Assembly (NCBI GenBank): GCA_022483015.1
Contig: JAKVOB010000001.1
Location: 434,001 to 498,000 of the forward strand
Length of the DNA: 64,000 nucleotides
Reading direction: 5' to 3'
From: Atopobiaceae bacterium
Lineage (GTDB): Bacteria > Actinomycetota > Coriobacteriia > Coriobacteriales > Atopobiaceae
The notes beneath the pieces were generated by a model. It was not told the DNA's origin and searched no databases. It worked only from the letters and a program-made list of their open reading frames with translations. Shown in pieces: positions 1 to 64,000 of this stretch. A program made the translations under genes and the position numbers. Within the stretch, counting starts at the first letter, position 1. Every line of letters starts with the position of its first letter.

Positions 1-1498
<1,498 letters not shown>

Positions 1499-1572
1499 GT
1501 GCTCTCCTCTTTCGTCTACGTCATAGAAGTTCAGACAGGGTTAGCATACGACAACACCGCCCGGCCCAAGCC

Positions 1573-2124
1573 CTAGAAGGGCTCCCCGAGGGGCCTGACC
1601 TGCTTCAGACGGGCCCACATGAGCTGCTTGGCAGGCTTGTCGGCCAGCGCGGCCTCGAAGCCGCCGAGACCCATCATCCGCATGCCTGCCACCTGGGCCA
1701 CCACGCCGGGAGCCAGCATGGCCGCCTGCAGGTCGGGAAGCGCCACGAGCTCGGGGCCGTATGCCTCGCGCAGGGCCCCGGCCGCGGCGTCGTCGAGCGC
1801 GATGACGGTCGCAGGGTCGAGGGCGGTCACGGCCAGCCGCAGGGTCTGGGAGTCGAGCGCCGTGCCGTCGGCATCGCAGGTCGCGAGGCCCACCCAGTCC
1901 TCCGGGGCATATCCCAGTGCCGCGAGCGCCGCCCTCAAGGCCTCCCCGTCGGCCCCGGCAAGGAGGCGCTCGGGCAGCTCCCCTGCATCAGGCTGTCCCT
2001 TCGCCAGCAGCACCTGCGAGAAGGCGTTGCCCGACATGACCACGCCCTCCTCGACCAGGCCCCGGAGCTCGACCGTGGCCTTATCGACGTACGCAGCCCT
2101 TCTGTCCGTCCGCTCAGATGGCAC
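1573..2124 (-). CDS. Hypothetical protein, 183 aa
   Basis: I do not recognise this protein. It is a soluble, Ala/Leu-rich product with no signal peptide or membrane segment. A frame continues upstream, but the likely start is the GTG at 2124-2122 because GGAAGGAGG lies 7 nt before it and the upstream extension overlaps the divergent trxA. The C-terminal half contains a run of Ala, Gly and Met (around VVAQVAGMRMMGLGGFE) ending near KQVRPLGEPF. It is transcribed towards pgi, with a 74-bp gap, and divergently from trxA. Codon use resembles its neighbours, so it is probably a real gene. Confidence 0.6.
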   Translation of the reverse strand: MPSERTDRRAAYVDKATVELRGLVEEGVVMSGNAFSQVLLAKGQPDAGELPERLLAGADGEALRAALAALGYAPEDWVGLATCDADGTALDSQTLRLAVTALDPATVIALDDAAAGALREAYGPELVALPDLQAAMLAPGVVAQVAGMRMMGLGGFEAALADKPAKQLMWARLKQVRPLGEPF

Positions 2125-2178
2125 CTGAGGGCCTCCTTCCATCCGCTCGCAGACCTCTTCCTGCCATGGTAGGGCTCT

Positions 2179-2242
2179 CGCGTCGATTCTTCGACGCGCG
2201 GGGTATAAAGGCAATTGACCAATCCGTCGGCGACCGCCGACG
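2179..2242. promoter_or_regulatory. Two perfect inverted repeats and TATAAA box in the trxA upstream region
   Basis: Between the hypothetical gene and trxA there are two perfect 8-bp-arm palindromes: CGCGTCGA-TTCT-TCGACGCG at 2179-2198 and CGTCGGCG-AC-CGCCGACG at 2225-2242. A TATAAA box (2204-2209) lies between them on the + strand and could be the trxA -10 element; no good -35 is visible. The second palindrome would fall in the trxA 5' leader. Whether these are operators or RNA hairpins cannot be told from sequence. Confidence 0.4.
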
Positions 2243-2284
2243 CTCCCCTGACCGTCGGCCGCCTGCGAGGATCCTGGAGGAACC

Positions 2285-2605
2285 ATGGCAACCAAACAGC
2301 TCACCACAGACAACTTCGACGCTGTGGTCACGCACGCCGCAAAGCCCGTCCTCGTCGACTTCTGGGCCTCCTGGTGCGGGCCGTGCCGCGCGCTCGGTCC
2401 CATCGTCGAGCAGATCGCCGACGAGATGGCAGACCAGATCGACGTCTACAAGTGCAACGTCGAGGACGAGCAGGACCTGGCCATCAAGTTCCACGTCATG
2501 TCCATCCCGACGCTCATCCTGTTCAAGAACGGCGAGGCCGTCCACACCATGGTGGGTGCCGCACCCAAGGGCAAGCTCCAGAAGGAGCTCGAGGCCAACC
2601 TGTAG
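2285..2605 (+). CDS. trxA: Thioredoxin
   Basis: Cytoplasmic dithiol-disulfide oxidoreductase that reduces protein disulfides after recharge by thioredoxin reductase. The 106-residue length is typical. The canonical active site WCGPC has its cysteines at about residues 31 and 34, and the cis-Pro loop is MSIPTLI. The start ATG is preceded by CTGGAGGAACC. It is a single gene, followed by a strong hairpin terminator and then a PAP2-family gene on the same strand. No thioredoxin reductase gene is adjacent. Confidence 0.95.
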   Translation: MATKQLTTDNFDAVVTHAAKPVLVDFWASWCGPCRALGPIVEQIADEMADQIDVYKCNVEDEQDLAIKFHVMSIPTLILFKNGEAVHTMVGAAPKGKLQKELEANL

Positions 2606-2629
2606 CAGCCGATACGACCGCCCCTCTGT

Positions 2630-2664
2630 GGCCACCAGACGCCGACCCCTCGCGTCTGGTGGCC
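2630..2664 (+). terminator. Terminator after trxA
   Basis: Perfect 13-bp stem (GGCCACCAGACGC at 2630-2642, its complement at 2652-2664) with a 9-nt loop, followed by TTGTCCT. It lies 25 bp after the trxA stop, so it is a convincing intrinsic terminator. Confidence 0.8.
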
Positions 2665-2722
2665 TTGTCCTATGCTGGTCACGTCATGGCGAACGGCCTG
2701 GCGACCGTCGGAAGGAAGTGGC

Positions 2723-3442
2723 ATGGCAGAACCCACGAACGACGGGAGGGGCCCTCGTGAGGTCCACGGCATCGCCTCGAGCATCGCGGTTCTTCTCCGC
2801 AAGAACGTCCGCACGGTGGTCGCGGCCGTCTGCGTGGTAGTGTTCGTCTGGCTGCTGAGCGAGCTTGCCGAGGGCGAGCTCACGCGCATCGACTCCTTGG
2901 CCTACTCGTTCTTCGTCGCCTACATCCGCTCCGACACGCTGACGCCCATCATGGAGGAGTTCACCTCGCTCGCCACGCCCGTGGTGCTGCTCGCGATGCT
3001 CGTGGTGGTGGCGGCATTCGCCCCCGGGAGGCGCCCGGGATGGTGCGCGATGGTCAACCTCGTGCTCATCGTCGTGATAAACCAGCTGCTCAAGGCCATA
3101 GTCCAACGTCCTCGCCCCGAGGGGTTCCGCCTCGTGGACGAGACCGGCTACAGCTTCCCGTCGGGACACTCCATGGTCGCGATGGCGTTCTACGGGTTGC
3201 TTGCCTGGTACGTGTGGCACTACGAGCGCGACGCCGTCATGCGCTGGTTCTGGTGCATCTGCCTGGGCGCGCTTGTGGTGATGGTAGGCGTGAGCCGCAT
3301 CTACCTGGGTGTGCACTATGCGACGGACGTCATTGCCGGATTCTGCGTGTCGCTCGCGTGGCTCGCGTTCTACACCAAGGTCATCTGCCCGGTGTTCCTG
3401 CCCGAACCAGGACGCAAGGAGCTGGCCGAGAGGGACGGCTGA
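2723..3442 (+). CDS. PAP2-family membrane phosphatase
   Basis: Integral membrane phosphatidic-acid-phosphatase/undecaprenyl-pyrophosphatase-like enzyme of 239 residues. The three phosphatase motifs are complete: KAIVQRPRP (about 124-132), PSGHS (about 146-150) and SRIYLGVHYATD (about 191-202), giving the catalytic His pair and Asp. About five or six hydrophobic segments surround them. The start at 2723 follows GGAAGGAAG; an upstream in-frame ATG at 2672 has no ribosome site and overlaps the trxA terminator region. The substrate could be a lipid phosphate or bactoprenyl pyrophosphate; the sequence does not decide. It converges on recR with 28 bp between stops. Confidence 0.85.
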   Translation: MAEPTNDGRGPREVHGIASSIAVLLRKNVRTVVAAVCVVVFVWLLSELAEGELTRIDSLAYSFFVAYIRSDTLTPIMEEFTSLATPVVLLAMLVVVAAFAPGRRPGWCAMVNLVLIVVINQLLKAIVQRPRPEGFRLVDETGYSFPSGHSMVAMAFYGLLAWYVWHYERDAVMRWFWCICLGALVVMVGVSRIYLGVHYATDVIAGFCVSLAWLAFYTKVICPVFLPEPGRKELAERDG

Positions 3443-3470
3443 GCCGAGGCCCCCTCCAGGTGGGCACCCG

Positions 3471-4112
3471 CTAGACCTCGCGGCGCTCCTCGATGGCACG
3501 ACCCAACGTGACCTCGTCGGCGTACTCGAGGTCGCCGCCCACGGGGAGGCCGCTTGCCAGGCGTGACACGGCCACTCCCAGCGGCTTTATGGTACGTGAG
3601 AGGTACGAGGCCGTGGTCTCGCCCTCCACGTCTGGATTGGTGGCGAGGATGACCTCGGTCACCGTGCCGTCACCGAGGCGCGCCAGGAGCTCGCGCACAT
3701 GGAGCTGCTCGGGGCCGATCTTGTCCATGGGGCTGATGACACCGCCGAGCACGTGGTAGAGGCCATGGTAGGTGTGCGTGCGCTCGATCGCCGTGACGTC
3801 GCGCGGCTCGGAGACCACGCAGATGCGCGTGCGGTCGCGGCTCGCGTCGGCACAGATGTCGCAGGTGTCACGCGTGGCATAGGCGAAGCAGACCGGGCAG
3901 AAGTGCACCTGCTGCTTCACGTCGAGGATGGCATCGGCCAGGCGGGTCGCCTCGGCGGTGTCCGTCGAGAGCAGATGGTAGGCGATGCGCTGCGCGGACT
4001 TGGGGCCTATGCCAGGCAGGCGGCCGAGCTCGTCGAGGAGGCGCTGGAGGGCATGGCCGTCCGAGGGGCGCGAGACCCCGGCCCCAGGGCCCTCTCCTGT
4101 GGAGGGGGACAT
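3471..4112 (-). CDS. recR: Recombination mediator protein RecR
   Basis: Acts with RecO/RecF to load RecA on gapped DNA. It shows the helix-hairpin-helix LGRLPGIGPKSAQRIAYHLL, a four-cysteine zinc finger (CPVC...CDIC) and a Toprim domain with VVSEPRDV and the ATNPDVEGETTA block. At 213 residues it is slightly longer than the usual 198-200 because of a Gly/Pro-rich N-terminal stretch. The ATG at 4112 is 3 nt after the ybaB stop, and the AGGAG overlapping that stop is almost adjacent to the start, so translation is probably coupled to ybaB. It is the third gene of the widely conserved dnaX-ybaB-recR operon. Confidence 0.93.
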   Translation of the reverse strand: MSPSTGEGPGAGVSRPSDGHALQRLLDELGRLPGIGPKSAQRIAYHLLSTDTAEATRLADAILDVKQQVHFCPVCFAYATRDTCDICADASRDRTRICVVSEPRDVTAIERTHTYHGLYHVLGGVISPMDKIGPEQLHVRELLARLGDGTVTEVILATNPDVEGETTASYLSRTIKPLGVAVSRLASGLPVGGDLEYADEVTLGRAIEERREV

Positions 4113-4115
4113 CTC

Positions 4116-4433
4116 CTAGAACATCCCGGGGATGTTCATGCCGCCGGTGGCCTGGCTCATCTGGGCGCCCGCGGCCTCCTGGGCAGACGACAGGGCCTCG
4201 TTCACGGCAGCGAGCACCATGTCCTGGAGCAGCTCGACGTCATCGGGATCGATGGCCTCGGGGTCGATGGTGAGGGCCGTGAGCTGCATGTCACCGTTGG
4301 CGGTGGCCTTGACCATGCCGCCGCCGGTGCTGGCGGACGCCTCGACGTCCTTGAGCTTCTCCTGGGCCGCGGCGAGCTGCTCCTGCATCTTGCGGGCCTG
4401 CTTCATCATCTGCTGCATGTTCATCTGGGCCAT
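4116..4433 (-). CDS. ybaB: YbaB/EbfC nucleoid-associated protein
   Basis: Small DNA-binding dimer of 105 residues, N-terminally helical (MAQMNMQQMMKQARKMQEQL) with the family pattern of a long Met/Gln helix, a central beta section (ASASTGGGMVKATANG) and a C-terminal helix. The start at 4433 follows GAGAGGGACG; a longer upstream frame lacks support. It sits between dnaX and recR, all on the minus strand and closely spaced, which is the standard arrangement and points to a role connected with recombinational repair or chromosome structure. Confidence 0.92.
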   Translation of the reverse strand: MAQMNMQQMMKQARKMQEQLAAAQEKLKDVEASASTGGGMVKATANGDMQLTALTIDPEAIDPDDVELLQDMVLAAVNEALSSAQEAAGAQMSQATGGMNIPGMF

Positions 4434-4540
4434 GGGACATCGTCCCTCTCTGCTCGTGCCGGCATGCCGGGGACCTCCCCGAGCCGGCGCCAATCCGTCT
4501 GGTCACACTCTACCCGTCGACGCGGCGGACGGGGCCTGCG

Positions 4541-6823
4541 CTACGCATCCTCCCCGTCGTCCGCATCATCCGCATCATCCACGAAGTCGGACGTGCCGGG
4601 GTCGGCATCGGGGGCGTCAGGAGCTGAGTCGGCATCGTCTGCCGTGGCTGGCGCCGCAGTCGTGGGCCCGGGAGCAATCACGCGCACGCCGTCGCCGAAC
4701 ACACCGGTGAGCATGGAGGCCACGTCATCCGGGACACCGGCGAGGCCGTCCTGGGAGGCGGCGTCAGGGGCGTCGGCGTCGGCAGGCGATGGAGCCGGGG
4801 CCGTGCCGGGATCGGGGACCTCGTTGGCGATGATGAGGGGCGGCTCGGCAGGCATGTCGGGGAGCGGGTCGATGTCGGTCGGGACGAAGGAGTCATCGAA
4901 GGGTGGCTCGTCATCGGGGGTTGGGGCCGGGGCAGGCATCGGTGCCGGGGCCGGTGCGGGCGCGGACATGGGTGCAGGGGCTGGCGCAGGCCGAGGCGCT
5001 GGTGCGGGCGCAGGTGCTGGAGCGGGCGCAGGTGCGGGCGCAGGTGCGGGCGCAGGTGCTGGAGCGGGCGCAGGTGCGGGCGCAGGTGCTGGAGCGGGGG
5101 CCGGAGCAGGGGCCGTCGCAGGTGCGGATGCTGGTGCTGGTGCTGGGTTCTTCTCGTCAGGCGCCACGTACGTCACATGGCGGGGCCCCTCGAAGGACTG
5201 CGACGCGGCGGGTTCCACGACCTGCCTGATGTCCTCGCGCGAGAGCATGCCCTTGGCCCAGGGGCTCTGGACCAGGACCGTGACCGCGGAGCCATCGTCG
5301 CCGAGCGCGGTGGTGTTCATGAGCAACGCGCCACACGAGGGCTTCGTGCGCTTGAGACGGTCGACGACGTCCTCCCAGCGGCGCTGGAGCGCGCCTGCGT
5401 CGGTCACGGGAGCGGACGGCGAGGGAGCGGTCGGCACCGCAGCAGGCGCTGGTGCCGGGGCAGGTCGCGGTGCGGGCTGGGGAGCAGGCGCGGGTCGGGG
5501 AGTCGGCGCAGGCCGAGAGGCAGGCGCAGGGACTGGCCGGGTCGCTGGAGCTGATGCTGGCTGGGACGTTGGCACAGGAGCCGGCTGGGGCGCGGGGGCA
5601 GGGGCTGGCCGGGTCGCTGGAGCTGATGCTGGCGCGGCCACGGGGACCGCACCCTGCACTCCCCCGCCCGGCGCCGCCACCATGCCGGCCTCGAGGGCCG
5701 CGACCCTCTCGCCGAGCGACTCTATGGTGAGGTCCGCCTGCGGACGGGCGATCCTGGTGAGCGCGACCTCGAGCGAGAGACGCTGGTTGGTGGCCATGCG
5801 CATGTCGGTGGCCGCCTCCCCCAGCACGCAGAGCACGCGCGAGAGCCGGTCCGGGCTACCGAAGTCCTTGGCCTGGGCGGCGAGGTCGGCGAGCTCGTCG
5901 GGCGTGGCCGAGACCACACCGTCGCGCGCGCCGGCGACCGACACCACATAGAGGTCGCGCACGCGGGCCGTGAGCTCGCGGCAGAACTGCAGCGGGTCGC
6001 GCCCCTCGTCCACGAGTGTCGCCACCTGATCGAAGATCGCCGGGACGTCACGGCGGGCGACGGCCTCCACACAGGCATCGAGCGTGGCAGAGCTCGTCTC
6101 ACCGAGCAGGTCGCGCGCCGCGCCCACCGTGATGGCGCCGTCACCGAAGACCGAGAGCTGCTCCAACGTCGACAGGGCATCGCGCATGCCGCCGCGCGCA
6201 TGGCGAGCGACCAGCGTGAGGGCCTCCTCGTCGTACGAGAACCCCTCCTTGTCGCACACGTAGGCGAGCCGCCCCACGATGTCGGCGGACGAAATGGCAT
6301 GGAAGTCGAAGCGCTGCACGCGCGAGAGGATCGTCTCGGGAACCTTCTGCGGGTCGGTGGTGCAGAGGACGAAGATGACGTGCGAAGGCGGTTCCTCGAG
6401 GGTCTTGAGCAGGGCGTTGAAGGCCTGCGTCGTGAGCATGTGGACCTCGTCGATGATGTAGACCTTGAAGCGGCCGCGCGCAGGCGCGTAGTCGACGCGG
6501 TTGATGATCTCCTCGCGGACGTTGTCCACACCGGTGCGGCTTGCGGCATCGAGCTCGAGGACGTCGGGGTGCTCGCCCGCAGCGATGAGCTTGCACTCCT
6601 CGCAGGTGCCGTCGGGAAGCTGCCCTGCGCCCTTCTCGCACAGCAGGGCCTTGGCGAGGATGCGCGCCATGGTGGTCTTGCCGGTGCCACGCGGACCGCA
6701 GAACAGGTAGGCATGGCTCACCTTGTCCTCGGTGACGGCATGCTCGAGCGTCGAGACCACATGCTGCTGGCCCACGACGTCGTCGAAGGTGAGCGGACGG
6801 TATTTGCGATAGAGCGACTCCAT
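4541..6823 (-). CDS. dnaX: DNA polymerase III subunit gamma/tau
   Basis: Clamp-loader ATPase of the replisome, 760 residues. Seen: the N-terminal MESLYRKYRPLTFDDVVGQ motif, Walker A GPRGTGKTT (about 43-51), a zinc-module cysteine cluster (C62, C74, C77), the Walker B-like IIDEVHML, and the clamp-loader domain III to about residue 370. After that comes a Pro/Ala-rich linker, a small conserved block (about 460-540, containing DVVDRLKRTKPSCGALL), a long Ala-Pro dipeptide tract and an acidic C-terminus. No poly-A slippery site was seen, so a frameshifted gamma form is not indicated. It heads the operon with ybaB and recR. The long upstream region holds repeats described separately. Confidence 0.95.
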   Translation of the reverse strand: MESLYRKYRPLTFDDVVGQQHVVSTLEHAVTEDKVSHAYLFCGPRGTGKTTMARILAKALLCEKGAGQLPDGTCEECKLIAAGEHPDVLELDAASRTGVDNVREEIINRVDYAPARGRFKVYIIDEVHMLTTQAFNALLKTLEEPPSHVIFVLCTTDPQKVPETILSRVQRFDFHAISSADIVGRLAYVCDKEGFSYDEEALTLVARHARGGMRDALSTLEQLSVFGDGAITVGAARDLLGETSSATLDACVEAVARRDVPAIFDQVATLVDEGRDPLQFCRELTARVRDLYVVSVAGARDGVVSATPDELADLAAQAKDFGSPDRLSRVLCVLGEAATDMRMATNQRLSLEVALTRIARPQADLTIESLGERVAALEAGMVAAPGGGVQGAVPVAAPASAPATRPAPAPAPQPAPVPTSQPASAPATRPVPAPASRPAPTPRPAPAPQPAPRPAPAPAPAAVPTAPSPSAPVTDAGALQRRWEDVVDRLKRTKPSCGALLMNTTALGDDGSAVTVLVQSPWAKGMLSREDIRQVVEPAASQSFEGPRHVTYVAPDEKNPAPAPASAPATAPAPAPAPAPAPAPAPAPAPAPAPAPAPAPAPAPAPAPAPRPAPAPAPMSAPAPAPAPMPAPAPTPDDEPPFDDSFVPTDIDPLPDMPAEPPLIIANEVPDPGTAPAPSPADADAPDAASQDGLAGVPDDVASMLTGVFGDGVRVIAPGPTTAAPATADDADSAPDAPDADPGTSDFVDDADDADDGEDA
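4930..5135 (-). repeat. Ala-Pro coding simple repeat inside dnaX
   Basis: Variants of a 12-nt unit (GGTGCGGGCGCA on the + strand, with GGTGCTGGAGCG variants) are repeated and encode an almost uninterrupted Ala-Pro dipeptide tract in the tau linker. Such tracts form extended, stiff linkers. The repeat could change length by slippage, in steps of 6 nt without losing frame. Confidence 0.8.
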
Positions 6824-7008
6824 GAGGCCTCCGAGAAGAGAACGTGCAGCTTGATGGCGTAGTTAGGCGCGCAGCCCAAAGATGCGACCGACCCCTTCGA
6901 GTATAGCGGGCGCCCATGGCGACGAGGTGGGCGGAGAACGAGAGCAGTGGTGTGGCGAACTGACGAGTCGCCCGTCACGCTTCCACCACCGACCACATGG
7001 GCCCACCG

Positions 7009-7168
7009 ATACACGTTCGTTCGATTCCGCGCCTGCCCTGATAGGCCATTCTCAGCCGAGATTGGCATCTAGCTGCGATGATCCGATCTCCCTCTTTGAA
7101 GGGCCATACACGTTCGTTCGATTCCGCGCCTGTTTCGCTCTAATCGGGCGCAGAATCGAACGAACGTG
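7009..7168. repeat. Two direct and one inverted copy of a 22-27-bp repeat upstream of dnaX
   Basis: A 27-bp sequence beginning ATACACGTTCGTTCGATT occurs exactly at 7009-7035 and 7106-7132. A third, inverted copy lies at 7147-7168 and matches 21 of 22 positions. Copies two and three can form a hairpin of about 22 bp with a 14-15-nt loop. Copy one could pair with copy three instead. The rest of the 509-bp gap between dnaX and the GtrA gene holds terminators near the GtrA end and no credible gene. Confidence 0.75.
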
Positions 7169-7224
7169 CCGGAGACTATCGATGAGAGAGGGGGCGCGTG
7201 CATCACGCCGCCCCGAACGCAGAA

Positions 7225-7257
7225 GGCCCCCGCGGAGGAAGACCGTCCGCGGGGGCC
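7225..7257 (-). terminator. Terminator downstream of the GH3-GtrA operon
   Basis: Perfect 12-bp stem: GGCCCCCGCGGA at 7225-7236 and its complement at 7246-7257, with a 9-nt loop. It lies about 75 bp past the GtrA-gene stop on the transcribed (minus) side. The weaker hairpin at 7281-7317 comes before it in the transcript. Confidence 0.65.
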
Positions 7258-7280
7258 CGACAGGAGGGGGCCATATGGGA

Positions 7281-7317
7281 CACCGTGGGAGGGCGGACGT
7301 ACGGCCGCCCCACGGTG
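7281..7317 (-). terminator. Imperfect hairpin just after the GtrA gene
   Basis: CACCGTGGG...GGCGG pairs with CCGCCCCACGGTG across an ACGTACGG loop, with a 2-nt bulge. It starts 16 bp beyond the stop codon and is probably the first of two tandem terminators. Confidence 0.5.
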
Positions 7318-7332
7318 CCACAGGGAGACGAG

Positions 7333-7890
7333 CTAGGCCTCGTCCACCTCGGTCGTGGCATCACCTTCCTTGTCGTCGGCCTGCTTGCCCTTGCTGTCCG
7401 GCATGATCCAGAACTTGAGCAGCGGGAAGCTGATGATCACAGCAAGCAGCGTGTTGGCCAGCGAGGCGACCGTGGCGGCGAGCTCGGAGCCCATGCCCAG
7501 CTGCGTCGAGCAGAACCCGGTGACATAGCTCGGGAGCACCAGGTTCGCGACCACGATGATCACGGCGAGCACCGCGTACTTGGGCGCCGCCTTCGAGAAC
7601 GACGCGTCGGACTTGAAGACCCACTTCATCTGGACGAAGAAGTTCACCACCTGCGCCAGGACCTCGGCGACGAGGTAGGTGAGGAAGCCCCCCAGGCCGT
7701 TGGAGCCCGCGCTCGTGTAGTTGAAGATGAGGAACGAGAAGGCGCCCGTCAGCCCCATCGCGTTCACGAACACGGCCGTGCCGACCCACGTGCAGACGAA
7801 GCGCGTGATGGTCGATATGTTCGAGAGCACGTTGAACTTGATGAACTCCCAGAGGCCGTTGTGCTTCTCGGTCCATTCCTTGAATGCCAT
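7333..7890 (-). CDS. GtrA-like membrane protein
   Basis: 185-residue membrane protein with about four hydrophobic segments and the GtrA-family core (FLTYLVAEVLAQVVNFF followed by VQMKWVFK), ending in a charged cytoplasmic tail rich in Lys, Asp and Glu. GtrA-like proteins are linked to moving lipid-linked sugars across the membrane or to cell-surface polysaccharide synthesis. The start at 7890 follows AAGGAGAGCA. It lies 64 bp after the permuted GH3 gene on the same strand, with a GC-rich hairpin between them, so the two are probably co-transcribed. Function beyond the family is not determined. Confidence 0.75.
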   Translation of the reverse strand: MAFKEWTEKHNGLWEFIKFNVLSNISTITRFVCTWVGTAVFVNAMGLTGAFSFLIFNYTSAGSNGLGGFLTYLVAEVLAQVVNFFVQMKWVFKSDASFSKAAPKYAVLAVIIVVANLVLPSYVTGFCSTQLGMGSELAATVASLANTLLAVIISFPLLKFWIMPDSKGKQADDKEGDATTEVDEA

Positions 7891-7910
7891 TGCTCTCCTT
7901 CCTCGGTAGG

Positions 7911-7942
7911 GCGGCCGCAGGACCCACGGGACCTGCGGCCGC
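7911..7942 (-). terminator. Intercistronic hairpin between the permuted GH3 gene and the GtrA gene
   Basis: GCGGCCGCAGG (7911-7921) pairs perfectly with 7932-7942 across a 10-nt loop. It has no T-tract, so it may be a leaky terminator or an mRNA-processing/stability structure that lowers GtrA expression relative to the enzyme. Confidence 0.5.
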
Positions 7943-7954
7943 ACACCGGAACCG

Positions 7955-10903
7955 TTACTTCTGGTCAGCCTTCTTGGCTGCCTTCCTGGCGGCCTTGGCG
8001 GCCTTCACGGACTCGTCGGTCTCACCGGCGGCCGTGCGCCTCTTCATGCGCTTGAAGGCGAGCACCTCCATCAGCACGACCAGGGCCGCGATCACGACGT
8101 CGACGACGATCATGACGATCTGCCAGGTAGCCAACTTGAACCCTCCCGTATCGCTTGCGTAGGCGTTGCTGTTGACCGTGGTGTAGAGGATGTCGTGCGC
8201 ACACGTCCTCATTGCCTGGACGCCGGACGCACTCTGGTCGTTCACGGTGTTCACGCCGTTGCTGAGCGTGCAGAGGCAGGCGTCCCCGCCGTTCCTCGAA
8301 GCCTGGTCAGCATTCATGTAGCCGTATCCACCGAAGTAGTCGGTGAGGACCATGCCGTTGAAGCCCCACTCGTTGCGCAGGACGTTCTGGAGCAGGTTCG
8401 AGTTGCCACCGGACCAGGTGGTGCCGATGTAGTTGTAGGAGCTCATGACGGCGGTGGCCCCGCCCTCCTTGACGGCCTTCTCGAAGGGCTTGAGGTAGAC
8501 CTCGCGGATGGACTGCTCGTTTGCCCAGGTGCAGAGCATGCCGCAGCGGTTCGTCTCCTGGTCGTTCAGGGCGAAGTGCTTGATGTAGGCGTAGACGCCA
8601 TGGTCAGCCGCACCAGAGACCTCCTGTGCGGCCATCTCACCAGCCAGCGTGCCGTCCTCGGAGTAGTACTCGAAGTTTCGGCCGCCGAAGGCGGAGCGGT
8701 GCGTGTTCATGGCAGGGCCGTACCAGCCGGAGACGTCCATCTCGTTGGCCATCTTGCCGATGCACTCGCCATACTCGTTCGCGAGCTCGGAGTTCCAGGT
8801 GCACGCCAGCGTGGTCTCGGAGGGAAGGCCGATCGAGCCCTTGCCCGAGAAGTTGTTGTTGATGGCACTGGGACCGTCGCAGTCCGTGGTGGAGACCTTG
8901 CCCACGCTTGCGACCGACGCCGTGTTGTACCCCGCGTTGCCGATGAGGTTGTTCATGTCATCGGTCGTGAGCTGGTCGAGCAGGGTGTCCCATAGCGAGT
9001 CGTCGTAGTCCTTGCCCCGCAGGTCCGAGAGCGTGACGCCGTTGTTGGCACCCGTCGTGGGCATGGTGGCGTTCGGGTCGTCATCGGCAGAGGCGTCATA
9101 GGTGGACGTGTTGGTGAAGCTCGCCTTCTGCTCGTCGGTCATGGAGTAGTTCGTGGGAGCTGCGAGCGCGGCGTCCTTGTTGGCGAAGTGGTCAGCGCGC
9201 GAGAGGTACGTCACGTCGCCCTCTGCGTCCTGGAACTCGTTGGTCGCAGCCGTCTCGTCACTCGAGCGCTTGTTGTCGCCGGAGTAGCGTATGTCGAGAG
9301 GCGCCACATAGGTGCGCTGGTCGAGGATGGTGTGCGAGTCGGAGTTGATCGAGATCTGGTAGTCGCCGGCCTCGAGCACGTAGCTGCCCTCGCCGCTCTC
9401 GTCATAGGACGCCATGTCCTCCTGGCTGAAGGAGATATGGACCGTCTGGCTCGCACCAGGCTGGATCTCGTCGGTCTTGGCATAGGTGATGAGGTTGGCC
9501 GAGGACTTCTCGATGCCGCCGTTGGTGTAGGGCGGGTTGTAGTAGACCTCGACGGCGTCCTTGCCTGCGACGCTCCCGGTGTTGGTCACGGTCACGTCGA
9601 AGCTGATGGTGCCGTCGGCATCCTTCTGGATGTCACCCATCTTCTGGGAGAAGCTGGTGTACGACAGGCCGTATCCGAACGGGTACTGCACCGTGGAGCC
9701 GTAGTCGAGCACTCCCTCCGTCGAAGCGGTCTCATAGTACTTGTAGCCGACGTAGATTCCCTCGGTATAGTCCACGAAGGAGGGCGTCGTCTCGACGGTC
9801 GTGCTGGGACCCATCTGGGAGGTCGTCTTGTACTCGTCCATGTTGTCGTACTCGAAGTCACCGGAGTTGTTGTAGCTGGGCTGGTCGGTGAGGTCGTAGA
9901 CGAAGGTGTCGCTCGTCTTGCCAGAGGGGTTGACCTCGCCCGTGAGGACCTTGCCCAGGGAGTCGAAGCCGGACTGGCCGGCACCGGCGACCCAGAGGAC
10001 GCTCTTGATCTGGGGATAGTCGTTGACCCAGCCCATCTCCATGGTGTTGGCGCCGGTGTAGACCACCGTGACGTCATCGTACTCGCTGCACACCATGTTG
10101 ATCATGTTCTTCTCGCTCTGTGAGAGCTCGAGGTAGCTCTGGCCGGCCTCCCAGTCGTTGTAGTCGGACGAGTTGTTGGTGACGTTGACCTGGCTCATGT
10201 CCTTGGGGAGGTCGTTGCCCTCTCCGCCGATACGCGAGATGACGACGATCGCGGTGTCGGAGTAGTCCTTGCAGTCCGAGAGGAGCTGGTCGGAGTAGGT
10301 GTCGACCGGGGGCTCGGGGGTGGTGTAGTCGTTCTGACCGGTTGCCGGGCTGCCGTCCGCAGGACGGGTGAGCCCGTAGCTGCTATAGAAGTCGGTGAGC
10401 TCGCTGTTGGTCTCGATGCCGGCATCGTTCAAGCCCTCGATGAGGGTCGTGGTGTCGTAGTTGTCGTTGAGGCCGCCGGAGCCGGTACCGCCGTAGCAGG
10501 GGCTCGTGGAGGACCAGCCGAAGACGTTGACCTTCTTGGTGCTCGACGAGAGGGGCAGGTTGGAGTCATCGTTCTTGAGCATGACGATGCCTTCGTCGGT
10601 CACGTCCGTGCCGACCTGGCGTGCCTCCTGGGTGGTCTCGTCAGAGACCTCGGCGCCTGCGCCCGTCGAGAGCGTGAGCAGGTTCGACATCGGGATGAAG
10701 CAGATCAGGTTCACCGCGATGACAAGCGCCGCCGCGACCCCCATGAGGGACTGCGTCCGGATGAACTTCCTCAAGGGCCGGGGCTTCTTCCGCACCGCGA
10801 TGGCAACGACGATGGCCGCTACCGCAACGATGAGAAAGAAGACACCATAGGGGATGCAGTTCTGAAGCGCGCTGATCACATCCGCCATATTGATGCCTAT
10901 CAT
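7955..10903 (-). CDS. Circularly permuted family 3 glycoside hydrolase, membrane-anchored at both ends
   Basis: About 982 residues. Family 3 enzymes normally have an N-terminal barrel followed by a C-terminal alpha/beta domain and FnIII. Here the order is reversed: two membrane segments (about 17-37 and 53-74), the alpha/beta domain (about 90-410, with EGIVMLKNDDSNLPL and PFGYGLSYT), FnIII (about 430-530), then the barrel (about 600-920) with KHFALNDQE and the nucleophile motif VLTDYFGG (Asp near 855). A third membrane segment (about 927-948) and a Lys/Ala-rich tail follow. The catalytic part should lie outside the cell, on a beta-glucoside-like substrate not determined here. The ATG at 10903 follows AAGGAGGAGGAC; a GTG 33 nt upstream is less likely. 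Confidence 0.88.
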   Translation of the reverse strand: MIGINMADVISALQNCIPYGVFFLIVAVAAIVVAIAVRKKPRPLRKFIRTQSLMGVAAALVIAVNLICFIPMSNLLTLSTGAGAEVSDETTQEARQVGTDVTDEGIVMLKNDDSNLPLSSSTKKVNVFGWSSTSPCYGGTGSGGLNDNYDTTTLIEGLNDAGIETNSELTDFYSSYGLTRPADGSPATGQNDYTTPEPPVDTYSDQLLSDCKDYSDTAIVVISRIGGEGNDLPKDMSQVNVTNNSSDYNDWEAGQSYLELSQSEKNMINMVCSEYDDVTVVYTGANTMEMGWVNDYPQIKSVLWVAGAGQSGFDSLGKVLTGEVNPSGKTSDTFVYDLTDQPSYNNSGDFEYDNMDEYKTTSQMGPSTTVETTPSFVDYTEGIYVGYKYYETASTEGVLDYGSTVQYPFGYGLSYTSFSQKMGDIQKDADGTISFDVTVTNTGSVAGKDAVEVYYNPPYTNGGIEKSSANLITYAKTDEIQPGASQTVHISFSQEDMASYDESGEGSYVLEAGDYQISINSDSHTILDQRTYVAPLDIRYSGDNKRSSDETAATNEFQDAEGDVTYLSRADHFANKDAALAAPTNYSMTDEQKASFTNTSTYDASADDDPNATMPTTGANNGVTLSDLRGKDYDDSLWDTLLDQLTTDDMNNLIGNAGYNTASVASVGKVSTTDCDGPSAINNNFSGKGSIGLPSETTLACTWNSELANEYGECIGKMANEMDVSGWYGPAMNTHRSAFGGRNFEYYSEDGTLAGEMAAQEVSGAADHGVYAYIKHFALNDQETNRCGMLCTWANEQSIREVYLKPFEKAVKEGGATAVMSSYNYIGTTWSGGNSNLLQNVLRNEWGFNGMVLTDYFGGYGYMNADQASRNGGDACLCTLSNGVNTVNDQSASGVQAMRTCAHDILYTTVNSNAYASDTGGFKLATWQIVMIVVDVVIAALVVLMEVLAFKRMKRRTAAGETDESVKAAKAARKAAKKADQK

Positions 10904-10993
10904 GTCCTCCTCCTTCTCCTGTGCTCGGCCGGGCACCGCCCGACCTTCTCTGATGGAGCGGACATGCCGTCAGCACGCCCGTCTTTCAGACTG

Positions 10994-11022
10994 AACATAG
11001 GGTGCGAGCAGCCTGCTTCCAA
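10994..11022 (-). promoter_or_regulatory. Candidate promoter for the permuted GH3 gene
   Basis: On the minus strand, TTGGAA (11022-11017) is separated by exactly 17 bp from TATGTT (10999-10994). It lies about 90 bp upstream of the GH3 start. The pattern fits a vegetative sigma factor. It shares the 297-bp divergent region with the LytTR regulator gene, which could control it. Confidence 0.45.
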
Positions 11023-11200
11023 TACCCTTGACGTAGACGGTCGCACACGTGACGTGCCTTGCAAGGGGACTCGGCGGACGGCGTGGCGAACGGTCGCGCG
11101 CCTGGGCAATGCGCACCAAACGGATACGATGGTCCCAACGATATGACATGGCCGTTCGGACGACCATACGGAGCCAGGCCGGAACAGAGGGAGGGGGGAC

Positions 11201-11920
11201 ATGGCAGACTACCAGATACTCGTCGTCGAGGATGACCCCACCGAGTCCAAGCGCCTCTCGGGCTACATCGCCCGCTATGCCTCCGAGCATGGCGAGGGCC
11301 TCTCGGTGACCTGCTACGACACGGCAGTCGACCTCGTCTCGCAGGAACGGACCTTCGACCTCGTATTCCTCGACATCGGCCTCCCTGGCATCTCGGGTAT
11401 GGAGGCGGCCCACCTCCTGCGCGCCTATGACCAGGTCACGCCCATCATCTTCGTGACCGACCTCGCGCAGTACGCCGTCAAGGGCTACGAGGTCGACGCG
11501 CTCGACTTCATGGTGAAGCCCGTGAGCTACTACGCCTTCTCCATGCGCATGGACAAGGCCATGCGCCACATCAAGCGCAGCGCCCGCCGCTCGATCGCCC
11601 TCACGATGCCCGACGGCCTGCGGACCGTCCCCGTGGACGACCTCGTCTCGGTGGAGATCACCAACCATACCCTCGTCTACCACGTGTCGGGCGAGCCCGA
11701 GCCGCTCAGGGTGCGCGGCAGCCTCGCCGCAGTCGAGAAGGACCTCGAGGGCGGCCCCTTCGTACGGATCTCGAACAGCTGCCTTGCCAACATGAACCAC
11801 GTCGCGACCGTTCACGGCGGCGACCTCACCATGTCGGACGGCACGCAGCTCTTCTGCAGCCGTTCCAAGAAGCGCGCAGCCCTCGAGACCATCGCCAACT
11901 ACCTGGGCGGGAGCATCTGA
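11201..11920 (+). CDS. LytTR-family response regulator
   Basis: 239 residues: a receiver domain with the acidic pocket VVEDD (about 8-12), phosphorylated Asp in VFLDIGLPG (D58) and the conserved Lys in MVKP, then a LytTR DNA-binding domain (about 135-235, with VEITNHTLVYH and FVRISNSCLANMNHV). This is the AgrA/VirR type that binds short direct repeats. The ATG follows GGGAGGGGGAC. Its stop TGA overlaps the ATG of the following histidine kinase, so the two are translationally coupled. It is divergent from the permuted GH3 gene and the next gene downstream is another GH3, which suggests it regulates glycosidase or surface functions (inference). Confidence 0.9.
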   Translation: MADYQILVVEDDPTESKRLSGYIARYASEHGEGLSVTCYDTAVDLVSQERTFDLVFLDIGLPGISGMEAAHLLRAYDQVTPIIFVTDLAQYAVKGYEVDALDFMVKPVSYYAFSMRMDKAMRHIKRSARRSIALTMPDGLRTVPVDDLVSVEITNHTLVYHVSGEPEPLRVRGSLAAVEKDLEGGPFVRISNSCLANMNHVATVHGGDLTMSDGTQLFCSRSKKRAALETIANYLGGSI

Positions 11921-13260
11921 TGGACGGCATGGACCTGGCACAGCCCCTCGTCACAGCCGCGCAGATCACGGTCGCCATCTACCTGTTCGCACAGACCCTG
12001 CCGCATCGGGAGCACTTCGTGGTGCGCGTCGGCGTCGCGGTCGCGGTGACGCTTCTGGTGGTGGTCGCAAGCACCTGGGTCGGTGACGTCGCCATGCCCG
12101 ACCTCACAGGCACCTACGCCTATCAGACCCAGTTCCTGGTCTTCTCGGCCGTGCTCGTGTTCGCCGTGGGCGTGGTCGTCTTCCTCTTCGACACCTCCGT
12201 GTGGCCAGCCCTGTTCTGCTGCACCGCCGGCTATACCCTCCAGAACCTCGTGAGCGGCACCGAGGGCCTCGCCGACCTCCTTCTGACGCATGCGCTCGGG
12301 ACGGGACCGGGACTGGCCGAGCTCCCACTCGCCGTGTTCTTCTCGATTGCCGCCACCTGTGTCATCTACCTGGGATGCTACCTGCTCCTGATCCGAAAGA
12401 TCGAGCGCGATGGGCTCTCGCTGGTCGAGGACAAGGCGATGCTGCTCATGTGCGCCGTGGTCATCCTGGGCGTCATCGGGTTCGACCTCGTCAACAAGGC
12501 GCTCACCGCCGCCGGCACAGGCTTCTCCTACCTCGTGGCCCTGCGCCTCGTGCATGCGATGGTCTGCATCTTCACGCTGGTCATGGAGTACGAGCTGCTC
12601 TACAACCGCCGCCTGCAGATGGACGTGGCCTCGGTCTCGCGGATCCTGGCCGACGAGGAGAAGCAGTACCGCGTCTCGAAGGAGAACATCGACGCCATCA
12701 ACGTGAAGTGCCACGACATCAGGCACCAGATCCGCCACCTCGAGGGAGCGGGCCAGGTCGTGGACAAGGAGGTGCTCGACGACATCGCACGCGAGGTCGA
12801 CGTCTACGACTCCACGGTCAAGACCGGCAACGACGCGCTCGACGTCATCCTCACCGAGAAGAGCCTGCTGTGCGAGCGCGAGGGCATCGCGCTGTCATGC
12901 ATCGCCGACGGTGCCGCGCTGTCGTTCATGGACGCACCCGACCTGTACGCGCTCTTCGGCAACGCGCTCGACAACGCGTTGGGGGCCGTGCAGGCGATCC
13001 CCGAGACCGGTCGGCGCAGCATATCGCTCATGGTACGGCGCAACGCTGGCATGGCCTGCGTCCACGTGGAGAACTGCTTCGCAGGCCAGCTCACGTTCCA
13101 CGACGGGCTGCCCCAGACCACGCAGGCCGACACGACGAGCCACGGCTTCGGGATGAGGTCGATGGCGCACATCGCCGAGAAGTACCAGGGCACGCTCGCC
13201 TGCTCCGCCACCGACGAGGTCTTCAGCCTCAACGTGATCATGCCGATTCCCGAGGGATAG
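11920..13260 (+). CDS. GHKL-domain sensor histidine kinase (AgrC-like)
   Basis: 446 residues with about six N-terminal membrane segments up to residue 225, a short coiled segment, then the histidine box with CHDIRHQIRHL (His near 265) and a GHKL ATPase domain with the N box GNALDNALGAV and the glycine motif SHGFGMRSM. This architecture matches peptide-sensing AgrC/ComD kinases. The start overlaps the upstream regulator stop (ATGA type). No AgrD-like peptide gene or AgrB protease was seen near it, so the signal is unknown. It converges on the second GH3 gene with 35 bp between stops. Confidence 0.88.
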   Translation: MDGMDLAQPLVTAAQITVAIYLFAQTLPHREHFVVRVGVAVAVTLLVVVASTWVGDVAMPDLTGTYAYQTQFLVFSAVLVFAVGVVVFLFDTSVWPALFCCTAGYTLQNLVSGTEGLADLLLTHALGTGPGLAELPLAVFFSIAATCVIYLGCYLLLIRKIERDGLSLVEDKAMLLMCAVVILGVIGFDLVNKALTAAGTGFSYLVALRLVHAMVCIFTLVMEYELLYNRRLQMDVASVSRILADEEKQYRVSKENIDAINVKCHDIRHQIRHLEGAGQVVDKEVLDDIAREVDVYDSTVKTGNDALDVILTEKSLLCEREGIALSCIADGAALSFMDAPDLYALFGNALDNALGAVQAIPETGRRSISLMVRRNAGMACVHVENCFAGQLTFHDGLPQTTQADTTSHGFGMRSMAHIAEKYQGTLACSATDEVFSLNVIMPIPEG

Positions 13261-13295
13261 CGCGCAGCCGGCGGCCGCGGCGCACGTCGACGTCC

Positions 13296-15830
13296 CTACG
13301 CGCCGTCCTTCTCGGCAAGGCGACGTCCCATGCTGGCGTTGCGGACGAGGTTGGCCACCAGCTCGAAGACGAGCGGCGCCGCGAACCACACGAACCAGAC
13401 CAGCCAGAACCATCCGCCGCAGAGCCACTGCACCAGCAGCGCCGGCACGATGCCCGCGAGGCCCCAGCCCTTGAGCTCGCGCACCAGGGCGTCGACCAGG
13501 CCCATCGAGACCACGTCGCCGGCGTTCTTGGCGAGCGCCCGCATGGGCATGTTGTAGATGAACTCGATGTTGAGGTTGCGCCTGCCCGAGCGGGCCGACG
13601 CCCTCTCGGCACCACGCAGGACGGCCGCGACGACCCAGAAGATCGGGCTGCGCGAGTGGCCCAGGTCGCGGAAGCAGATGTTGCGGTCGATGGTCACCTT
13701 GGGGTTGGGCGGCTGGTGTCCCAGGAGCACCGCGAACTGCGCATCCGGCACGTCCTGGACCTGACCGGAGTCATAGCAGGTCAGATCGAGGCCCTGATAG
13801 GGGTTGGGGGCGTCGGTGCCAGCCACGCTGACCTCGGCCGTGAGACGAACGTCCTCGCACGAGGCAGCGACCTCGATGACGTATGAGCCACCCTCGACCT
13901 CCCAGGCACCGGTCGCCTGGTTGAAGTAACGGAAGGCCCTCTCGTCGAGAGGAACCGTCACGCGCCGGGTCTCGCCTGGGTCAAGCGCGACCTTGGCGAA
14001 CCCCTTGAGCTCACGGACCGGCCGGAAGACCCTGGCGTCCGGCTTGCTCACGTATACCTGGGCGACCTCGGCCCCGGCGACCGCGCCGGTGTTGGTGATG
14101 TCGAACGAGACCTCATCCGGCGTCGCGGCCACGTTGGCATAGGCGAAGGTCGTGTACGAGAGCCCGTAGCCGAACGGGTAGGCCACGTCCACGCCAGCCT
14201 TCTGGTAGTAGCGATATCCCACGTAGATGCCCTCGCGGTACTCGGCAGTGCGGTCGTCGCTGGGGAAGCTCGAGGCACACGCGGTGTCAGCCAGCGACCT
14301 GGCCCAGGTCTCGGCCAGCTTCCCGGAGGGGTTGGTGCGGCCCATGAGCACGTCGAGCGCGGCCGAGGCACCCGCCTGGCCACCCAAGGCGAGGTAGAGC
14401 ACGGAGGCGGCATCCGCGGTCCAACCGGTCTCGACGGAGCTTCCCGCCGAGAGGAGCACGACCACGTTGGGGTTCTTCTCGGCCACCGCATGGAGCAGGT
14501 CGACCTGGTTGGCGTTGAGACGCATGTCGGCGCGGTCGATGCCCTCGCTCTCGGCGAGCTCATCGAGGCCAAGGCAGACCAGCACGACGTCGGCCGTTCC
14601 CGCGAGCGAGACCGCAGCCTCGCGCAAGCGGGCGTCCTCGGCGGCGTCGCCGTCACCCGTGCGGACGAAGCCCTGCTCGTAGCCTACGCAGTCGAGGCCG
14701 GAGCCGGCGATGCCGTCAACGAGGGTGTCGAGCTTGGTGGTGTTGACGAGCGACGAGCCGGCACCCTGGTAGCGCGGGGTCTTGGCGAAGTCGCCGACAA
14801 GGGCCACGCGCGTGCCGGCAGCGAGCGGCAGCAGAGGCCTGTCGCCCGAGACAGGGGCGGCCTCGTTCTTGAGGAGCACGATGCCTGCCGCCGCAATCCT
14901 GCGGGCGAGGTCGTGATGGGCGGCCTTGTCGAAGTCGGGCGCGCCTTCGAGGGCCGTGCGCGTGGAGAGCACGAGGTCGATGGCCTCGTCGACGCGCGCG
15001 TCCACATCATGCACGCTGGTCTCTCCGCACTCGACCGAGCCCACGAGGCGTCGCACCGAATCGAGCCCCGGCGACGGCATCTCGAAGGTCGAGCCTGCTG
15101 CGACGCCGGCAGCATGGTCGTTCGAGCCGCCCCAGTCGGTCACGACCGCTCCGTCGAAGCCCCACTCGCCACGGAGGATGTTGCTAAGCAGGCGCTCGTT
15201 GTCGTTGGCGTAGGTGCCGTTCACGAGGTTGTAGCTGCTCATGATGGACTTGGGATGGCTCTCGCGCACGACGATCTCGAAGGCTGTGAGGTAGATCTCA
15301 CGCAGGGTCCGCTCATCGAGCACGGAGTCGGAGGCCTGCCGACGCGTCTCCTGGCTGTTGACCGCGAAGTGCTTGGGGCAGGCACCCAGGCCGTTCACCT
15401 GGATCCCACGGACGTAGCCGGCCGCCATCTTGCCGGCGAGGAGGGGGTCCTCCGAGAAGTACTCGAAGTCACGGCCGCACAGGGGGCTGCGCTTGATGCA
15501 GAGGCCAGGGCCGAGCACCACGCCCACGCCTTGGGCCGCTGCCTCCTCGCCGAGGGCCTCGCCAAGCTCCTCGCCCAACTTGGGATCCCACGAGTCGGCC
15601 ACGGTCACGGCCGTGGGGAAGCAGGTCGCCGGCATCGAGCCGCCGATGCCCAGGTGGTTGGCCACGTTGGGGTCCTGATGACGCATGCCGTGGGGGCCGT
15701 CCGAGAACTGCAGCTCGGGGATGCCGAGCTTGGGATAGGCGCGCGTGCCGAAGGCGGAGGCACCAGAGAGCAGCGCGCACTTCTGCTCGAGGTCCATCTT
15801 GGCGATGATGTCGGCATGCTTGAGGCTCAT
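13296..15830 (-). CDS. Family 3 glycoside hydrolase (beta-glucosidase-like) with C-terminal membrane region
   Basis: 844 residues in the normal GH3 order: barrel (about 1-290) with FSDGPHGMR, CGRDFEYFSEDP, KHFAVNSQETRR and nucleophile Asp232 in VVTDWGGSND; alpha/beta domain (about 320-560) with GIVLLKNEAAPV; FnIII (about 590-680). A tail of about 150 residues follows and includes one or two strongly hydrophobic segments near 770-825 and a charged end. No signal peptide is present, so the enzyme may face the cytoplasm, in contrast with the permuted enzyme nearby. The start at 15830 follows a purine-rich leader (GGAACG); the upstream extension to 15911 lacks support. Confidence 0.9.
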   Translation of the reverse strand: MSLKHADIIAKMDLEQKCALLSGASAFGTRAYPKLGIPELQFSDGPHGMRHQDPNVANHLGIGGSMPATCFPTAVTVADSWDPKLGEELGEALGEEAAAQGVGVVLGPGLCIKRSPLCGRDFEYFSEDPLLAGKMAAGYVRGIQVNGLGACPKHFAVNSQETRRQASDSVLDERTLREIYLTAFEIVVRESHPKSIMSSYNLVNGTYANDNERLLSNILRGEWGFDGAVVTDWGGSNDHAAGVAAGSTFEMPSPGLDSVRRLVGSVECGETSVHDVDARVDEAIDLVLSTRTALEGAPDFDKAAHHDLARRIAAAGIVLLKNEAAPVSGDRPLLPLAAGTRVALVGDFAKTPRYQGAGSSLVNTTKLDTLVDGIAGSGLDCVGYEQGFVRTGDGDAAEDARLREAAVSLAGTADVVLVCLGLDELAESEGIDRADMRLNANQVDLLHAVAEKNPNVVVLLSAGSSVETGWTADAASVLYLALGGQAGASAALDVLMGRTNPSGKLAETWARSLADTACASSFPSDDRTAEYREGIYVGYRYYQKAGVDVAYPFGYGLSYTTFAYANVAATPDEVSFDITNTGAVAGAEVAQVYVSKPDARVFRPVRELKGFAKVALDPGETRRVTVPLDERAFRYFNQATGAWEVEGGSYVIEVAASCEDVRLTAEVSVAGTDAPNPYQGLDLTCYDSGQVQDVPDAQFAVLLGHQPPNPKVTIDRNICFRDLGHSRSPIFWVVAAVLRGAERASARSGRRNLNIEFIYNMPMRALAKNAGDVVSMGLVDALVRELKGWGLAGIVPALLVQWLCGGWFWLVWFVWFAAPLVFELVANLVRNASMGRRLAEKDGA

Positions 15831-15935
15831 GGGACGTTCCTTCCAGACGTGGGGCCGCGTTCGGGTCGCCTTCCGTTCAGGCTGCGGTTTGCCGGCGGTC
15901 GCGCAGGTCACGGCCGCCGCTTGTTTCCGAGCACC

Positions 15936-15963
15936 AAGATACGGCAGTCCTCGCGCGCGTAAA
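15936..15963 (-). promoter_or_regulatory. Candidate promoter for the canonical GH3 gene
   Basis: Minus-strand TTTACG (15963-15958) and TATCTT (15941-15936) are separated by 16 bp and lie about 105 bp before the GH3 start. The 328-bp divergent region 15831-16158 contains nothing else that I can support. Confidence 0.45.
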
Positions 15964-16158
15964 GGGCCCTGTCGTAACCCGTCGGTCCGCTGACGAGGTC
16001 AGTAGGTGCCAGGCATATGGCTTGGGCGAACGGCAGGGCCAGCAGAGGCCGGCCCGCCGGTCGCACCCCCGGTGACGCACCGTCTGCGCAGCCACGACCC
16101 GACCAGGCTGGGTATCATCCCATCGACGACCACCCCGCTGCCCCGATCCGGAGGAACC

Positions 16159-17388
16159 ATGGCACATCTGCTCGACTACCTCGACTGGTACGGAGACCTC
16201 GACTTCGATGCGGTCCCGTTCAACGAGGTCGACAACCTCATCCTGTCCCAGGTCTCCTATCTCGACCTCTCGGCTGTCGTCCCTGCAGGCGAGCCCATCG
16301 ACCTGTCGCACGCTGCCCGGGCGTTCGCCGACCACACCGCGAGCGAGGACCTCGGGCCGCTCCTCTCGCCCGACCTCATGGACCTGCTCCAGCGCATGGC
16401 CTCCACAGGAAGGCGCTTCTCGGGGGCGACGTTGTCTGCATACGAGTCGGTCCTCGACGTCGCCACTCACGAGCAGTTCGGCGCGGTCGTCGTGGGTCTG
16501 GCCGACGGCAGCAGCTACGTCTCGTTCCGTGGGACCGACGCCTCGCTCGTAGGATGGCTCGAGGACTGCGAGATGAGCTACAAGGTGGTGCCGTCGCAGG
16601 TGCATGCCCTCGACTACCTCGAGCGAGTGGGTGCCGCGACCTCGGGGCCACTCCACGTGGGTGGCCACTCCAAGGGCGGCAACCTCGCCGCCTATGCCAC
16701 GAGCCGCTGCTCGCAGGCGATCCGCGACCGCGTCGTCGCCGTGTGGTGCAACGACTCCCCCGGCTTCGACGAGCAGGTCGTCCCGCTTGCCAGCCTGGAG
16801 CCCATCGCCAGCAGGATCCACCTCTTCACGCCGGGATACTCCGTGGTGGGAGCCCTCTTCGAGCACCTGGCCGACCCCGTGGTGGTGAGGTCGGACGGCG
16901 TGGGCATCATGGAGCACAGCGCCATGGACTGGCGTGTCATGCGCGGCGACCTGGTGCGGGGCGAACGTCCAGGCGATGGCACCGTCTACGTGAACAAGGC
17001 CTTTGACCAGCTGCTCTGCTCACGTGACCTGACAGGGCGCAAGAAGTTGCTCGACGACCTCTACCAGGCCCTGGCCGTGCAGGGAATCACGTCGCTCGAT
17101 GACATGCTCTCGAACGGCGGGGCCGGGCTGGCCTCGACGCTCGCCTCGCTGCAGTCGCTCGATGACGACGACCGCAAGGTCATGCAGGACTTCCTCTGGG
17201 GCATCGCGGGAGGTGCCATGGCCGATGCCGTGGCACCGGCGGCAAAGCAGCTGGGGGATGCCGTGAGCGGGGCCATCGCCGACGCGCGGGCCGGAGCGCA
17301 GCAGCTCGTGGCCGACCTCAAGGCCCGAAGCGAGGAGACGAGGGACGACGACCAGCCGGGACTTCCCGCAGCCGACGAGGAGTCTTAG
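16159..17388 (+). CDS. Lipase-like alpha/beta hydrolase (DUF2974/Mbeg1-like)
   Basis: 409 residues. It has the lipase-3-like pattern: an oxyanion/lid region YVSFRGTD (about 120-127), the nucleophile elbow GGHSKGGNLA (Ser171), and downstream Asp (NDSPGFDE) and His (MEHSAMDW) candidates for a catalytic triad. No signal peptide is seen. The C-terminal 100 residues are helical and charged, ending in an acidic tail. The start at 16159 follows CCGGAGGAACC. Family members are annotated as putative lipases of unknown substrate. It stands alone, divergent from the GH3 gene and followed by a 194-bp palindromic element. Confidence 0.7.
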   Translation: MAHLLDYLDWYGDLDFDAVPFNEVDNLILSQVSYLDLSAVVPAGEPIDLSHAARAFADHTASEDLGPLLSPDLMDLLQRMASTGRRFSGATLSAYESVLDVATHEQFGAVVVGLADGSSYVSFRGTDASLVGWLEDCEMSYKVVPSQVHALDYLERVGAATSGPLHVGGHSKGGNLAAYATSRCSQAIRDRVVAVWCNDSPGFDEQVVPLASLEPIASRIHLFTPGYSVVGALFEHLADPVVVRSDGVGIMEHSAMDWRVMRGDLVRGERPGDGTVYVNKAFDQLLCSRDLTGRKKLLDDLYQALAVQGITSLDDMLSNGGAGLASTLASLQSLDDDDRKVMQDFLWGIAGGAMADAVAPAAKQLGDAVSGAIADARAGAQQLVADLKARSEETRDDDQPGLPAADEES

Positions 17389-17447
17389 GCTGCGACATCG
17401 GGTTCCTGCCGAGCCTGCCGTCCACAGGATGTCGTCACGACGTACGA

Positions 17448-17641
17448 CGCGTGGATTCGGACCCGATTTCCTGATGAGAATTGCGATTGCGCGAAACTTG
17501 GGAACAAGCCCCAGAACGTCACCTGCAAACCAGCTGTTCAGCGGCGCGAATCCGGGTGCCGATTCGGAGTCCCTCTCACAGGCACCCCAGAACTTCGCGC
17601 GACCGCCAATTCGCTCAGGCCGCCGGACTTGGTTTCACGCG
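17448..17641. repeat. 194-bp palindromic intergenic element, copy 1
   Basis: Starts CGCGT and ends ACGCG. Its two halves are imperfect inverted repeats (for example CCTGATGAGAATTGCG near the left end against CCTGAGCGAATTGGCG on the complement of the right end). It is clearly homologous to 25326-25519, which has the same length. It fills most of the 357-bp gap between two convergent genes. Details are in the findings. Confidence 0.8.
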
Positions 17642-17687
17642 CCCCTCGTCATCTGGCCGTGACGGCACAAGAGAAGGCATGCGCCCC

Positions 17688-17717
17688 GTGCCGTCTTGCT
17701 CGCAAGGACCACGGCAC
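17688..17717 (-). terminator. Possible terminator after the DedA gene
   Basis: GTGCCGT-CTTGC pairs with GCAAG-ACGGCAC with a 4-nt bulge, about 30 bp past the DedA stop on the minus strand. No T-tract is visible, so this is tentative. Confidence 0.35.
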
Positions 17718-17745
17718 CCGGCTCGCCGCCCTCCCAGCGTAGGGC

Positions 17746-18414
17746 CTACGCTGCGTGCTTGCCAGAAGCCTGCTTCTTGCTGGAGAGGTGCGCCTTGACG
17801 AGGCCCACGATCATCGGGATCACGGACACTGCCACGATGCCCACGATGACCAGCTCGAAGTGGTCCTGCACCACGGGGATGCCACCGAAGAAGTAGCCCA
17901 GCAGCGTGAACAGCGTGGACCACGTGATGCCACCAAGGACGTTGAAGGCGAAGAAGTGGTGCCACTTCATGCCGCCCATGCCCGCGAGGAACGGCACGAA
18001 CGTGCGGATGAACGGGAAGAAGCGGCCCAGGAAGATGGCGAGCTTGCCCCACTTGTCGAGAAAGGCCTCGCTCTTGGCGATCCTCTCGGGCGTCATGGCC
18101 TTGACCTTGCCCGAGTCGATGACCTTGCGGCCGAAGAAGTGACCGATGAAGAAGTTGGACTGGTCGCCCAGGATGGCAGCCGCCCAGGCGATGCCCAGCA
18201 GCGCGAAGATGTTGAGGTCTCCGCTCGCCGCGAAGAAGCCCGCCGCGAACAGCAGCGAGTCACCGGGCAGGAACGGGAAGAACACCACGCCCGTCTCGAT
18301 GAACACGATGAGGAAGATCAGCCCATATGCCATGAACGGGCTGACCGCGATCCAACCGGCAATGGCAGCCTTGGGGTTCTGGAGCAGGCTGATGACACCG
18401 TTGATGAAGCCCAT
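17746..18414 (-). CDS. DedA-family membrane protein
   Basis: 222 residues with about five hydrophobic segments. It carries the DedA/SNARE-associated signatures: ETGVVFFPFLPGDSLLF near the N-terminus and RFFPFIRTFVPFLAGMGGM in the middle, with the essential Arg residues. DedA proteins are inner-membrane transporters implicated in recycling polyprenyl phosphate or phospholipid. The C-terminus is Lys-rich and cytoplasmic. The start at 18414 follows AAAGGG; the upstream frame would overlap the ffs gene and is rejected. It lies downstream of ffs on the same strand, separated from it by a strong terminator. Confidence 0.9.
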   Translation of the reverse strand: MGFINGVISLLQNPKAAIAGWIAVSPFMAYGLIFLIVFIETGVVFFPFLPGDSLLFAAGFFAASGDLNIFALLGIAWAAAILGDQSNFFIGHFFGRKVIDSGKVKAMTPERIAKSEAFLDKWGKLAIFLGRFFPFIRTFVPFLAGMGGMKWHHFFAFNVLGGITWSTLFTLLGYFFGGIPVVQDHFELVIVGIVAVSVIPMIVGLVKAHLSSKKQASGKHAA

Positions 18415-18480
18415 GCAATCCCTTTCGTTGCGCGGCACAAGCGCCGTGCCTGCAGAGTCATGACGCAAGACCACACAGAG

Positions 18481-18525
18481 CGGAGACGCCCCTCGGGCCT
18501 CGATGGGTCGTGAGGGGCGTCTCCG
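18481..18525 (-). terminator. Terminator of the SRP RNA gene
   Basis: Perfect 14-bp stem CGGAGACGCCCCTC (18481-18494) with its complement at 18512-18525, located 4 nt after the 3' end of the inferred SRP RNA. Confidence 0.75.
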
Positions 18526-18529
18526 TGCA

Positions 18530-18640
18530 GAGTGCGCTCGGTGGGAGTGGGCGCCCGTCAGAGGCCCCTTATGGCTGCTGCCTCCCGGCCCTGACCAGAT
18601 TCGGGACATGACGCCGCCCACACCCACCGAACGCGCTCGG
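18530..18640 (-). ncRNA. ffs: Signal recognition particle RNA (4.5S type)
   Basis: On the minus strand the diagnostic domain IV is intact: CTGGTCAGGGCCGGGAGG followed by CAGCAGCCATAAGG, i.e. the Ffh-binding symmetric loop and a GGGA tetraloop. The flanks pair as the long SRP stem: GAGCGCGTTCGGTGGG...GTGGGCG at the 5' end with CGCCCACTCCCACCGAGCGC at the 3' end, allowing G-U pairs. About 110 nt, so it is the short bacterial form without an Alu domain. A TATACT -10 box lies at 18654-18649, and a perfect 14-bp terminator follows. Ends are approximate by a few nt. Confidence 0.9.
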
Positions 18641-18648
18641 TACAAGGC

Positions 18649-18654
18649 AGTATA
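18649..18654 (-). promoter_or_regulatory. -10 box of the ffs promoter
   Basis: TATACT on the minus strand, about 9 nt before the inferred 5' end of the SRP RNA. A weak -35 (TTCAGG) can be placed 18 bp upstream. The 18415-18791 gap holds only ffs, its promoter and its terminator. Confidence 0.55.
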
Positions 18655-18791
18655 GCCGAGAAGCACCTGCCACCTGAAGGCATCGCCCCCGCCCCATGAG
18701 AACGCCATGGGGACAGGGGCGGCGGGCGTGCACAGGGAGCCCCCGCCGAGACGGCAGCCGACGGAGCGGGTCTCTCGCCGCGTCCACTCCC

Positions 18792-19958
18792 CTACCTGCG
18801 CATCTTGTCCTGCCAGCCCTCGAGCGCGGTCAGCGCGGACTCGAGCACGGCGTCGCTCTTGGCGAAGTGGAACCGCACGAAGCGGTTCTCAGGAGCATTG
18901 AAGAAGCAACTACCTGGCACCACGCCCACGCCCACCCGCCGCGCAAGCTCCACGGCGAACTCCTCGTCGGACGCATAGCCCGCCTCGGAGATGTCGGCCA
19001 TGACGTAGTAGGCGCCCTGCGGCTCCACGATCGAAAGCCCCAGCCTTCGCAGGCCATCGCAGAAGAGCTGACGCTTGTGCGTATAGAGGGCGAGCAGGTC
19101 GTCGTAGTAGGACTGCGGCAGCTGGAGCCCCGGGACGGCCGCCTCCATGAGCGGGGCCGCGGCTCCCACCGTGAGGAAGTCGTGCACCTTCTTGAGGCGT
19201 TCGCAGATGGCCTCCGGCGCGATGACATACCCCAGCCGCCATCCCGTGATCGAGTAGGTCTTCGACAGCGAGCTGCAGCTCAGCGTGCGCTCCGCCATGC
19301 CCGGCAGGCTCGCGAAGTAGGTGTGCACATATGGCGCGTAGACGATGTGCTCGTAGACCTCGTCGGTGATGACGTAGAGGTCGTGGCGCTCCACGATACG
19401 GGCGATCACGTCGAGCTCCGCGCGCGAGAAGACGTGCCCGCAGGGGTTCGACGGGTTGCAGAGGATGAGCGCCTTGGTGCCGGGGCGGGCGCAGGCACGC
19501 TCGAGCTCGGCCTCGTCGAAGGTGAAGTCAGGGGCATGCAGCTCGACATAGAGGGGGTTCGCGCCACAGAGGATGGCGTCGGCCCCGTAGTTCTCATAGA
19601 ACGGCGAGAAGACCACCACGTTGTCGCCAGGGTTGGCCACGGTCATGACCGAGCACATCATGGCCTCGGTGGAGCCGCAGGTCACGACGATGTTCTTCTC
19701 GGGGTCGATGTCGATCCCCATGCGCGGGGACTGCTTGGCAGCCAGGGCCTCGCGGAAGTTCTGCGCGCCCCAGGTGATGGCGTACTGGTGCGGTCCCTCG
19801 TGCGCCACCTCGGCGAGGCGGCCAGTGATGGCCTCGGGCGGGTCGAAGTCAGGGAACCCCTGCGAGAGGTTGATGGCGCCGCACTCGTTCGAGACGCGCG
19901 TCATGCGACGGATCACGGAGTCGGTGAACTGTGAGGTCTTGGTGCTGAGCGCTTGCAT
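18792..19958 (-). CDS. PLP-dependent class I/II aminotransferase (methionine/aromatic aminotransferase-like)
   Basis: 388-residue fold-type I aminotransferase. PLP lysine is K233 in SLSKTYSITGWRLGY; other markers are NLSQGFPDFDPP near the N-terminus, CNPSNPCG (substrate carboxylate loop), the Asp in VITDEVYEH, and RFHFAKSD at the C-terminus. The sequence style resembles YbdL/kynurenine-glutamine transaminases that accept methionine. It is divergent from ade-mtnA, so a role in transaminating ketomethylthiobutyrate (MtnE-like) is possible, but this is inference. The start at 19958 follows GGTGGCCCC and has no strong ribosome site. Confidence 0.85.
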   Translation of the reverse strand: MQALSTKTSQFTDSVIRRMTRVSNECGAINLSQGFPDFDPPEAITGRLAEVAHEGPHQYAITWGAQNFREALAAKQSPRMGIDIDPEKNIVVTCGSTEAMMCSVMTVANPGDNVVVFSPFYENYGADAILCGANPLYVELHAPDFTFDEAELERACARPGTKALILCNPSNPCGHVFSRAELDVIARIVERHDLYVITDEVYEHIVYAPYVHTYFASLPGMAERTLSCSSLSKTYSITGWRLGYVIAPEAICERLKKVHDFLTVGAAAPLMEAAVPGLQLPQSYYDDLLALYTHKRQLFCDGLRRLGLSIVEPQGAYYVMADISEAGYASDEEFAVELARRVGVGVVPGSCFFNAPENRFVRFHFAKSDAVLESALTALEGWQDKMRR

Positions 19959-20237
19959 GGGGCCACCTTCCCGGACGTGGGTTTCCCGCCCATGATAGAC
20001 GCAACGATGCCGACACGCTCGGGTGCGGCACCTGCCTCGGCCGAGAGGAACATCCGGGTCGAGGCGTCGTGCAGGGCGCAGGCCCCTCCGTGCCGCCCGT
20101 GCTTCTCGCCCCCGCCGCCCGCAACGCCACCCAGGGCCCTGCCGCTCCCCTCCGCGCGCCGTGGGTAGAATCAGAACCAAGGTCGCGCCCTGCTCCGCCC
20201 CCAGGCCCGGCGACGCGCCCTCCGAGAAAGGCTGCCC

Positions 20238-22091
20238 ATGCTCACCGCTCCCTGCAAGGCCCAGCTCTGGGAATGCAACAAGACGCTCATCGACGTGGCC
20301 CAGGGTCGCACGCCAGCCGACGTCGTGATCCGCCATGCCACCCTCGTCAACGTGTGTACGCACGAGGTCCTTCCCCAGACCGACATCGCCATAGCCGAGG
20401 GTCGCGTGGCCTACCTGGGCCTCGCGCCCCACACCGCCGAGCACTGCATCGGGCCAGACACCCAGGTGATCGACGCGGCCGGCGCCTATGTGGCCCCTGG
20501 GTTCCTCGACGGCCACATGCATGTCGAGAGCTCGATGGTCGGCGTGGCCGAGTTCGCGCGCGCCGTGGTCCCGCACGGGACGGTCGGCGTCTTCTATGAC
20601 CCGCACGAGTGCGCCAACGTCTGCGGCCTCGACGGCGTGCGGCAGATGGCGCTCGACGCCACGCGCGTGCCGCTCAAGGCCATGCTCACCACGCCGTCGT
20701 GCGTGCCGGCGGTCCCCGGCTTCGAGGACACGGGCTCGGCCATCGGTCCCGACGACGCCGCCAAGACCATGCGCTGGGACTCCGTGGTGGGGCTCGGCGA
20801 GATGATGAACTATCCCGGCGTGCTCGCCGCGGACGACCATCCCCTGGGCGAGATCGACGAGACCCTCCGTCGCGGCTACCGCGTCACGGGCCACTACTCC
20901 GTCCCCGAGGTCGACCAGGGGCTCAACGCCTACATCGACTCGGGAGTCTCGTGCTGCCACGAGTCAGCCCGTCCCGAGGACGTCATCGCCAAGCTGCGCC
21001 TGGGCATGTACGTGCAGCTCCGTGAGGGTTCCGCCTGGAATAACCTCGCCACGCTCGCTCCTGCCATCTCGGGCCCCGACGCCGACCCGACCCTCGACAC
21101 GCGACACTGCTGCCTCGTGACCGACGACGACCACCCGGCGACCATCGTCCACCACGGCCACCTCGACCAGGTGCTCGCCCTGGCCGTGAGCCTCGGCATC
21201 GATGCCGTCACGGCCATCCAGATGGTCACCATCAACACGGCCTCCTGCTTCGACCTCGAGGCCGACCTCGGCTCCATCGCACCCGGCAAGTGCGCCGACC
21301 TCGTCTTCCTCGACGACCTCACGAGCTTCCACGTGAGCCTCACCATGGTCGACGGCGACGTGGTGGCCAAGGACGGCGCCGCGCTCTTCTCGCCCGAGCC
21401 GTTCGCCTACCCCGCCTGGATGACGCATACCATGCATCTGGGCGAGAGGATCAGCGCAGCCACCTTCGCCATCCCCGCACCTGAGGAAGCCGGCGCAAGC
21501 GTGCGCGTGCGCGCCATGGGCATGAGCGCCGGCAGCACCCTCACGCGCGAGCTCCACCTGGATGCCCCCGTGCGCGACGGCCACATCGAGGCCGACCCAA
21601 CGAACGACCTGCTCAAGGTCTTAGTCTTCGAGCGCCACCACGCCACGGGCACGCATGCGGCAGGATTCGTGCATGGTTTCGGCATCCATGGGGCACTCGC
21701 CCAGACCGTGGCCCACGACGCCCACAACCTGCTGGTCATGGGTGACAACGACGCCGACATGGCACTCGCCGCGACGACGCTCGAGAACTGCGGGGGCGGC
21801 GAGGTCGCCGTGGCCGACGGCCACGTCCTGGGCCTCGTCGAGCTGCCCGTCTGCGGCCTCATGAGCCAGGGCAGCGCCGCGGAGGTCGCCGACCAGGTCT
21901 CGCATATGGAGCAGGTCTGGCGTGACATGGGATGTACCATGAACTCGCCGTTCATGACGCTCGGGCTGGCGTCGCTCGCCTGCATCCCCGAGCTCCGCCT
22001 CACCGACCGCGGTTACGTGGACTGCACCACCTACCGGTTCGTCCCGCTGCTTGTTGACGAGAAGGACACGGCACCCGACACCATCGCCTGA
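20238..22091 (+). CDS. ade: Adenine deaminase
   Basis: Amidohydrolase-superfamily enzyme (617 residues) converting adenine to hypoxanthine and ammonia. It has the metal-binding GFLDGHMHVESSM (His93, His95), the DPHECANVCG block, MNYPGVL, the CHE motif, the LREGSAWNN stretch and VTDDDHPATIVHHGHLD, then the C-terminal domain typical of Ade proteins. The block that usually reads GHAPGLSG is here GHYSVPEVD, a departure worth checking. The start follows GAGAAAGGCTGCCC. It is followed 46 bp later by mtnA on the same strand, so both probably act in purine/MTA salvage. A TAGAAT box lies at 20166-20171. Confidence 0.88.
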   Translation: MLTAPCKAQLWECNKTLIDVAQGRTPADVVIRHATLVNVCTHEVLPQTDIAIAEGRVAYLGLAPHTAEHCIGPDTQVIDAAGAYVAPGFLDGHMHVESSMVGVAEFARAVVPHGTVGVFYDPHECANVCGLDGVRQMALDATRVPLKAMLTTPSCVPAVPGFEDTGSAIGPDDAAKTMRWDSVVGLGEMMNYPGVLAADDHPLGEIDETLRRGYRVTGHYSVPEVDQGLNAYIDSGVSCCHESARPEDVIAKLRLGMYVQLREGSAWNNLATLAPAISGPDADPTLDTRHCCLVTDDDHPATIVHHGHLDQVLALAVSLGIDAVTAIQMVTINTASCFDLEADLGSIAPGKCADLVFLDDLTSFHVSLTMVDGDVVAKDGAALFSPEPFAYPAWMTHTMHLGERISAATFAIPAPEEAGASVRVRAMGMSAGSTLTRELHLDAPVRDGHIEADPTNDLLKVLVFERHHATGTHAAGFVHGFGIHGALAQTVAHDAHNLLVMGDNDADMALAATTLENCGGGEVAVADGHVLGLVELPVCGLMSQGSAAEVADQVSHMEQVWRDMGCTMNSPFMTLGLASLACIPELRLTDRGYVDCTTYRFVPLLVDEKDTAPDTIA

Positions 22092-22137
22092 CGCCCGAAC
22101 GACGAGGGCACGCCACAACGAGCAAGGAGCATCACCT

Positions 22138-23334
22138 ATGAACCTGCACGCAGCCAAGGGAACGCTCACCGAGACGCGCGAGACGCTCCCGCTCGACTCG
22201 CTCGCGGAAGTGGACACCGTCGCCCTCGACGACCAGAGCGACACGCTCGCCATCATCGACCAGACCAAGCTGCCTGCCACGCTCGAGGTCGAGTACCTGT
22301 CGTCTCGCGACGAGGCCTACCGCGCCATCAAGCGACTCGAGGTCCGGGGCGCCCCCGCCATCGGCGTGGCCGCGGCCATCGCGCTCTACCTCGACGTCCA
22401 CAGCTACTGGGAGCACCTCTCGTCGACCGACTCCGCTCCCGTCACGGACGCCGAGGGATGGGAGCGCCTCTCCGCCCGCCTCACCGAGACGGCGACCTAC
22501 CTCGACTCGTCCCGTCCTACGGCCGTGAACCTGTCATGGGCCCTGCACCGAATGGGCGCCCGTGCGGCCGCAAGCCGCCACGCCGGCGACACTCCGGCGG
22601 CCGCCGTGCAAGCGCTCCACGACGAGGCCGTGGCCATCCGCAACGAGGACGTCCGCGTGTGCCGCGCCATCGGCGAGCATGGCCTCTCGCTCCTGCACGA
22701 CGGCGACGGCATCCTCACCCATTGCAACGCCGGCCGCCTCGCCACCGTGCGCTATGGCACGGCGACCGCCCCCATCTACCTGGGAGCCGAGCGCGGGATG
22801 ACCTTCCACGTGTGGTGCGACGAGACCCGCCCGCTCCTACAGGGTGCGCGCCTCACCGCCTTCGAGCTCATGGCGTCAGGCATCGATACCTGCCTGGAGT
22901 GCGACAACATGAGTGCGAGCCTCATGTCGACGGACCGCATCCAGGCCGTCTTCGTGGGATGCGACCGCGTGGCCGCCAACGGCGACGCCGCCAACAAGAT
23001 CGGGACGTCGCTCCTGGCGCTTGCCGCGGCGCGGCACCATGTGCCCGTCTACGTCTGCGCGCCCACCTCGACCATCGACCGCGCCTGCGCCACCGGCCAC
23101 GACATCAGGATCGAGCAGCGCGCGCCCGAGGAGGTCACCGAGCTCTGGTATGAGCGACGCATGGCACCCGAGAGCGTGCGCGTGTACAACCCGGCCTTCG
23201 ACGTGACCGACGCCGACCTCATCGCCGGCATCGTGACGGAGTTCGGCGTGGCTCGTCCCCCCTACACGGAGTCGCTCGCGGCGATATTCCAGCGCAAGGA
23301 GACGGTCGAGAGGAACAAGGTCCATCCGGAGTAG
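22138..23334 (+). CDS. mtnA: S-methyl-5-thioribose-1-phosphate isomerase family protein
   Basis: 398 residues of the eIF2B-like isomerase family. Markers: RGAPAIG (70-76), the RPTAVNLSWAL block, catalytic Cys196 in THCNAG, catalytic Asp276 in GCDRVAANGDAANKIGT, and the C-terminal PAFDVTDADLI. It converts methylthioribose-1-P (or 5-deoxyribose-1-P in related pathways) into the ribulose-1-P form. The start at 22138 has AAGGAG 8 nt upstream; the frame also runs through the end of ade but no start there is credible. It is co-transcribed with adenine deaminase, which would consume the adenine released when MTA is cleaved. No other mtn genes are visible here. Confidence 0.9.
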   Translation: MNLHAAKGTLTETRETLPLDSLAEVDTVALDDQSDTLAIIDQTKLPATLEVEYLSSRDEAYRAIKRLEVRGAPAIGVAAAIALYLDVHSYWEHLSSTDSAPVTDAEGWERLSARLTETATYLDSSRPTAVNLSWALHRMGARAAASRHAGDTPAAAVQALHDEAVAIRNEDVRVCRAIGEHGLSLLHDGDGILTHCNAGRLATVRYGTATAPIYLGAERGMTFHVWCDETRPLLQGARLTAFELMASGIDTCLECDNMSASLMSTDRIQAVFVGCDRVAANGDAANKIGTSLLALAAARHHVPVYVCAPTSTIDRACATGHDIRIEQRAPEEVTELWYERRMAPESVRVYNPAFDVTDADLIAGIVTEFGVARPPYTESLAAIFQRKETVERNKVHPE

Positions 23335-23381
23335 GCCGATTCCCGGCAAGGGCGTTCTTCTCGGACGTCCTGCCGTGTCCG

Positions 23382-23999
23382 CTACTCCTCGCCCGCGTCC
23401 TCGCTGGCGTCCTTCTCGGCAAGCTTGGCCTCGCGCTTCGCGGCCTTCTCGGCCTTCTTGCGCTCGCGATGGTGCTTCTGGTCGTAGCGGCGCTTGGTGA
23501 GCGTCTTGTATCCCTCGATGAAGGAGTGCGGATAGTCGGCGAGCGACTTGGCCACGATCGTGTCCTTGTTGGTGAGCGGGTCCACCAGGTTCATGCCCGG
23601 CATCTCGGCCACGCTGGGGATGTAGCCCTTGAGCTTCTTCATGCAGCCGCGCGCCTTGCCCTTGCTCGAGCACATGATGAGGCCCACGTCCTTGCCCGAG
23701 AGCTCGGAGTTCTCGGCCACGAACGAGAGCATGGGAGCGGAGGGGCGACCGGCCCAGACGGGCGTGGCAAGGATGATGACGTCATAGGCGTCCATGTCGA
23801 ATCCCTTGAGGGGCTCGAGCTGTGGCAGCACCGAGAAGACCGCCTGCATGCCACCCTTGACGAACTTGCCCATGCCCTCGGCCTTGTAGGCCTTCTTGGG
23901 CTTGATCTCGAAGACGTCGGCCTCGAGACGGGGGGCGACGCTCTCCACGACATAGCGGACGTTACCGGTGAGCGAGTAGTAGACGATGGCAATCTTCAT
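23382..23999 (-). CDS. Flavodoxin-domain protein
   Basis: 205 residues. The FMN phosphate loop is YYSLTGNVRYV near the N-terminus, followed by the LATPVWAGRPSAPM loop (isoalloxazine contact) and the central strand DVGLIMCSS. A basic/acidic helical tail of about 45 residues (Lys/Glu/Ala-rich) follows the fold, longer than in ordinary flavodoxins. It could serve as an electron carrier for the NifJ encoded in this window or as a flavodoxin-type oxidoreductase; the sequence alone does not decide. The start at 23999 is preceded by GGAGGGTCCC. It converges on mtnA. Confidence 0.8.
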   Translation of the reverse strand: MKIAIVYYSLTGNVRYVVESVAPRLEADVFEIKPKKAYKAEGMGKFVKGGMQAVFSVLPQLEPLKGFDMDAYDVIILATPVWAGRPSAPMLSFVAENSELSGKDVGLIMCSSKGKARGCMKKLKGYIPSVAEMPGMNLVDPLTNKDTIVAKSLADYPHSFIEGYKTLTKRRYDQKHHRERKKAEKAAKREAKLAEKDASEDAGEE

Positions 24000-24310
24000 G
24001 GGACCCTCCGGACGGGCGACGTTGTGACGCGGTTCCCTGTGGGACCGCTTGCGACCTGAACAGTGTAGCCGTATCGGATGGATTCGGATGGCGAGCGCTT
24101 TCAGGCGAAGCCCCTGTAGGCCCCGATACAAGGCCAAGCCGAGAGGGACACGTCCCCTCCCGACCCGGCTCACGCTTGTCTTGCGTCCTCCGCGCCTGCG
24201 GCGGCTCCGGGCCCGATGGCTGCCATACCGCTCGCCTGGAACCGTTGACTTCTCCGCCACATCGCCCCATCCTCAGGGCGTCATCTCACGCGCGGGCCCA
24301 AGGGAGTCAC
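24000..24310. other. 311-bp divergent intergenic region
   Basis: Lies between the flavodoxin gene and the YitT gene and should hold two promoters. Seven-base inverted arms GTATCGG/CCGATAC surround the segment near 24070-24126. No convincing -35/-10 pair, RNA gene or small gene was found. Confidence 0.5.
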
Positions 24311-25234
24311 ATGCCCATCATCAGCTACCAGGAGGAATCCTCCCCCGAGCAGATCAAGGCCGCCGAGGAGGTCTCCGCACAACGCGAGGGCCGCGGACGC
24401 CTCAGGTTCTTCGTGATGCTCAACCTCGGGCTTCTCATCACGGCCTTCGGCATCATCCTGTTCAAGGCGCCCAACCACTTCGCGCTCGGCGGGACCTCGG
24501 GGCTCTCCATCATCCTGTCGACCCTCTTCCCCACCCTGCCCGTCTCGGCGTTCATGTGGATCCTGAACGCCGTACTCGTGGGTCTGGGCCTCGTGTTCCT
24601 CGACCACCGCACCATGGGGTGGACCATCTACGCGTCGTTCGCGCTCTCGGCCTATACCAGCATCCTCGAGCTTGCCATCCCCATGGCGGCACCGCTCACG
24701 CACGACACCCTGCTCGAGCTCTGCTTCGCCGTGCTGCTGCCGGCCATCGGAAGCGCCATCGTGTTCAACGTGGGCGCCTCGACCGGCGGCACCGACATCG
24801 TGGCCATGATCCTGAAGCGGCGCACCTCGCTCGAGATCGGCAAGGCGCTCATGGTGAGCGACGGCGTCATCGTGGGCGTGGCGTTCCTGCTGTACGGTCC
24901 GCAGACCGGCCTCTACTGCGTGCTCGGGCTCATCGCGAAGGCCTTCGTGGTCGACAACGTCATCGAGAGCCTCAACCTGCGCAAGGTCTGCACCGTCATA
25001 AGCCATGACCCCGAGGCCGTGTTGGGCTTCCTGGTTCGGACGCTCGACCGCACCGCCACCGTGCGCGATGCCGTGGGCGGCTTCTCGATGCAGCCCGAGG
25101 AGGAGGTCGTCGCCGTGCTTACCAGGCGCGAGGCGGCGCTGCTCCAGATGTGGCTGCGCCGCCACGACCCCACCGCCTTCATGACGATGGTCAACAGCTC
25201 CGAGATCCTGGGCAAGGGCTTCAGGAGCGTCTAG
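24311..25234 (+). CDS. YitT-family membrane protein (DUF161/DUF2179)
   Basis: 307 residues. The N-terminal two thirds contain about five or six membrane segments with the family motifs LFKAPNHFALGGTSG and NVGASTGGTDIVAMIL. The C-terminal soluble DUF2179 domain (about 215-300) contains the TVRDAVGGFS region and an LLQMWLRRHDPTAFMTM stretch. Function of the family is not established. The start at 24311 follows AAGGGAGTCAC. It is a single gene followed by the second palindromic element and then convergent with the adhesin gene. Confidence 0.88.
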   Translation: MPIISYQEESSPEQIKAAEEVSAQREGRGRLRFFVMLNLGLLITAFGIILFKAPNHFALGGTSGLSIILSTLFPTLPVSAFMWILNAVLVGLGLVFLDHRTMGWTIYASFALSAYTSILELAIPMAAPLTHDTLLELCFAVLLPAIGSAIVFNVGASTGGTDIVAMILKRRTSLEIGKALMVSDGVIVGVAFLLYGPQTGLYCVLGLIAKAFVVDNVIESLNLRKVCTVISHDPEAVLGFLVRTLDRTATVRDAVGGFSMQPEEEVVAVLTRREAALLQMWLRRHDPTAFMTMVNSSEILGKGFRSV

Positions 25235-25325
25235 CGCTCGGATGCGACGGCTGGACCGCCGTCCGATGCCGCCGGCGGCAGAACGAAGCTCCGTCTCCGA
25301 CTGAGGTTCCGGAAACAGTACGGCA

Positions 25326-25519
25326 CGCGTAAAACCGCGCCCGGCTTCCTGATGAGAATTGCGGTTGCGCGAGACTCGAACGCCGGCCCCAAAACGGCAC
25401 TCGCGAACCTGCTGGTCAGAGGCCTGTATTCGAGTGCCAATCCGGCGTCCCTCTGGCACACACCTCGAATCTTCGCGCAGCCGCCGATTCGCTCAGCTTT
25501 CAAGCCTCGGTTTCACGCG
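25326..25519. repeat. 194-bp palindromic intergenic element, copy 2
   Basis: Homologous to 17448-17641 and the same length, starting CGCGT and ending ACGCG. Inverted pairing is clearer here: CGCGTAAAACCG against CGCGTGAAACCG at the ends, GCGGTTGCGCGA against GCGGCTGCGCGA inside, and a perfect GGCACTCG/CGAGTGCC pair near the centre. It occupies the gap between two convergent genes. Confidence 0.8.
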
Positions 25520-25605
25520 CCCGGCTCCATGGGCTCGATTGCGGCCCTGCCTCCCTTGAAGGCCCCGCCTATAGATGCGGACGTATCGTCCGTTCGCCAA
25601 CGCAG

Positions 25606-25640
25606 AGGCGCGTCCTGCGGGATCGCCGCAGGACGCGCCT
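25606..25640 (-). terminator. Terminator after the adhesin gene
   Basis: Perfect 15-bp stem AGGCGCGTCCTGCGG (25606-25620) with its complement at 25626-25640 and a 5-nt loop, 28 bp after the adhesin stop on the minus strand. Confidence 0.85.
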
Positions 25641-25668
25641 CATGTCGATGAGCTTGTAGGCTCTTCCG

Positions 25669-26913
25669 CTATCCGCGCACGCGCCTGCGGACGGCCAGCC
25701 ATACGAGCGCCAGCCCCACGGCACCCATGGCGAGGGAGGCCGTCGTGTCGGTGGCATCGCCGGTCTGTGGCGTGGTCGCCTTCGCGACAGGGGCCACTGC
25801 GCCGGTCGTCGCCTCAGCAGAGCCATCAGCCGCAGGCGTCTCAGAGGCTGTGGTGGCCGCAGGGCTCGTGGGGCTCGTGGGGCTCGTGGGGCTCGTGGGG
25901 GACGTTGGACTCGTGGGAGACGTGGGAGAGGTGGGAGAGGTGGGGCTCGTGGGACTCGTGGGGGCCACGATCGTGTTGGTGACGGTGCCCCGGTCGAGGG
26001 CGTTCGTGCCGTCCGAGTAGCCAGGTGCCTCATAGCCCGAAGCCGTGTCCTGCGTGATGTAGTAGGCGATGGTCGTCCCGTCCGCCGCATACATGGGCAG
26101 GTTGGTGTAGGTGGTAGTCCAGGTGTCGTTACCGTTGTCGTGAACCGTCGGTGCGGCCGAGACCACCGTGTCTGGCGTCGAACTCGTCTGAAGCGCATCG
26201 ACCGACGCGGTCGCCAGCTGGGTGCCAGCGGGCATATGGAGCCGAATCATCGACGGATAGTCGGCGACCGCCGGCCTCTTGCCTGTGGCGTTGGAGTCGT
26301 CGTACCAGACGGTCGTGAAGCTGAGCGTCGCGTCGTCGTGGCGGTCCGAGAGCGCGTCGACGATGGTGCCGCCGTCGGCCACGGTCGCCCCGCCAGTACT
26401 GAACGTAGGTGCGTCGTAGCCGGTGACCTGCGACTGAGAGAGCGCATAGACCACGGTAGAACCATCAGCGTTGTACGTCGCCAGGTTGTCATAGGTCACG
26501 GTGAAGGTGTTGTCACCGTTGTCGACCACGGTGGGCACCGCGGAGGACCCCACGCCGTCGGCCGTGAGCGTGAGGGACGCCTTGATCTGATCCGTCGTGG
26601 GACGGACCTTGTCGACGTCGGAGAAGTCGTCCCAGCTGATGGTGGCCGAGAAGGTCCCGCTGTCGTGGCGGTCGGTCAACCTGTTGGTGATGGTGCCGCC
26701 GTTGCCAGCATTGGTCTTGCCTGCGCCGTACTCAGGCGCGTCATAGCCAGCCGCCTTGGTCTCGATGACGGTCCAGGTGAGCTGCTTGCCGGCCTTGTCG
26801 TACTTGGGCAGGTCGGTGTAGGTCCAGGTCCAGGTGTTGGTGTCGGTGTTGGTCCAGACGGGCTCGTAGCCAGTCGTGGCAGCGGTGCCGTCGTTCGCGA
26901 GCGTCAGGGTCAC
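25669..26913 (-). pseudogene. C-terminal part of the giant Cna-B adhesin, separated by frameshifts
   Basis: 414 codons continuing the upstream adhesin in the same overall frame. Contains about four Cna-B-type repeats (WDDFSDVDKVRPT and relatives), then a Pro-Thr-Ser linker of about ten PTS triplets encoded by a 9-nt repeat (25867-25970), and a cell-wall sorting signal near the end: TPQTGD, a hydrophobic stretch and RRRVRG. TPQTG is a variant of LPXTG. The GTG at 26913 is only the first in-frame start after the frame break and has no ribosome site, so this part is made only if the reading frame is restored. See the frameshift finding. Confidence 0.8.
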
Positions 26914-29900
26914 CGAGCGAGGGCCTTGTCTTGGCAGGCGTTCGAGAAGTCGTCCCAGGCCTTGGTGCCCGAGATGTCCACAGTGGCAGGATCGGCGAGC
27001 GTGTCAGTGATGGTGCCGCCAGCGAGGGCGTGGCCGTCGCCCGAATAGGCGGGTGCCTTGTAGCTCGTGGCCTGTGCCCTGCGTGACGTAGTAGGAGATG
27101 CTCGTGCCGTCGGAGGCGTACTGAGGCAACCCAGTGTAGGTGACGCTCCAGGTGTTGTTCCCGTTGTCGACCACGTTGGGCGTAGCTGTGACCTCCGTGC
27201 CACCCGGCGTGTACAGGTGCAGGGATGCGAGATAGGCCGCATCGTCAGGCCGCTTGCCCTCGGCATCGGAGTTGTCGATCCACTTCGTGGTGACCGAGAA
27301 GGTCCCGCTGTCGTGGCGGTCCGTGAGCCTGTTGGTGATGGTGCCGCCGTTCGCCACGGTCGCCCCGCCACCGCTGAACGTGGGTGCGTCGTAGCCCGTG
27401 ACCTGCGACTGGGAGAGCAGGTAGGAGATGGCCGTGCCGCCGGCCGTATGGGTCGCCAGGTTGTCATAGCTCACGGTGAAGGTGTTGTCCCCGTTGTCGA
27501 CCACGGTGGGCACCGCAGAGGACGCAGCTCCGTCGGCCGTGAGCGTGAGGGACGCCTTCAGCTCGTCGACCGTCGGGCGGACCTTGCCGACGTTGGAGAA
27601 GTCGTCCCAGGCGATGGTGGCCGAGAAGATCCCACTGTCGTGGCGGTCCGTGAGCCTGTTGGTGATGGTGCCGCCGTTCGCCACGGTCGCCCCGCCACCG
27701 CTGAACGTGGGTGCGTCGTAGCCCGTGACCTGCGACTGGGAGAGCAGGTAGGAGATGGCCGTGCCGCCGGCCGTATGGGTCGCCAGGTTGTCATAGCTCA
27801 CCGTGTAGGTGTTGTCACCGTTGTCGACCACGGTGGGCACCGCGGCTGACGCGGCACCATCGGCCGTGAAGGTGAGCGACGCCCTGATCTGGTCGGCCGT
27901 GGGACGGACCTTGTCGACGTTGGAGAAGTCGTCCCAGCTGATGGTCGCCGAGAAGGTCCCGCTGTCGTGGCGGTCCGTGAGCCTGTTGGTGATGGTGCCG
28001 CCGTCCGCCACGGTCGCCCCGCCACCGCTGAACGTGGGTGCGTCGTAATCAGTGACCTGAGACTGGGAGAGCAGGTAGGAGATGGTGGTGCCGTCTGCCG
28101 CGTAGGTCGGGAGTCCCGCGTAGCTCACGGTGAAGGTGTTGTCACCGTTGTCGACCACGGTGGGCACCGCGGAGGACCCCACGCCGTCGGCCGTGAGCGT
28201 GAGGGACGCCTTGATCTGATCCGTCGTGGGACGGACCTTGCCGACGTCGGAGAAGTCGTCCCAGGAGATGGTGGCCGAGAAGGTCCCGCTGTCGTGGCGG
28301 TCCGTGAGCCTGTTGGTGATGGTGCCGCCGTTCGCCACGGTCGCCCCGCCACCGCTGAACGTGGGTGCGTCGTAGCCCGTGACCTGGCCCTGCGTGAGCG
28401 CGTAGACCACGGTAGAACCATCGGCGTTGTACGTCGCCAGGTTGTCATAGGTCACGGTGAAGGTGTTGTCACCGTTGTCGACCACGCTGGGAACCGCGGC
28501 AGATGTCCCACCGTCGGCCGTGAGCGTGAGCGACGCCTTGATCTGCGCCGTCGTGGGACGGACCTTGTCGACGTCGGAGAAGTCGTCCCAGGAGATGGTC
28601 GCCGAGAAGGTCCCACTGTCGTGGCGGTCCGTGAGCCTGTTGGTGATGGTGCCACCGTTGCCGGCGCTGGCCTTGCCGGTGCCGTAGTCAGGTGCGTCGT
28701 AGCCCGTGGCCCGCGTCTCGGTCACCGTCCAGCTGAGCTCCTTGCCGCTCTCGTCATACTTGGGCAGGCCGGTGTAGGTCCAGGTCCAGGTGTTGCCGGT
28801 CGTGTTGGTCCACACCGGCTCGTAGCCCGTCGTGGCGGCGGTGCCGTCGTTCGCGAGCGTCAGGGTCACCGAGGCAGGCCTTGTCTTGGCGGCGTTGGAG
28901 AAGTCGTCCCAGGCCTTGGTGCCCGAGATGTCCACAGTGGCAGGATCGGCGAGCGCGTCAGTGATGGTGCCGCCATCGAGGGCGTGGCCGTCGCCCGAAT
29001 AGGCGGGTGCCTTGTAGCTCGTGGCCGTTCCCTGCGTGACGTAGTAGGAGATGCTCGTGCCGTCGGAGGCGTACTGAGGCAACCCAGTGTAGGTGACGCT
29101 CCAGGTGTTGTTCCCGTTGTCGACCACGTTGGGCGTAGCTGTGACCTCCGTGCCACCCGGCGTGTACAGGTGCAGGGATGCGAGATAGGCCGCATCGTCA
29201 GGCCGCTTGCCCTCGGCATCGGAGTTGTCGATCCACTTCGTGGTGACCGAGAAGGTCCCACTGTCGTGGCGGTCCGTGAGCCTGTTGGTGATGGTGCCGC
29301 CGTTCGCCACGGTCGCCCCGCCACCGCTGAACGTGGGTGCGTCGTAGCCCGTGACCTGCGACTGGGAGAGCAGGTAGGAGATGGCCGTGCCGCCGGCCGT
29401 ATGGGTCGCCAGGTTGTCATAGCTCACGGTGAAGGTGTTGTCCCCGTTGTCGACCACGGTGGGCACCGCAGAGGACGCAGCTCCGTCGGCCGTGAGCGTG
29501 AGGGACGCCTTCAGCTCGTCGACCGTCGGGCGGACCTTGCCGACGTTGGAGAAGTCGTCCCAGGCGATGGTGGCCGAGAAGATCCCACTGTCGTGGCGGT
29601 CCGTGAGCCTGTTGGTGATGGTGCCGCCGTTCGCCACGGTCGCCCCGCCACCGCTGAACGTGGGTGCGTCGTAGCCCGTGACCTGCGACTGGGAGAGCAG
29701 GTAGGAGATGGCCGTGCCGCCGGCCGTATGGGTCGCCAGGTTGTCATAGCTCACCGTGTAGGTGTTGTCACCGTTGTCGACCACGGTGGGCACCGCGGCT
29801 GACGCGGCACCATCGGCCGTGAAGGTGAGCGACGCCCTGATCTGGTCGGCCGTGGGACGGACCTTGTCGACGTTGGAGAAGTCGTCCCAGCTGATGGTCG

Positions 29901-30818
29901 CCGAGAAGGTCCCGCTGTCGTGGCGGTCCGTGAGCCTGTTGGTGATGGTGCCGCCGTCCGCCACGGTCGCCCCGCCACCGCTGAACGTGGGTGCGTCGTA
30001 ATCAGTGACCTGAGACTGGGAGAGCAGGTAGGAGATGGTGGTGCCGTCTGCCGCGTAGGTCGGGAGTCCCGCGTAGCTCACGGTGAAGGTGTTGTCACCG
30101 TTGTCGACCACGGTGGGCACCGCGGAGGACCCCACGCCGTCGGCCGTGAGCGTGAGGGACGCCTTGATCTGATCCGTCGTGGGACGGACCTTGCCGACGT
30201 CGGAGAAGTCGTCCCAGGAGATGGTGGCCGAGAAGGTCCCGCTGTCGTGGCGGTCCGTGAGCCTGTTGGTGATGGTGCCGCCGTTCGCCACGGTCGCCCC
30301 GCCACCGCTGAACGTGGGTGCGTCGTAGCCCGTGACCTGGCCCTGCGTGAGCGCGTAGACCACGGTAGAACCATCGGCGTTGTACGTCGCCAGGTTGTCA
30401 TAGGTCACGGTGAAGGTGTTGTCACCGTTGTCGACCACGCTGGGAACCGCGGCAGATGTCCCACCGTCGGCCGTGAGCGTGAGCGACGCCTTGATCTGCG
30501 CCGTCGTGGGACGGACCTTGTCGACGTCGGAGAAGTCGTCCCAGGAGATGGTCGCCGAGAAGGTCCCACTGTCGTGGCGGTCCGTGAGCCTGTTGGTGAT
30601 GGTGCCACCGTTGCCGGCGCTGGCCTTGCCGGTGCCGTAGTCAGGTGCGTCGTAGCCCGTGGCCCGCGTCTCGGTCACCGTCCAGCTGAGCTCCTTGCCG
30701 CTCTCGTCATACTTGGGCAGGCCGGTGTAGGTCCAGGTCCAGGTGTTGCCGGTCGTGTTGGTCCACACCGGCTCGTAGCCCGTCGTGGCGGCGGTGCCGT
30801 CGTTCGCGAGCGTCAGGG
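26890..30818 (-). repeat. 1,953-bp in-frame tandem duplication inside the adhesin gene
   Basis: Unit 1 covers about 26890-28845 and unit 2 about 28846-30818. Positions correspond with an offset of 1,953 bp over most of the length (651 codons, a whole multiple of 3), and the two units look almost identical. The offset becomes 1,956 below about 26920 because unit 1 carries three extra single bases. Each unit holds several Cna-B repeats. Confidence 0.9.
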
Positions 30819-33800
30819 TCACGCTCGAGGGCCTGGTCTTGGCGGCGTTAGAGAAGTCGTCCCAGACCTTGGTGCCCGAGATGTCCACAGTGGTGGGATC
30901 CGCCAGCGTGTTGGTGATGGTGCCGCCGGCCAGGGCATGGCCGTCACCCGAGTAGGCGGGCGCCTTGTAGCCGGCGGACGTGCCCTGCGTGACGTAGTAG
31001 GAGATGGTCGAGCCGTCTGAGGTGTACTGGGGCAGGCCCGTGTAGGTGACGCTCCAGGTGTTGTTGGCGTTCTTCACCACGGTCGGCGTGGCCGTGACCC
31101 CCGTGCCGTCCGACGTGTACAGGTGCAGGGACGCGAGGTAGGTCGCATCGTCAGGTCGCGTCTTCTCCGCATTGGAGTTGTCGACCCACGCCGTGGTGAC
31201 CGAGATATCGGTCGAACCAACCTTGAACGTGTTGGCGAAGGTGGGGGCGGTGATGGCGTCGCCGGCCTTCGTATAGGTGACCTTGGTGGAGAGCGCACCC
31301 GTGGTCTGGTCGGCGCTCACGACGACCGTGGCCTTGAGCGTATCACCGTCATACGTCCAGCCACCGGCCGAGCCCTTGGTCTCCGTGATGTCATAGGCGT
31401 AGGTGCCAGCCTCGTTGTACGTGATCGCGTCGAACGTGGCCGTGGTCAGGCCCTTGGCAGTGGCAGTAGTCCTCTTGGGCATCGGTGCGTCGGACGTCGT
31501 CGCGTCAGCCGCAATGGAGAACGTGAAGTCGGGGGCCGTCATGACCGTATCGCTGCCATCAGCCAACGTCTTGGTGACGCCGGGCGTCCACGTGGTGGAC
31601 TGATAGGTGTTGGTGAAGGTCACGGACTCGTCGGTGGTGACGGTACCCGTGGCCTCACGGCCGGTCACGCTCGCATAGTTATAGTCGAGGTACAGATACC
31701 ACTGACCCATCTTGGGTGCATAGGCAGCATTGTTCGCGAGGACCCACATGCTGCCGGCGGTGAGGCCGAGCGTTCCGTCCGCGTTGACGGTGGTCGTGTA
31801 GAAGGAATCCGGGACTTTTGTTTCGTCAGGATCGCTGCCGGGATTCGGATTAGCCTGAACCGCGCTGGCCTTCTTGAGCACGGCCGTCGAGCCGGTCGGT
31901 ATGGCCGGAATGTCCGAAATGGTGGCCGTTCCCCCGCCTGGCAGATAGGCCGTGATTGCCGTGGGCCAGGTGTAATAGCCATCCACCGCCGTGGCCGTGT
32001 AGCCGTTGTTGCGTAGAACGATGGATCGGTCGCGCTGGTTCGTGGTCGACCAGCCGGTACCGGAATCGGCCTCGGTCACGGTGTAGGTGCTGCCATAGGG
32101 CAGGCCTTCGATGGTGAACTCCTGGTCACCCGTCACGCCGGAGACGGTCGCCTTACCGACGGGATTGCCGGACGCGTCAACGGCCTCGACGAACGTGAGC
32201 GTACCGGTGCCGCCAGCGGGCTTGATGTATGAATAGTCGCCCGTGAGCGCATTGCCGTCCTTATCCTTCATAAGGATGTCGAACGAGAAGGTCGTACCAT
32301 CTGGTGCCGTGTTGCCCTTCACCGTCTTGGCGATGGTGAGGTTGGCCTTTGCAGGGGTCTCGTTGGTGTAGCTGACGGTCGTATCGGCGGAGAGCGTACC
32401 CGACGCAGCCGTGCCGTCATGGGAGGGCGTCTCGTCCTCGATGGAACTCATCCAGGAGGTTGACCACTTGCCCGCCAGGGACTGGGTATCACCCGCCAGC
32501 GTCCAGGTCTCCTCGTCCACCGACCAGACCGTGCCTGACGGCAGATCCTTAATCGTAACCGTGTTACCGGAGGCGACGCCGGAGATAGCAGCCTTGCCGT
32601 TGACATCCAACGTGATGGTTCCCGAGCCTGTCTGAGCGCCCGTGGAGTCCTTGGTCGCGTAGGCATAGGTACCCGTGAGGGGATTGCCAGCCCCATCGAG
32701 CAGGCCCACCGAGAAGTTGAACGTGGCCCCGGTCAGATCGCTGCCCTTGGCCGTCTTGGAGATCGAGAGGTCATGGCTGTTATAGGTGTTGGTGTAGGCG
32801 ACCGACTCGTCCGTGGTGAGGGTGCCCGTGGAGATGGCACCATTCTCGCCCGCGTCGTCACCGATCACCGGATAGTTGTAGTCCACGTAGAGGTAGTACT
32901 GGCCAAGGACCGCCTTGTAACTGTTGTTGAACATGAGAGACCACATCGCTGTTGCCTCGAGGTCGATACCACCAGTACCGTTCAAGGAGGCCGTGTAGAT
33001 CTTCTTCGTCAGGCCGGAGGAGTCGCCATCGGTCGCCGGGTTGGGACTGACGTTGGCACCAGCAGCCTTGAGGCACTTGATCTCCGAACCGGTCGGGATG
33101 GTAGGGATGTCAGCAATGGTTCCTGTGGAACCCGTCGTCGTACCGTCGATGTAATAGGTGACAGGGCTTGGCCAGGTGCAGAAGCCATCGGCTGCCGTGG
33201 CCGTATAGGAGTTCGCGCGGATCACGATGCCGCGGTCGCGCTGGTTGGTGGTCGTCCAGTTTGAGGATGGGTTGGCTGTGGTTCCAGGATCATTCTCGGT
33301 CACGGTATAGGTGCTGCCGTAGGGCAGGCCCGAGATGGTGAACTCCTGATCGCTCGTCACACCAGAGACGGTGGCCGTGCCAGTCGTGCCAAAGTCGAGC
33401 GTGCCGGTCTTGCCATCTGTTCCAACGTAGGGATATGTGCCCGTGACAGGATTGCCCTTCCCATCTTTGAGCACGATACCGAACGAGAAGGTCGAGCCCT
33501 TGGGCACCGGCCCATCTGTGGTCTTGGAGACGGTAAGGCTGCACGTGGCGGGACTGGTGTTGGTGTAGCTGACGGTCGTGTCGGCCGCAAGCGTGCCCGT
33601 GGAGGCGGTGCCATCGTGCGTTGGCGTCTTGTCCTCGGTGGAGTTCGTCCATCCGGTTGACCAGGTGCCCGCGAGCGAGGACGTAACGGGGCCAAGCGTC
33701 CACGATGCCTCGTCCACGGACCAGGTCGAGCCGGCCGGCAGGTCCTTGATCGTGACGGTTGCCCCGTTGCCGATGGCGGGAAGGGTGGCCTCGCCACTCG

Positions 33801-36189
33801 CATCGAGAGTAATCGTGCCAGTGCTGCCTGTCGACGTGGTGTAGCTATAGGTGCCCGCCAACGGGTTGCCCTGCGCATTGGTCAAGCCCACGGTGAAGTT
33901 GAACGTCGCGTCGGTCGGTGCGCCAGTCCCGGCCGTCGTCTTGCTGATGGTGAGGTCGTGCGTCTCGTTCACGTTGGTGTAGGTGACACCCTCGTCCATG
34001 GTGAGGGTGCCTGTGGCCTCTCGACCAGTGACGACGGGATAGTTGTAGTCCACATAGACGTATAGCCTGCCGCCGAGGACCGGCGCGTAGATGGCGTTCT
34101 TGAAGAGCTTGTAGCCATCACCGGCCGTGATCTTTATTCCGGAGCCATCCTGGTCCGCCGTGAAGAAGCTGGCCGTGTTGCCCGTACCATCCGTGGCAGG
34201 GTTGGGATTGGCGCCCTGCGCCATCTGCTTCACGACCACGAGTGAGCCATCGGGAACGGTCGGCAGGTCAGTGATGGTGGCAGTCTTCCCCTCGGAGTCA
34301 TCCGCCGGAGGCAGGTAGCTGACGATCGAGGTGGGCCATGTGTTGTAGCCATCCACCGCCTGGTTGGTGTAGGTGTTGCTGCGAATCACGACCGAGCGCT
34401 GACGTTGGTTGGTGGTGGTCCAGCCAGTGCCGGGGTCGACCTCGGTCACGGTGTAGTTCGTGCCGTATGGCAGGTCGAGGACCTTGACCGACTCGCCATC
34501 CTTCACGCCAGAGATAGTCCCCTCGCCCGTGCTGCCGAACACGACCTCGCCAGATGATCCGTCGGACTTCGTGTAGGAGAACGTCTTCGCGATCGGGTTG
34601 CCCGATGCGTCCTTGATCGCGATGTTGAACGAGAAGGTCGTGCCGCTCGCCGCCCCCATGACCGTCTTGCTGATGGTGAGGTCACACTGAGCCGGGTCCG
34701 TGTTGGTATAGGAGACGGTCGTGTCCTTGCTCAGCGTACCGGAGCTGGCTGTACTGTCGTGCGTGGGCGTCTTGTCCTCGATGGAGCTCGTCCAGGTGGT
34801 GGACCAGTTGCCCACGAGCGTCTTCTCCTCGGTCCCAACCCAATAGCTCGTCTCCTCGATCGCCCACTTGCAGCCCTCGGGGATGTTCTCGAAGACGACC
34901 ATGTCGTTCGCCGCGATGCCAGAGACCGTGGCGGTCCCGTCCGAGCCGAGGGTGGTCGAGGCTTCGATCCCGTTCACCATATAGTTCAGGGTGCCTGCAA
35001 GGGCTGCGTCGCCTGGGGTGGTGAAGCCGACCTTGAAGGTGAAGGTCGTACCGTCCTGGATCCCCGTCTGGCTCGTGGCCGCCTTCCTGAGCGTGAGGTC
35101 GTGCGTGGTGACGGCGTCCTTGGTGGCCCACACGGCATAGACCTTGTTGTCGGTCCCCGACGCAGCCACATTGCCGTAGCTGGTGACGACCCCGGCGGCC
35201 TGTATCTCGTCATAGGAGGTGCAGAGGCCACTCGGCGTCTTGGACCAGCCCACGAGCACGTAGCTCTCACCCGCGGCGCTGGTGGCCGTGAGATTGGCGT
35301 CGGAGACGTCGGTCAGGTCGGCGTCCTCGGTGGTCATGAAGTAGTTGTCATAGACACCGGTGGTCGGGTTGAGACCGGTGTCGGGAACGTCTCCGGCACC
35401 CGTGGAGCCCGTGGGATAGTTCGCGTCATACCAGATCGGGTAAGCCGCGGAGAATGAGATGTCATCGAGCAGGTTGCCACCAGTATCCGATTCACCCGAA
35501 ACACTCAGAAAGGAGAGACGCGTCGCAACCTGACCATCAGGCACCACATAGGTACCCGTATAGGTCTCCCACTGCTTGGCATGATCGCGATCGGCCGTAT
35601 TGCTCACCTTCGTGCCGAAGATGGTCCCCACCATGCCCGCCGCATCCCCGTTGCCATTGACGGTGGCACGCGTCGCGGCCTGAGCCGTACCGCTCTCGCT
35701 CACACTACCAAGCAGCACTGATGCCGTGTCAACATGGCTGGTATTGAGCGACGCATGTCTGAGCGACCATTTATAGACGGCCCCTGGCGTGGTAGCCACA
35801 TCCTGGTAGATGGAAGTGGCGGCCTGCGAGCAGACGAGCTCGGCATAGTGGTTAGAGGTGCCACTCTCGACCTGTACCTCCACGGCACCCGCACGGTTGA
35901 TGCCCGAATTGATGGTCTGTGTGGATGACCAACCAAAGCTGCCAAGCTGCCAGCCATCGATGTCATACCAGGCCTGCGAGGCATAGTACTGTCCGAGAGC
36001 CGGATCGATCATGGTCCAGTCGCCCATCTTCGACATGTCAGTCTTCGCCGGGTACTCGAAGTCGGAGTTCACCACGTGGTCCTCGAGGGCCTGGGCCGAG
36101 GTCGCACCACAGGTGACGGCCATGGTCGCGGCCGCGAGGAACGCGGTGATTCTCGGCAGGAACTTCGACCTGGTGGATGTGTGGCTCAT
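27004..36189 (-). CDS. Giant Cna-B repeat surface adhesin (main frame, interrupted near its C-terminus)
   Basis: 3,061 codons in this frame. Signal peptide (residues 1-34, with a TAFLAAATMAVTCGATSAQA-type core); an N-terminal beta-rich ligand-binding-like domain (about 35-285); a short InlB-like repeat (YVLVGWSKTPSG); then alternating SpaA/Cna-type domains beginning HDLTISKT or CDLTISKT; a streptococcal-pilin FctA-like domain (about 1528-1660, with YAYDITETKG); and a long array of Cna-B domains with TVETRATGYDAPDYG. Such domains often form internal isopeptide bonds. The last 24 residues are out of frame (GTGHELQGTRLF...). Start at 36189, preceded by GAGAGGCC. Expected surface exposure, with sortase anchoring via the separated C-terminus. 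Confidence 0.85.
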   Translation of the reverse strand: MSHTSTRSKFLPRITAFLAAATMAVTCGATSAQALEDHVVNSDFEYPAKTDMSKMGDWTMIDPALGQYYASQAWYDIDGWQLGSFGWSSTQTINSGINRAGAVEVQVESGTSNHYAELVCSQAATSIYQDVATTPGAVYKWSLRHASLNTSHVDTASVLLGSVSESGTAQAATRATVNGNGDAAGMVGTIFGTKVSNTADRDHAKQWETYTGTYVVPDGQVATRLSFLSVSGESDTGGNLLDDISFSAAYPIWYDANYPTGSTGAGDVPDTGLNPTTGVYDNYFMTTEDADLTDVSDANLTATSAAGESYVLVGWSKTPSGLCTSYDEIQAAGVVTSYGNVAASGTDNKVYAVWATKDAVTTHDLTLRKAATSQTGIQDGTTFTFKVGFTTPGDAALAGTLNYMVNGIEASTTLGSDGTATVSGIAANDMVVFENIPEGCKWAIEETSYWVGTEEKTLVGNWSTTWTSSIEDKTPTHDSTASSGTLSKDTTVSYTNTDPAQCDLTISKTVMGAASGTTFSFNIAIKDASGNPIAKTFSYTKSDGSSGEVVFGSTGEGTISGVKDGESVKVLDLPYGTNYTVTEVDPGTGWTTTNQRQRSVVIRSNTYTNQAVDGYNTWPTSIVSYLPPADDSEGKTATITDLPTVPDGSLVVVKQMAQGANPNPATDGTGNTASFFTADQDGSGIKITAGDGYKLFKNAIYAPVLGGRLYVYVDYNYPVVTGREATGTLTMDEGVTYTNVNETHDLTISKTTAGTGAPTDATFNFTVGLTNAQGNPLAGTYSYTTSTGSTGTITLDASGEATLPAIGNGATVTIKDLPAGSTWSVDEASWTLGPVTSSLAGTWSTGWTNSTEDKTPTHDGTASTGTLAADTTVSYTNTSPATCSLTVSKTTDGPVPKGSTFSFGIVLKDGKGNPVTGTYPYVGTDGKTGTLDFGTTGTATVSGVTSDQEFTISGLPYGSTYTVTENDPGTTANPSSNWTTTNQRDRGIVIRANSYTATAADGFCTWPSPVTYYIDGTTTGSTGTIADIPTIPTGSEIKCLKAAGANVSPNPATDGDSSGLTKKIYTASLNGTGGIDLEATAMWSLMFNNSYKAVLGQYYLYVDYNYPVIGDDAGENGAISTGTLTTDESVAYTNTYNSHDLSISKTAKGSDLTGATFNFSVGLLDGAGNPLTGTYAYATKDSTGAQTGSGTITLDVNGKAAISGVASGNTVTIKDLPSGTVWSVDEETWTLAGDTQSLAGKWSTSWMSSIEDETPSHDGTAASGTLSADTTVSYTNETPAKANLTIAKTVKGNTAPDGTTFSFDILMKDKDGNALTGDYSYIKPAGGTGTLTFVEAVDASGNPVGKATVSGVTGDQEFTIEGLPYGSTYTVTEADSGTGWSTTNQRDRSIVLRNNGYTATAVDGYYTWPTAITAYLPGGGTATISDIPAIPTGSTAVLKKASAVQANPNPGSDPDETKVPDSFYTTTVNADGTLGLTAGSMWVLANNAAYAPKMGQWYLYLDYNYASVTGREATGTVTTDESVTFTNTYQSTTWTPGVTKTLADGSDTVMTAPDFTFSIAADATTSDAPMPKRTTATAKGLTTATFDAITYNEAGTYAYDITETKGSAGGWTYDGDTLKATVVVSADQTTGALSTKVTYTKAGDAITAPTFANTFKVGSTDISVTTAWVDNSNAEKTRPDDATYLASLHLYTSDGTGVTATPTVVKNANNTWSVTYTGLPQYTSDGSTISYYVTQGTSAGYKAPAYSGDGHALAGGTITNTLADPTTVDISGTKVWDDFSNAAKTRPSSVTLTLANDGTAATTGYEPVWTNTTGNTWTWTYTGLPKYDESGKELSWTVTETRATGYDAPDYGTGKASAGNGGTITNRLTDRHDSGTFSATISWDDFSDVDKVRPTTAQIKASLTLTADGGTSAAVPSVVDNGDNTFTVTYDNLATYNADGSTVVYALTQGQVTGYDAPTFSGGGATVANGGTITNRLTDRHDSGTFSATISWDDFSDVGKVRPTTDQIKASLTLTADGVGSSAVPTVVDNGDNTFTVSYAGLPTYAADGTTISYLLSQSQVTDYDAPTFSGGGATVADGGTITNRLTDRHDSGTFSATISWDDFSNVDKVRPTADQIRASLTFTADGAASAAVPTVVDNGDNTYTVSYDNLATHTAGGTAISYLLSQSQVTGYDAPTFSGGGATVANGGTITNRLTDRHDSGIFSATIAWDDFSNVGKVRPTVDELKASLTLTADGAASSAVPTVVDNGDNTFTVSYDNLATHTAGGTAISYLLSQSQVTGYDAPTFSGGGATVANGGTITNRLTDRHDSGTFSVTTKWIDNSDAEGKRPDDAAYLASLHLYTPGGTEVTATPNVVDNGNNTWSVTYTGLPQYASDGTSISYYVTQGTATSYKAPAYSGDGHALDGGTITDALADPATVDISGTKAWDDFSNAAKTRPASVTLTLANDGTAATTGYEPVWTNTTGNTWTWTYTGLPKYDESGKELSWTVTETRATGYDAPDYGTGKASAGNGGTITNRLTDRHDSGTFSATISWDDFSDVDKVRPTTAQIKASLTLTADGGTSAAVPSVVDNGDNTFTVTYDNLATYNADGSTVVYALTQGQVTGYDAPTFSGGGATVANGGTITNRLTDRHDSGTFSATISWDDFSDVGKVRPTTDQIKASLTLTADGVGSSAVPTVVDNGDNTFTVSYAGLPTYAADGTTISYLLSQSQVTDYDAPTFSGGGATVADGGTITNRLTDRHDSGTFSATISWDDFSNVDKVRPTADQIRASLTFTADGAASAAVPTVVDNGDNTYTVSYDNLATHTAGGTAISYLLSQSQVTGYDAPTFSGGGATVANGGTITNRLTDRHDSGIFSATIAWDDFSNVGKVRPTVDELKASLTLTADGAASSAVPTVVDNGDNTFTVSYDNLATHTAGGTAISYLLSQSQVTGYDAPTFSGGGATVANGGTITNRLTDRHDSGTFSVTTKWIDNSDAEGKRPDDAAYLASLHLYTPGGTEVTATPNVVDNGNNTWSVTYTGLPQYASDGTSISYYVTQGTGHELQGTRLFGRRPRPRWRHHH

Positions 36190-36244
36190 GGCGGAGGCCT
36201 CTCTGCTGCGCGGCACATTGCTACGACTGATGTGCATTACGTGA

Positions 36245-36272
36245 ATAGTACCGCAATCAACTGCGGTTTCAA
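36245..36272 (-). promoter_or_regulatory. Adhesin promoter with an inverted repeat in the spacer
   Basis: Minus-strand TTGAAA (36272-36267), 16-bp spacer, TACTAT (36250-36245), about 56 bp before the start codon. The spacer is CCGCA-ATCAAC-TGCGG, a 5-bp-arm inverted repeat positioned where a repressor or MerR-type activator could bind. Confidence 0.6.
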
Positions 36273-36346
36273 AGAGTTTTATGGATGTTCGCACAAGTCT
36301 GAATGGACAGCCCACGGGCACCGCACATGCCCGACATGCAGCAAGA

Positions 36347-36383
36347 GGCCGGGCCGAGAAGCTCTTCGCTTCCCGGCCCGGCC
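36347..36383 (-). terminator. Terminator after nifJ
   Basis: 16-bp stem with one mismatch: GGCCGGGCCGAGAAGC pairs with GCTTCCCGGCCCGGCC across a 5-nt TCTTC loop. It begins about 36 bp after the nifJ stop on the minus strand. Confidence 0.8.
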
Positions 36384-36418
36384 GGACTAGCATCCGTACC
36401 TGTGCTTCCTAAGCGACC

Positions 36419-39952
<3,534 letters not shown>

Positions 39953-40192
39953 ATCCTCTCCTTCTGCACCTTGCGGGCGCGCTGGCGTGCCAGCACGACC
40001 GCAACCTTGTTGCCGGGCCATGATCGCCCGGGTCTCTACGACTTCTGCGTCCGGGCCGATGCCCTGGGGGCATTAGGCACGGACGGAGTTAGCGTACTCC
40101 CGGCAGACGAGCGCGGACGGACGAACGCCGGACGCATCGCACAACGGTTGGGATTATCCCGCAAACGGGGGCAAAGTAATCTGGCGGTTTGT

Positions 40193-40210
40193 TAGTAAAC
40201 TGGTTTACTA
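40193..40210. promoter_or_regulatory. 18-bp perfect palindrome upstream of nifJ
   Basis: TAGTAAAC-TG-GTTTACTA is a perfect dyad in an AT-rich patch, unlike the surrounding GC-rich DNA, about 240 bp upstream of nifJ. It looks like a transcription-factor operator. It does not match the Rex consensus that I know. The regulator is unknown. Confidence 0.6.
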
Positions 40211-40330
40211 CTGCAGTTTCAGGTAGAGTGACGCGGAGCGTCACAAGGACGACACGGCAGCGGCCGAGAAGGACGGGCGGCAGCCAGGCGGGGAGGGGCC
40301 GGGCGGCTGCCAGTTCCGAGCAGGAGGGCG

Positions 40331-40496
40331 TGGGTCACCGTCACCAGGCAACACGCCGGCGGGGCCGGGTTGCCTGCCCGAAACGACCCGCGCGCCCCTC
40401 TCGAAAGCCCTTGTGGGTCACCATCGCCAGGCAACACGCCGGCGGGGCCGGGTTGCCTGCCCGAAACGACCCGCGCGTCCCTCTCGGCATGCGTCG
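40331..40496 (-). repeat. Two tandem 83-bp repeats, each with a hairpin, after carbamate kinase
   Basis: Units start at 40331 and 40414 with the sequence TGGGTCACC and differ at only a few positions over about 70 bp. Each contains CAGGCAAC...GTTGCCTG, an 8-bp-arm hairpin with a GC-rich loop (40345-40376 and 40428-40459). They lie directly beyond the carbamate kinase stop on the minus strand, so they may act as tandem terminators. The rest of the 544-bp gap to nifJ holds the palindrome and nifJ leader. Confidence 0.75.
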
Positions 40497-41459
40497 CTAC
40501 CCATGGATGCGCGTACCCGACTCGCCACGCATCGTCTCGGGGGCACGCTCCAGCGCGCCGATGATGCACTCGCGCCCACGACGGCTGCGACAGAACTTGA
40601 TGGCCGCACGCACCTTGGGCTCCATCGAGCCGGCGCCGAACTGCCCGTCGTCGGCCAGGCGCTCGGCCTCGTCGGCGGTGAGCTCGTCGAGCTCACGCTG
40701 GTCAGGACGGCCGAAGTTCACGCACACCCGCTCGACGGCCGTGAGCAGGAAGAGCACGTCGGCCTCGCAGTCCTCGGCCAGGAGCTCCCCCGCCATGTCC
40801 TTGTCGATCACAGCGGCCACGCCCTTGTAGGTGCCGTGGTCTGCCGCATCGCGTACCACAGGAATGCCACCGCCCCCGCAGGCGATGACGATGAACTCGT
40901 TGTCGAGCAGGTTCAGGATCGACTCGGCCTCGACGATCTTGCAGGGCGTGGGGCTCGCGACCACGCGACGCCATCCGCGGCCGGAGTCCTCCACGAAGGT
41001 CATGTCGGGATGCGCGGCCTTCTCGGCGTCCGCCGCCTCCTTGCTCATGAAGGCCCCGATGGGCTTGGTGGGGTGGGCAAAGCTCGGGTCGTCGGGGTCG
41101 ACCTCGATCTGGGTCACGACGGTGGCCACGTGCCAGCGCTTGTAGCGGCGGTGCATCTCGCCGCCCAGTCCCTGCTGCAGGTGATAGCCGATGTAGCCCT
41201 GGCTCATGGCCCCGCACTCGGGCAGGTCCATGGGAGGGATGGTCGCATCGGCATCGTGCGCCTCGGCGAAGGCCTTCTGGATCATGCCCACCTGCGGGCC
41301 GTTGCCATGGGTGATGATGATCTCGTTACCCTCCTCGATGAGGCCGAGAAGGGCAGGCGTGCACGTGCGGATGTTGGCGACCTGCTCGGCCGGGGTCGAC
41401 CCGAGGGCGTTGCCGCCGAGGGCCACGACCACGCGGTCCGGCCTGTCGAAGTGACTCAT
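40497..41459 (-). CDS. arcC: Carbamate kinase
   Basis: 320-residue amino-acid-kinase-family enzyme that makes ATP from carbamoyl phosphate and ADP. Motifs: VVALGGNAL near the N-terminus, IITHGNGPQVG, the QGYIGYHLQQ segment, IACGGGGIPV, VIDKDMAGELLAE, and GSMEPKVRAAIKF near the C-terminus. Length and pattern fit ArcC closely. The arginine deiminase partners arcA and arcB are not adjacent, so the carbamoyl phosphate may come from another degradative pathway. The start at 41459 follows AAAGGAGTTCCC. It is divergent from a GNAT gene. Confidence 0.93.
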   Translation of the reverse strand: MSHFDRPDRVVVALGGNALGSTPAEQVANIRTCTPALLGLIEEGNEIIITHGNGPQVGMIQKAFAEAHDADATIPPMDLPECGAMSQGYIGYHLQQGLGGEMHRRYKRWHVATVVTQIEVDPDDPSFAHPTKPIGAFMSKEAADAEKAAHPDMTFVEDSGRGWRRVVASPTPCKIVEAESILNLLDNEFIVIACGGGGIPVVRDAADHGTYKGVAAVIDKDMAGELLAEDCEADVLFLLTAVERVCVNFGRPDQRELDELTADEAERLADDGQFGAGSMEPKVRAAIKFCRSRRGRECIIGALERAPETMRGESGTRIHG

Positions 41460-41591
41460 GGGAACTCCTTTCGAGGACGACGGAGACAGGCATGTGGTCC
41501 TGTGGTATTGGTGAGCGTGCCCGACCTGGCCGCCACAGCCCCGATACTAGACGAGAGGCCATACGGCAGCATCGACTACAAAGGGGACGGC

Positions 41592-42221
41592 ATGGAGGAG
41601 CAGGCAGACGGCAGGATGACGCTTCGCGGAATCTCGGAGAGCGACTACCCCGCGCTGCTCGACCTCATGAGGTCCACCTGGTACGACGACATGGAGCCGG
41701 CGGCAGGGCGCGCCCGTGCGGCCGACGAGCTGCTCTCGTACCTCGAGCGGCAGACCTTCTCGTGCGTCGCCGTGCGCAAGGGTGCCACGTCCGAGAAGGA
41801 CCTCCTCCTCGGATGCGTCCTCGCCCAGCACGGCACGCCCGACCCGCGGTCGGCGGGTGCCTGGGGCGAGCGGCATCATGGCCTCGGGCACCCAGACCGC
41901 ACCGGCATCTATGCCGAGGAGATGGCGGCCCTTGCCTCGATGCTCGACGAGGTCGGGATGTCCCCCGACGACACCGTGCTTCTCCTCATGGTGGGCCCGG
42001 CAGCGCGCGGACTCGGGCTTGGCCGGACCTTGCTCAGGGCGGCTGCCGACTACCTGCGCGACCAGGGCGCATCCGCGCTCCACCTGGTGACGGACACCAC
42101 CTGTGACTGGGCCTTCTACGACCATCTGGGCCTCACGCGCCTCGCGGAGCGCACGGCCAAGCGGCCCCTGGCGGACCAGGACATGCCCGACGCCTACTAC
42201 CTGTACGGCTACGACCTGTAG
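41592..42221 (+). CDS. GNAT-family N-acetyltransferase
   Basis: 209 residues. The acetyl-CoA-binding motif A is VGPAARGLGLGRTLL, followed by a helix and the LHLVTDTTCDWAFYDHLGL motif B. The N-terminus has the typical MTLRGISESDYPALLDLM start of a GNAT fold. A short insertion with His and Asp (about 95-110) precedes motif A. The substrate is unknown. The start ATG at 41592 follows AAAGGGGACGGC. It converges on the following histidine kinase gene with 30 bp between stops. Confidence 0.85.
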   Translation: MEEQADGRMTLRGISESDYPALLDLMRSTWYDDMEPAAGRARAADELLSYLERQTFSCVAVRKGATSEKDLLLGCVLAQHGTPDPRSAGAWGERHHGLGHPDRTGIYAEEMAALASMLDEVGMSPDDTVLLLMVGPAARGLGLGRTLLRAAADYLRDQGASALHLVTDTTCDWAFYDHLGLTRLAERTAKRPLADQDMPDAYYLYGYDL

Positions 42222-42251
42222 GACGTAGGCCGTGCCGCCGCGTCCTCTCCC

Positions 42252-43367
42252 CTACTCGTCCAGATAGTGCATCCTGTTGGCCGGGAACGTCAGGCGCACG
42301 CGGGTGCCCTCGCCCACGGTCGAGGCAAGGGTTATCCCCAGCCCCATCTTGTCGCAGAGCCTGCGCACGAGCCAGAGGCCGATGCCGGTGGACCTGCCCT
42401 GGTCGGCCCTACGGCCGTTCTCGCCCACGAAGCCCTTGTCGAAGACGCGGCCCACGTCGCTGGCCGGGATCCCTATGCCGTTGTCAGCCAGCACGAGCAC
42501 CACGCGCTCGTCGGCCGTGCCCCCGTCGAGACGCTCGGCCGAGAAGGACACCTCGGGCTCGCGGCCATCGACCTCGGACCTCGCCCGGTACTTGACGGAG
42601 TTGTCCAGCAGCTGACCCAGGATGAAGCCGACCCACTTGGCATCGGCGAGCACCGGCTGGTCCACGCCCTCCATCGAGACATGCACGCCGTCCTCGATGA
42701 GGGCATGCGCCCGTGACTTCACGGCGTCGCCCACGAGCTCCGACAGGTCGCAGGCACGTATGGCGTAGTCACGCTCGAGGCTGTTCGAGCGGGCGACGTA
42801 GAGCGCCTGCTCCACATAGGCATCGATGCGGTCGAGCTCGTGGGCCAGCGAGGCGGAGTCGGGACCGGGATGGTTGTCGACGATGAGGTGCGCCGCGGCG
42901 ATGGGCGTCTTGACCTCGTGGACCCACGTCTCTATGTAGGAGCGGTGCTCCTCGGCCAGGCGCTGGGCATCGGCCACCTCGTCGCGCGCGGTCTGTGACA
43001 CGGCATCGAGCGCGCGGGCGCTCACCCGTCCCGTCGAGAAGCGCGGCTCCTCGACGAGCGCCGCGGCATCGAGGGCGTTCCCCGGGCGCGTGGGCGCGGA
43101 GGCCCTACCGTGGCCCCGGGGCTCGAGCTCCCCTCGGGCGGCCTCGTCAGCCCGGACCACCCCCTCGAGCTGGCGCCAGAACCGCACCTGCCGACCATAG
43201 TCGACGCCCAGCGCGAGCACCCCGAAGAGGACCATGATCACGAGCACGAGCTCGCGGACGCCGCTCACCAGCCCCACGCCGCCCAGCACGAGCCACACCA
43301 TGGCGGCGGCAGCGCAGAAGAGCACCAGCGTGGCCACATGGTCGCGAAGGTAGCGAAGCAGCCACAT
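42252..43367 (-). CDS. Sensor histidine kinase, intramembrane-sensing (BceS/GraS-like)
   Basis: 371 residues. Two N-terminal membrane helices (about 12-32 and 38-58) have a very short outer loop and no sensor domain, as in kinases of antimicrobial-peptide systems. The phospho-acceptor is His150 in ETWVHEVKTPIAA. The ATPase domain has the N box GQLLDNSVKY, G1 LADNGIGIP, F box VFDKGF and G2 STGIGLWLVRRLC. Start at 43367, 11 bp after the response-regulator stop. Related kinases work with an ABC transporter, but none is adjacent here. It is the last gene of a purH-containing operon. Confidence 0.88.
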   Translation of the reverse strand: MWLLRYLRDHVATLVLFCAAAAMVWLVLGGVGLVSGVRELVLVIMVLFGVLALGVDYGRQVRFWRQLEGVVRADEAARGELEPRGHGRASAPTRPGNALDAAALVEEPRFSTGRVSARALDAVSQTARDEVADAQRLAEEHRSYIETWVHEVKTPIAAAHLIVDNHPGPDSASLAHELDRIDAYVEQALYVARSNSLERDYAIRACDLSELVGDAVKSRAHALIEDGVHVSMEGVDQPVLADAKWVGFILGQLLDNSVKYRARSEVDGREPEVSFSAERLDGGTADERVVLVLADNGIGIPASDVGRVFDKGFVGENGRRADQGRSTGIGLWLVRRLCDKMGLGITLASTVGEGTRVRLTFPANRMHYLDE

Positions 43368-43378
43368 GGCGCGCCGCC

Positions 43379-44044
43379 CTAGACCGAGTAGCCCTGGCCA
43401 CGATGCGTGACCAGGTAGTCCTCGACGCCGATGGAGGCGAGCGTCGAGCGGAGGCGGTTGACGTTCACCGTGAGGGTGTTGTCGTCGATGAAGGCATCGG
43501 AGTTCCAGAGCTCGCACATGATCGTCTCGCGCGAGACGATGGTACCCGCGTGTCGCATGAGGAATGCCAGGATGCGCAGCTCGTTCTTGGTGAGCTCGAC
43601 CGTGCGGCCGTTCGCCTCGGCACACGAGCGCGCCAGGTCGACCGAGAGCCCCTTGTGCTCGATGACCTGGCCGGTGAGGTCCCCCGAGGCACGCCTCAGC
43701 AGCGCCTCGATCCGGGCGAGGAGCACGTGCGTGCTGTAGGGCTTGGCCACGAAGTCGTCGGCACCCATGTTCATGCACATGACCTCGTCGATCTCGCCGA
43801 CGCGGCTCGTGACCACGATGATGGGCACGGCCGAGCGGGAACGCACCTCGCGGCAGACCACCGTGCCGTCCACCATGGGGAGGTTGAGGTCGAGGAGGAC
43901 CAGGTCAGGGTCGGCCGCGAGCACCTGCGCGGGAACGTCCTCGAACGAAGTGGGCGCCACGACCTCGTAGCCGTTGCGCTCGAGCATGGCCTTGAGCTCG
44001 GTACGGATGGACTCGTCGTCCTCGACGGTGACGATGCGCGGCAC
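43379..44044 (-). CDS. OmpR-family response regulator (BceR/GraR-like)
   Basis: 221 residues. The receiver domain has VEDDESIR (about 8-14), phospho-Asp52 in LVLLDLNLPMVDG and Lys in VAKPYS; a winged-helix trans_reg_C domain follows (about 125-221, with LTKNELRILAFLMRH and VNRLRSTL). The start is a GTG at 44044 with GGAGGAGG upstream, 4 bp after the preceding gene's stop. The next gene is its cognate kinase. Possible targets are cell-envelope stress genes, by analogy with the family. Confidence 0.88.
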   Translation of the reverse strand: MPRIVTVEDDESIRTELKAMLERNGYEVVAPTSFEDVPAQVLAADPDLVLLDLNLPMVDGTVVCREVRSRSAVPIIVVTSRVGEIDEVMCMNMGADDFVAKPYSTHVLLARIEALLRRASGDLTGQVIEHKGLSVDLARSCAEANGRTVELTKNELRILAFLMRHAGTIVSRETIMCELWNSDAFIDDNTLTVNVNRLRSTLASIGVEDYLVTHRGQGYSV

Positions 44045-44048
44045 GGCG

Positions 44049-44765
44049 CTACCTCCTCCCGTCCTTGCACGCCTCGAGCAGGCGCTCATAGGAATCGGAG
44101 AGCTTTGATGCGAGCGGCATGTCCTCCGCGTTCGAGCCTTGGGGCAGCACGACGCCGAACTCGTCCGAGACGAGGAATGCCTCGTCAGCGGCCTCGGTCA
44201 GACCCACGAGGGCGTCATGGGCCAAGGGGAGCGGCTCACGGTCGAAGGGGAGGCCGACGGTCGCCGCAAGGTCACGGAGCAGCGACGTCGTGGCCGAGAA
44301 CGTGTTGCCCTCGGGGGCGAGCGCGCGGAGCCCCCCGTCGCTCACGAGCCAAAGCGTCTCGGGTGCCACCCCGGTACCGGACGCCTCCAGCGATGCGGCG
44401 ACGGCGCGGTCGAGAAGGGCATCGAGGGTCGTGTCCTCGAGGGGCTCATAGGGGCCGACCGTCATCGCGGCATGCTCGTCCTCGTCGACGAGCAGCATGA
44501 GCACGCCGTCAGGGTGCTCGGCGGCACCCGTGTCGAGCGTCCACTCGATGTGCTGCTTGGCCCAGTTGACAAGGTTTCGCGAGAGACGCCTGCCGCCGAT
44601 GGTACGGGCACCCAGCGCACGCAGGTGTCGGTTCGCCATGGGGAGGTTCCTGCCGGCAAGGCGCCAGCGGCAGATCACGGCCGGCGAGCCGAGGGAGAAG
44701 TTCCCGAACTCGGAGACCCCCGCCGGCCTGGCACCCGCCGGGCCCTTTCCTGAGCTGTTCTTCAT
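44049..44765 (-). CDS. Conserved-looking protein, possible class IV aminotransferase relative
   Basis: 238 residues, no membrane segments. The C-terminal half has a pattern that faintly resembles the C-terminal domain of branched-chain aminotransferases and aminodeoxychorismate lyases (DGGLRALAPEGNTFSATTS, a glycine-rich turn, LTEAADEAFLVSDEFGVVLP). The catalytic lysine region is not recognisable, so enzymatic activity is doubtful. Start at 44765, preceded by GTGGGAGAC. It lies 16 bp after purH and 4 bp before the response regulator gene, and is likely co-transcribed with both. A role connecting purine synthesis to the regulatory genes is not evident. Confidence 0.6.
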   Translation of the reverse strand: MKNSSGKGPAGARPAGVSEFGNFSLGSPAVICRWRLAGRNLPMANRHLRALGARTIGGRRLSRNLVNWAKQHIEWTLDTGAAEHPDGVLMLLVDEDEHAAMTVGPYEPLEDTTLDALLDRAVAASLEASGTGVAPETLWLVSDGGLRALAPEGNTFSATTSLLRDLAATVGLPFDREPLPLAHDALVGLTEAADEAFLVSDEFGVVLPQGSNAEDMPLASKLSDSYERLLEACKDGRR

Positions 44766-44781
44766 GTCTCCCACGTCGCGC

Positions 44782-46392
44782 CTAGTGACGGAAGTGGCGG
44801 ACGCCGGTGAACACCATGGCGATGCCATGCTCGTCCGCCGCGGCGATCGACTCGTCGTCACGCTTGGAGCCACCGGGCTGGATGATGGCGGTGACGCCAC
44901 GGGCCGCGAGGGTGTCGAGGTCGTCGCGGAACGGGAAGAAGGCGTCGGAGGCGGCCACGAGGTTCTCGGGCGAGACCCCCATGCGCTCGCAGGCGGCCTT
45001 CGCGCGGTCGCCGGCAAGCATGGCGGAGTCCACGCGGTTGGGCTGGCCGGGACCCATGCCGATGCCGGCATGGTCCTTGGCGACGAGGATGGCGTTGCTC
45101 TTCACGGCCTTGCAGACCTTCCACGCGAAGAGGAGGTCGTCCATCTCGGCGGACGTGGGCTGACGCTTGGTGGGGACGGTGAAGGTGTCGGGGTCCTCGT
45201 CGACGTGGTCGACGTCCTGGACCAGGAGCCCACCGTCGACGGTACGCATCTCACGGGCCGCCGGGGCGTCGACGCCGCCCGTGGCGAGCACGCGCAGGTT
45301 GGTGCGGCGCGAGAGGCGCTCCATGGCCTCGGGCGAGAAGGACGGCGCGATGATGACCTCGACGAACTGCTTGTTGACGTCAGCGAAGTGCTCGCAGAGG
45401 TCCAGCGGCACCTCACGGTTGCAGGCGATGATGCCACCGAAGGCGGAGACCGGGTCGCAGGCGTAGGCACGGTCGTAGGCCGTGGTGACGTCCTCGGCCG
45501 TGGCACTTCCACAAGGGTTCTGGTGCTTCAGGATGATGCAGGCCGGCTCGTCGAACTCGCGCACGGCCGCCCAGGCGGCGTCGGTGTCGAGCAGGTTGTT
45601 GTACGAGAGCGGCTTGCCCTGGAGCTGCGTGGCCGCGGCAAGGCTGTGGGGCGTGGCCGCAGGGTCACGGTAGAAGGCGGCGGACTGGTGGGGGTTCTCG
45701 CCATAGCGCAGGTCCTGCTGCTTGGTGAACGAGAGGGTGAGGCGCTCGGGGAAGATCGGCTCGTCATCAGCGGCATCGGCCGAGGTGGCATCGAGCTGGC
45801 CGGCGAGGTAGCCCGCGATCGCGCCGTCGTAGGAGGACGTGGTCTGGAAGACCTTGAGGGCGAGGCGACGACGGGTGGCCAGGGTGGTGGCACCGTCGTG
45901 GGAGCACATCTCCTCGAGGACGAGGTCATAGTCCGCCGGGTTGCTCACGACGGTCACGAACTGGTTGTTCTTGGCAGCGCTGCGGAGCATGGAGGGGCCG
46001 CCGATGTCGATGTGCTCGATGGCGTCGTCGAAGGTGACGTCCGGCTTGGCGATGGTCTTCTCGAACTCGTAGAGGTTCACGCAGACGAGGTCGATCATGC
46101 CGATGCCGTTGGCCTCGGCGTCAGCCATGTGCTGCGGGTCGTCGCGACGGGCGAGCAGGCCGCCATGGACCTTGGGGTGCAGTGTCTTGACACGGCCGCC
46201 CATCATCTCGGGGAAGCCCGTGTACTGCTCGATGGGGACCACGTGCACGCCAGCGTCCTCGAGGACCTTGGCCGTGCCTCCCGTTGAGATCACCTCGACG
46301 CCGAACTCGTTCTCGAGGGCCTGCACGAACTCGACGACCCCGGTCTTGTCGGTGACCGAGACGAGCGCGCGCCTGATGGGGGACTCTGCCAT
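44782..46392 (-). CDS. purH: Bifunctional AICAR transformylase/IMP cyclohydrolase
   Basis: Last two steps of de novo purine synthesis (formyl transfer to AICAR, then ring closure to IMP). 536 residues with the N-terminal MGS-like cyclohydrolase domain (about 1-200, containing ISTGGTAK and GGRVKTLHP) and the AICARFT domain (about 205-536) with KQDLRYGENPHQ, LSYNNLLDTDAAW, LKHQNPCG and GGIIACNREV. The start at 46392 follows CGAAGGAGCATCC. It is the first gene of a four-gene minus-strand operon with a hypothetical protein, a response regulator and a sensor kinase. Confidence 0.95.
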   Translation of the reverse strand: MAESPIRRALVSVTDKTGVVEFVQALENEFGVEVISTGGTAKVLEDAGVHVVPIEQYTGFPEMMGGRVKTLHPKVHGGLLARRDDPQHMADAEANGIGMIDLVCVNLYEFEKTIAKPDVTFDDAIEHIDIGGPSMLRSAAKNNQFVTVVSNPADYDLVLEEMCSHDGATTLATRRRLALKVFQTTSSYDGAIAGYLAGQLDATSADAADDEPIFPERLTLSFTKQQDLRYGENPHQSAAFYRDPAATPHSLAAATQLQGKPLSYNNLLDTDAAWAAVREFDEPACIILKHQNPCGSATAEDVTTAYDRAYACDPVSAFGGIIACNREVPLDLCEHFADVNKQFVEVIIAPSFSPEAMERLSRRTNLRVLATGGVDAPAAREMRTVDGGLLVQDVDHVDEDPDTFTVPTKRQPTSAEMDDLLFAWKVCKAVKSNAILVAKDHAGIGMGPGQPNRVDSAMLAGDRAKAACERMGVSPENLVAASDAFFPFRDDLDTLAARGVTAIIQPGGSKRDDESIAAADEHGIAMVFTGVRHFRH

Positions 46393-46524
46393 GGATGCTC
46401 CTTCGACGATGCCGGACGCGGGCACCTACGCGCTCGCGCATGCACGTATACGATACCTCACCCGAGGACGGGAGACGTGGAGGCGTGGGGGATGTCGAGA
46501 GGGGCCTGCCGCGACAGGCGGGCG

Positions 46525-48510
46525 CTAGAAGGCCCCGCCGCCACCGCCACCGCCGAAGCCGCCGCCACCGCCGCCCGAGAACCCGCCGCCACCGCCGCCA
46601 CCCGAGCTCATCGAGGAGCTGGCGAGTGCCGCGGTCGAGACGGAATGGGCCGACTCGAAGCTCTGGCCGAGAAGGTCGGCAGGGCGGCCGAGACCACCGT
46701 AGCCCAGGTAGTACCAGCCATAGACCGGCATGAGGCCAGGGTCTGCGAGGACCTCGGGAGCGGCCACCTTGAGCTGGTCGATGACCTTGTCGGCCACGCC
46801 CAGCACCACGGCCATCACGAGCAGGCGGTCCCAGAGGACCACGTCGGTCGGCACGGCCTCCTTGAGCAGCGTGAACTCGCAGAGCCACTTCTTGAGGGCG
46901 GCCATCTTTGCCTTGATCTCGATGGCCTCGCGGGAGAGGTCCTCCATGCTTCCGGACGAGACGAGGCCGAAGCCTCCGGCCGCCGCGAGCGCGAGGCAGG
47001 CCACGAGGGCCACGATGGTGGTCGCGAGCGAGCCTCCGCTGAAGATGCCCATGAAGATGAGTCCCACGAAGGCGGAGACGGCCACCACGATCTCGACCAT
47101 CGAGAGGATGCCGAGCCCCATCGCCCCCGTCTTGCTGTCGTCGGTGAACAGGCCGCGCGCCTCGGCGGCCCCCTTGATGGTGTCCTGCCACTCGGTCAGG
47201 GACTCGTTGTAGGACTCGGGGTGCTTCTTGGCGATCTTCTTGATCTGCGAGAAGTCGAGCGTGGCGTCGCCCTCTGCCTCGTCCTTGGACATCATGTCGC
47301 GCAGGAACGCCACCGTGGCCTTGTCGCACGGGTCATCGAGCGCATCGGCGCGCGCGGCCTGGAGCGTGAGGCGGTAGTCCTCCTTGGGGCGCTTCTCGCG
47401 CTCGACCTTCTCGAGGCCCAGCGCGTCCTTGTCGGTGAGGCTCATGAGCGCCGCCGTGAAGTCGTCGTCCGGGACGGTCCCACCGTTCCAGAGCACGCCC
47501 AGGACGCATGGGTGGTCGGCCGAGGGGACGTCGCGGAAGTAGGGGTCCGAGAACTGCGGCGCATGCGCGGCCGCATAGCGGCGCTTGACGCGGAACACGT
47601 TGAGGAAGCCGAGGACGGCACCGGCGAGCACGATGCCGATGACGCCATAGAGCATGACCTGGGCGCGCGTGCGCTGGGCGTTGGCGTCGTCGGCCCACTG
47701 CTGCTCCTCCGACAGGATCGAGTCGAGCTTGGAGGTGGTGCCGGGCGTCATGGCCGAGAGCCAGGAGACCGGGAAGGTGATGCGGGCCTCGGCATAGTCG
47801 CTGCTGCCGACTCCGGGGTTATGGAAGACGACGTCGTTTCCCGAGAAGGACACCGTGCCGTCGAGCGGGCCATGGCCCCAGGCGCGGACGTTGTCTCCAC
47901 CCGTGACGGTGGCACCCGCCGCGACCGGAAGGTGGACCGTGCAGGTCACGTCCTCGGACTCAACGGCCCAGCCGTCGCTGACGTACTTCCAGTAGAGCTC
48001 GCCGGTGTCGGCCCAGGCGCTCGTGACGCCCGAGATGGTGTAGGTCATGCGAAAGGTGGTGACCTCGTCCTCCTGCGGCGAGAAGATCTTGGCCTCCGTG
48101 ACCGAGGTCCCGGAGTCGGTGGTGGTCTCACGTGCGGTGAAGACGCCGTCGTCGCCCTTCGAGGCCGACGAGGCCTGCTTGAAGGCAGAGAACCGCCCGT
48201 CCACGACCTCGCCCATGGAGGTCACGTCCACGGTGACGTCGCGGTCGTCGTAGGAGCCGTCGGGGATGTCCCAGTAGACGCCGTTGAAGCTGCCCGAGAA
48301 GTCGAAGGTGCGGTCCTCGACCACGGTGATGGTGCCGTCCGTGGCCACGGTGGCGTCGATGTCGACCTTGGTGATGGAGTAGTCGTCATCGGCGCGGGCG
48401 CTGGTGGGGGCCAGCACGAGCACGAGCGCGCATGCCACGAGGGCCGCGAGCATGACGCGTGCAGGCATGGGGATCCGATGCGCACGTGAGGTGGTGAGGT
48501 TCGTTGCCAT
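46525..48510 (-). CDS. DUF2207 membrane protein with Gly-rich C-terminus
   Basis: 661 residues. Signal peptide (about 14-40), an extracellular DUF2207 domain (about 41-290) with DGTITVVEDRTFDF and NGVYWDIPD, one membrane helix (about 298-320), a cytoplasmic stretch with VLGVLWNGGTVPDDDFTA, two more helices (about 490-535), and a C-terminal tail of poly-Gly interrupted by Phe and Ser. This order is typical of DUF2207 proteins; their function is not known. Start at 48510, preceded by GAGGAGAAGCAC. It is divergent from the ferritin gene with 181 bp between. Confidence 0.87.
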   Translation of the reverse strand: MATNLTTSRAHRIPMPARVMLAALVACALVLVLAPTSARADDDYSITKVDIDATVATDGTITVVEDRTFDFSGSFNGVYWDIPDGSYDDRDVTVDVTSMGEVVDGRFSAFKQASSASKGDDGVFTARETTTDSGTSVTEAKIFSPQEDEVTTFRMTYTISGVTSAWADTGELYWKYVSDGWAVESEDVTCTVHLPVAAGATVTGGDNVRAWGHGPLDGTVSFSGNDVVFHNPGVGSSDYAEARITFPVSWLSAMTPGTTSKLDSILSEEQQWADDANAQRTRAQVMLYGVIGIVLAGAVLGFLNVFRVKRRYAAAHAPQFSDPYFRDVPSADHPCVLGVLWNGGTVPDDDFTAALMSLTDKDALGLEKVEREKRPKEDYRLTLQAARADALDDPCDKATVAFLRDMMSKDEAEGDATLDFSQIKKIAKKHPESYNESLTEWQDTIKGAAEARGLFTDDSKTGAMGLGILSMVEIVVAVSAFVGLIFMGIFSGGSLATTIVALVACLALAAAGGFGLVSSGSMEDLSREAIEIKAKMAALKKWLCEFTLLKEAVPTDVVLWDRLLVMAVVLGVADKVIDQLKVAAPEVLADPGLMPVYGWYYLGYGGLGRPADLLGQSFESAHSVSTAALASSSMSSGGGGGGGFSGGGGGGFGGGGGGGAF

Positions 48511-48691
48511 GTGCTTCTCCTCGGTTGACGGCATTGCCCCCATCATACCCGAGGCAGGATGGCCCGGAGGTGGCATCAGGCTGGTGCGTCGCCCTTGACC
48601 GCCTGGACAGCGACCGTGATGCACGGGGTATAAACCCGCACGACGCACTCGACCACCGAACGCCCGCCCACGCGGGGAAGGGAGCTGTCCC

Positions 48692-49207
48692 ATGGCACTC
48701 GACACCAAGGTCGCCGACCTCATGAACACCCAGGTCAACAAGGAGCTCTACTCGGCCTACCTCTACCTCACCTTTGCCGACTACTACGAGGGCCGCGGCC
48801 TCAAGGGCTACGCCAACTGGTACATGATCCAGGTGCAGGAGGAGGTCGCGCACGCCAAGGTCCTGCGGCGCTACCTGCTCGACAACGACGTCGACGTCAG
48901 GATGCTCGCCATCGACCAGCCCGACAAGGACTTCGCCTCCGACAAGGACCCGCTGGTCGCCGGCCTCGAGCACGAGAGGTACGTCACGAGCCTCATCAAC
49001 GGCTGCTACGCCGCGGCCTTCGAGGTGCACGACTTCCGCACGATGCAGCTCCTCGACTGGTTCGTGAAGGAGCAGGGCGAGGAGGAGGCCAACGCGAGCG
49101 ACCTCATCAAGAGCTACGAGCTCTTCGGAGGGGACGCCAAGGGCCTCTATGCCCTCGACCGCGAGTATGCGGCACGCACCTTCGTCCCGCCGACGATGCC
49201 GATGTAG
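48692..49207 (+). CDS. ftn: Ferritin (non-haem iron storage protein)
   Basis: 171 residues of the bacterial FtnA type: four-helix bundle with the diiron ferroxidase ligands in place (E18, E51, H54, E95, Q128; also E131). It stores iron as ferric mineral and limits oxidative damage. The N-terminus MALDTKVADLMNTQVNKEL is typical. The start follows GGGAAGGGAGCTGTCCC. A TATAAA box lies at 48629-48634, with a weak TGGACA 19 bp before it. No Fur box was identified. A strong hairpin follows the gene. Confidence 0.95.
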   Translation: MALDTKVADLMNTQVNKELYSAYLYLTFADYYEGRGLKGYANWYMIQVQEEVAHAKVLRRYLLDNDVDVRMLAIDQPDKDFASDKDPLVAGLEHERYVTSLINGCYAAAFEVHDFRTMQLLDWFVKEQGEEEANASDLIKSYELFGGDAKGLYALDREYAARTFVPPTMPM

Positions 49208-49238
49208 GGCCCGTTGGCTCACCCGTAAGGCCACCGAC

Positions 49239-49280
49239 GCAGGGGAGAGGGGCTTGCAGCTGCAGGCCCCTCTCCCCTGC
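49239..49280 (+). terminator. Strong hairpin after ferritin
   Basis: Perfect 15-bp arms GCAGGGGAGAGGGGC and its complement (49239-49253 and 49266-49280) with a self-complementary loop. It starts 32 bp after the ferritin stop and ends 14 bp before the gluQ start, so it may also sit in a gluQ leader. No T-tract is present. Confidence 0.7.
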
Positions 49281-49294
49281 GGTAGCATCGAGGC

Positions 49295-50305
49295 ATGGAG
49301 ACCTCCACGACAGGCACGTCGCCCACACCAAGCTCGCCCGTGGTCGGGCGCTTCGCCCCCACGCCCTCGGGCCGGATGCACCTGGGCAACGCCCTCGCGG
49401 CGCTGCTCGCCTGGCTGGGTGCGCGCTCGGCAGGCGGACGCATCCTGCTGCGCATCGAGGACCTCGACCCACGGGCCGCAGACCCCGAGGCCGCCCGCCT
49501 CATCCTCGAGGACCTCGCTTGGCTGGGGCTCGACTGGGATGCCGGTCCGACGTTCCAGAGCGAACGCAGGCAGCTCTACGCAGGGGCCGTCTCGGCACTG
49601 CATGATGCCGACCTCACATATCCCTGCTTCTGCACCAGGGGCGAGCTCCATGCGGCCAGCGCACCCCACGCCTCGGATGGCACCTATGTCTACCAGGGAA
49701 CCTGCCGAGACCTCAGTGCGGACGAGGTCGCGGCGAAGGCACGGCGACGTACGCCGGCATGCCGCCTCGCCGTGCCGGCACCAGGAGACCCTGCGGGAAT
49801 CGTCCACGTCCATGACCTCGTGTTCGGAGACCTCTCCGAGGACCTCGGTCGCGACTGCGGTGACTTCCTCGTGCAGCGGAGCGACGGCGTGACGGCCTAC
49901 CAGCTCGCCGTCACCCTGGATGACGCCCTCATGGGGGTGACGCAGGTCGTGCGCGGCCGCGACCTCATGGGGTCCGCCGCGCGCCAGACCTGGCTGCGCG
50001 CCACGCTCGCACGCCTGGGAGCCGTGCCGGCAGGCGCTGCCGCGCCACCGGAGTTCGCCCATGTGCCGCTGCTGGTCGCCCCCGACGGACGACGCCTCTC
50101 GAAGCGCGAGCACGACCTCGACCTGGGTGCCATCCGTGCACGCGGAGTCCCGGCACCCCGCGTGGTGGGGAGGCTCGCCGCCTGCGTGGGTCTCGCCGAG
50201 GCCCGGGAGGACGTCATGCCGGACGAGCTCCTCGCGCGGTTCTCGTGGGAGGTCGTCCGTGCGCACCGCGGGGACGTGACCGTGCGCGAGGGGTTCCTCG
50301 GCTGA
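49295..50305 (+). CDS. gluQ: Glutamyl-Q tRNA(Asp) synthetase
   Basis: 336-residue GluRS-like enzyme without an anticodon-binding domain, so it is the truncated paralogue that attaches glutamate to queuosine of tRNA-Asp. It has the N-terminal GRFAPTPSGRMHLGN (HIGH-type), RIEDLDPR, a zinc site of the CxC...Y...C form (CFC...YVYQGTC), and the KMSKS-like RRLSKREHD. The start at 49295 lies 14 bp after the upstream hairpin, without an obvious ribosome site; the N-terminus before GRFAP is a Thr/Ser/Pro tail. Monocistronic by appearance. Confidence 0.88.
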   Translation: METSTTGTSPTPSSPVVGRFAPTPSGRMHLGNALAALLAWLGARSAGGRILLRIEDLDPRAADPEAARLILEDLAWLGLDWDAGPTFQSERRQLYAGAVSALHDADLTYPCFCTRGELHAASAPHASDGTYVYQGTCRDLSADEVAAKARRRTPACRLAVPAPGDPAGIVHVHDLVFGDLSEDLGRDCGDFLVQRSDGVTAYQLAVTLDDALMGVTQVVRGRDLMGSAARQTWLRATLARLGAVPAGAAAPPEFAHVPLLVAPDGRRLSKREHDLDLGAIRARGVPAPRVVGRLAACVGLAEAREDVMPDELLARFSWEVVRAHRGDVTVREGFLG

Positions 50306-50438
50306 GGCGCACGGCCCGCGCGTCCGTGGGTTTCTTGGGCGCTCGGGCACCGTCGCGGCTAGCTCCCCGCAAAAACGGGAACGTATGCAATCGTTATCGA
50401 TGGCGCCGTGACGGCGCCGCAAACGGAGGGACGATTCC

Positions 50439-51332
50439 ATGGACATCCAGAAGCCAGAGCCGCTGCAGGTGGGAGACCGCTTCTACTACACGCTCACCTC
50501 GTATGACCCGGTCTCGATCGAGCTCAAGGTACCATGCGTCACCGACCAGGACGTCGACTGGGCGCTCGCCTCGCTCTGCGAGCACAAGGGCCTGGCCAAG
50601 GGCACGGCCCCCACGGACGCCTGGGTCGCCGAGAACCTCGAGGGTGCCACCACCGTGGCCGACGTCAAGGAGTCCATCCGCATCCAGATCGGCGACATGA
50701 ACAGCCGTTACGCAGAGGAGTCCAAGCCCTCCCTGTGCGCCGAGCAGCTCGCCTCGCGCCTCTGCCAGTCCATACCGAAGAGCGAGCTCGAGCGCACCAG
50801 GCAAATGGTCTACCAGGGCCTCGAGGCCGATGCCCGCCAGCGCGGCGCGGCCTCCTTCGCCGACCTCGTGGCGCAGACCGGCATGTCGACCGCACAGATC
50901 GACCGCATGCTCGACGAGGAGGCACAGGCCACTGCCGAGCAGGAGGCGGCGCTCGACGCCTATGCCTCCGAGAGGAAGCTCTCGGTCGCCGACGAGGAGC
51001 TGCCGGCACTCCTCAACCTCTCCCCCGCCGATACCGAGAAGGTCATCAACGACGCGAAGGAGCACGGCCAGACGGCAATGCTGCACCAGGCGGCCGTGCG
51101 CGAGAAGGCGAGCCACCTGCTGGCCGCCGAGTGCGCCTGCACCTACGTCCACGAGACCGAGGCAGAGGCCCAGAAGCGCGTCGAGCAGTACGAGAAGATC
51201 AGCAAGCTGGCACACGAGCAGGTCGGCAGCATGCCTGCCGACGACGGCGCCGTCCCCGGCGACCACGCAGTCGACTCCACGCCAGGCGCCGGCACGAGCG
51301 AGGCCCCCAGCAACGGGTTCAAGCTGGTCTGA
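50439..51332 (+). CDS. Trigger-factor-like chaperone fragment without PPIase domain
   Basis: 297 residues, acidic, with no signal peptide. Residues about 75-245 match the all-helical C-terminal substrate-binding domain of trigger factor (SIPKSELERTRQMVYQGLEAD, later AYASERKLSVADEELPALL). The ribosome-binding tail motif and the FKBP-type middle domain are absent, and the N-terminal 70 residues resemble neither. It is probably a specialised chaperone or a trigger-factor paralogue. The start follows CAAACGGAGGGACGATTCC. A GC-rich terminator follows. Confidence 0.6.
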   Translation: MDIQKPEPLQVGDRFYYTLTSYDPVSIELKVPCVTDQDVDWALASLCEHKGLAKGTAPTDAWVAENLEGATTVADVKESIRIQIGDMNSRYAEESKPSLCAEQLASRLCQSIPKSELERTRQMVYQGLEADARQRGAASFADLVAQTGMSTAQIDRMLDEEAQATAEQEAALDAYASERKLSVADEELPALLNLSPADTEKVINDAKEHGQTAMLHQAAVREKASHLLAAECACTYVHETEAEAQKRVEQYEKISKLAHEQVGSMPADDGAVPGDHAVDSTPGAGTSEAPSNGFKLV

Positions 51333-51354
51333 CGTACGCCACAAGGAACAGGAG

Positions 51355-51388
51355 AGGGGCCGCATCCGATGTGCCGGATGCGGCCCCT
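51355..51388. terminator. Bidirectional terminator between the chaperone-like gene and birA
   Basis: Perfect 14-bp stem: AGGGGCCGCATCCG (51355-51368) with its complement at 51375-51388, 6-nt loop, followed by CCGTTCTTCTC on the + strand. It lies between convergent genes and can serve both. Confidence 0.85.
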
Positions 51389-51426
51389 CCGTTCTTCTCG
51401 AGACGCATGGCCTTCCTGACGCCGAC

Positions 51427-52311
51427 CTAGGCGCGCTCCGACTCGGGAAGGGGGCGCAAGGTCGCCATCTCGGATGACAGCTCGTGCTCGCCTCCGAAGG
51501 CATCACGGATCGTGACCCTCCCCCAGACGTCCATCCCTGCGAGGATGCCGCGGCAGAGCTCCTGGCCGTCCTCGGAGGTCGCGGCGACGGCATGACCCAT
51601 CCAGGCGAGGTCGTCCACGTACTCGTCAAGCACCGGCGCGAGCGGGCCTGTCACGCTGCCCGCGGCGAGCAGCGCCTGCTCCCAGGCATCCACCCGCGCG
51701 ACGATCCCCGCGCGGAGCGATTCCGCGAGCTCGTCGAATCCAGGGGCCACGGTGCCAGCGGGCATCACGGCATCAAGGCCGACCGGCGGCAGCGCGACCG
51801 CCCGATGGGAGTCGGTGGGAAGCTCGCCAGGGGCCGCCAGGTTGATGCCGATGCCGCAGACGGCGAAGAGGCCTGCCTCGCCCGTGCCGGCCTCCACGAG
51901 GATGCCACCCAGCTTGGCGACCTCCTCGCAGGCCGCCCCGTCCTGCGACGGGGTATCCGGGACGCATCCGCCGACGGCCCCGACCACGATGTCGTTGGGC
52001 CACTTGAGGCTCACGCCATCGGCCCCGCAGCCCCGCAGCGCATCGAGCACGCCCAGGGCGCAGACCACCGGAAGACCCATGTAGAGCTGCATGGGAACAT
52101 GCGGCCTCAGCAGCACGGACAGGTAGACCCCCGAGTCCGGCGACTTCCACTCGTGGCCACGCCTGCCACGCCCGGCCGACTGCTCGCGTGCGGCCACGGC
52201 CGACCCATGCGGCGCGGTACCACGGCCCAGCCCCATCACGTCGTCGTTGGTCGAGCCCGTCGTTGCCACGACGGTGAGCAGCGCCGGGTTATCGGCGTTC
52301 CCTACTGCCAC
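51427..52311 (-). CDS. birA: Biotin--[acetyl-CoA carboxylase] ligase
   Basis: 294 residues. The BirA catalytic motifs are present: STNDD, the GRGRRGHEW nucleotide loop, KWPNDIVVG, GILVE and the GIGINL glycine turn. There is no N-terminal winged helix, so it is a monofunctional ligase and not a repressor. A central insertion with Cys and Asp (around VPDTPSQDGAAC) separates two strands. The start is a GTG at 52311 that overlaps the end of folPK by 10 bp; the site in folPK may support coupled translation. It is the third gene of the fol operon. Confidence 0.88.
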   Translation of the reverse strand: MAVGNADNPALLTVVATTGSTNDDVMGLGRGTAPHGSAVAAREQSAGRGRRGHEWKSPDSGVYLSVLLRPHVPMQLYMGLPVVCALGVLDALRGCGADGVSLKWPNDIVVGAVGGCVPDTPSQDGAACEEVAKLGGILVEAGTGEAGLFAVCGIGINLAAPGELPTDSHRAVALPPVGLDAVMPAGTVAPGFDELAESLRAGIVARVDAWEQALLAAGSVTGPLAPVLDEYVDDLAWMGHAVAATSEDGQELCRGILAGMDVWGRVTIRDAFGGEHELSSEMATLRPLPESERA

Positions 52312-54005
52312 GGAAGCTCACCGAGGTCCGACCGCACGCGCCCCACGCGGTCCTCGGGGTCGAGCACCTTGACGCCCGAGTGCGAGAGGAAGCGGGCCGG
52401 GTCGTGCATGAGGTCCTCGAGCGGCACGATCACATAGTCACGCTCGCCAAGGTGTGGGTGCGGGAGCATGAGGCGACGGCCGGCATGGGTCTCGTCCTCC
52501 ATCCAGGCGAGGTCGCAGTCGATGGTACGCGGGCCATGACCCTCCTGGCCCTCCACGCGCACGCGGCCGAGCTGGTCCTCGACGCCGAGCAGGTGGTCGA
52601 GAAGCACCAGCGGCGCGAGCTCGGTGCGGATCTCTACGACGCAGTTCGCGACCGGCGTGGCGATGCCATAGGCCGGGTCCGTCTCGTAGGCGTGGCTCAC
52701 GCCCGTGACGCAGGTGAGGGGAATCGCGTCGATGAGCGAGACGGCGCGGGCGAGGTAGCCCAGGCGGTCCCCCACGTTGGACCCGAGCGACACGAACGCG
52801 CGGCGCGGGTCGGGGTGGGCCACGGACCAGTAGCCCGCGAGCACCTGGGACATGCCGGCCACGTCATGCACGCGTAGCACGCGGGCGCCGGCCTCCGCGG
52901 CTGCGAGCGCCACGCCAAAGGTCGCGGGGTCTCGGAGGGCCGCGTCGGTCACACCCGAGACCGCGCCCACGAAGCGCTTGCGCGAGACGGCGCAGAGCAG
53001 CGGGTACCCCATCGAGACCATCTTGGCGGTGGCACGCTGGATCACCACGTCCTCGTCGGCGAACTTGCCGAAGCCGGCACCAGGGTCAAGGGCGATGGCG
53101 TCGTGGCTCACGCCCGCACGCTGCAAGGTGCGGGCCTGGTCGCCCAGGAAGCCCATGATGCGACGCATGATGGGAGCCTCCTCGGGCAGGGTGAAGCGGC
53201 GGCCGCTGGCCGTGGCCATGCGGACGGTGGGATGGGCTATGCCTCGGGCGGAGCGCTCCATCACGGCATCGAGCCGCTCGTCGGTGGTAGGCGCAGGCGT
53301 GTCGTCCTTCTCGGCAGGGACCACCGGCTTTGCCGTGGCGGCTGCGGCGAGCACGGCAGCCGACTCGGCCTTGGCGCGTTGGGCCGGGTTCATGGCGCGA
53401 ATCGCCTCGGCCGAGGGCTGCCCGGCGTCGGTCGAGGGCTGCCCGTCGGCCTTCGCGGCGGCCTCGCGGGCGGCCGCGATGCCGGCATACTTGCCGACGT
53501 GCGTGGTGAGGTGCGGCGCCGGGTCGAGGGCGACCTCGCGGCGCGGGGCATGCTCGGAGACCTCGCCGGCATGCATGATGATGCATCCGCAACCGGTGTC
53601 GGCGGCGACCTTGACCATCTCGGGGTCCACGAAGCCCGTGACGTCGTTCACGATCGAGGCACCCAGGCGCACGCACATGCGGGCTACATCGGCGTGGCGC
53701 GTGTCCACCGAGACGATCGCGCCGGCCTCGGCGAGGTCGCGGACCACGGGGACCACGCGCTTGGCCTCCTCCTGGCTGGTGATGGGCGCGAACCCGGGAC
53801 GCGTCGACTCGCCGCCGACGTCGATGATGTCGGCACCGTCGTCGAGCATGGAGAGGCCCCAGCTGACGGCATCCTCGCGCGAGTCATGCGCGCCACCATC
53901 CGAGAAGGAATCGGGCGTGACGTTGAGGACCCCCATGATGCGCGGGCGGGCAAGGGAGATCTCATGGTCTCCGCAGGTCCAGACGGTGTTGTCGTCTCGG
54001 TACAT
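52302..54005 (-). CDS. folP: Dihydropteroate synthase-HPPK fusion (FolP-FolK)
   Basis: 567 residues, two folate-pathway enzymes in one chain. FolP part (1-400): GVLNVTPDSFSDGG, DVGGESTRPG, SVDTRHADVA, NDVTG, IIMH, DPGAGFGKF and VSRKRF. FolK part (401-567): FVSLGSNVGDR, YETDPAYG, GPRTIDCDLAW and MLPHPHLGERDYV. FolP makes dihydropteroate and FolK supplies its pyrophosphorylated pterin. An Ala-rich, probably disordered insertion of about 125 residues (about 152-278) interrupts FolP after the IIMH motif. FolB is not included. Start at 54005, 8 bp after folE; birA overlaps its end. Confidence 0.9.
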   Translation of the reverse strand: MYRDDNTVWTCGDHEISLARPRIMGVLNVTPDSFSDGGAHDSREDAVSWGLSMLDDGADIIDVGGESTRPGFAPITSQEEAKRVVPVVRDLAEAGAIVSVDTRHADVARMCVRLGASIVNDVTGFVDPEMVKVAADTGCGCIIMHAGEVSEHAPRREVALDPAPHLTTHVGKYAGIAAAREAAAKADGQPSTDAGQPSAEAIRAMNPAQRAKAESAAVLAAAATAKPVVPAEKDDTPAPTTDERLDAVMERSARGIAHPTVRMATASGRRFTLPEEAPIMRRIMGFLGDQARTLQRAGVSHDAIALDPGAGFGKFADEDVVIQRATAKMVSMGYPLLCAVSRKRFVGAVSGVTDAALRDPATFGVALAAAEAGARVLRVHDVAGMSQVLAGYWSVAHPDPRRAFVSLGSNVGDRLGYLARAVSLIDAIPLTCVTGVSHAYETDPAYGIATPVANCVVEIRTELAPLVLLDHLLGVEDQLGRVRVEGQEGHGPRTIDCDLAWMEDETHAGRRLMLPHPHLGERDYVIVPLEDLMHDPARFLSHSGVKVLDPEDRVGRVRSDLGELPWQ

Positions 54006-54013
54006 GATGCCCC

Positions 54014-54595
54014 CTACTTGGTTCCGTCAAAGATCAGAGACAGGGCCTCGGCGCGTGTGGCGTCGTGGGTCGCGAATGCGCCGCGCACGGCCGAGGTGGT
54101 GGTGCGGCTGCCCGGCTTCCTGACGCCGCGCATCGTCATGCAGAGGTGCTCGGCCTCCATGACCACGAGGACGCCTAGGGGCTGGAGGTTCCTCTCGATG
54201 GCATCGGCCACCTGGGCGCAGAGGCGCTCCTGGAGCTGAGGGCGCTTGGCATAGACGTCGACCACGCGGGCGAGCTTGGAGATACCGCAGACCCGACCCG
54301 ACTCGCCAGGCAGGTAGGCGACGTGCGCCACGCCGAAGAAGGGCAGGAGATGATGCTCGCACAGCGAGTAGAACGGGATGTCACGCACGATGACCATCTC
54401 GTGGCAGCCCGCATCGAAGCTGACGTCGAACAGGGGTGCGGGGTCCTGGGTGAGCCCGCCGCAGCATTCCTCGAGCGCACGTGCCACACGGGCGGGCGTG
54501 TCCACCAGGCCTTCGCGAGTGGGGTCCTCCCCCATGCCCTCGAGCATGAGACGGACGCCCTGCTCGATCTTGCCGTGGTCCATCTGGTCGGCCAT
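54014..54595 (-). CDS. folE: GTP cyclohydrolase I
   Basis: 193 residues. First step of folate pterin synthesis: GTP to dihydroneopterin triphosphate and formate. Active-site and zinc motifs are visible: [11 protein letters not shown] (Cys and His ligands), [15 protein letters not shown], and [17 protein letters not shown] with the second zinc Cys. Start at 54595, with AAGGGGAGCGC upstream. The upstream frame is a run of low-complexity sequence and is rejected. It is the first gene of folE-folPK-birA. A possible -10 TACAAT is at 54637-54632. Confidence 0.94.
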
Positions 54596-54631
54596 GCGCT
54601 CCCCTTGGGTTGGCAGAATTGACTGACCTTG

Positions 54632-54637
54632 ATTGTA
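54632..54637 (-). promoter_or_regulatory. Candidate -10 element of the folE operon
   Basis: TACAAT on the minus strand, about 37 bp before the folE start, in a locally AT-richer patch. No good -35 is visible. Confidence 0.3.
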
Positions 54638-54815
54638 GCTGCTAAGGAGGCCCTGGCCCAAAGTCGCACGACGATGCCATAGGCGGCGCGGCCGGACGGA
54701 GGGTGCGCTGGTCCCTGGTGCGACGGCAGCGATGGCATCCGCAGCGGCGAGGCGAGATGGGCCCGGAGGCACCTTGCCGTCGGCACCCGCCCCTGCCGTC
54801 CCTCTCGCCCGGCGC

Positions 54816-55553
54816 CTAGAAGTCGAAGGCCTTGGCGATGTCGCAGGCGCACACCAGGTCCGCCTGCGCGTCCTGCGGGGTGGCGTCACGGTTCACGATG
54901 ACGAGGTCGTCGCCCTGGAAGTACTGCACCAGCCCGGCCGCCGGATAGACCACCAGGCTGGTCCCACCGATGACCAGCAGGTCGCAGCTCGAGATCGCAC
55001 GCACCGCAGCCTCGAGGATGCCTTGGTCGAGGCTCTCGCCGTAGAGGACCACGTCGGGCTTGATCGCACCACCGCAGTCAGGGCAGACCGGCACGCCGGT
55101 CGTGCCCATGACCCACTCCGCCGAGAGGACCTTCCCGCAGCGACGACAGACGTTGCGGCGCACGGATCCATGGAGCTCCAGCACGTTCTTCGAGCCAGCG
55201 TCCTGGTGCAGTCCGTCGATGTTCTGCGTGACCACGGCCGTGAGCTTGCCTGCTTGCTCGAGCTCGGCGAGCTTCAGGTGCGCCTGGTTCGGCTTGGCCC
55301 CCAGCGCGATCATCTTGGTGCGATAGAAGTCGAAGAACTCATCCGGATGGCTCACGTAGAACCCGTGGCTGAGCATCTCCTCGGGTGGGTACTTGAAATG
55401 CTGGTGGTAGAGGCCGTCGACGCTTCGGAAGTCGGGGATGCCGCTGGCCGTCGAGACGCCCGCTCCCCCGAAGAAGACCATGCTCCCGGCAGCGTCCACG
55501 CGCCTCGAGAGCTCAGAGGCTGCCTCTGCCGGATCGGTGATCGTACGTGCCAT
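54816..55553 (-). CDS. cobB: NAD-dependent protein deacylase, sirtuin
   Basis: 245 residues of the Sir2 family, removing acyl groups from lysines using NAD. It has [16 protein letters not shown] (NAD pocket), [12 protein letters not shown] with the catalytic His, four zinc cysteines (CRRC...CPDC), and [14 protein letters not shown] near the C-terminus. The FFDFYRTKM helix after the GIPDF motif holds the Tyr and Arg (xxYxxR-type) seen in desuccinylase-type sirtuins, so acyl preference may differ from plain acetyl. Start at 55553. It is divergent from a patatin gene. Confidence 0.92.
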
Positions 55554-55697
55554 CGAGCACCACGCCCCTCTCGTCAACCCGTCCCGATGCGGCGCGCCCC
55601 GCCTGCACCCATGCACAGGAGGACTCGATGGTTGGAAGACGGGTACCATGTCCCACAACACACCCAGCATGCTAGCACCAGAAGGACCAGGTAGAAC

Positions 55698-56681
55698 ATG
55701 ACCGAGAAACTCGCACCGCTTACCAACAACGTCCATGGCACGGCACTCGTGCTCGAGGGCGGGGGCATGCGGGCCAGCTATACCGCAGGCCTCGTGAACG
55801 TCCTTCTCGAGCAGGGAATCTACTTCGACTACGTCTGCGGCATATCCGCGGGGTCGAGCCACACCGTGGACTACCTCTCCCGCGACGCCGACCGCACCAA
55901 GCATGCCTTCGTCGAGCTGGGAGGGAGCCCCAACTCGGGTGGCATCCGGACCCTCATGGAGACCGGGCGCTGGTTCGATGCCGACTACGACTATGCCGGC
56001 GTGGTCGAGGACGGCACGCTGCCCTTCGACTGGGAGACCTTCCAGGCCAACCCTGCCCGTCTGCGGATCCAGGCCTTCGACCCCGCGACGGGGGCCTCCC
56101 CCACCTTCACCCGCGCCGACATGCCGACCCTCGACGACCTCATGCTCCGCGTCCGCGCGGGGTCCACCCTTCCCAAGCTCATGGAACCGGTGCGCATCGA
56201 GGACCACGTCCTCTTTGACGGCGGGCTCGGCCAGGGGGCCGGAATGCCGACCCACCTCGCCGAGTCGGACGGCCTCGAGCGGTTCTTCGTGATCTGCTCA
56301 CGCGAGCCGGGCTACCGCAAGAGGCCGTACGCCGGCGCCGCCCTCCACGGCATCATGCACATGACCGAGGGGATGCCCTACCTCAGGAACGCCCTGCTCA
56401 CCCGAGCCGAGCGCTACAACGCGGCGCTCGACCACCTTGCCGAGCTCGAGGCCGAGGGACGTGCCTATGTGGTGCGTCCCGACACGATGCCCGTCAAGAG
56501 CACCGACCTCAACGTCCCCAAGCTGCAGGAGGCCTATGACCTCGGCCACGAGCAGGGCATGCGCGAGCTGCCGCGTTGGAGGGAGTTCCTCTTCGGGAGC
56601 TGCCTGGCGGGACCTTCGCCCAGTGGGGACGCCGAGAGGTACGCGACGTTCGGGAGCGACCCCGCAAGGAGGATGGTATGA
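55698..56681 (+). CDS. Patatin-like phospholipase
   Basis: 327 residues. Oxyanion loop LEGGGMRASYTAG at the N-terminus, nucleophile elbow CGISAGSS (Gly-x-Ser-x-Gly), and the dyad Asp in FDGGLGQG. The arrangement matches RssA/YjjU-like patatin hydrolases of the cytoplasm. The middle (about 100-150) contains DFD/acidic loops typical of the family. The start follows ACCAGGTAGAAC, which is a weak ribosome site. Its stop TGA overlaps the ATG of the exonuclease gene (ATGA), so the two are co-translated. Confidence 0.9.
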   Translation: MTEKLAPLTNNVHGTALVLEGGGMRASYTAGLVNVLLEQGIYFDYVCGISAGSSHTVDYLSRDADRTKHAFVELGGSPNSGGIRTLMETGRWFDADYDYAGVVEDGTLPFDWETFQANPARLRIQAFDPATGASPTFTRADMPTLDDLMLRVRAGSTLPKLMEPVRIEDHVLFDGGLGQGAGMPTHLAESDGLERFFVICSREPGYRKRPYAGAALHGIMHMTEGMPYLRNALLTRAERYNAALDHLAELEAEGRAYVVRPDTMPVKSTDLNVPKLQEAYDLGHEQGMRELPRWREFLFGSCLAGPSPSGDAERYATFGSDPARRMV

Positions 56682-57469
56682 GCGACGACCCGGCGAGCAG
56701 CCACGAGCTACGACTCGTCTCATGGAACGTGAACGGCCTACGTGCCGTCATGAAGAAGGACCCCGGCTTCGAGGAGGTCTTCGCCAGCCTCGACGCCGAC
56801 GTGGTCGCCCTGCAGGAGACCAAGCTCCAGGAGGGCCAGGTGGCCCTCGAGCTTCCCGGCTACCATCAGACCTGGAGCTATGCCGCACGTAAGGGATACT
56901 CGGGTACGGCCGTCTTCAGCCGCGAGGAGCCGATCTCGGTAATCAACACCATCGGTGACGTCGACGCCGACGACGAGGGCCGTGTCTGTGCCCTCGAGTT
57001 CGAACGCTGTTGGTTCGTCGACGTCTACACCCCCAACGCGCAGAACGAGCTCAAGCGCATCGACACGCGCCTGGCCTGGGACGACGCCTATCGTGAATTC
57101 CTGTGCGGGCTGGCCCGGAACAAGCCCGTCATCACCTGCGGCGACTTCAACGTTGCCCACGAGGAGATCGACCTCAAGAACCCTGGTCCCAACCGAGGCA
57201 ACGCCGGGTTCTCGGACGAGGAGCGCACGAGCTTCGGCAAGCTCCTCTCGGCGGGCTTCACCGACACCTTCCGCGACCGCCACCCCGACCTCGAGGGCGC
57301 CTATAGCTGGTGGAGCTATCGGTTCCACGCACGTGACACCAACGCGGGCTGGCGCATCGACTACTTCCTGGTCTCGGATGACATCGCACCCAACGTCACG
57401 GGCGCCTCCATCCTCGACGAGGTCTACGGGTCGGACCACTGTCCCGTGGAGCTCACGATCGAGCTATAG
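56678..57469 (+). CDS. xth: Exodeoxyribonuclease III / AP endonuclease
   Basis: 263 residues. It has the XthA motifs: SWNVNGLRAV (N-terminal), LQETKL with the metal-binding Glu, CGDFNVAHEEIDL with Asp and Asn, and the C-terminal GSDHCPVELTIEL with the catalytic Asp-His. Nicks DNA 5' of abasic sites and degrades 3' ends in base excision repair. The start at 56678 has AAGGAGG upstream and overlaps the patatin stop. Length and pattern are standard. Confidence 0.94.
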   Translation: MSDDPASSHELRLVSWNVNGLRAVMKKDPGFEEVFASLDADVVALQETKLQEGQVALELPGYHQTWSYAARKGYSGTAVFSREEPISVINTIGDVDADDEGRVCALEFERCWFVDVYTPNAQNELKRIDTRLAWDDAYREFLCGLARNKPVITCGDFNVAHEEIDLKNPGPNRGNAGFSDEERTSFGKLLSAGFTDTFRDRHPDLEGAYSWWSYRFHARDTNAGWRIDYFLVSDDIAPNVTGASILDEVYGSDHCPVELTIEL

Positions 57470-57482
57470 CCCCGGCGTCCGC

Positions 57483-58277
57483 CTACCCCAGTGCGGCCGT
57501 CCGCACGGCCTCGAAGGTCGCGGCGTCTCGCGTGGCGACGAGCTCCTGGGGAAAGCCGATTCCCTCGAGCATCGCCAATGCCGCAGGGACCTTGCCCACC
57601 GATGCGCTGATGTGGGCATCGGTGTTCACGGCGACCATGCATCCCAGCTCGGCGCAGCATTCCGCGATCCTGGTGCAGGGTGCCAGCGAATGGTCCGCCT
57701 GCGCGTCCAGGCTGTGCTCGTTGATCTCGATGAGCTTGCCGGCATCGCGCGCGGCACCGACCACCGTGGGCACGTCGAAGTCGACACCCGAGCGCCCGGT
57801 GTGCCCGAGGACGAGCACGTTGGAATCTGCCAGGGCAGCGAGGTACATCCGCGTGGTCTGCGCCACCGTGGCGCCCTCGCAGAAGCCGGCATAGTGGATC
57901 GACGCGATGGCATAGTCCTGGTCGGGGACCACATGCTCGTAGAGCGTGCGCTCGGTCGCATAGCGGCTGCCCACGATGCTCTCAGGTACGGGGATGTCCC
58001 ACCCGTAGAGGTGTCCCTCCAGGTCGACGATGTCGGCCTCGACCCCATGGAGCAGGCGCACACCATGCCACACGCGCGGCCAGACCGCCATGTTGACGAA
58101 GTACTGGTAGTCACGGATGTCGAAGCCCGTGCCATAGAGCATGCTCGAGAAGTGCTCGGTGTCACCCAGGAGCTCCAGGTCGGCATCGGCAGCGGCACGC
58201 ACGTTCTCCTCGATGGTCGAGTAGGCATGGCGGGAGTAGAGCGTATGGGTATGGACGTCGCAGCGGTTCTGCAGCAT
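57483..58277 (-). CDS. PHP-domain phosphoesterase
   Basis: 264 residues. Histidinol-phosphatase-like PHP fold (YcdX type): first motif DVHTHTLYSRHAYST (metal-binding His residues), GVEADIVDLEG, ASIHY, LGHTGR, EINEHSLDA, and the VNTDAHIS motif near the end. Divalent-metal phosphatase or phosphodiesterase of unknown substrate. Start at 58277, preceded by AGGTCCCTCTCAC without a clear ribosome site. Converges on xth with 13 bp between stops. Confidence 0.88.
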   Translation of the reverse strand: MLQNRCDVHTHTLYSRHAYSTIEENVRAAADADLELLGDTEHFSSMLYGTGFDIRDYQYFVNMAVWPRVWHGVRLLHGVEADIVDLEGHLYGWDIPVPESIVGSRYATERTLYEHVVPDQDYAIASIHYAGFCEGATVAQTTRMYLAALADSNVLVLGHTGRSGVDFDVPTVVGAARDAGKLIEINEHSLDAQADHSLAPCTRIAECCAELGCMVAVNTDAHISASVGKVPAALAMLEGIGFPQELVATRDAATFEAVRTAALG

Positions 58278-58343
58278 GTGAGAGGGACCTTCCTGTCGGG
58301 ACTCCCTCGAGTATGGCAGCAACCGCGCGAGCGCGCGAGGTCC

Positions 58344-59534
58344 CTACCGATACTGGGCGGCGAGCGCCTCCCAGGCAGGCATGGACCCCTCGATGGTGGC
58401 CTTGCTCACGCAGTAGCCCACGCGCACCCAGCCACCACAGCCGAAGGAGTCCGACGGCACCGGCAGGAGCTCGAGGGCCTTCGCGCGCTCGAAGAAGGCG
58501 TTGGCATCGGGCTCGAGCGCGCGCACCCACAGATAGAAGGCACCCTGGGGCTCGATGTAGTCATAGCCCAGGCGCGTGAGGCCACTCGTCAGCGCGACAC
58601 GATTCTCGGCATAGGCGGCGACATCGGCGGGCACGTCCACGCAGTCGATGATGACATGCTGGAACAGGGCCGGGGCGCACACGAAGCCAAGGGCGCGGCC
58701 GGCGCCAGCCACAGCCGACACCAGCTGGTCATGCTCGGGGTTGGTGGGGGGCACGAGGGCCCAGCCGATGCGCTCGCCCGGAAGCGACAGCGACTTCGAA
58801 TACGAGTAGCACACGACGGTGCGCCCGTAGATGCCCGGCACCCACGGCACGTCCGCGCCGTAGGTGATCTCGCGATAGGGCTCGTCCGAGATGAGGTAGA
58901 TGGGATGGTTCCTCTCGGCCGAGGCGGCCTCGAGGGCGGAGGCCAGGTCGGCGAGGTTCTGCGCCGAGTAGACGGCGCCCGTGGGGTTGTTGGGCGAGTC
59001 GATGATCACGGCTGCGGTGCGGTCCGTGATAGCGGCTGCCACGGCGGCGACGTCGACCTGGAAGGTCTCGAAATCGGCCATGACCTCCACGCAGGTGGCA
59101 TCGCAGGTCTCGATCCAGACGCGATACTCCGGGAAGTACGGGGCGATGACGATGACCTCGTCGCCCGGGTTGGTGATGGCATGGAGCGTGATCGAGATCG
59201 AGGCGGCGGCACCGCAGGTGACATAGAGGTCGGCCGGGTCATAGGTGCAGCCGGCCTCGCCGCCGAAGCGGCGGTTGAGCGAGCCGGCGATGGCGGCGCG
59301 GCACTCGGGCAGGCCGTTCGCCGGCGTGTAGCTGTGGAGCTTGGCAGCCGGCAGGGTCGCTGCACGCTCGATGGAGCGACGGACCTCGTCGGGAGCAGGG
59401 ACGGATGGGTTACCCAGCGAGAAGTCAAAGACCTTGTCGGCACCGATCTGGGCCTTCCGGGCACCGCCATAGGCCGCGATCTCGCGGATGGACGACTTCG
59501 ATGCGCCGTAGGCATACATCTTCTGGTTGATCAC
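58344..59534 (-). CDS. PLP-dependent class I aminotransferase
   Basis: 396 residues, fold-type I. The PLP lysine lies in YSYSKSLSLPGERIG; also DFSLGNPSVPAP near the N-terminus, SPNNPTGAVYS, and the Asp in ISDEPYRE. The C-terminus (GGWVRVGYCVSKATI) has the substrate-binding Arg. The type is aspartate/alanine-like, but the donor specificity is not clear. Start is a GTG at 59534 with GGGAGG upstream; an ATG 15 nt further in is an alternative. It lies between the PHP gene and tRNA-Lys on the same strand. A paralogue is at 18792-19958. Confidence 0.85.
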   Translation of the reverse strand: MINQKMYAYGASKSSIREIAAYGGARKAQIGADKVFDFSLGNPSVPAPDEVRRSIERAATLPAAKLHSYTPANGLPECRAAIAGSLNRRFGGEAGCTYDPADLYVTCGAAASISITLHAITNPGDEVIVIAPYFPEYRVWIETCDATCVEVMADFETFQVDVAAVAAAITDRTAAVIIDSPNNPTGAVYSAQNLADLASALEAASAERNHPIYLISDEPYREITYGADVPWVPGIYGRTVVCYSYSKSLSLPGERIGWALVPPTNPEHDQLVSAVAGAGRALGFVCAPALFQHVIIDCVDVPADVAAYAENRVALTSGLTRLGYDYIEPQGAFYLWVRALEPDANAFFERAKALELLPVPSDSFGCGGWVRVGYCVSKATIEGSMPAWEALAAQYR

Positions 59535-59597
59535 AGGGGCCTCCCGAGGTCGAACGCGAGGTCGGGGCGAACCGCCCCGACCTCGATGTCTGCATGG

Positions 59598-59670
59598 TGG
59601 GTCGTGTGGGCCTCGAACCCACGACCTTGGGATTAAAAGTCCCCTGCTCTTCCAACTGAGCTAACGACCC
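59598..59670 (-). tRNA. tRNA-Lys (UUU anticodon)
   Basis: On the minus strand GGGTCGT...ACGACCC forms the acceptor stem, with TTAGCTCAGTTGGAAGAGC (D arm), loop CTTTTAA around anticodon TTT, and GTGGGTTCGAGGCCCAC (T arm). Length 73 nt; the CCA is encoded next (59597-59595). All elements are complete. Confidence 0.95.
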
Positions 59671-59724
59671 GTGCGTCTGTCACATGCTACCACGGCGTCG
59701 GGCGGCCGGCCGCCACGGACACGC

Positions 59725-61002
59725 CTACTCCCAGGCCCACTGCCCGTGGACGAAGACCGGTACCTCCTCGCCGGTGGCCTTGATGCCCGTGATGGCGAGG
59801 TCGTCGGTCCCGATCATGAAGTCGACGTGCGTGTGGCTGTGGTTGACGCCGCGCTCCAGCAGCTCGTCCTCGGTGAGGTCGTAGCCACCCTCGTAGCACT
59901 CGGGGAAGCCGGTCCCCAGCGCCAGGTGGCAGCTCGCGTTCTCGTCATAGAGGGTGCTGTAGAACAGGAGGTCGCTCTCGCGGATGGGGGTGTTCTTGGA
60001 TATGAGCGCGCACTCGCCGAGGCGGCACGACGAGTCGTCCGTCTCGATGATGTGGCGCAGCACGTCCTGACCCTGGCCCGCGGCATACTCCACGACACGG
60101 CCGCCCTCGAAGCGGAGCCAGAAGTCGCGGATGACGGAACCGTCATGCACGAGGGGCATGGCCGCGTGGACCACGCCGTCGGCACGGAGCCGGTCGGGGC
60201 TCGTGAAGACCTCCTCGGTGGGGATGTTGGGGAAGAACTTATGCCCGGCCGTGGTACGGCCGCTGCCACCCTCCCAGACATGCCCGGCCGTCATGCCGAT
60301 CGTGAGGTTCGTGCCGTTGGCAGCCTGGTAGTGCAGGGCGTCGAAGTGGTTGCCGTTCATCATGCGCTTGGCCTTCTCGAAGGCGGCGTCATGCGTGGCC
60401 CAGGCATCGGCCGGGTCGTCATCCACGCGCGACACGTCCAGGATGGCCCGCCAGAGGCGCAGCATCGCCTCGGAGTCGGAGAGGTCCGGGAAGACCTTGC
60501 GCGCCCACGGGAGCTGCGGCACACCGATGATGGACCACGCGTTCTGGTTGAAGTCGAGGCCATGGCGCCAGACCTTGCATGAGGCGTTGCGCACGCGACT
60601 GGCCGTGGCAGGCTTCACGGGGTCTATCCCCTTGAGCCCGTCGGGGTCATCACCGTCGATCCAGAGGAAGCAGGCACCCTGGGCGGCGAGCGAGTTCATC
60701 TGCTCGACCTTCCATGAGGGGCAGGTCTCGAAGTAGCTCGTCGGGCAGCTCTGGAACTCGAGGCGGCGCAGGACGTCATCCGTCCAGATCACGGTGACGT
60801 GAGACGCCCCTGCCTTGTATCCCTCGGATACCACCAGGCGGCAGAAGTCGGCCGCGCCGACCGGTGCCGTGATGACGAGCTCCTGGTCCTTCTCCACGGC
60901 GACGCCCTGCCTCACGGCAAGCCTCGCATAGGCACGCACGCGGTGTTCGAGCGAGCGCATGGCGGCATCGCACTCTGCATCAGACATCGGTATCTCAACC
61001 AT
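59725..61002 (-). CDS. M29-family aminopeptidase (PepS/AmpS-like)
   Basis: 425 residues. The thermophilic-aminopeptidase family (M29) pattern is visible: N-terminal VAVEKDQELVITAPVGA, middle FPNIPTEEVFTSPDR and RDFWLRFEGGRVVEYAAG, then the C-terminal zinc region with LGECALI (Glu), CHLALGTGFPEC (His) and HSHTHVDFMIG (His). Removes N-terminal residues from peptides in the cytoplasm. Start at 61002, with AAAGGAGGACC about 10 nt upstream. The upstream frame lacks a start. Single gene. Confidence 0.9.
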   Translation of the reverse strand: MVEIPMSDAECDAAMRSLEHRVRAYARLAVRQGVAVEKDQELVITAPVGAADFCRLVVSEGYKAGASHVTVIWTDDVLRRLEFQSCPTSYFETCPSWKVEQMNSLAAQGACFLWIDGDDPDGLKGIDPVKPATASRVRNASCKVWRHGLDFNQNAWSIIGVPQLPWARKVFPDLSDSEAMLRLWRAILDVSRVDDDPADAWATHDAAFEKAKRMMNGNHFDALHYQAANGTNLTIGMTAGHVWEGGSGRTTAGHKFFPNIPTEEVFTSPDRLRADGVVHAAMPLVHDGSVIRDFWLRFEGGRVVEYAAGQGQDVLRHIIETDDSSCRLGECALISKNTPIRESDLLFYSTLYDENASCHLALGTGFPECYEGGYDLTEDELLERGVNHSHTHVDFMIGTDDLAITGIKATGEEVPVFVHGQWAWE

Positions 61003-61167
61003 CTGGGTCGGTCCTCCTTTGCGCCTCGGCGCATAGAGCCTCATCGTCGCCCGTCCGCTCTGGACGGGCGGTCCTGCGGGCCCCGGCACGTCCCCTGGGG
61101 GTCTCCCGCATGGCAGCTTGTACCCTATCATCCATGTGGGAACCTGACATGCGCGAGCGGTCGTGAT

Positions 61168-61674
61168 TCAGCAGCGAAAGAGCGTGGGATCGTCCGCCGC
61201 CGAGTCCTCTCCCAGGCAGAAGCCGAGGGCACGGGCGAGGGGGACCGCCAGCATCGAGGCATCACCGAGGACGACGGCCGGCACCACGTAGACCTTCCGC
61301 CAGAACGTCCGGTCACGCGCCATGAGGCAGGCATAGGCATAGAAGTCACGCGTGACCTCGACCGGGATTCCACGCGCCGCATACCAGCCGGGAATCGAGG
61401 ACACGCCCGAGTCCGCGAGGAACTCCCTTGCCTCCCCGCACCCGGCCATCGGATACGGGGGGATGTCATAGCCCTCGTGACGGGCGACCTCCCAGATGAG
61501 CATCTCCCCTGCAGGGAAGAAGGCAAGGTCCCCACCCGCGACCTCGAGGGAGAGGGCCATGAGTGCGTCAGGCGATACGGCCTTGGGCAGGTGAGGGCTG
61601 ACGCCGACATCCCCGGCCTCACACCCCCAGCGGGCAAGACGCGCCAGGACCTCGCGCACGAGCGGCTCCACCAT
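61168..61674 (-). CDS. Hypothetical protein, 168 aa
   Basis: I do not recognise this protein. It is cytoplasmic in appearance, with alternating hydrophobic strands (LSLEVAGGDLAFFPAGEM, FWRKVYVVPAVVLGDASML) and Cys residues at the ends (WGCEAG, LFRC). The frame continues upstream through tRNA-Gly but that part is not coding; ATG at 61674, with GGAAGCGAGGTC upstream, is the sensible start. It lies 165 bp upstream of the aminopeptidase gene on the same strand. Confidence 0.55.
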   Translation of the reverse strand: MVEPLVREVLARLARWGCEAGDVGVSPHLPKAVSPDALMALSLEVAGGDLAFFPAGEMLIWEVARHEGYDIPPYPMAGCGEAREFLADSGVSSIPGWYAARGIPVEVTRDFYAYACLMARDRTFWRKVYVVPAVVLGDASMLAVPLARALGFCLGEDSAADDPTLFRC

Positions 61675-61750
61675 GACCTCGCTTCCGTCCCCACGTCCGG
61701 AACCGACCGATATGAGACGGGCCCCTTTCGGGGCCCGAGGCTGTTCTTGG

Positions 61751-61822
61751 AGCGGGCAACGGGATTCGAACCCGCGGATGATGGCTTGGGAAGCCATTGC
61801 CTTACCACTTGGCGATGCCCGC
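61751..61822 (-). tRNA. tRNA-Gly (CCC anticodon)
   Basis: On the minus strand GCGGGCA...TGCCCGC acceptor stem, D arm CGCCAAGTGGTAAGGC, anticodon stem-loop ATGGC-TTCCCAA-GCCAT with anticodon CCC, T arm CGCGGGTTCGAATCCCG. Length 72 nt with an encoded CCA following (61750-61748). Confidence 0.95.
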
Positions 61823-61889
61823 ACGTGGCAGATTCTATCACAGCGCGACAACGCCGGGTCCTGCCATGCCCCCGGCGCCGGTTGAGGCC

Positions 61890-64000
61890 TTACGACCTCC
61901 TGATGGCCTCGCAGACCACCTGGGCGACGGCGTCGACCTGACGGGCGTCGATCTGGTCGGAGACGTCATCCGCCGTATGCGAGAGGGCCGGCGAGCCTCC
62001 GCGGCCGGTGCCCATCACCGTGATGGCACGTACCGACTTGCGCATGGCAGGCGTCGCGTCGGTATCGCCCCAGGAGTGGTCGATCTTGTCGAGAGGGACA
62101 TGGAGCGCATCGGCCGTGCGGGTCACGAGGCCCACCAGGCGGCGGTCGGCGCGACGACTCAGCGTGGCACCCTCGCGCGTGAGCACCGCGAGGTCACCCG
62201 CCCCCACGCAGTCGAGGTTCACGAGGAAGGCCCCACGGATGTCACGGCGGTGCTCCTCGAGGAATGCCTTCATGCCCGCATGGTCGAGTGCGGAGGCTCC
62301 CGTGGCCACGAACCAGATGTCATGGCAGACGAGCTGGTCGTCACCCATGTGCAGGATCTCGTCACGGAGGTCGTCAGGGTCGGGCTCGTCGGCAGTGTCG
62401 CGCAGGTCGGCCGAGACGGCCGCCCCGCCCTTCCAGTCGGAGGGATGCCTGCGGGCACCATGCTGCTCGGCATCGTCCTCGGACGCGAGGTTCTCCCACG
62501 AGCCGATCTGACGACCGTCCTTCTTGGCGTCATAGTCGTCGCCGACGCCGAGCCAGTCGCCCATCGAGTCGTCATCGCTGGACTTCTTGGCCTTGTGGCC
62601 GAAGAGGTGATGCTTGCGCGAGGGCTCCTCCTCGGGTGCCGGCACGGCAGCGGCCCCACGAGACGCAGATGGGCTCACGACGCCGATGTCGTCCGAGACA
62701 CGAGGCTCCATGGGCTCGTCGTCGGTCGGGGGGATGGGTGCATAGAGCTGGGTGGAGCCAAGGTCGACCCCGCCGTCGATCCGCTGCGGGGAAGGCATCT
62801 GCGAGAGCGTCGGGCGCGTGGGGTCGTCAGCCGTGGAGGCCGAACCCCCGCGCGGCGAGAAGCCCACGACATTGCCGCCGGCAGGCTGGTCACCCTCGTC
62901 GGCGTCGATCCTGGGGAGCGGACGGGAGGAGGCCAGGGGGTCCGGGTCGTCCGTCTCGGGGTTCGGAAGGTCGAAGAGGACCGCCCTGCGTGCGACGTTG
63001 GCAGAGGCCGGGTGGAAGCTCGACGTGCCCCAGCTCGGGTCGTCGACAGCCGCGGCCGCCGGCATGTCCTGCACGGGCATGGGCTTGGTAGCCGAGGGGT
63101 CGTCGTGCGGCATCGCATCGAGGCCGCTCGTGTCCTTGTCGAACTCATCGCCGGGGTCCTCGTCCATCGAGAGGGACAAGGCGTCGATCGGAAGCGTCGC
63201 AGAGGAGTCCGTCGGTACGGACACGGCAGGTTCAGCGGGCTCTGCGGCCATGGCGGGCTCACCAAGCTCTGTGTCCTCGGATGGTGGCTCTTCCTCGTCC
63301 GTCTCCTGGGCATCCCCCTCTGGCACAGTCGCAGACGCGGATGGGAGCGGTGCCGCCGACGTGGTGTCATCAGGTGCGGGGGCCGACGAGCCGAAGGCAT
63401 AGGAGTCGACGGAGTCGCGGCCGTCCATGGTGGGGAGCGAGATGAGGCCAGGGATCAGGGGGTCGCCCTGCCCGTCCGCCACGGTCTGTTCGGGAGAGGC
63501 CGCCTCGTCCTGGGCAGAGGTCTCGGGATGCGAGTCGTCATCGTTCAGGACGTCGTCCACGGGAACCCCGCCCTGCCATTGCACCTCATCCTGCCGCGGT
63601 GCGGACGCGCCGCGCTCCGCCTTCTTGGCCTCTGCGGTCTCCTTGGCCTTGCCGGCCGCCACACGCACCTTGCCAGCGAACGAGGACATGAGCGAGCGGC
63701 CCTTGTGGGCGACCATGACGACCTTGTCCTTCGCCTCGCCCGCGACCTCCTTGGCATGTTCGGTATCGAAGCCCCTGCCAGAGTTCTCCTGGGCCAGGGC
63801 ATCGTCATAGGCATTCTCGTAGGAGGCGTCGACCACGTCGTCGTCAGGCCTGCCGATGCGGCCCACGTCGACACGCGGCCTCCTCGAGGGCGAGAGGAAC
63901 GAGGGCATCGGCGGCTCGATGGGCTCAGGCTCGGCAGGCTCGGACTCGACAGGCTCGGCCTGCTCGGGCACGTCCTGTGCCGCAGGAGCCGGCACCACGG
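61890..64000 (-). CDS. M28-like peptidase C-terminal half with a long disordered region (N-terminus outside the window)
   Basis: At least 703 codons; the frame is still open at the window end. The last 180 residues look like the second half of an M28 (aminopeptidase Y-type) zinc peptidase: IWFVATGASALDHAGM, LVNLDCVGAGD, KIDHSWGDTDATP and LSHTADDVSDQID, with the late His ligand. Before it lie about 500 residues of low-complexity Asp/Glu/Pro/Ser/Ala sequence with short basic patches (KKAERGAS, RKHHLFGHKAKK), which are probably disordered. The first half of the peptidase fold and its HxD metal motif are not visible and may lie upstream outside the window. Confidence 0.7.
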   Translation of the reverse strand, partial: VVPAPAAQDVPEQAEPVESEPAEPEPIEPPMPSFLSPSRRPRVDVGRIGRPDDDVVDASYENAYDDALAQENSGRGFDTEHAKEVAGEAKDKVVMVAHKGRSLMSSFAGKVRVAAGKAKETAEAKKAERGASAPRQDEVQWQGGVPVDDVLNDDDSHPETSAQDEAASPEQTVADGQGDPLIPGLISLPTMDGRDSVDSYAFGSSAPAPDDTTSAAPLPSASATVPEGDAQETDEEEPPSEDTELGEPAMAAEPAEPAVSVPTDSSATLPIDALSLSMDEDPGDEFDKDTSGLDAMPHDDPSATKPMPVQDMPAAAAVDDPSWGTSSFHPASANVARRAVLFDLPNPETDDPDPLASSRPLPRIDADEGDQPAGGNVVGFSPRGGSASTADDPTRPTLSQMPSPQRIDGGVDLGSTQLYAPIPPTDDEPMEPRVSDDIGVVSPSASRGAAAVPAPEEEPSRKHHLFGHKAKKSSDDDSMGDWLGVGDDYDAKKDGRQIGSWENLASEDDAEQHGARRHPSDWKGGAAVSADLRDTADEPDPDDLRDEILHMGDDQLVCHDIWFVATGASALDHAGMKAFLEEHRRDIRGAFLVNLDCVGAGDLAVLTREGATLSRRADRRLVGLVTRTADALHVPLDKIDHSWGDTDATPAMRKSVRAITVMGTGRGGSPALSHTADDVSDQIDARQVDAVAQVVCEAIRRS

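Follow-up and report, generated by a model that had tools for sequence, protein, structure and literature searches.

The segment at positions 7333–15830 of the window, a 64,000-nucleotide stretch of an Atopobiaceae genome, is tentatively read, with somewhat less than even confidence, as a single example of a membrane module that is conserved and self-contained and would remove beta-linked sugars under the control of a sensor, external glycosides being the slightly favoured substrates. Its five genes, all supported by Pfam (Table 1), comprise a normal-order glycoside hydrolase family GH3 enzyme (nGH3), a permuted GH3 enzyme (pGH3) and a GtrA-like membrane protein on the minus strand, with a LytTR-type response regulator and a GHKL histidine kinase on the plus strand between both GH3 genes. 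This gene set and layout, two GH3 enzymes, a GtrA-like protein and a coupled LytTR/GHKL pair, had been proposed by an earlier sequence-only reading and was found in full. The regulator and kinase genes overlap by one base (11920), and a gap of 35 bp separates the kinase from nGH3. The likely starts of pGH3 and GtrA are at 10903 and 7890, respectively, the longest open reading frame of the former extending to 10936 through an alternative GTG start.

Table 1. Features of the module, in window coordinates.
Feature	Position	Strand	Remarks
GtrA-like membrane protein	7333..7890	-	186 aa, 4 predicted helices; Pfam PF04138
Permuted GH3 beta-glycosidase (pGH3), predicted	7955..10903	-	982 aa; GH3_C, Fn3, GH3_N order
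pGH3 C-terminal membrane helix (aa 929-947), predicted	8063..8119	-	+8 tail after
pGH3 two N-terminal membrane helices (aa 19-70), predicted	10694..10849	-	+7 loop between
Divergent promoter region, pGH3 / response regulator	10904..11200	.	From sequence; Bacillota equivalents with 21-bp direct repeats
Weak LytTR-site candidate	11116..11144	-	22 bp spacing, 16/18 to consensus
LytTR-type response regulator (RR)	11201..11920	+	239 aa; Pfam PF00072 + PF04397
GHKL histidine kinase (HK)	11920..13260	+	446 aa, 6 helices; Pfam PF14501 (HATPase_c_5)
nGH3 conserved C-terminal extension (aa 676-844)	13299..13805	-	Helical, hydrophobic end, no Pfam family
Normal-order GH3 beta-glycosidase (nGH3), predicted	13296..15830	-	844 aa; Pfam and nearest solved structures

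The pGH3 belongs to the known permuted GH3 subfamily (GlyA1). Pfam places GH3_C at residues 106–387, Fn3 at 451–523 and GH3_N at 692–885, and three hydrophobic helices are predicted at 19–37, 52–70 and 929–947, confirming the swapped domain order with helices at both ends that had been described from the sequence. The loop between the first two helices carries a charge of +7 and the C-terminal tail one of +8, whereas the catalytic part is flanked by negative charge, so that it should face outward. An AlphaFold2 model (pLDDT 88, pTM 0.87) with helices at 6–39, 42–69 and 926–958 agrees with this topology. By prediction, the enzyme should be anchored in the membrane with its catalytic part outside, and the outward-facing, anchored barrel of the sequence-only reading gains support from charge topology and model alike. 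In a fold search the first six ranks were taken by 5wvp/5wug and 5k6l-o, the next best match scoring far lower. The nucleophile D855 and the acid/base E228 are invariant among 40 sequences. In place of the arginine in the canonical DGPxGxR motif pGH3 has Ile681/Asn682, and the nucleophile is followed by tyrosine instead of tryptophan; by inference, pGH3 may have a different sugar preference at its -1 site. Assignment as a galactofuranosidase was considered and set aside, the context being suggestive only.

The second enzyme, nGH3, shows the usual arrangement of GH3_N (66–234), GH3_C (317–559) and Fn3 (588–657). Its domain order had been read correctly from the sequence, but a C-terminal extension of approximately 170 residues had been overlooked. 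This extension is helical and conserved among relatives, with a hydrophobic end in Atopobiaceae; it matched no Pfam family, and it is left without an assigned fold because the matches in the fold search span the GH3 core only. The model of nGH3 has a pLDDT of 85 and its nearest solved structures are 8j9f, 7ms2 and 5wab. Across 46 sequences D44, R50, R120, K153, H154, R164, Y200, D232, W233, E427 and E429 are invariant, a statement which covers every canonical active-site residue checked. Since the catalytic residues are kept in both proteins, pGH3 and nGH3 should both be active retaining beta-glycosidases. No signal peptide is visible in the nGH3 sequence which, together with the membrane-seeking tail, makes it probable that pGH3 and nGH3 are exposed on opposite sides of the membrane.

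The GtrA-like protein has four hydrophobic segments and matches the Pfam family GtrA_DPMS_TM at 32.9 bits against a cut-off of 26.1, some relatives falling slightly below it (25.6 and 24.6 bits). Orthologues, mostly 60–78% identical, occur in about 40 Atopobiaceae genomes, and a GtrA-seeded search of 140 genomes of this family, that of the window, provided 40 loci for reading. At 36 of these nGH3 lies no more than 234 bp from GtrA, and in one genome (L188) the two are naturally fused into a single protein of 1045 amino acids. A fusion was also suspected at L199, where a spurious long frame was responsible and GtrA is merely adjacent to nGH3. Adjacency and the one fusion identify nGH3 and GtrA as the core pair, with pGH3 and the sensor as frequent partners: among the same 40 loci, pGH3 is found within 6.5 kb in 15 and the kinase in 13. 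Many Atopobiaceae harbor nGH3–GtrA with neither kinase nor pGH3 nearby, so the two halves of the module are separable.

Outside this family, a pGH3-seeded search of named genomes yielded 80 loci, mostly from Lachnospiraceae, Butyrivibrio and Oscillospiraceae, in addition to Clostridium saudiense and three Enterococcus species, with relatives that mostly align end to end, helices included. For co-occurrence in Bacillota, the 63 pGH3 loci with more than 12 kb of sequence were considered, partners being counted within 6.5 kb. GtrA and nGH3 were each present at 43 of the 63 and the kinase at 37, while all five genes occur together at 34 (Enterococcus, Clostridium, Butyrivibrio and others). Gene order varies between RR-HK-nGH3-GtrA-pGH3, RR-HK-pGH3-nGH3-GtrA and divergent forms like that of the window. 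In a tree of 95 pGH3s, built by a quick method and with some long branches that are unreliable, the window sequence falls beside two relatives from the same family, and the full module occurs in Enterococcaceae, Clostridiaceae, Lachnospiraceae, Oscillospiraceae and Atopobiaceae. Judged from gene neighbourhoods, pGH3 and the GHKL/LytTR pair travel with GtrA–nGH3 across two phyla. The functional link between the GH3 enzymes and the two-component system, for which synteny had been set beforehand as the refuting test, withstood this comparison and the sensor–enzyme link is real; the scope first suggested for it, Coriobacteriia, was too narrow, as the module is common in Bacillota as well. Butyrivibrio modules also contain a GGDEF membrane protein.

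The sensor pair consists of a regulator with Response_reg and LytTR domains and a kinase that is the sole one of the HATPase_c_5 type in the window's genome. Related kinases are found in 51 of the 140 family genomes (E < 1e-40), with up to nine copies in each. Of the 28 kinase copies at 20 additional Atopobiaceae loci, 23 lie within 2.5 kb of an exported GH3, which is of the permuted, membrane-bound kind or of the Tat type, when Tat-type GH3s are included in the query set, and 9 when they are not; three of the five copies with no such enzyme nearby sit close to the end of a contig or stretch. The kinase family is apparently devoted to exported GH3 enzymes. These data bear on whether an Agr-like peptide quorum-sensing system controls expression of the surface GH3, as the six helices and HATPase_c_5 domain of the GHKL kinase and its LytTR partner would allow and as the earlier "peptide-type" label implied. 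No match to AgrB (PF04647) was found in the window's genome, and the 35-bp gap and the regulator–kinase overlap provide no room there for a peptide gene. The lack of AgrB and the tendency of each kinase paralogue to pair with an exported GH3 make a peptide trigger unlikely, and the Agr-like reading as a whole is highly improbable, although it is possible that a small linear peptide gene lies elsewhere in the genome. A glycoside or its product may be the signal, which is the simpler proposal.

Regulation of the enzymes is indicated by the regions upstream of GH3 operons. LytTR regulators bind half-sites with the consensus [TA][AC][CA]GTTN[AG][TG]. Upstream of GH3 operons in Bacillota, direct repeats occur at a spacing of exactly 21 bp (z 7.2, 18 non-redundant loci), against z values of at most 3.8 at all other periods from 12 to 35 and in control upstream regions. 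In five loci the repeats match the consensus at 18 of 18 positions, for example ACCGTTTAT-N12-ACCGTTTGT. Predicted LytTR-type operators are accordingly placed before these operons in Bacillota. The corresponding signal in Atopobiaceae is weak and not significant (z 3.2). Within the window, where a search of 10904–11200 and 15831–16158 had been suggested, no clear repeat was found: the intergenic regions hold no 9-mer repeated with up to one mismatch at 20–24 bp, the candidate at 11116–11144 is not conserved in the two nearest relatives, and no clear LytTR site is common to these and the window. Autoregulation of the regulator gene was also considered and set aside, as the LytTR consensus is not in excess upstream of that gene.

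The genes around the module bear on its substrate. No ABC, PTS or GPH sugar transporter occurs in the module and none is enriched around it, Pfam tallies of neighbours show no enrichment towards either a nutrient or an envelope role, and no sugar transporter, kinase or other partner is enriched in the flanks, which otherwise vary, so the module is considered self-contained. An optional component is a GT2 glycosyltransferase, which forms the end of the module or lies near it in the three Enterococcus species, Faecalicatena orotica, B. fibrisolvens 16/4, a Lachnospiraceae metagenome-assembled genome (MAG) and two modules of one Eubacteriales MAG. These GT2s are 51–92% identical over their full length, show no visible membrane helices and align best with soluble GT2 enzymes. 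An alternative reading is remodelling of the cell's own envelope, in which GtrA would flip a polyprenyl-phosphate sugar or glycolipid, the GH3s on either side of the membrane would trim it or recycle it, and the kinase would sense envelope stress; the sugar would possibly be based on galactofuranose, made by the associated GT2 from UDP-Galf. Consistent with this are the membership of the GtrA family, the position of GT2 at the 3' end of or near several modules, its occurrence elsewhere on its own, for example with a YegS/DagK-like lipid kinase and a PAP2-like protein as neighbours, and the absence of a nutrient transporter from the module. Furthermore, in each of the three Enterococcus modules the kinase adjoins a UDP-galactopyranose mutase gene, and in the window's genome the sole mutase gene is found immediately upstream of the sole close GT2 relative (46%). 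However, GT2 is absent from most modules, that of the window included, the mutase does not adjoin GT2 in L218–L226, and the kinase family has expanded along with exported GH3s lacking an adjoining GtrA, a pattern which fits the sensing of many outside substrates better. Envelope remodelling is on balance somewhat unlikely.

An ordinary polysaccharide utilisation locus (PUL), with surface and cytoplasmic beta-glucosidases acting on plant oligosaccharides and with GtrA and the sensor as incidental neighbours, is less probable again. The GH3 relatives are beta-glucosidases of plant glycans and plant glucosides, most of the taxa are bacteria of the gut or rumen, an aldose-epimerase-like gene or permease genes adjoin some pGH3s that are not part of the module, and such loci have previously been listed as PULs (Kelly et al. 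2010, PMC2914790). Gram-positive PULs, on the other hand, include a glycan transporter (PMC5320581), unlike the module and its surroundings. GtrA, as the most tightly kept partner and one that has once been fused to nGH3, is not incidental.

The preferred reading, a sensor-controlled module for external glycosides, would operate as follows. The kinase would sense an outside glycoside or its product, rather than a peptide, and the LytTR regulator would turn on the GH3 operon. At the membrane surface pGH3 would shorten an amphipathic or lipid-near glycoside from its outer end, GtrA would move or present to the inner face what is left of it, or the lipid carrier, and there nGH3, held by its C-terminal extension and GtrA, would take off the last sugar. 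Expansion of the kinase–GH3 pairs favours outside substrates, and the argument for lipid-linked or envelope sugars comes from GtrA, GT2 and the mutase; glycosides supplied from outside are judged somewhat more likely than lipid-linked sugars of the cell itself. Degradation of a surface glycan or glycolipid, as the sequence-only reading suggested, is possible. Where the function of GtrA proteins is known, they carry polyprenyl-phosphate sugars outward to serve synthesis, a direction that speaks against the proposed mechanism, as does a score only just above the Pfam cut-off. In addition, the optional GT2 and the Enterococcus mutase point to synthesis or remodelling over breakdown. A further proposal is that GtrA is the membrane subunit of a hydrolytic, not a biosynthetic, system, a carrier of polyprenyl-phosphate sugars or of amphipathic glycosides that connects the two GH3 enzymes across the membrane and thereby provides sensor-controlled recycling or uptake that dispenses with a conventional sugar transporter; this is considered fairly unlikely.

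From Enterococcus to Atopobiaceae, the five-gene module suggests an undescribed means of sensing and stripping glycosides at the membrane of gut and rumen anaerobes. It offers a candidate hydrolytic partner for GtrA proteins and, for a GHKL/LytTR family that is unassigned, a target and an operator that can be tested. A dietary substrate would connect the module with the release of plant aglycones by gut bacteria; a lipid-linked sugar of the cell itself would make it a new route of envelope recycling.

Several parts of the module have known counterparts. Permuted GH3s have been described previously (PMC5104943, PMC11233000), and GlyA1 (PDB 5k6l-o), the Paenibacillus barengoltzii enzyme (5wug/5wvp) and BrGH3A share with pGH3 the order of sandwich, Fn3 and barrel. 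The fold is also the same (target TM 0.82 for GlyA1), with nucleophile and acid/base kept. The published enzymes are soluble, whereas pGH3 has three membrane helices, one of which takes the place of the GlyA1 C-terminal domain, and it differs from GlyA1-type GH3s in the substitutions of the DGPxGxR arginine by Ile/Asn and of the post-nucleophile Trp by Tyr. A literature search combining GtrA, GH3 and LytTR, mostly outside subscription papers, returned only one report that touches on the topic: in Butyrivibrio proteoclasticus B316, each of three LytTR regulators has as a near neighbour a secreted GH3 that carries a helix at its C-terminus (Kelly et al. 2010, PMC2914790). The pairing of LytTR with GH3 is therefore not new in itself, and PUL7, 21 and 33 of B316, which have the same LytTR/secreted-GH3 pairing, probably represent the same system. 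That report devotes one sentence to one genome, leaving unmentioned the permutation, the second GH3, GtrA, the fusion, the binding sites and the spread across phyla. In the literature covered, mostly outside subscription papers, no description was found of GtrA as a partner, of a second GH3, of the fusion, of the operator or of the cross-phylum spread. The GtrABX and CsbB-GtcA-YfhO glycosylation systems have a GtrA-family protein in common with the module and, in some species, a GT2 beside GtrA. No GT-C transferase was seen with the module, and no GtrB-type GT2 with membrane helices lies beside GtrA in that of the window; here GT2 has no visible membrane helices and is often absent, and GtrA is tied to hydrolases. 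Agr-type GHKL/LytTR systems share the kinase and regulator families and, as regards the Bacillota modules, a LytTR-type direct-repeat operator; they differ in their AgrB and AgrD, which the present system lacks, its target and neighbour being an exported GH3.

At Atopobiaceae loci, a Tat-type exported GH3 adjoins a GHKL/LytTR pair, both in the tabulated example and at L263, L267-L272, L279 and L280 (L numbers denote stretches from compared genomes), and a permuted GH3 often lies immediately downstream of the Tat-type enzyme. The families at these loci are expanded, kinase copies reaching up to nine per genome.

UDP-galactopyranose mutase is encoded by a single gene in the window's genome (L231). 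Immediately after it comes a GT2 sharing 46% identity with the GT2 of the module, the optional glycosyltransferase near some Bacillota modules, and then a GT8-like reading frame.

Within the window, the Mbeg1-like protein adjoins the normal-order GH3 (nGH3) and lies outside the conserved module, and a long proline-alanine tract in the DnaX-like gene gives spurious long reading frames on the opposite strand.

Features within the window and at compared loci
Feature	Location	Strand	Remarks
Mbeg1-like (PF11187) alpha/beta-hydrolase-type protein	window 16158-17388		adjoins nGH3
DnaX-like DNA polymerase III subunit gamma/tau gene	window 4541-6823	minus	
nGH3-GtrA natural fusion	L188:9760-12897	minus	one reading frame, 1045 residues
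Tat-type exported GH3	L274:12018-14456		adjoins GHKL/LytTR pair; Atopobiaceae
UDP-galactopyranose mutase gene, then GT2	L231:4732-7011 = C1:1488731-1491010		window's genome
Multi-helix GGDEF protein	L046:8672-9805		between kinase and permuted GH3

Permuted GH3s also form a clade outside the module (L068, L071, L074, L076, L093, L104), with an aldose-1-epimerase-like gene upstream (read in L068) and a permease-like gene after, lactate-permease-like in L071. Other Butyrivibrio loci likewise carry the inserted GGDEF protein, whose position between kinase and permuted GH3 suggests a cyclic-di-GMP input in rumen Butyrivibrio.
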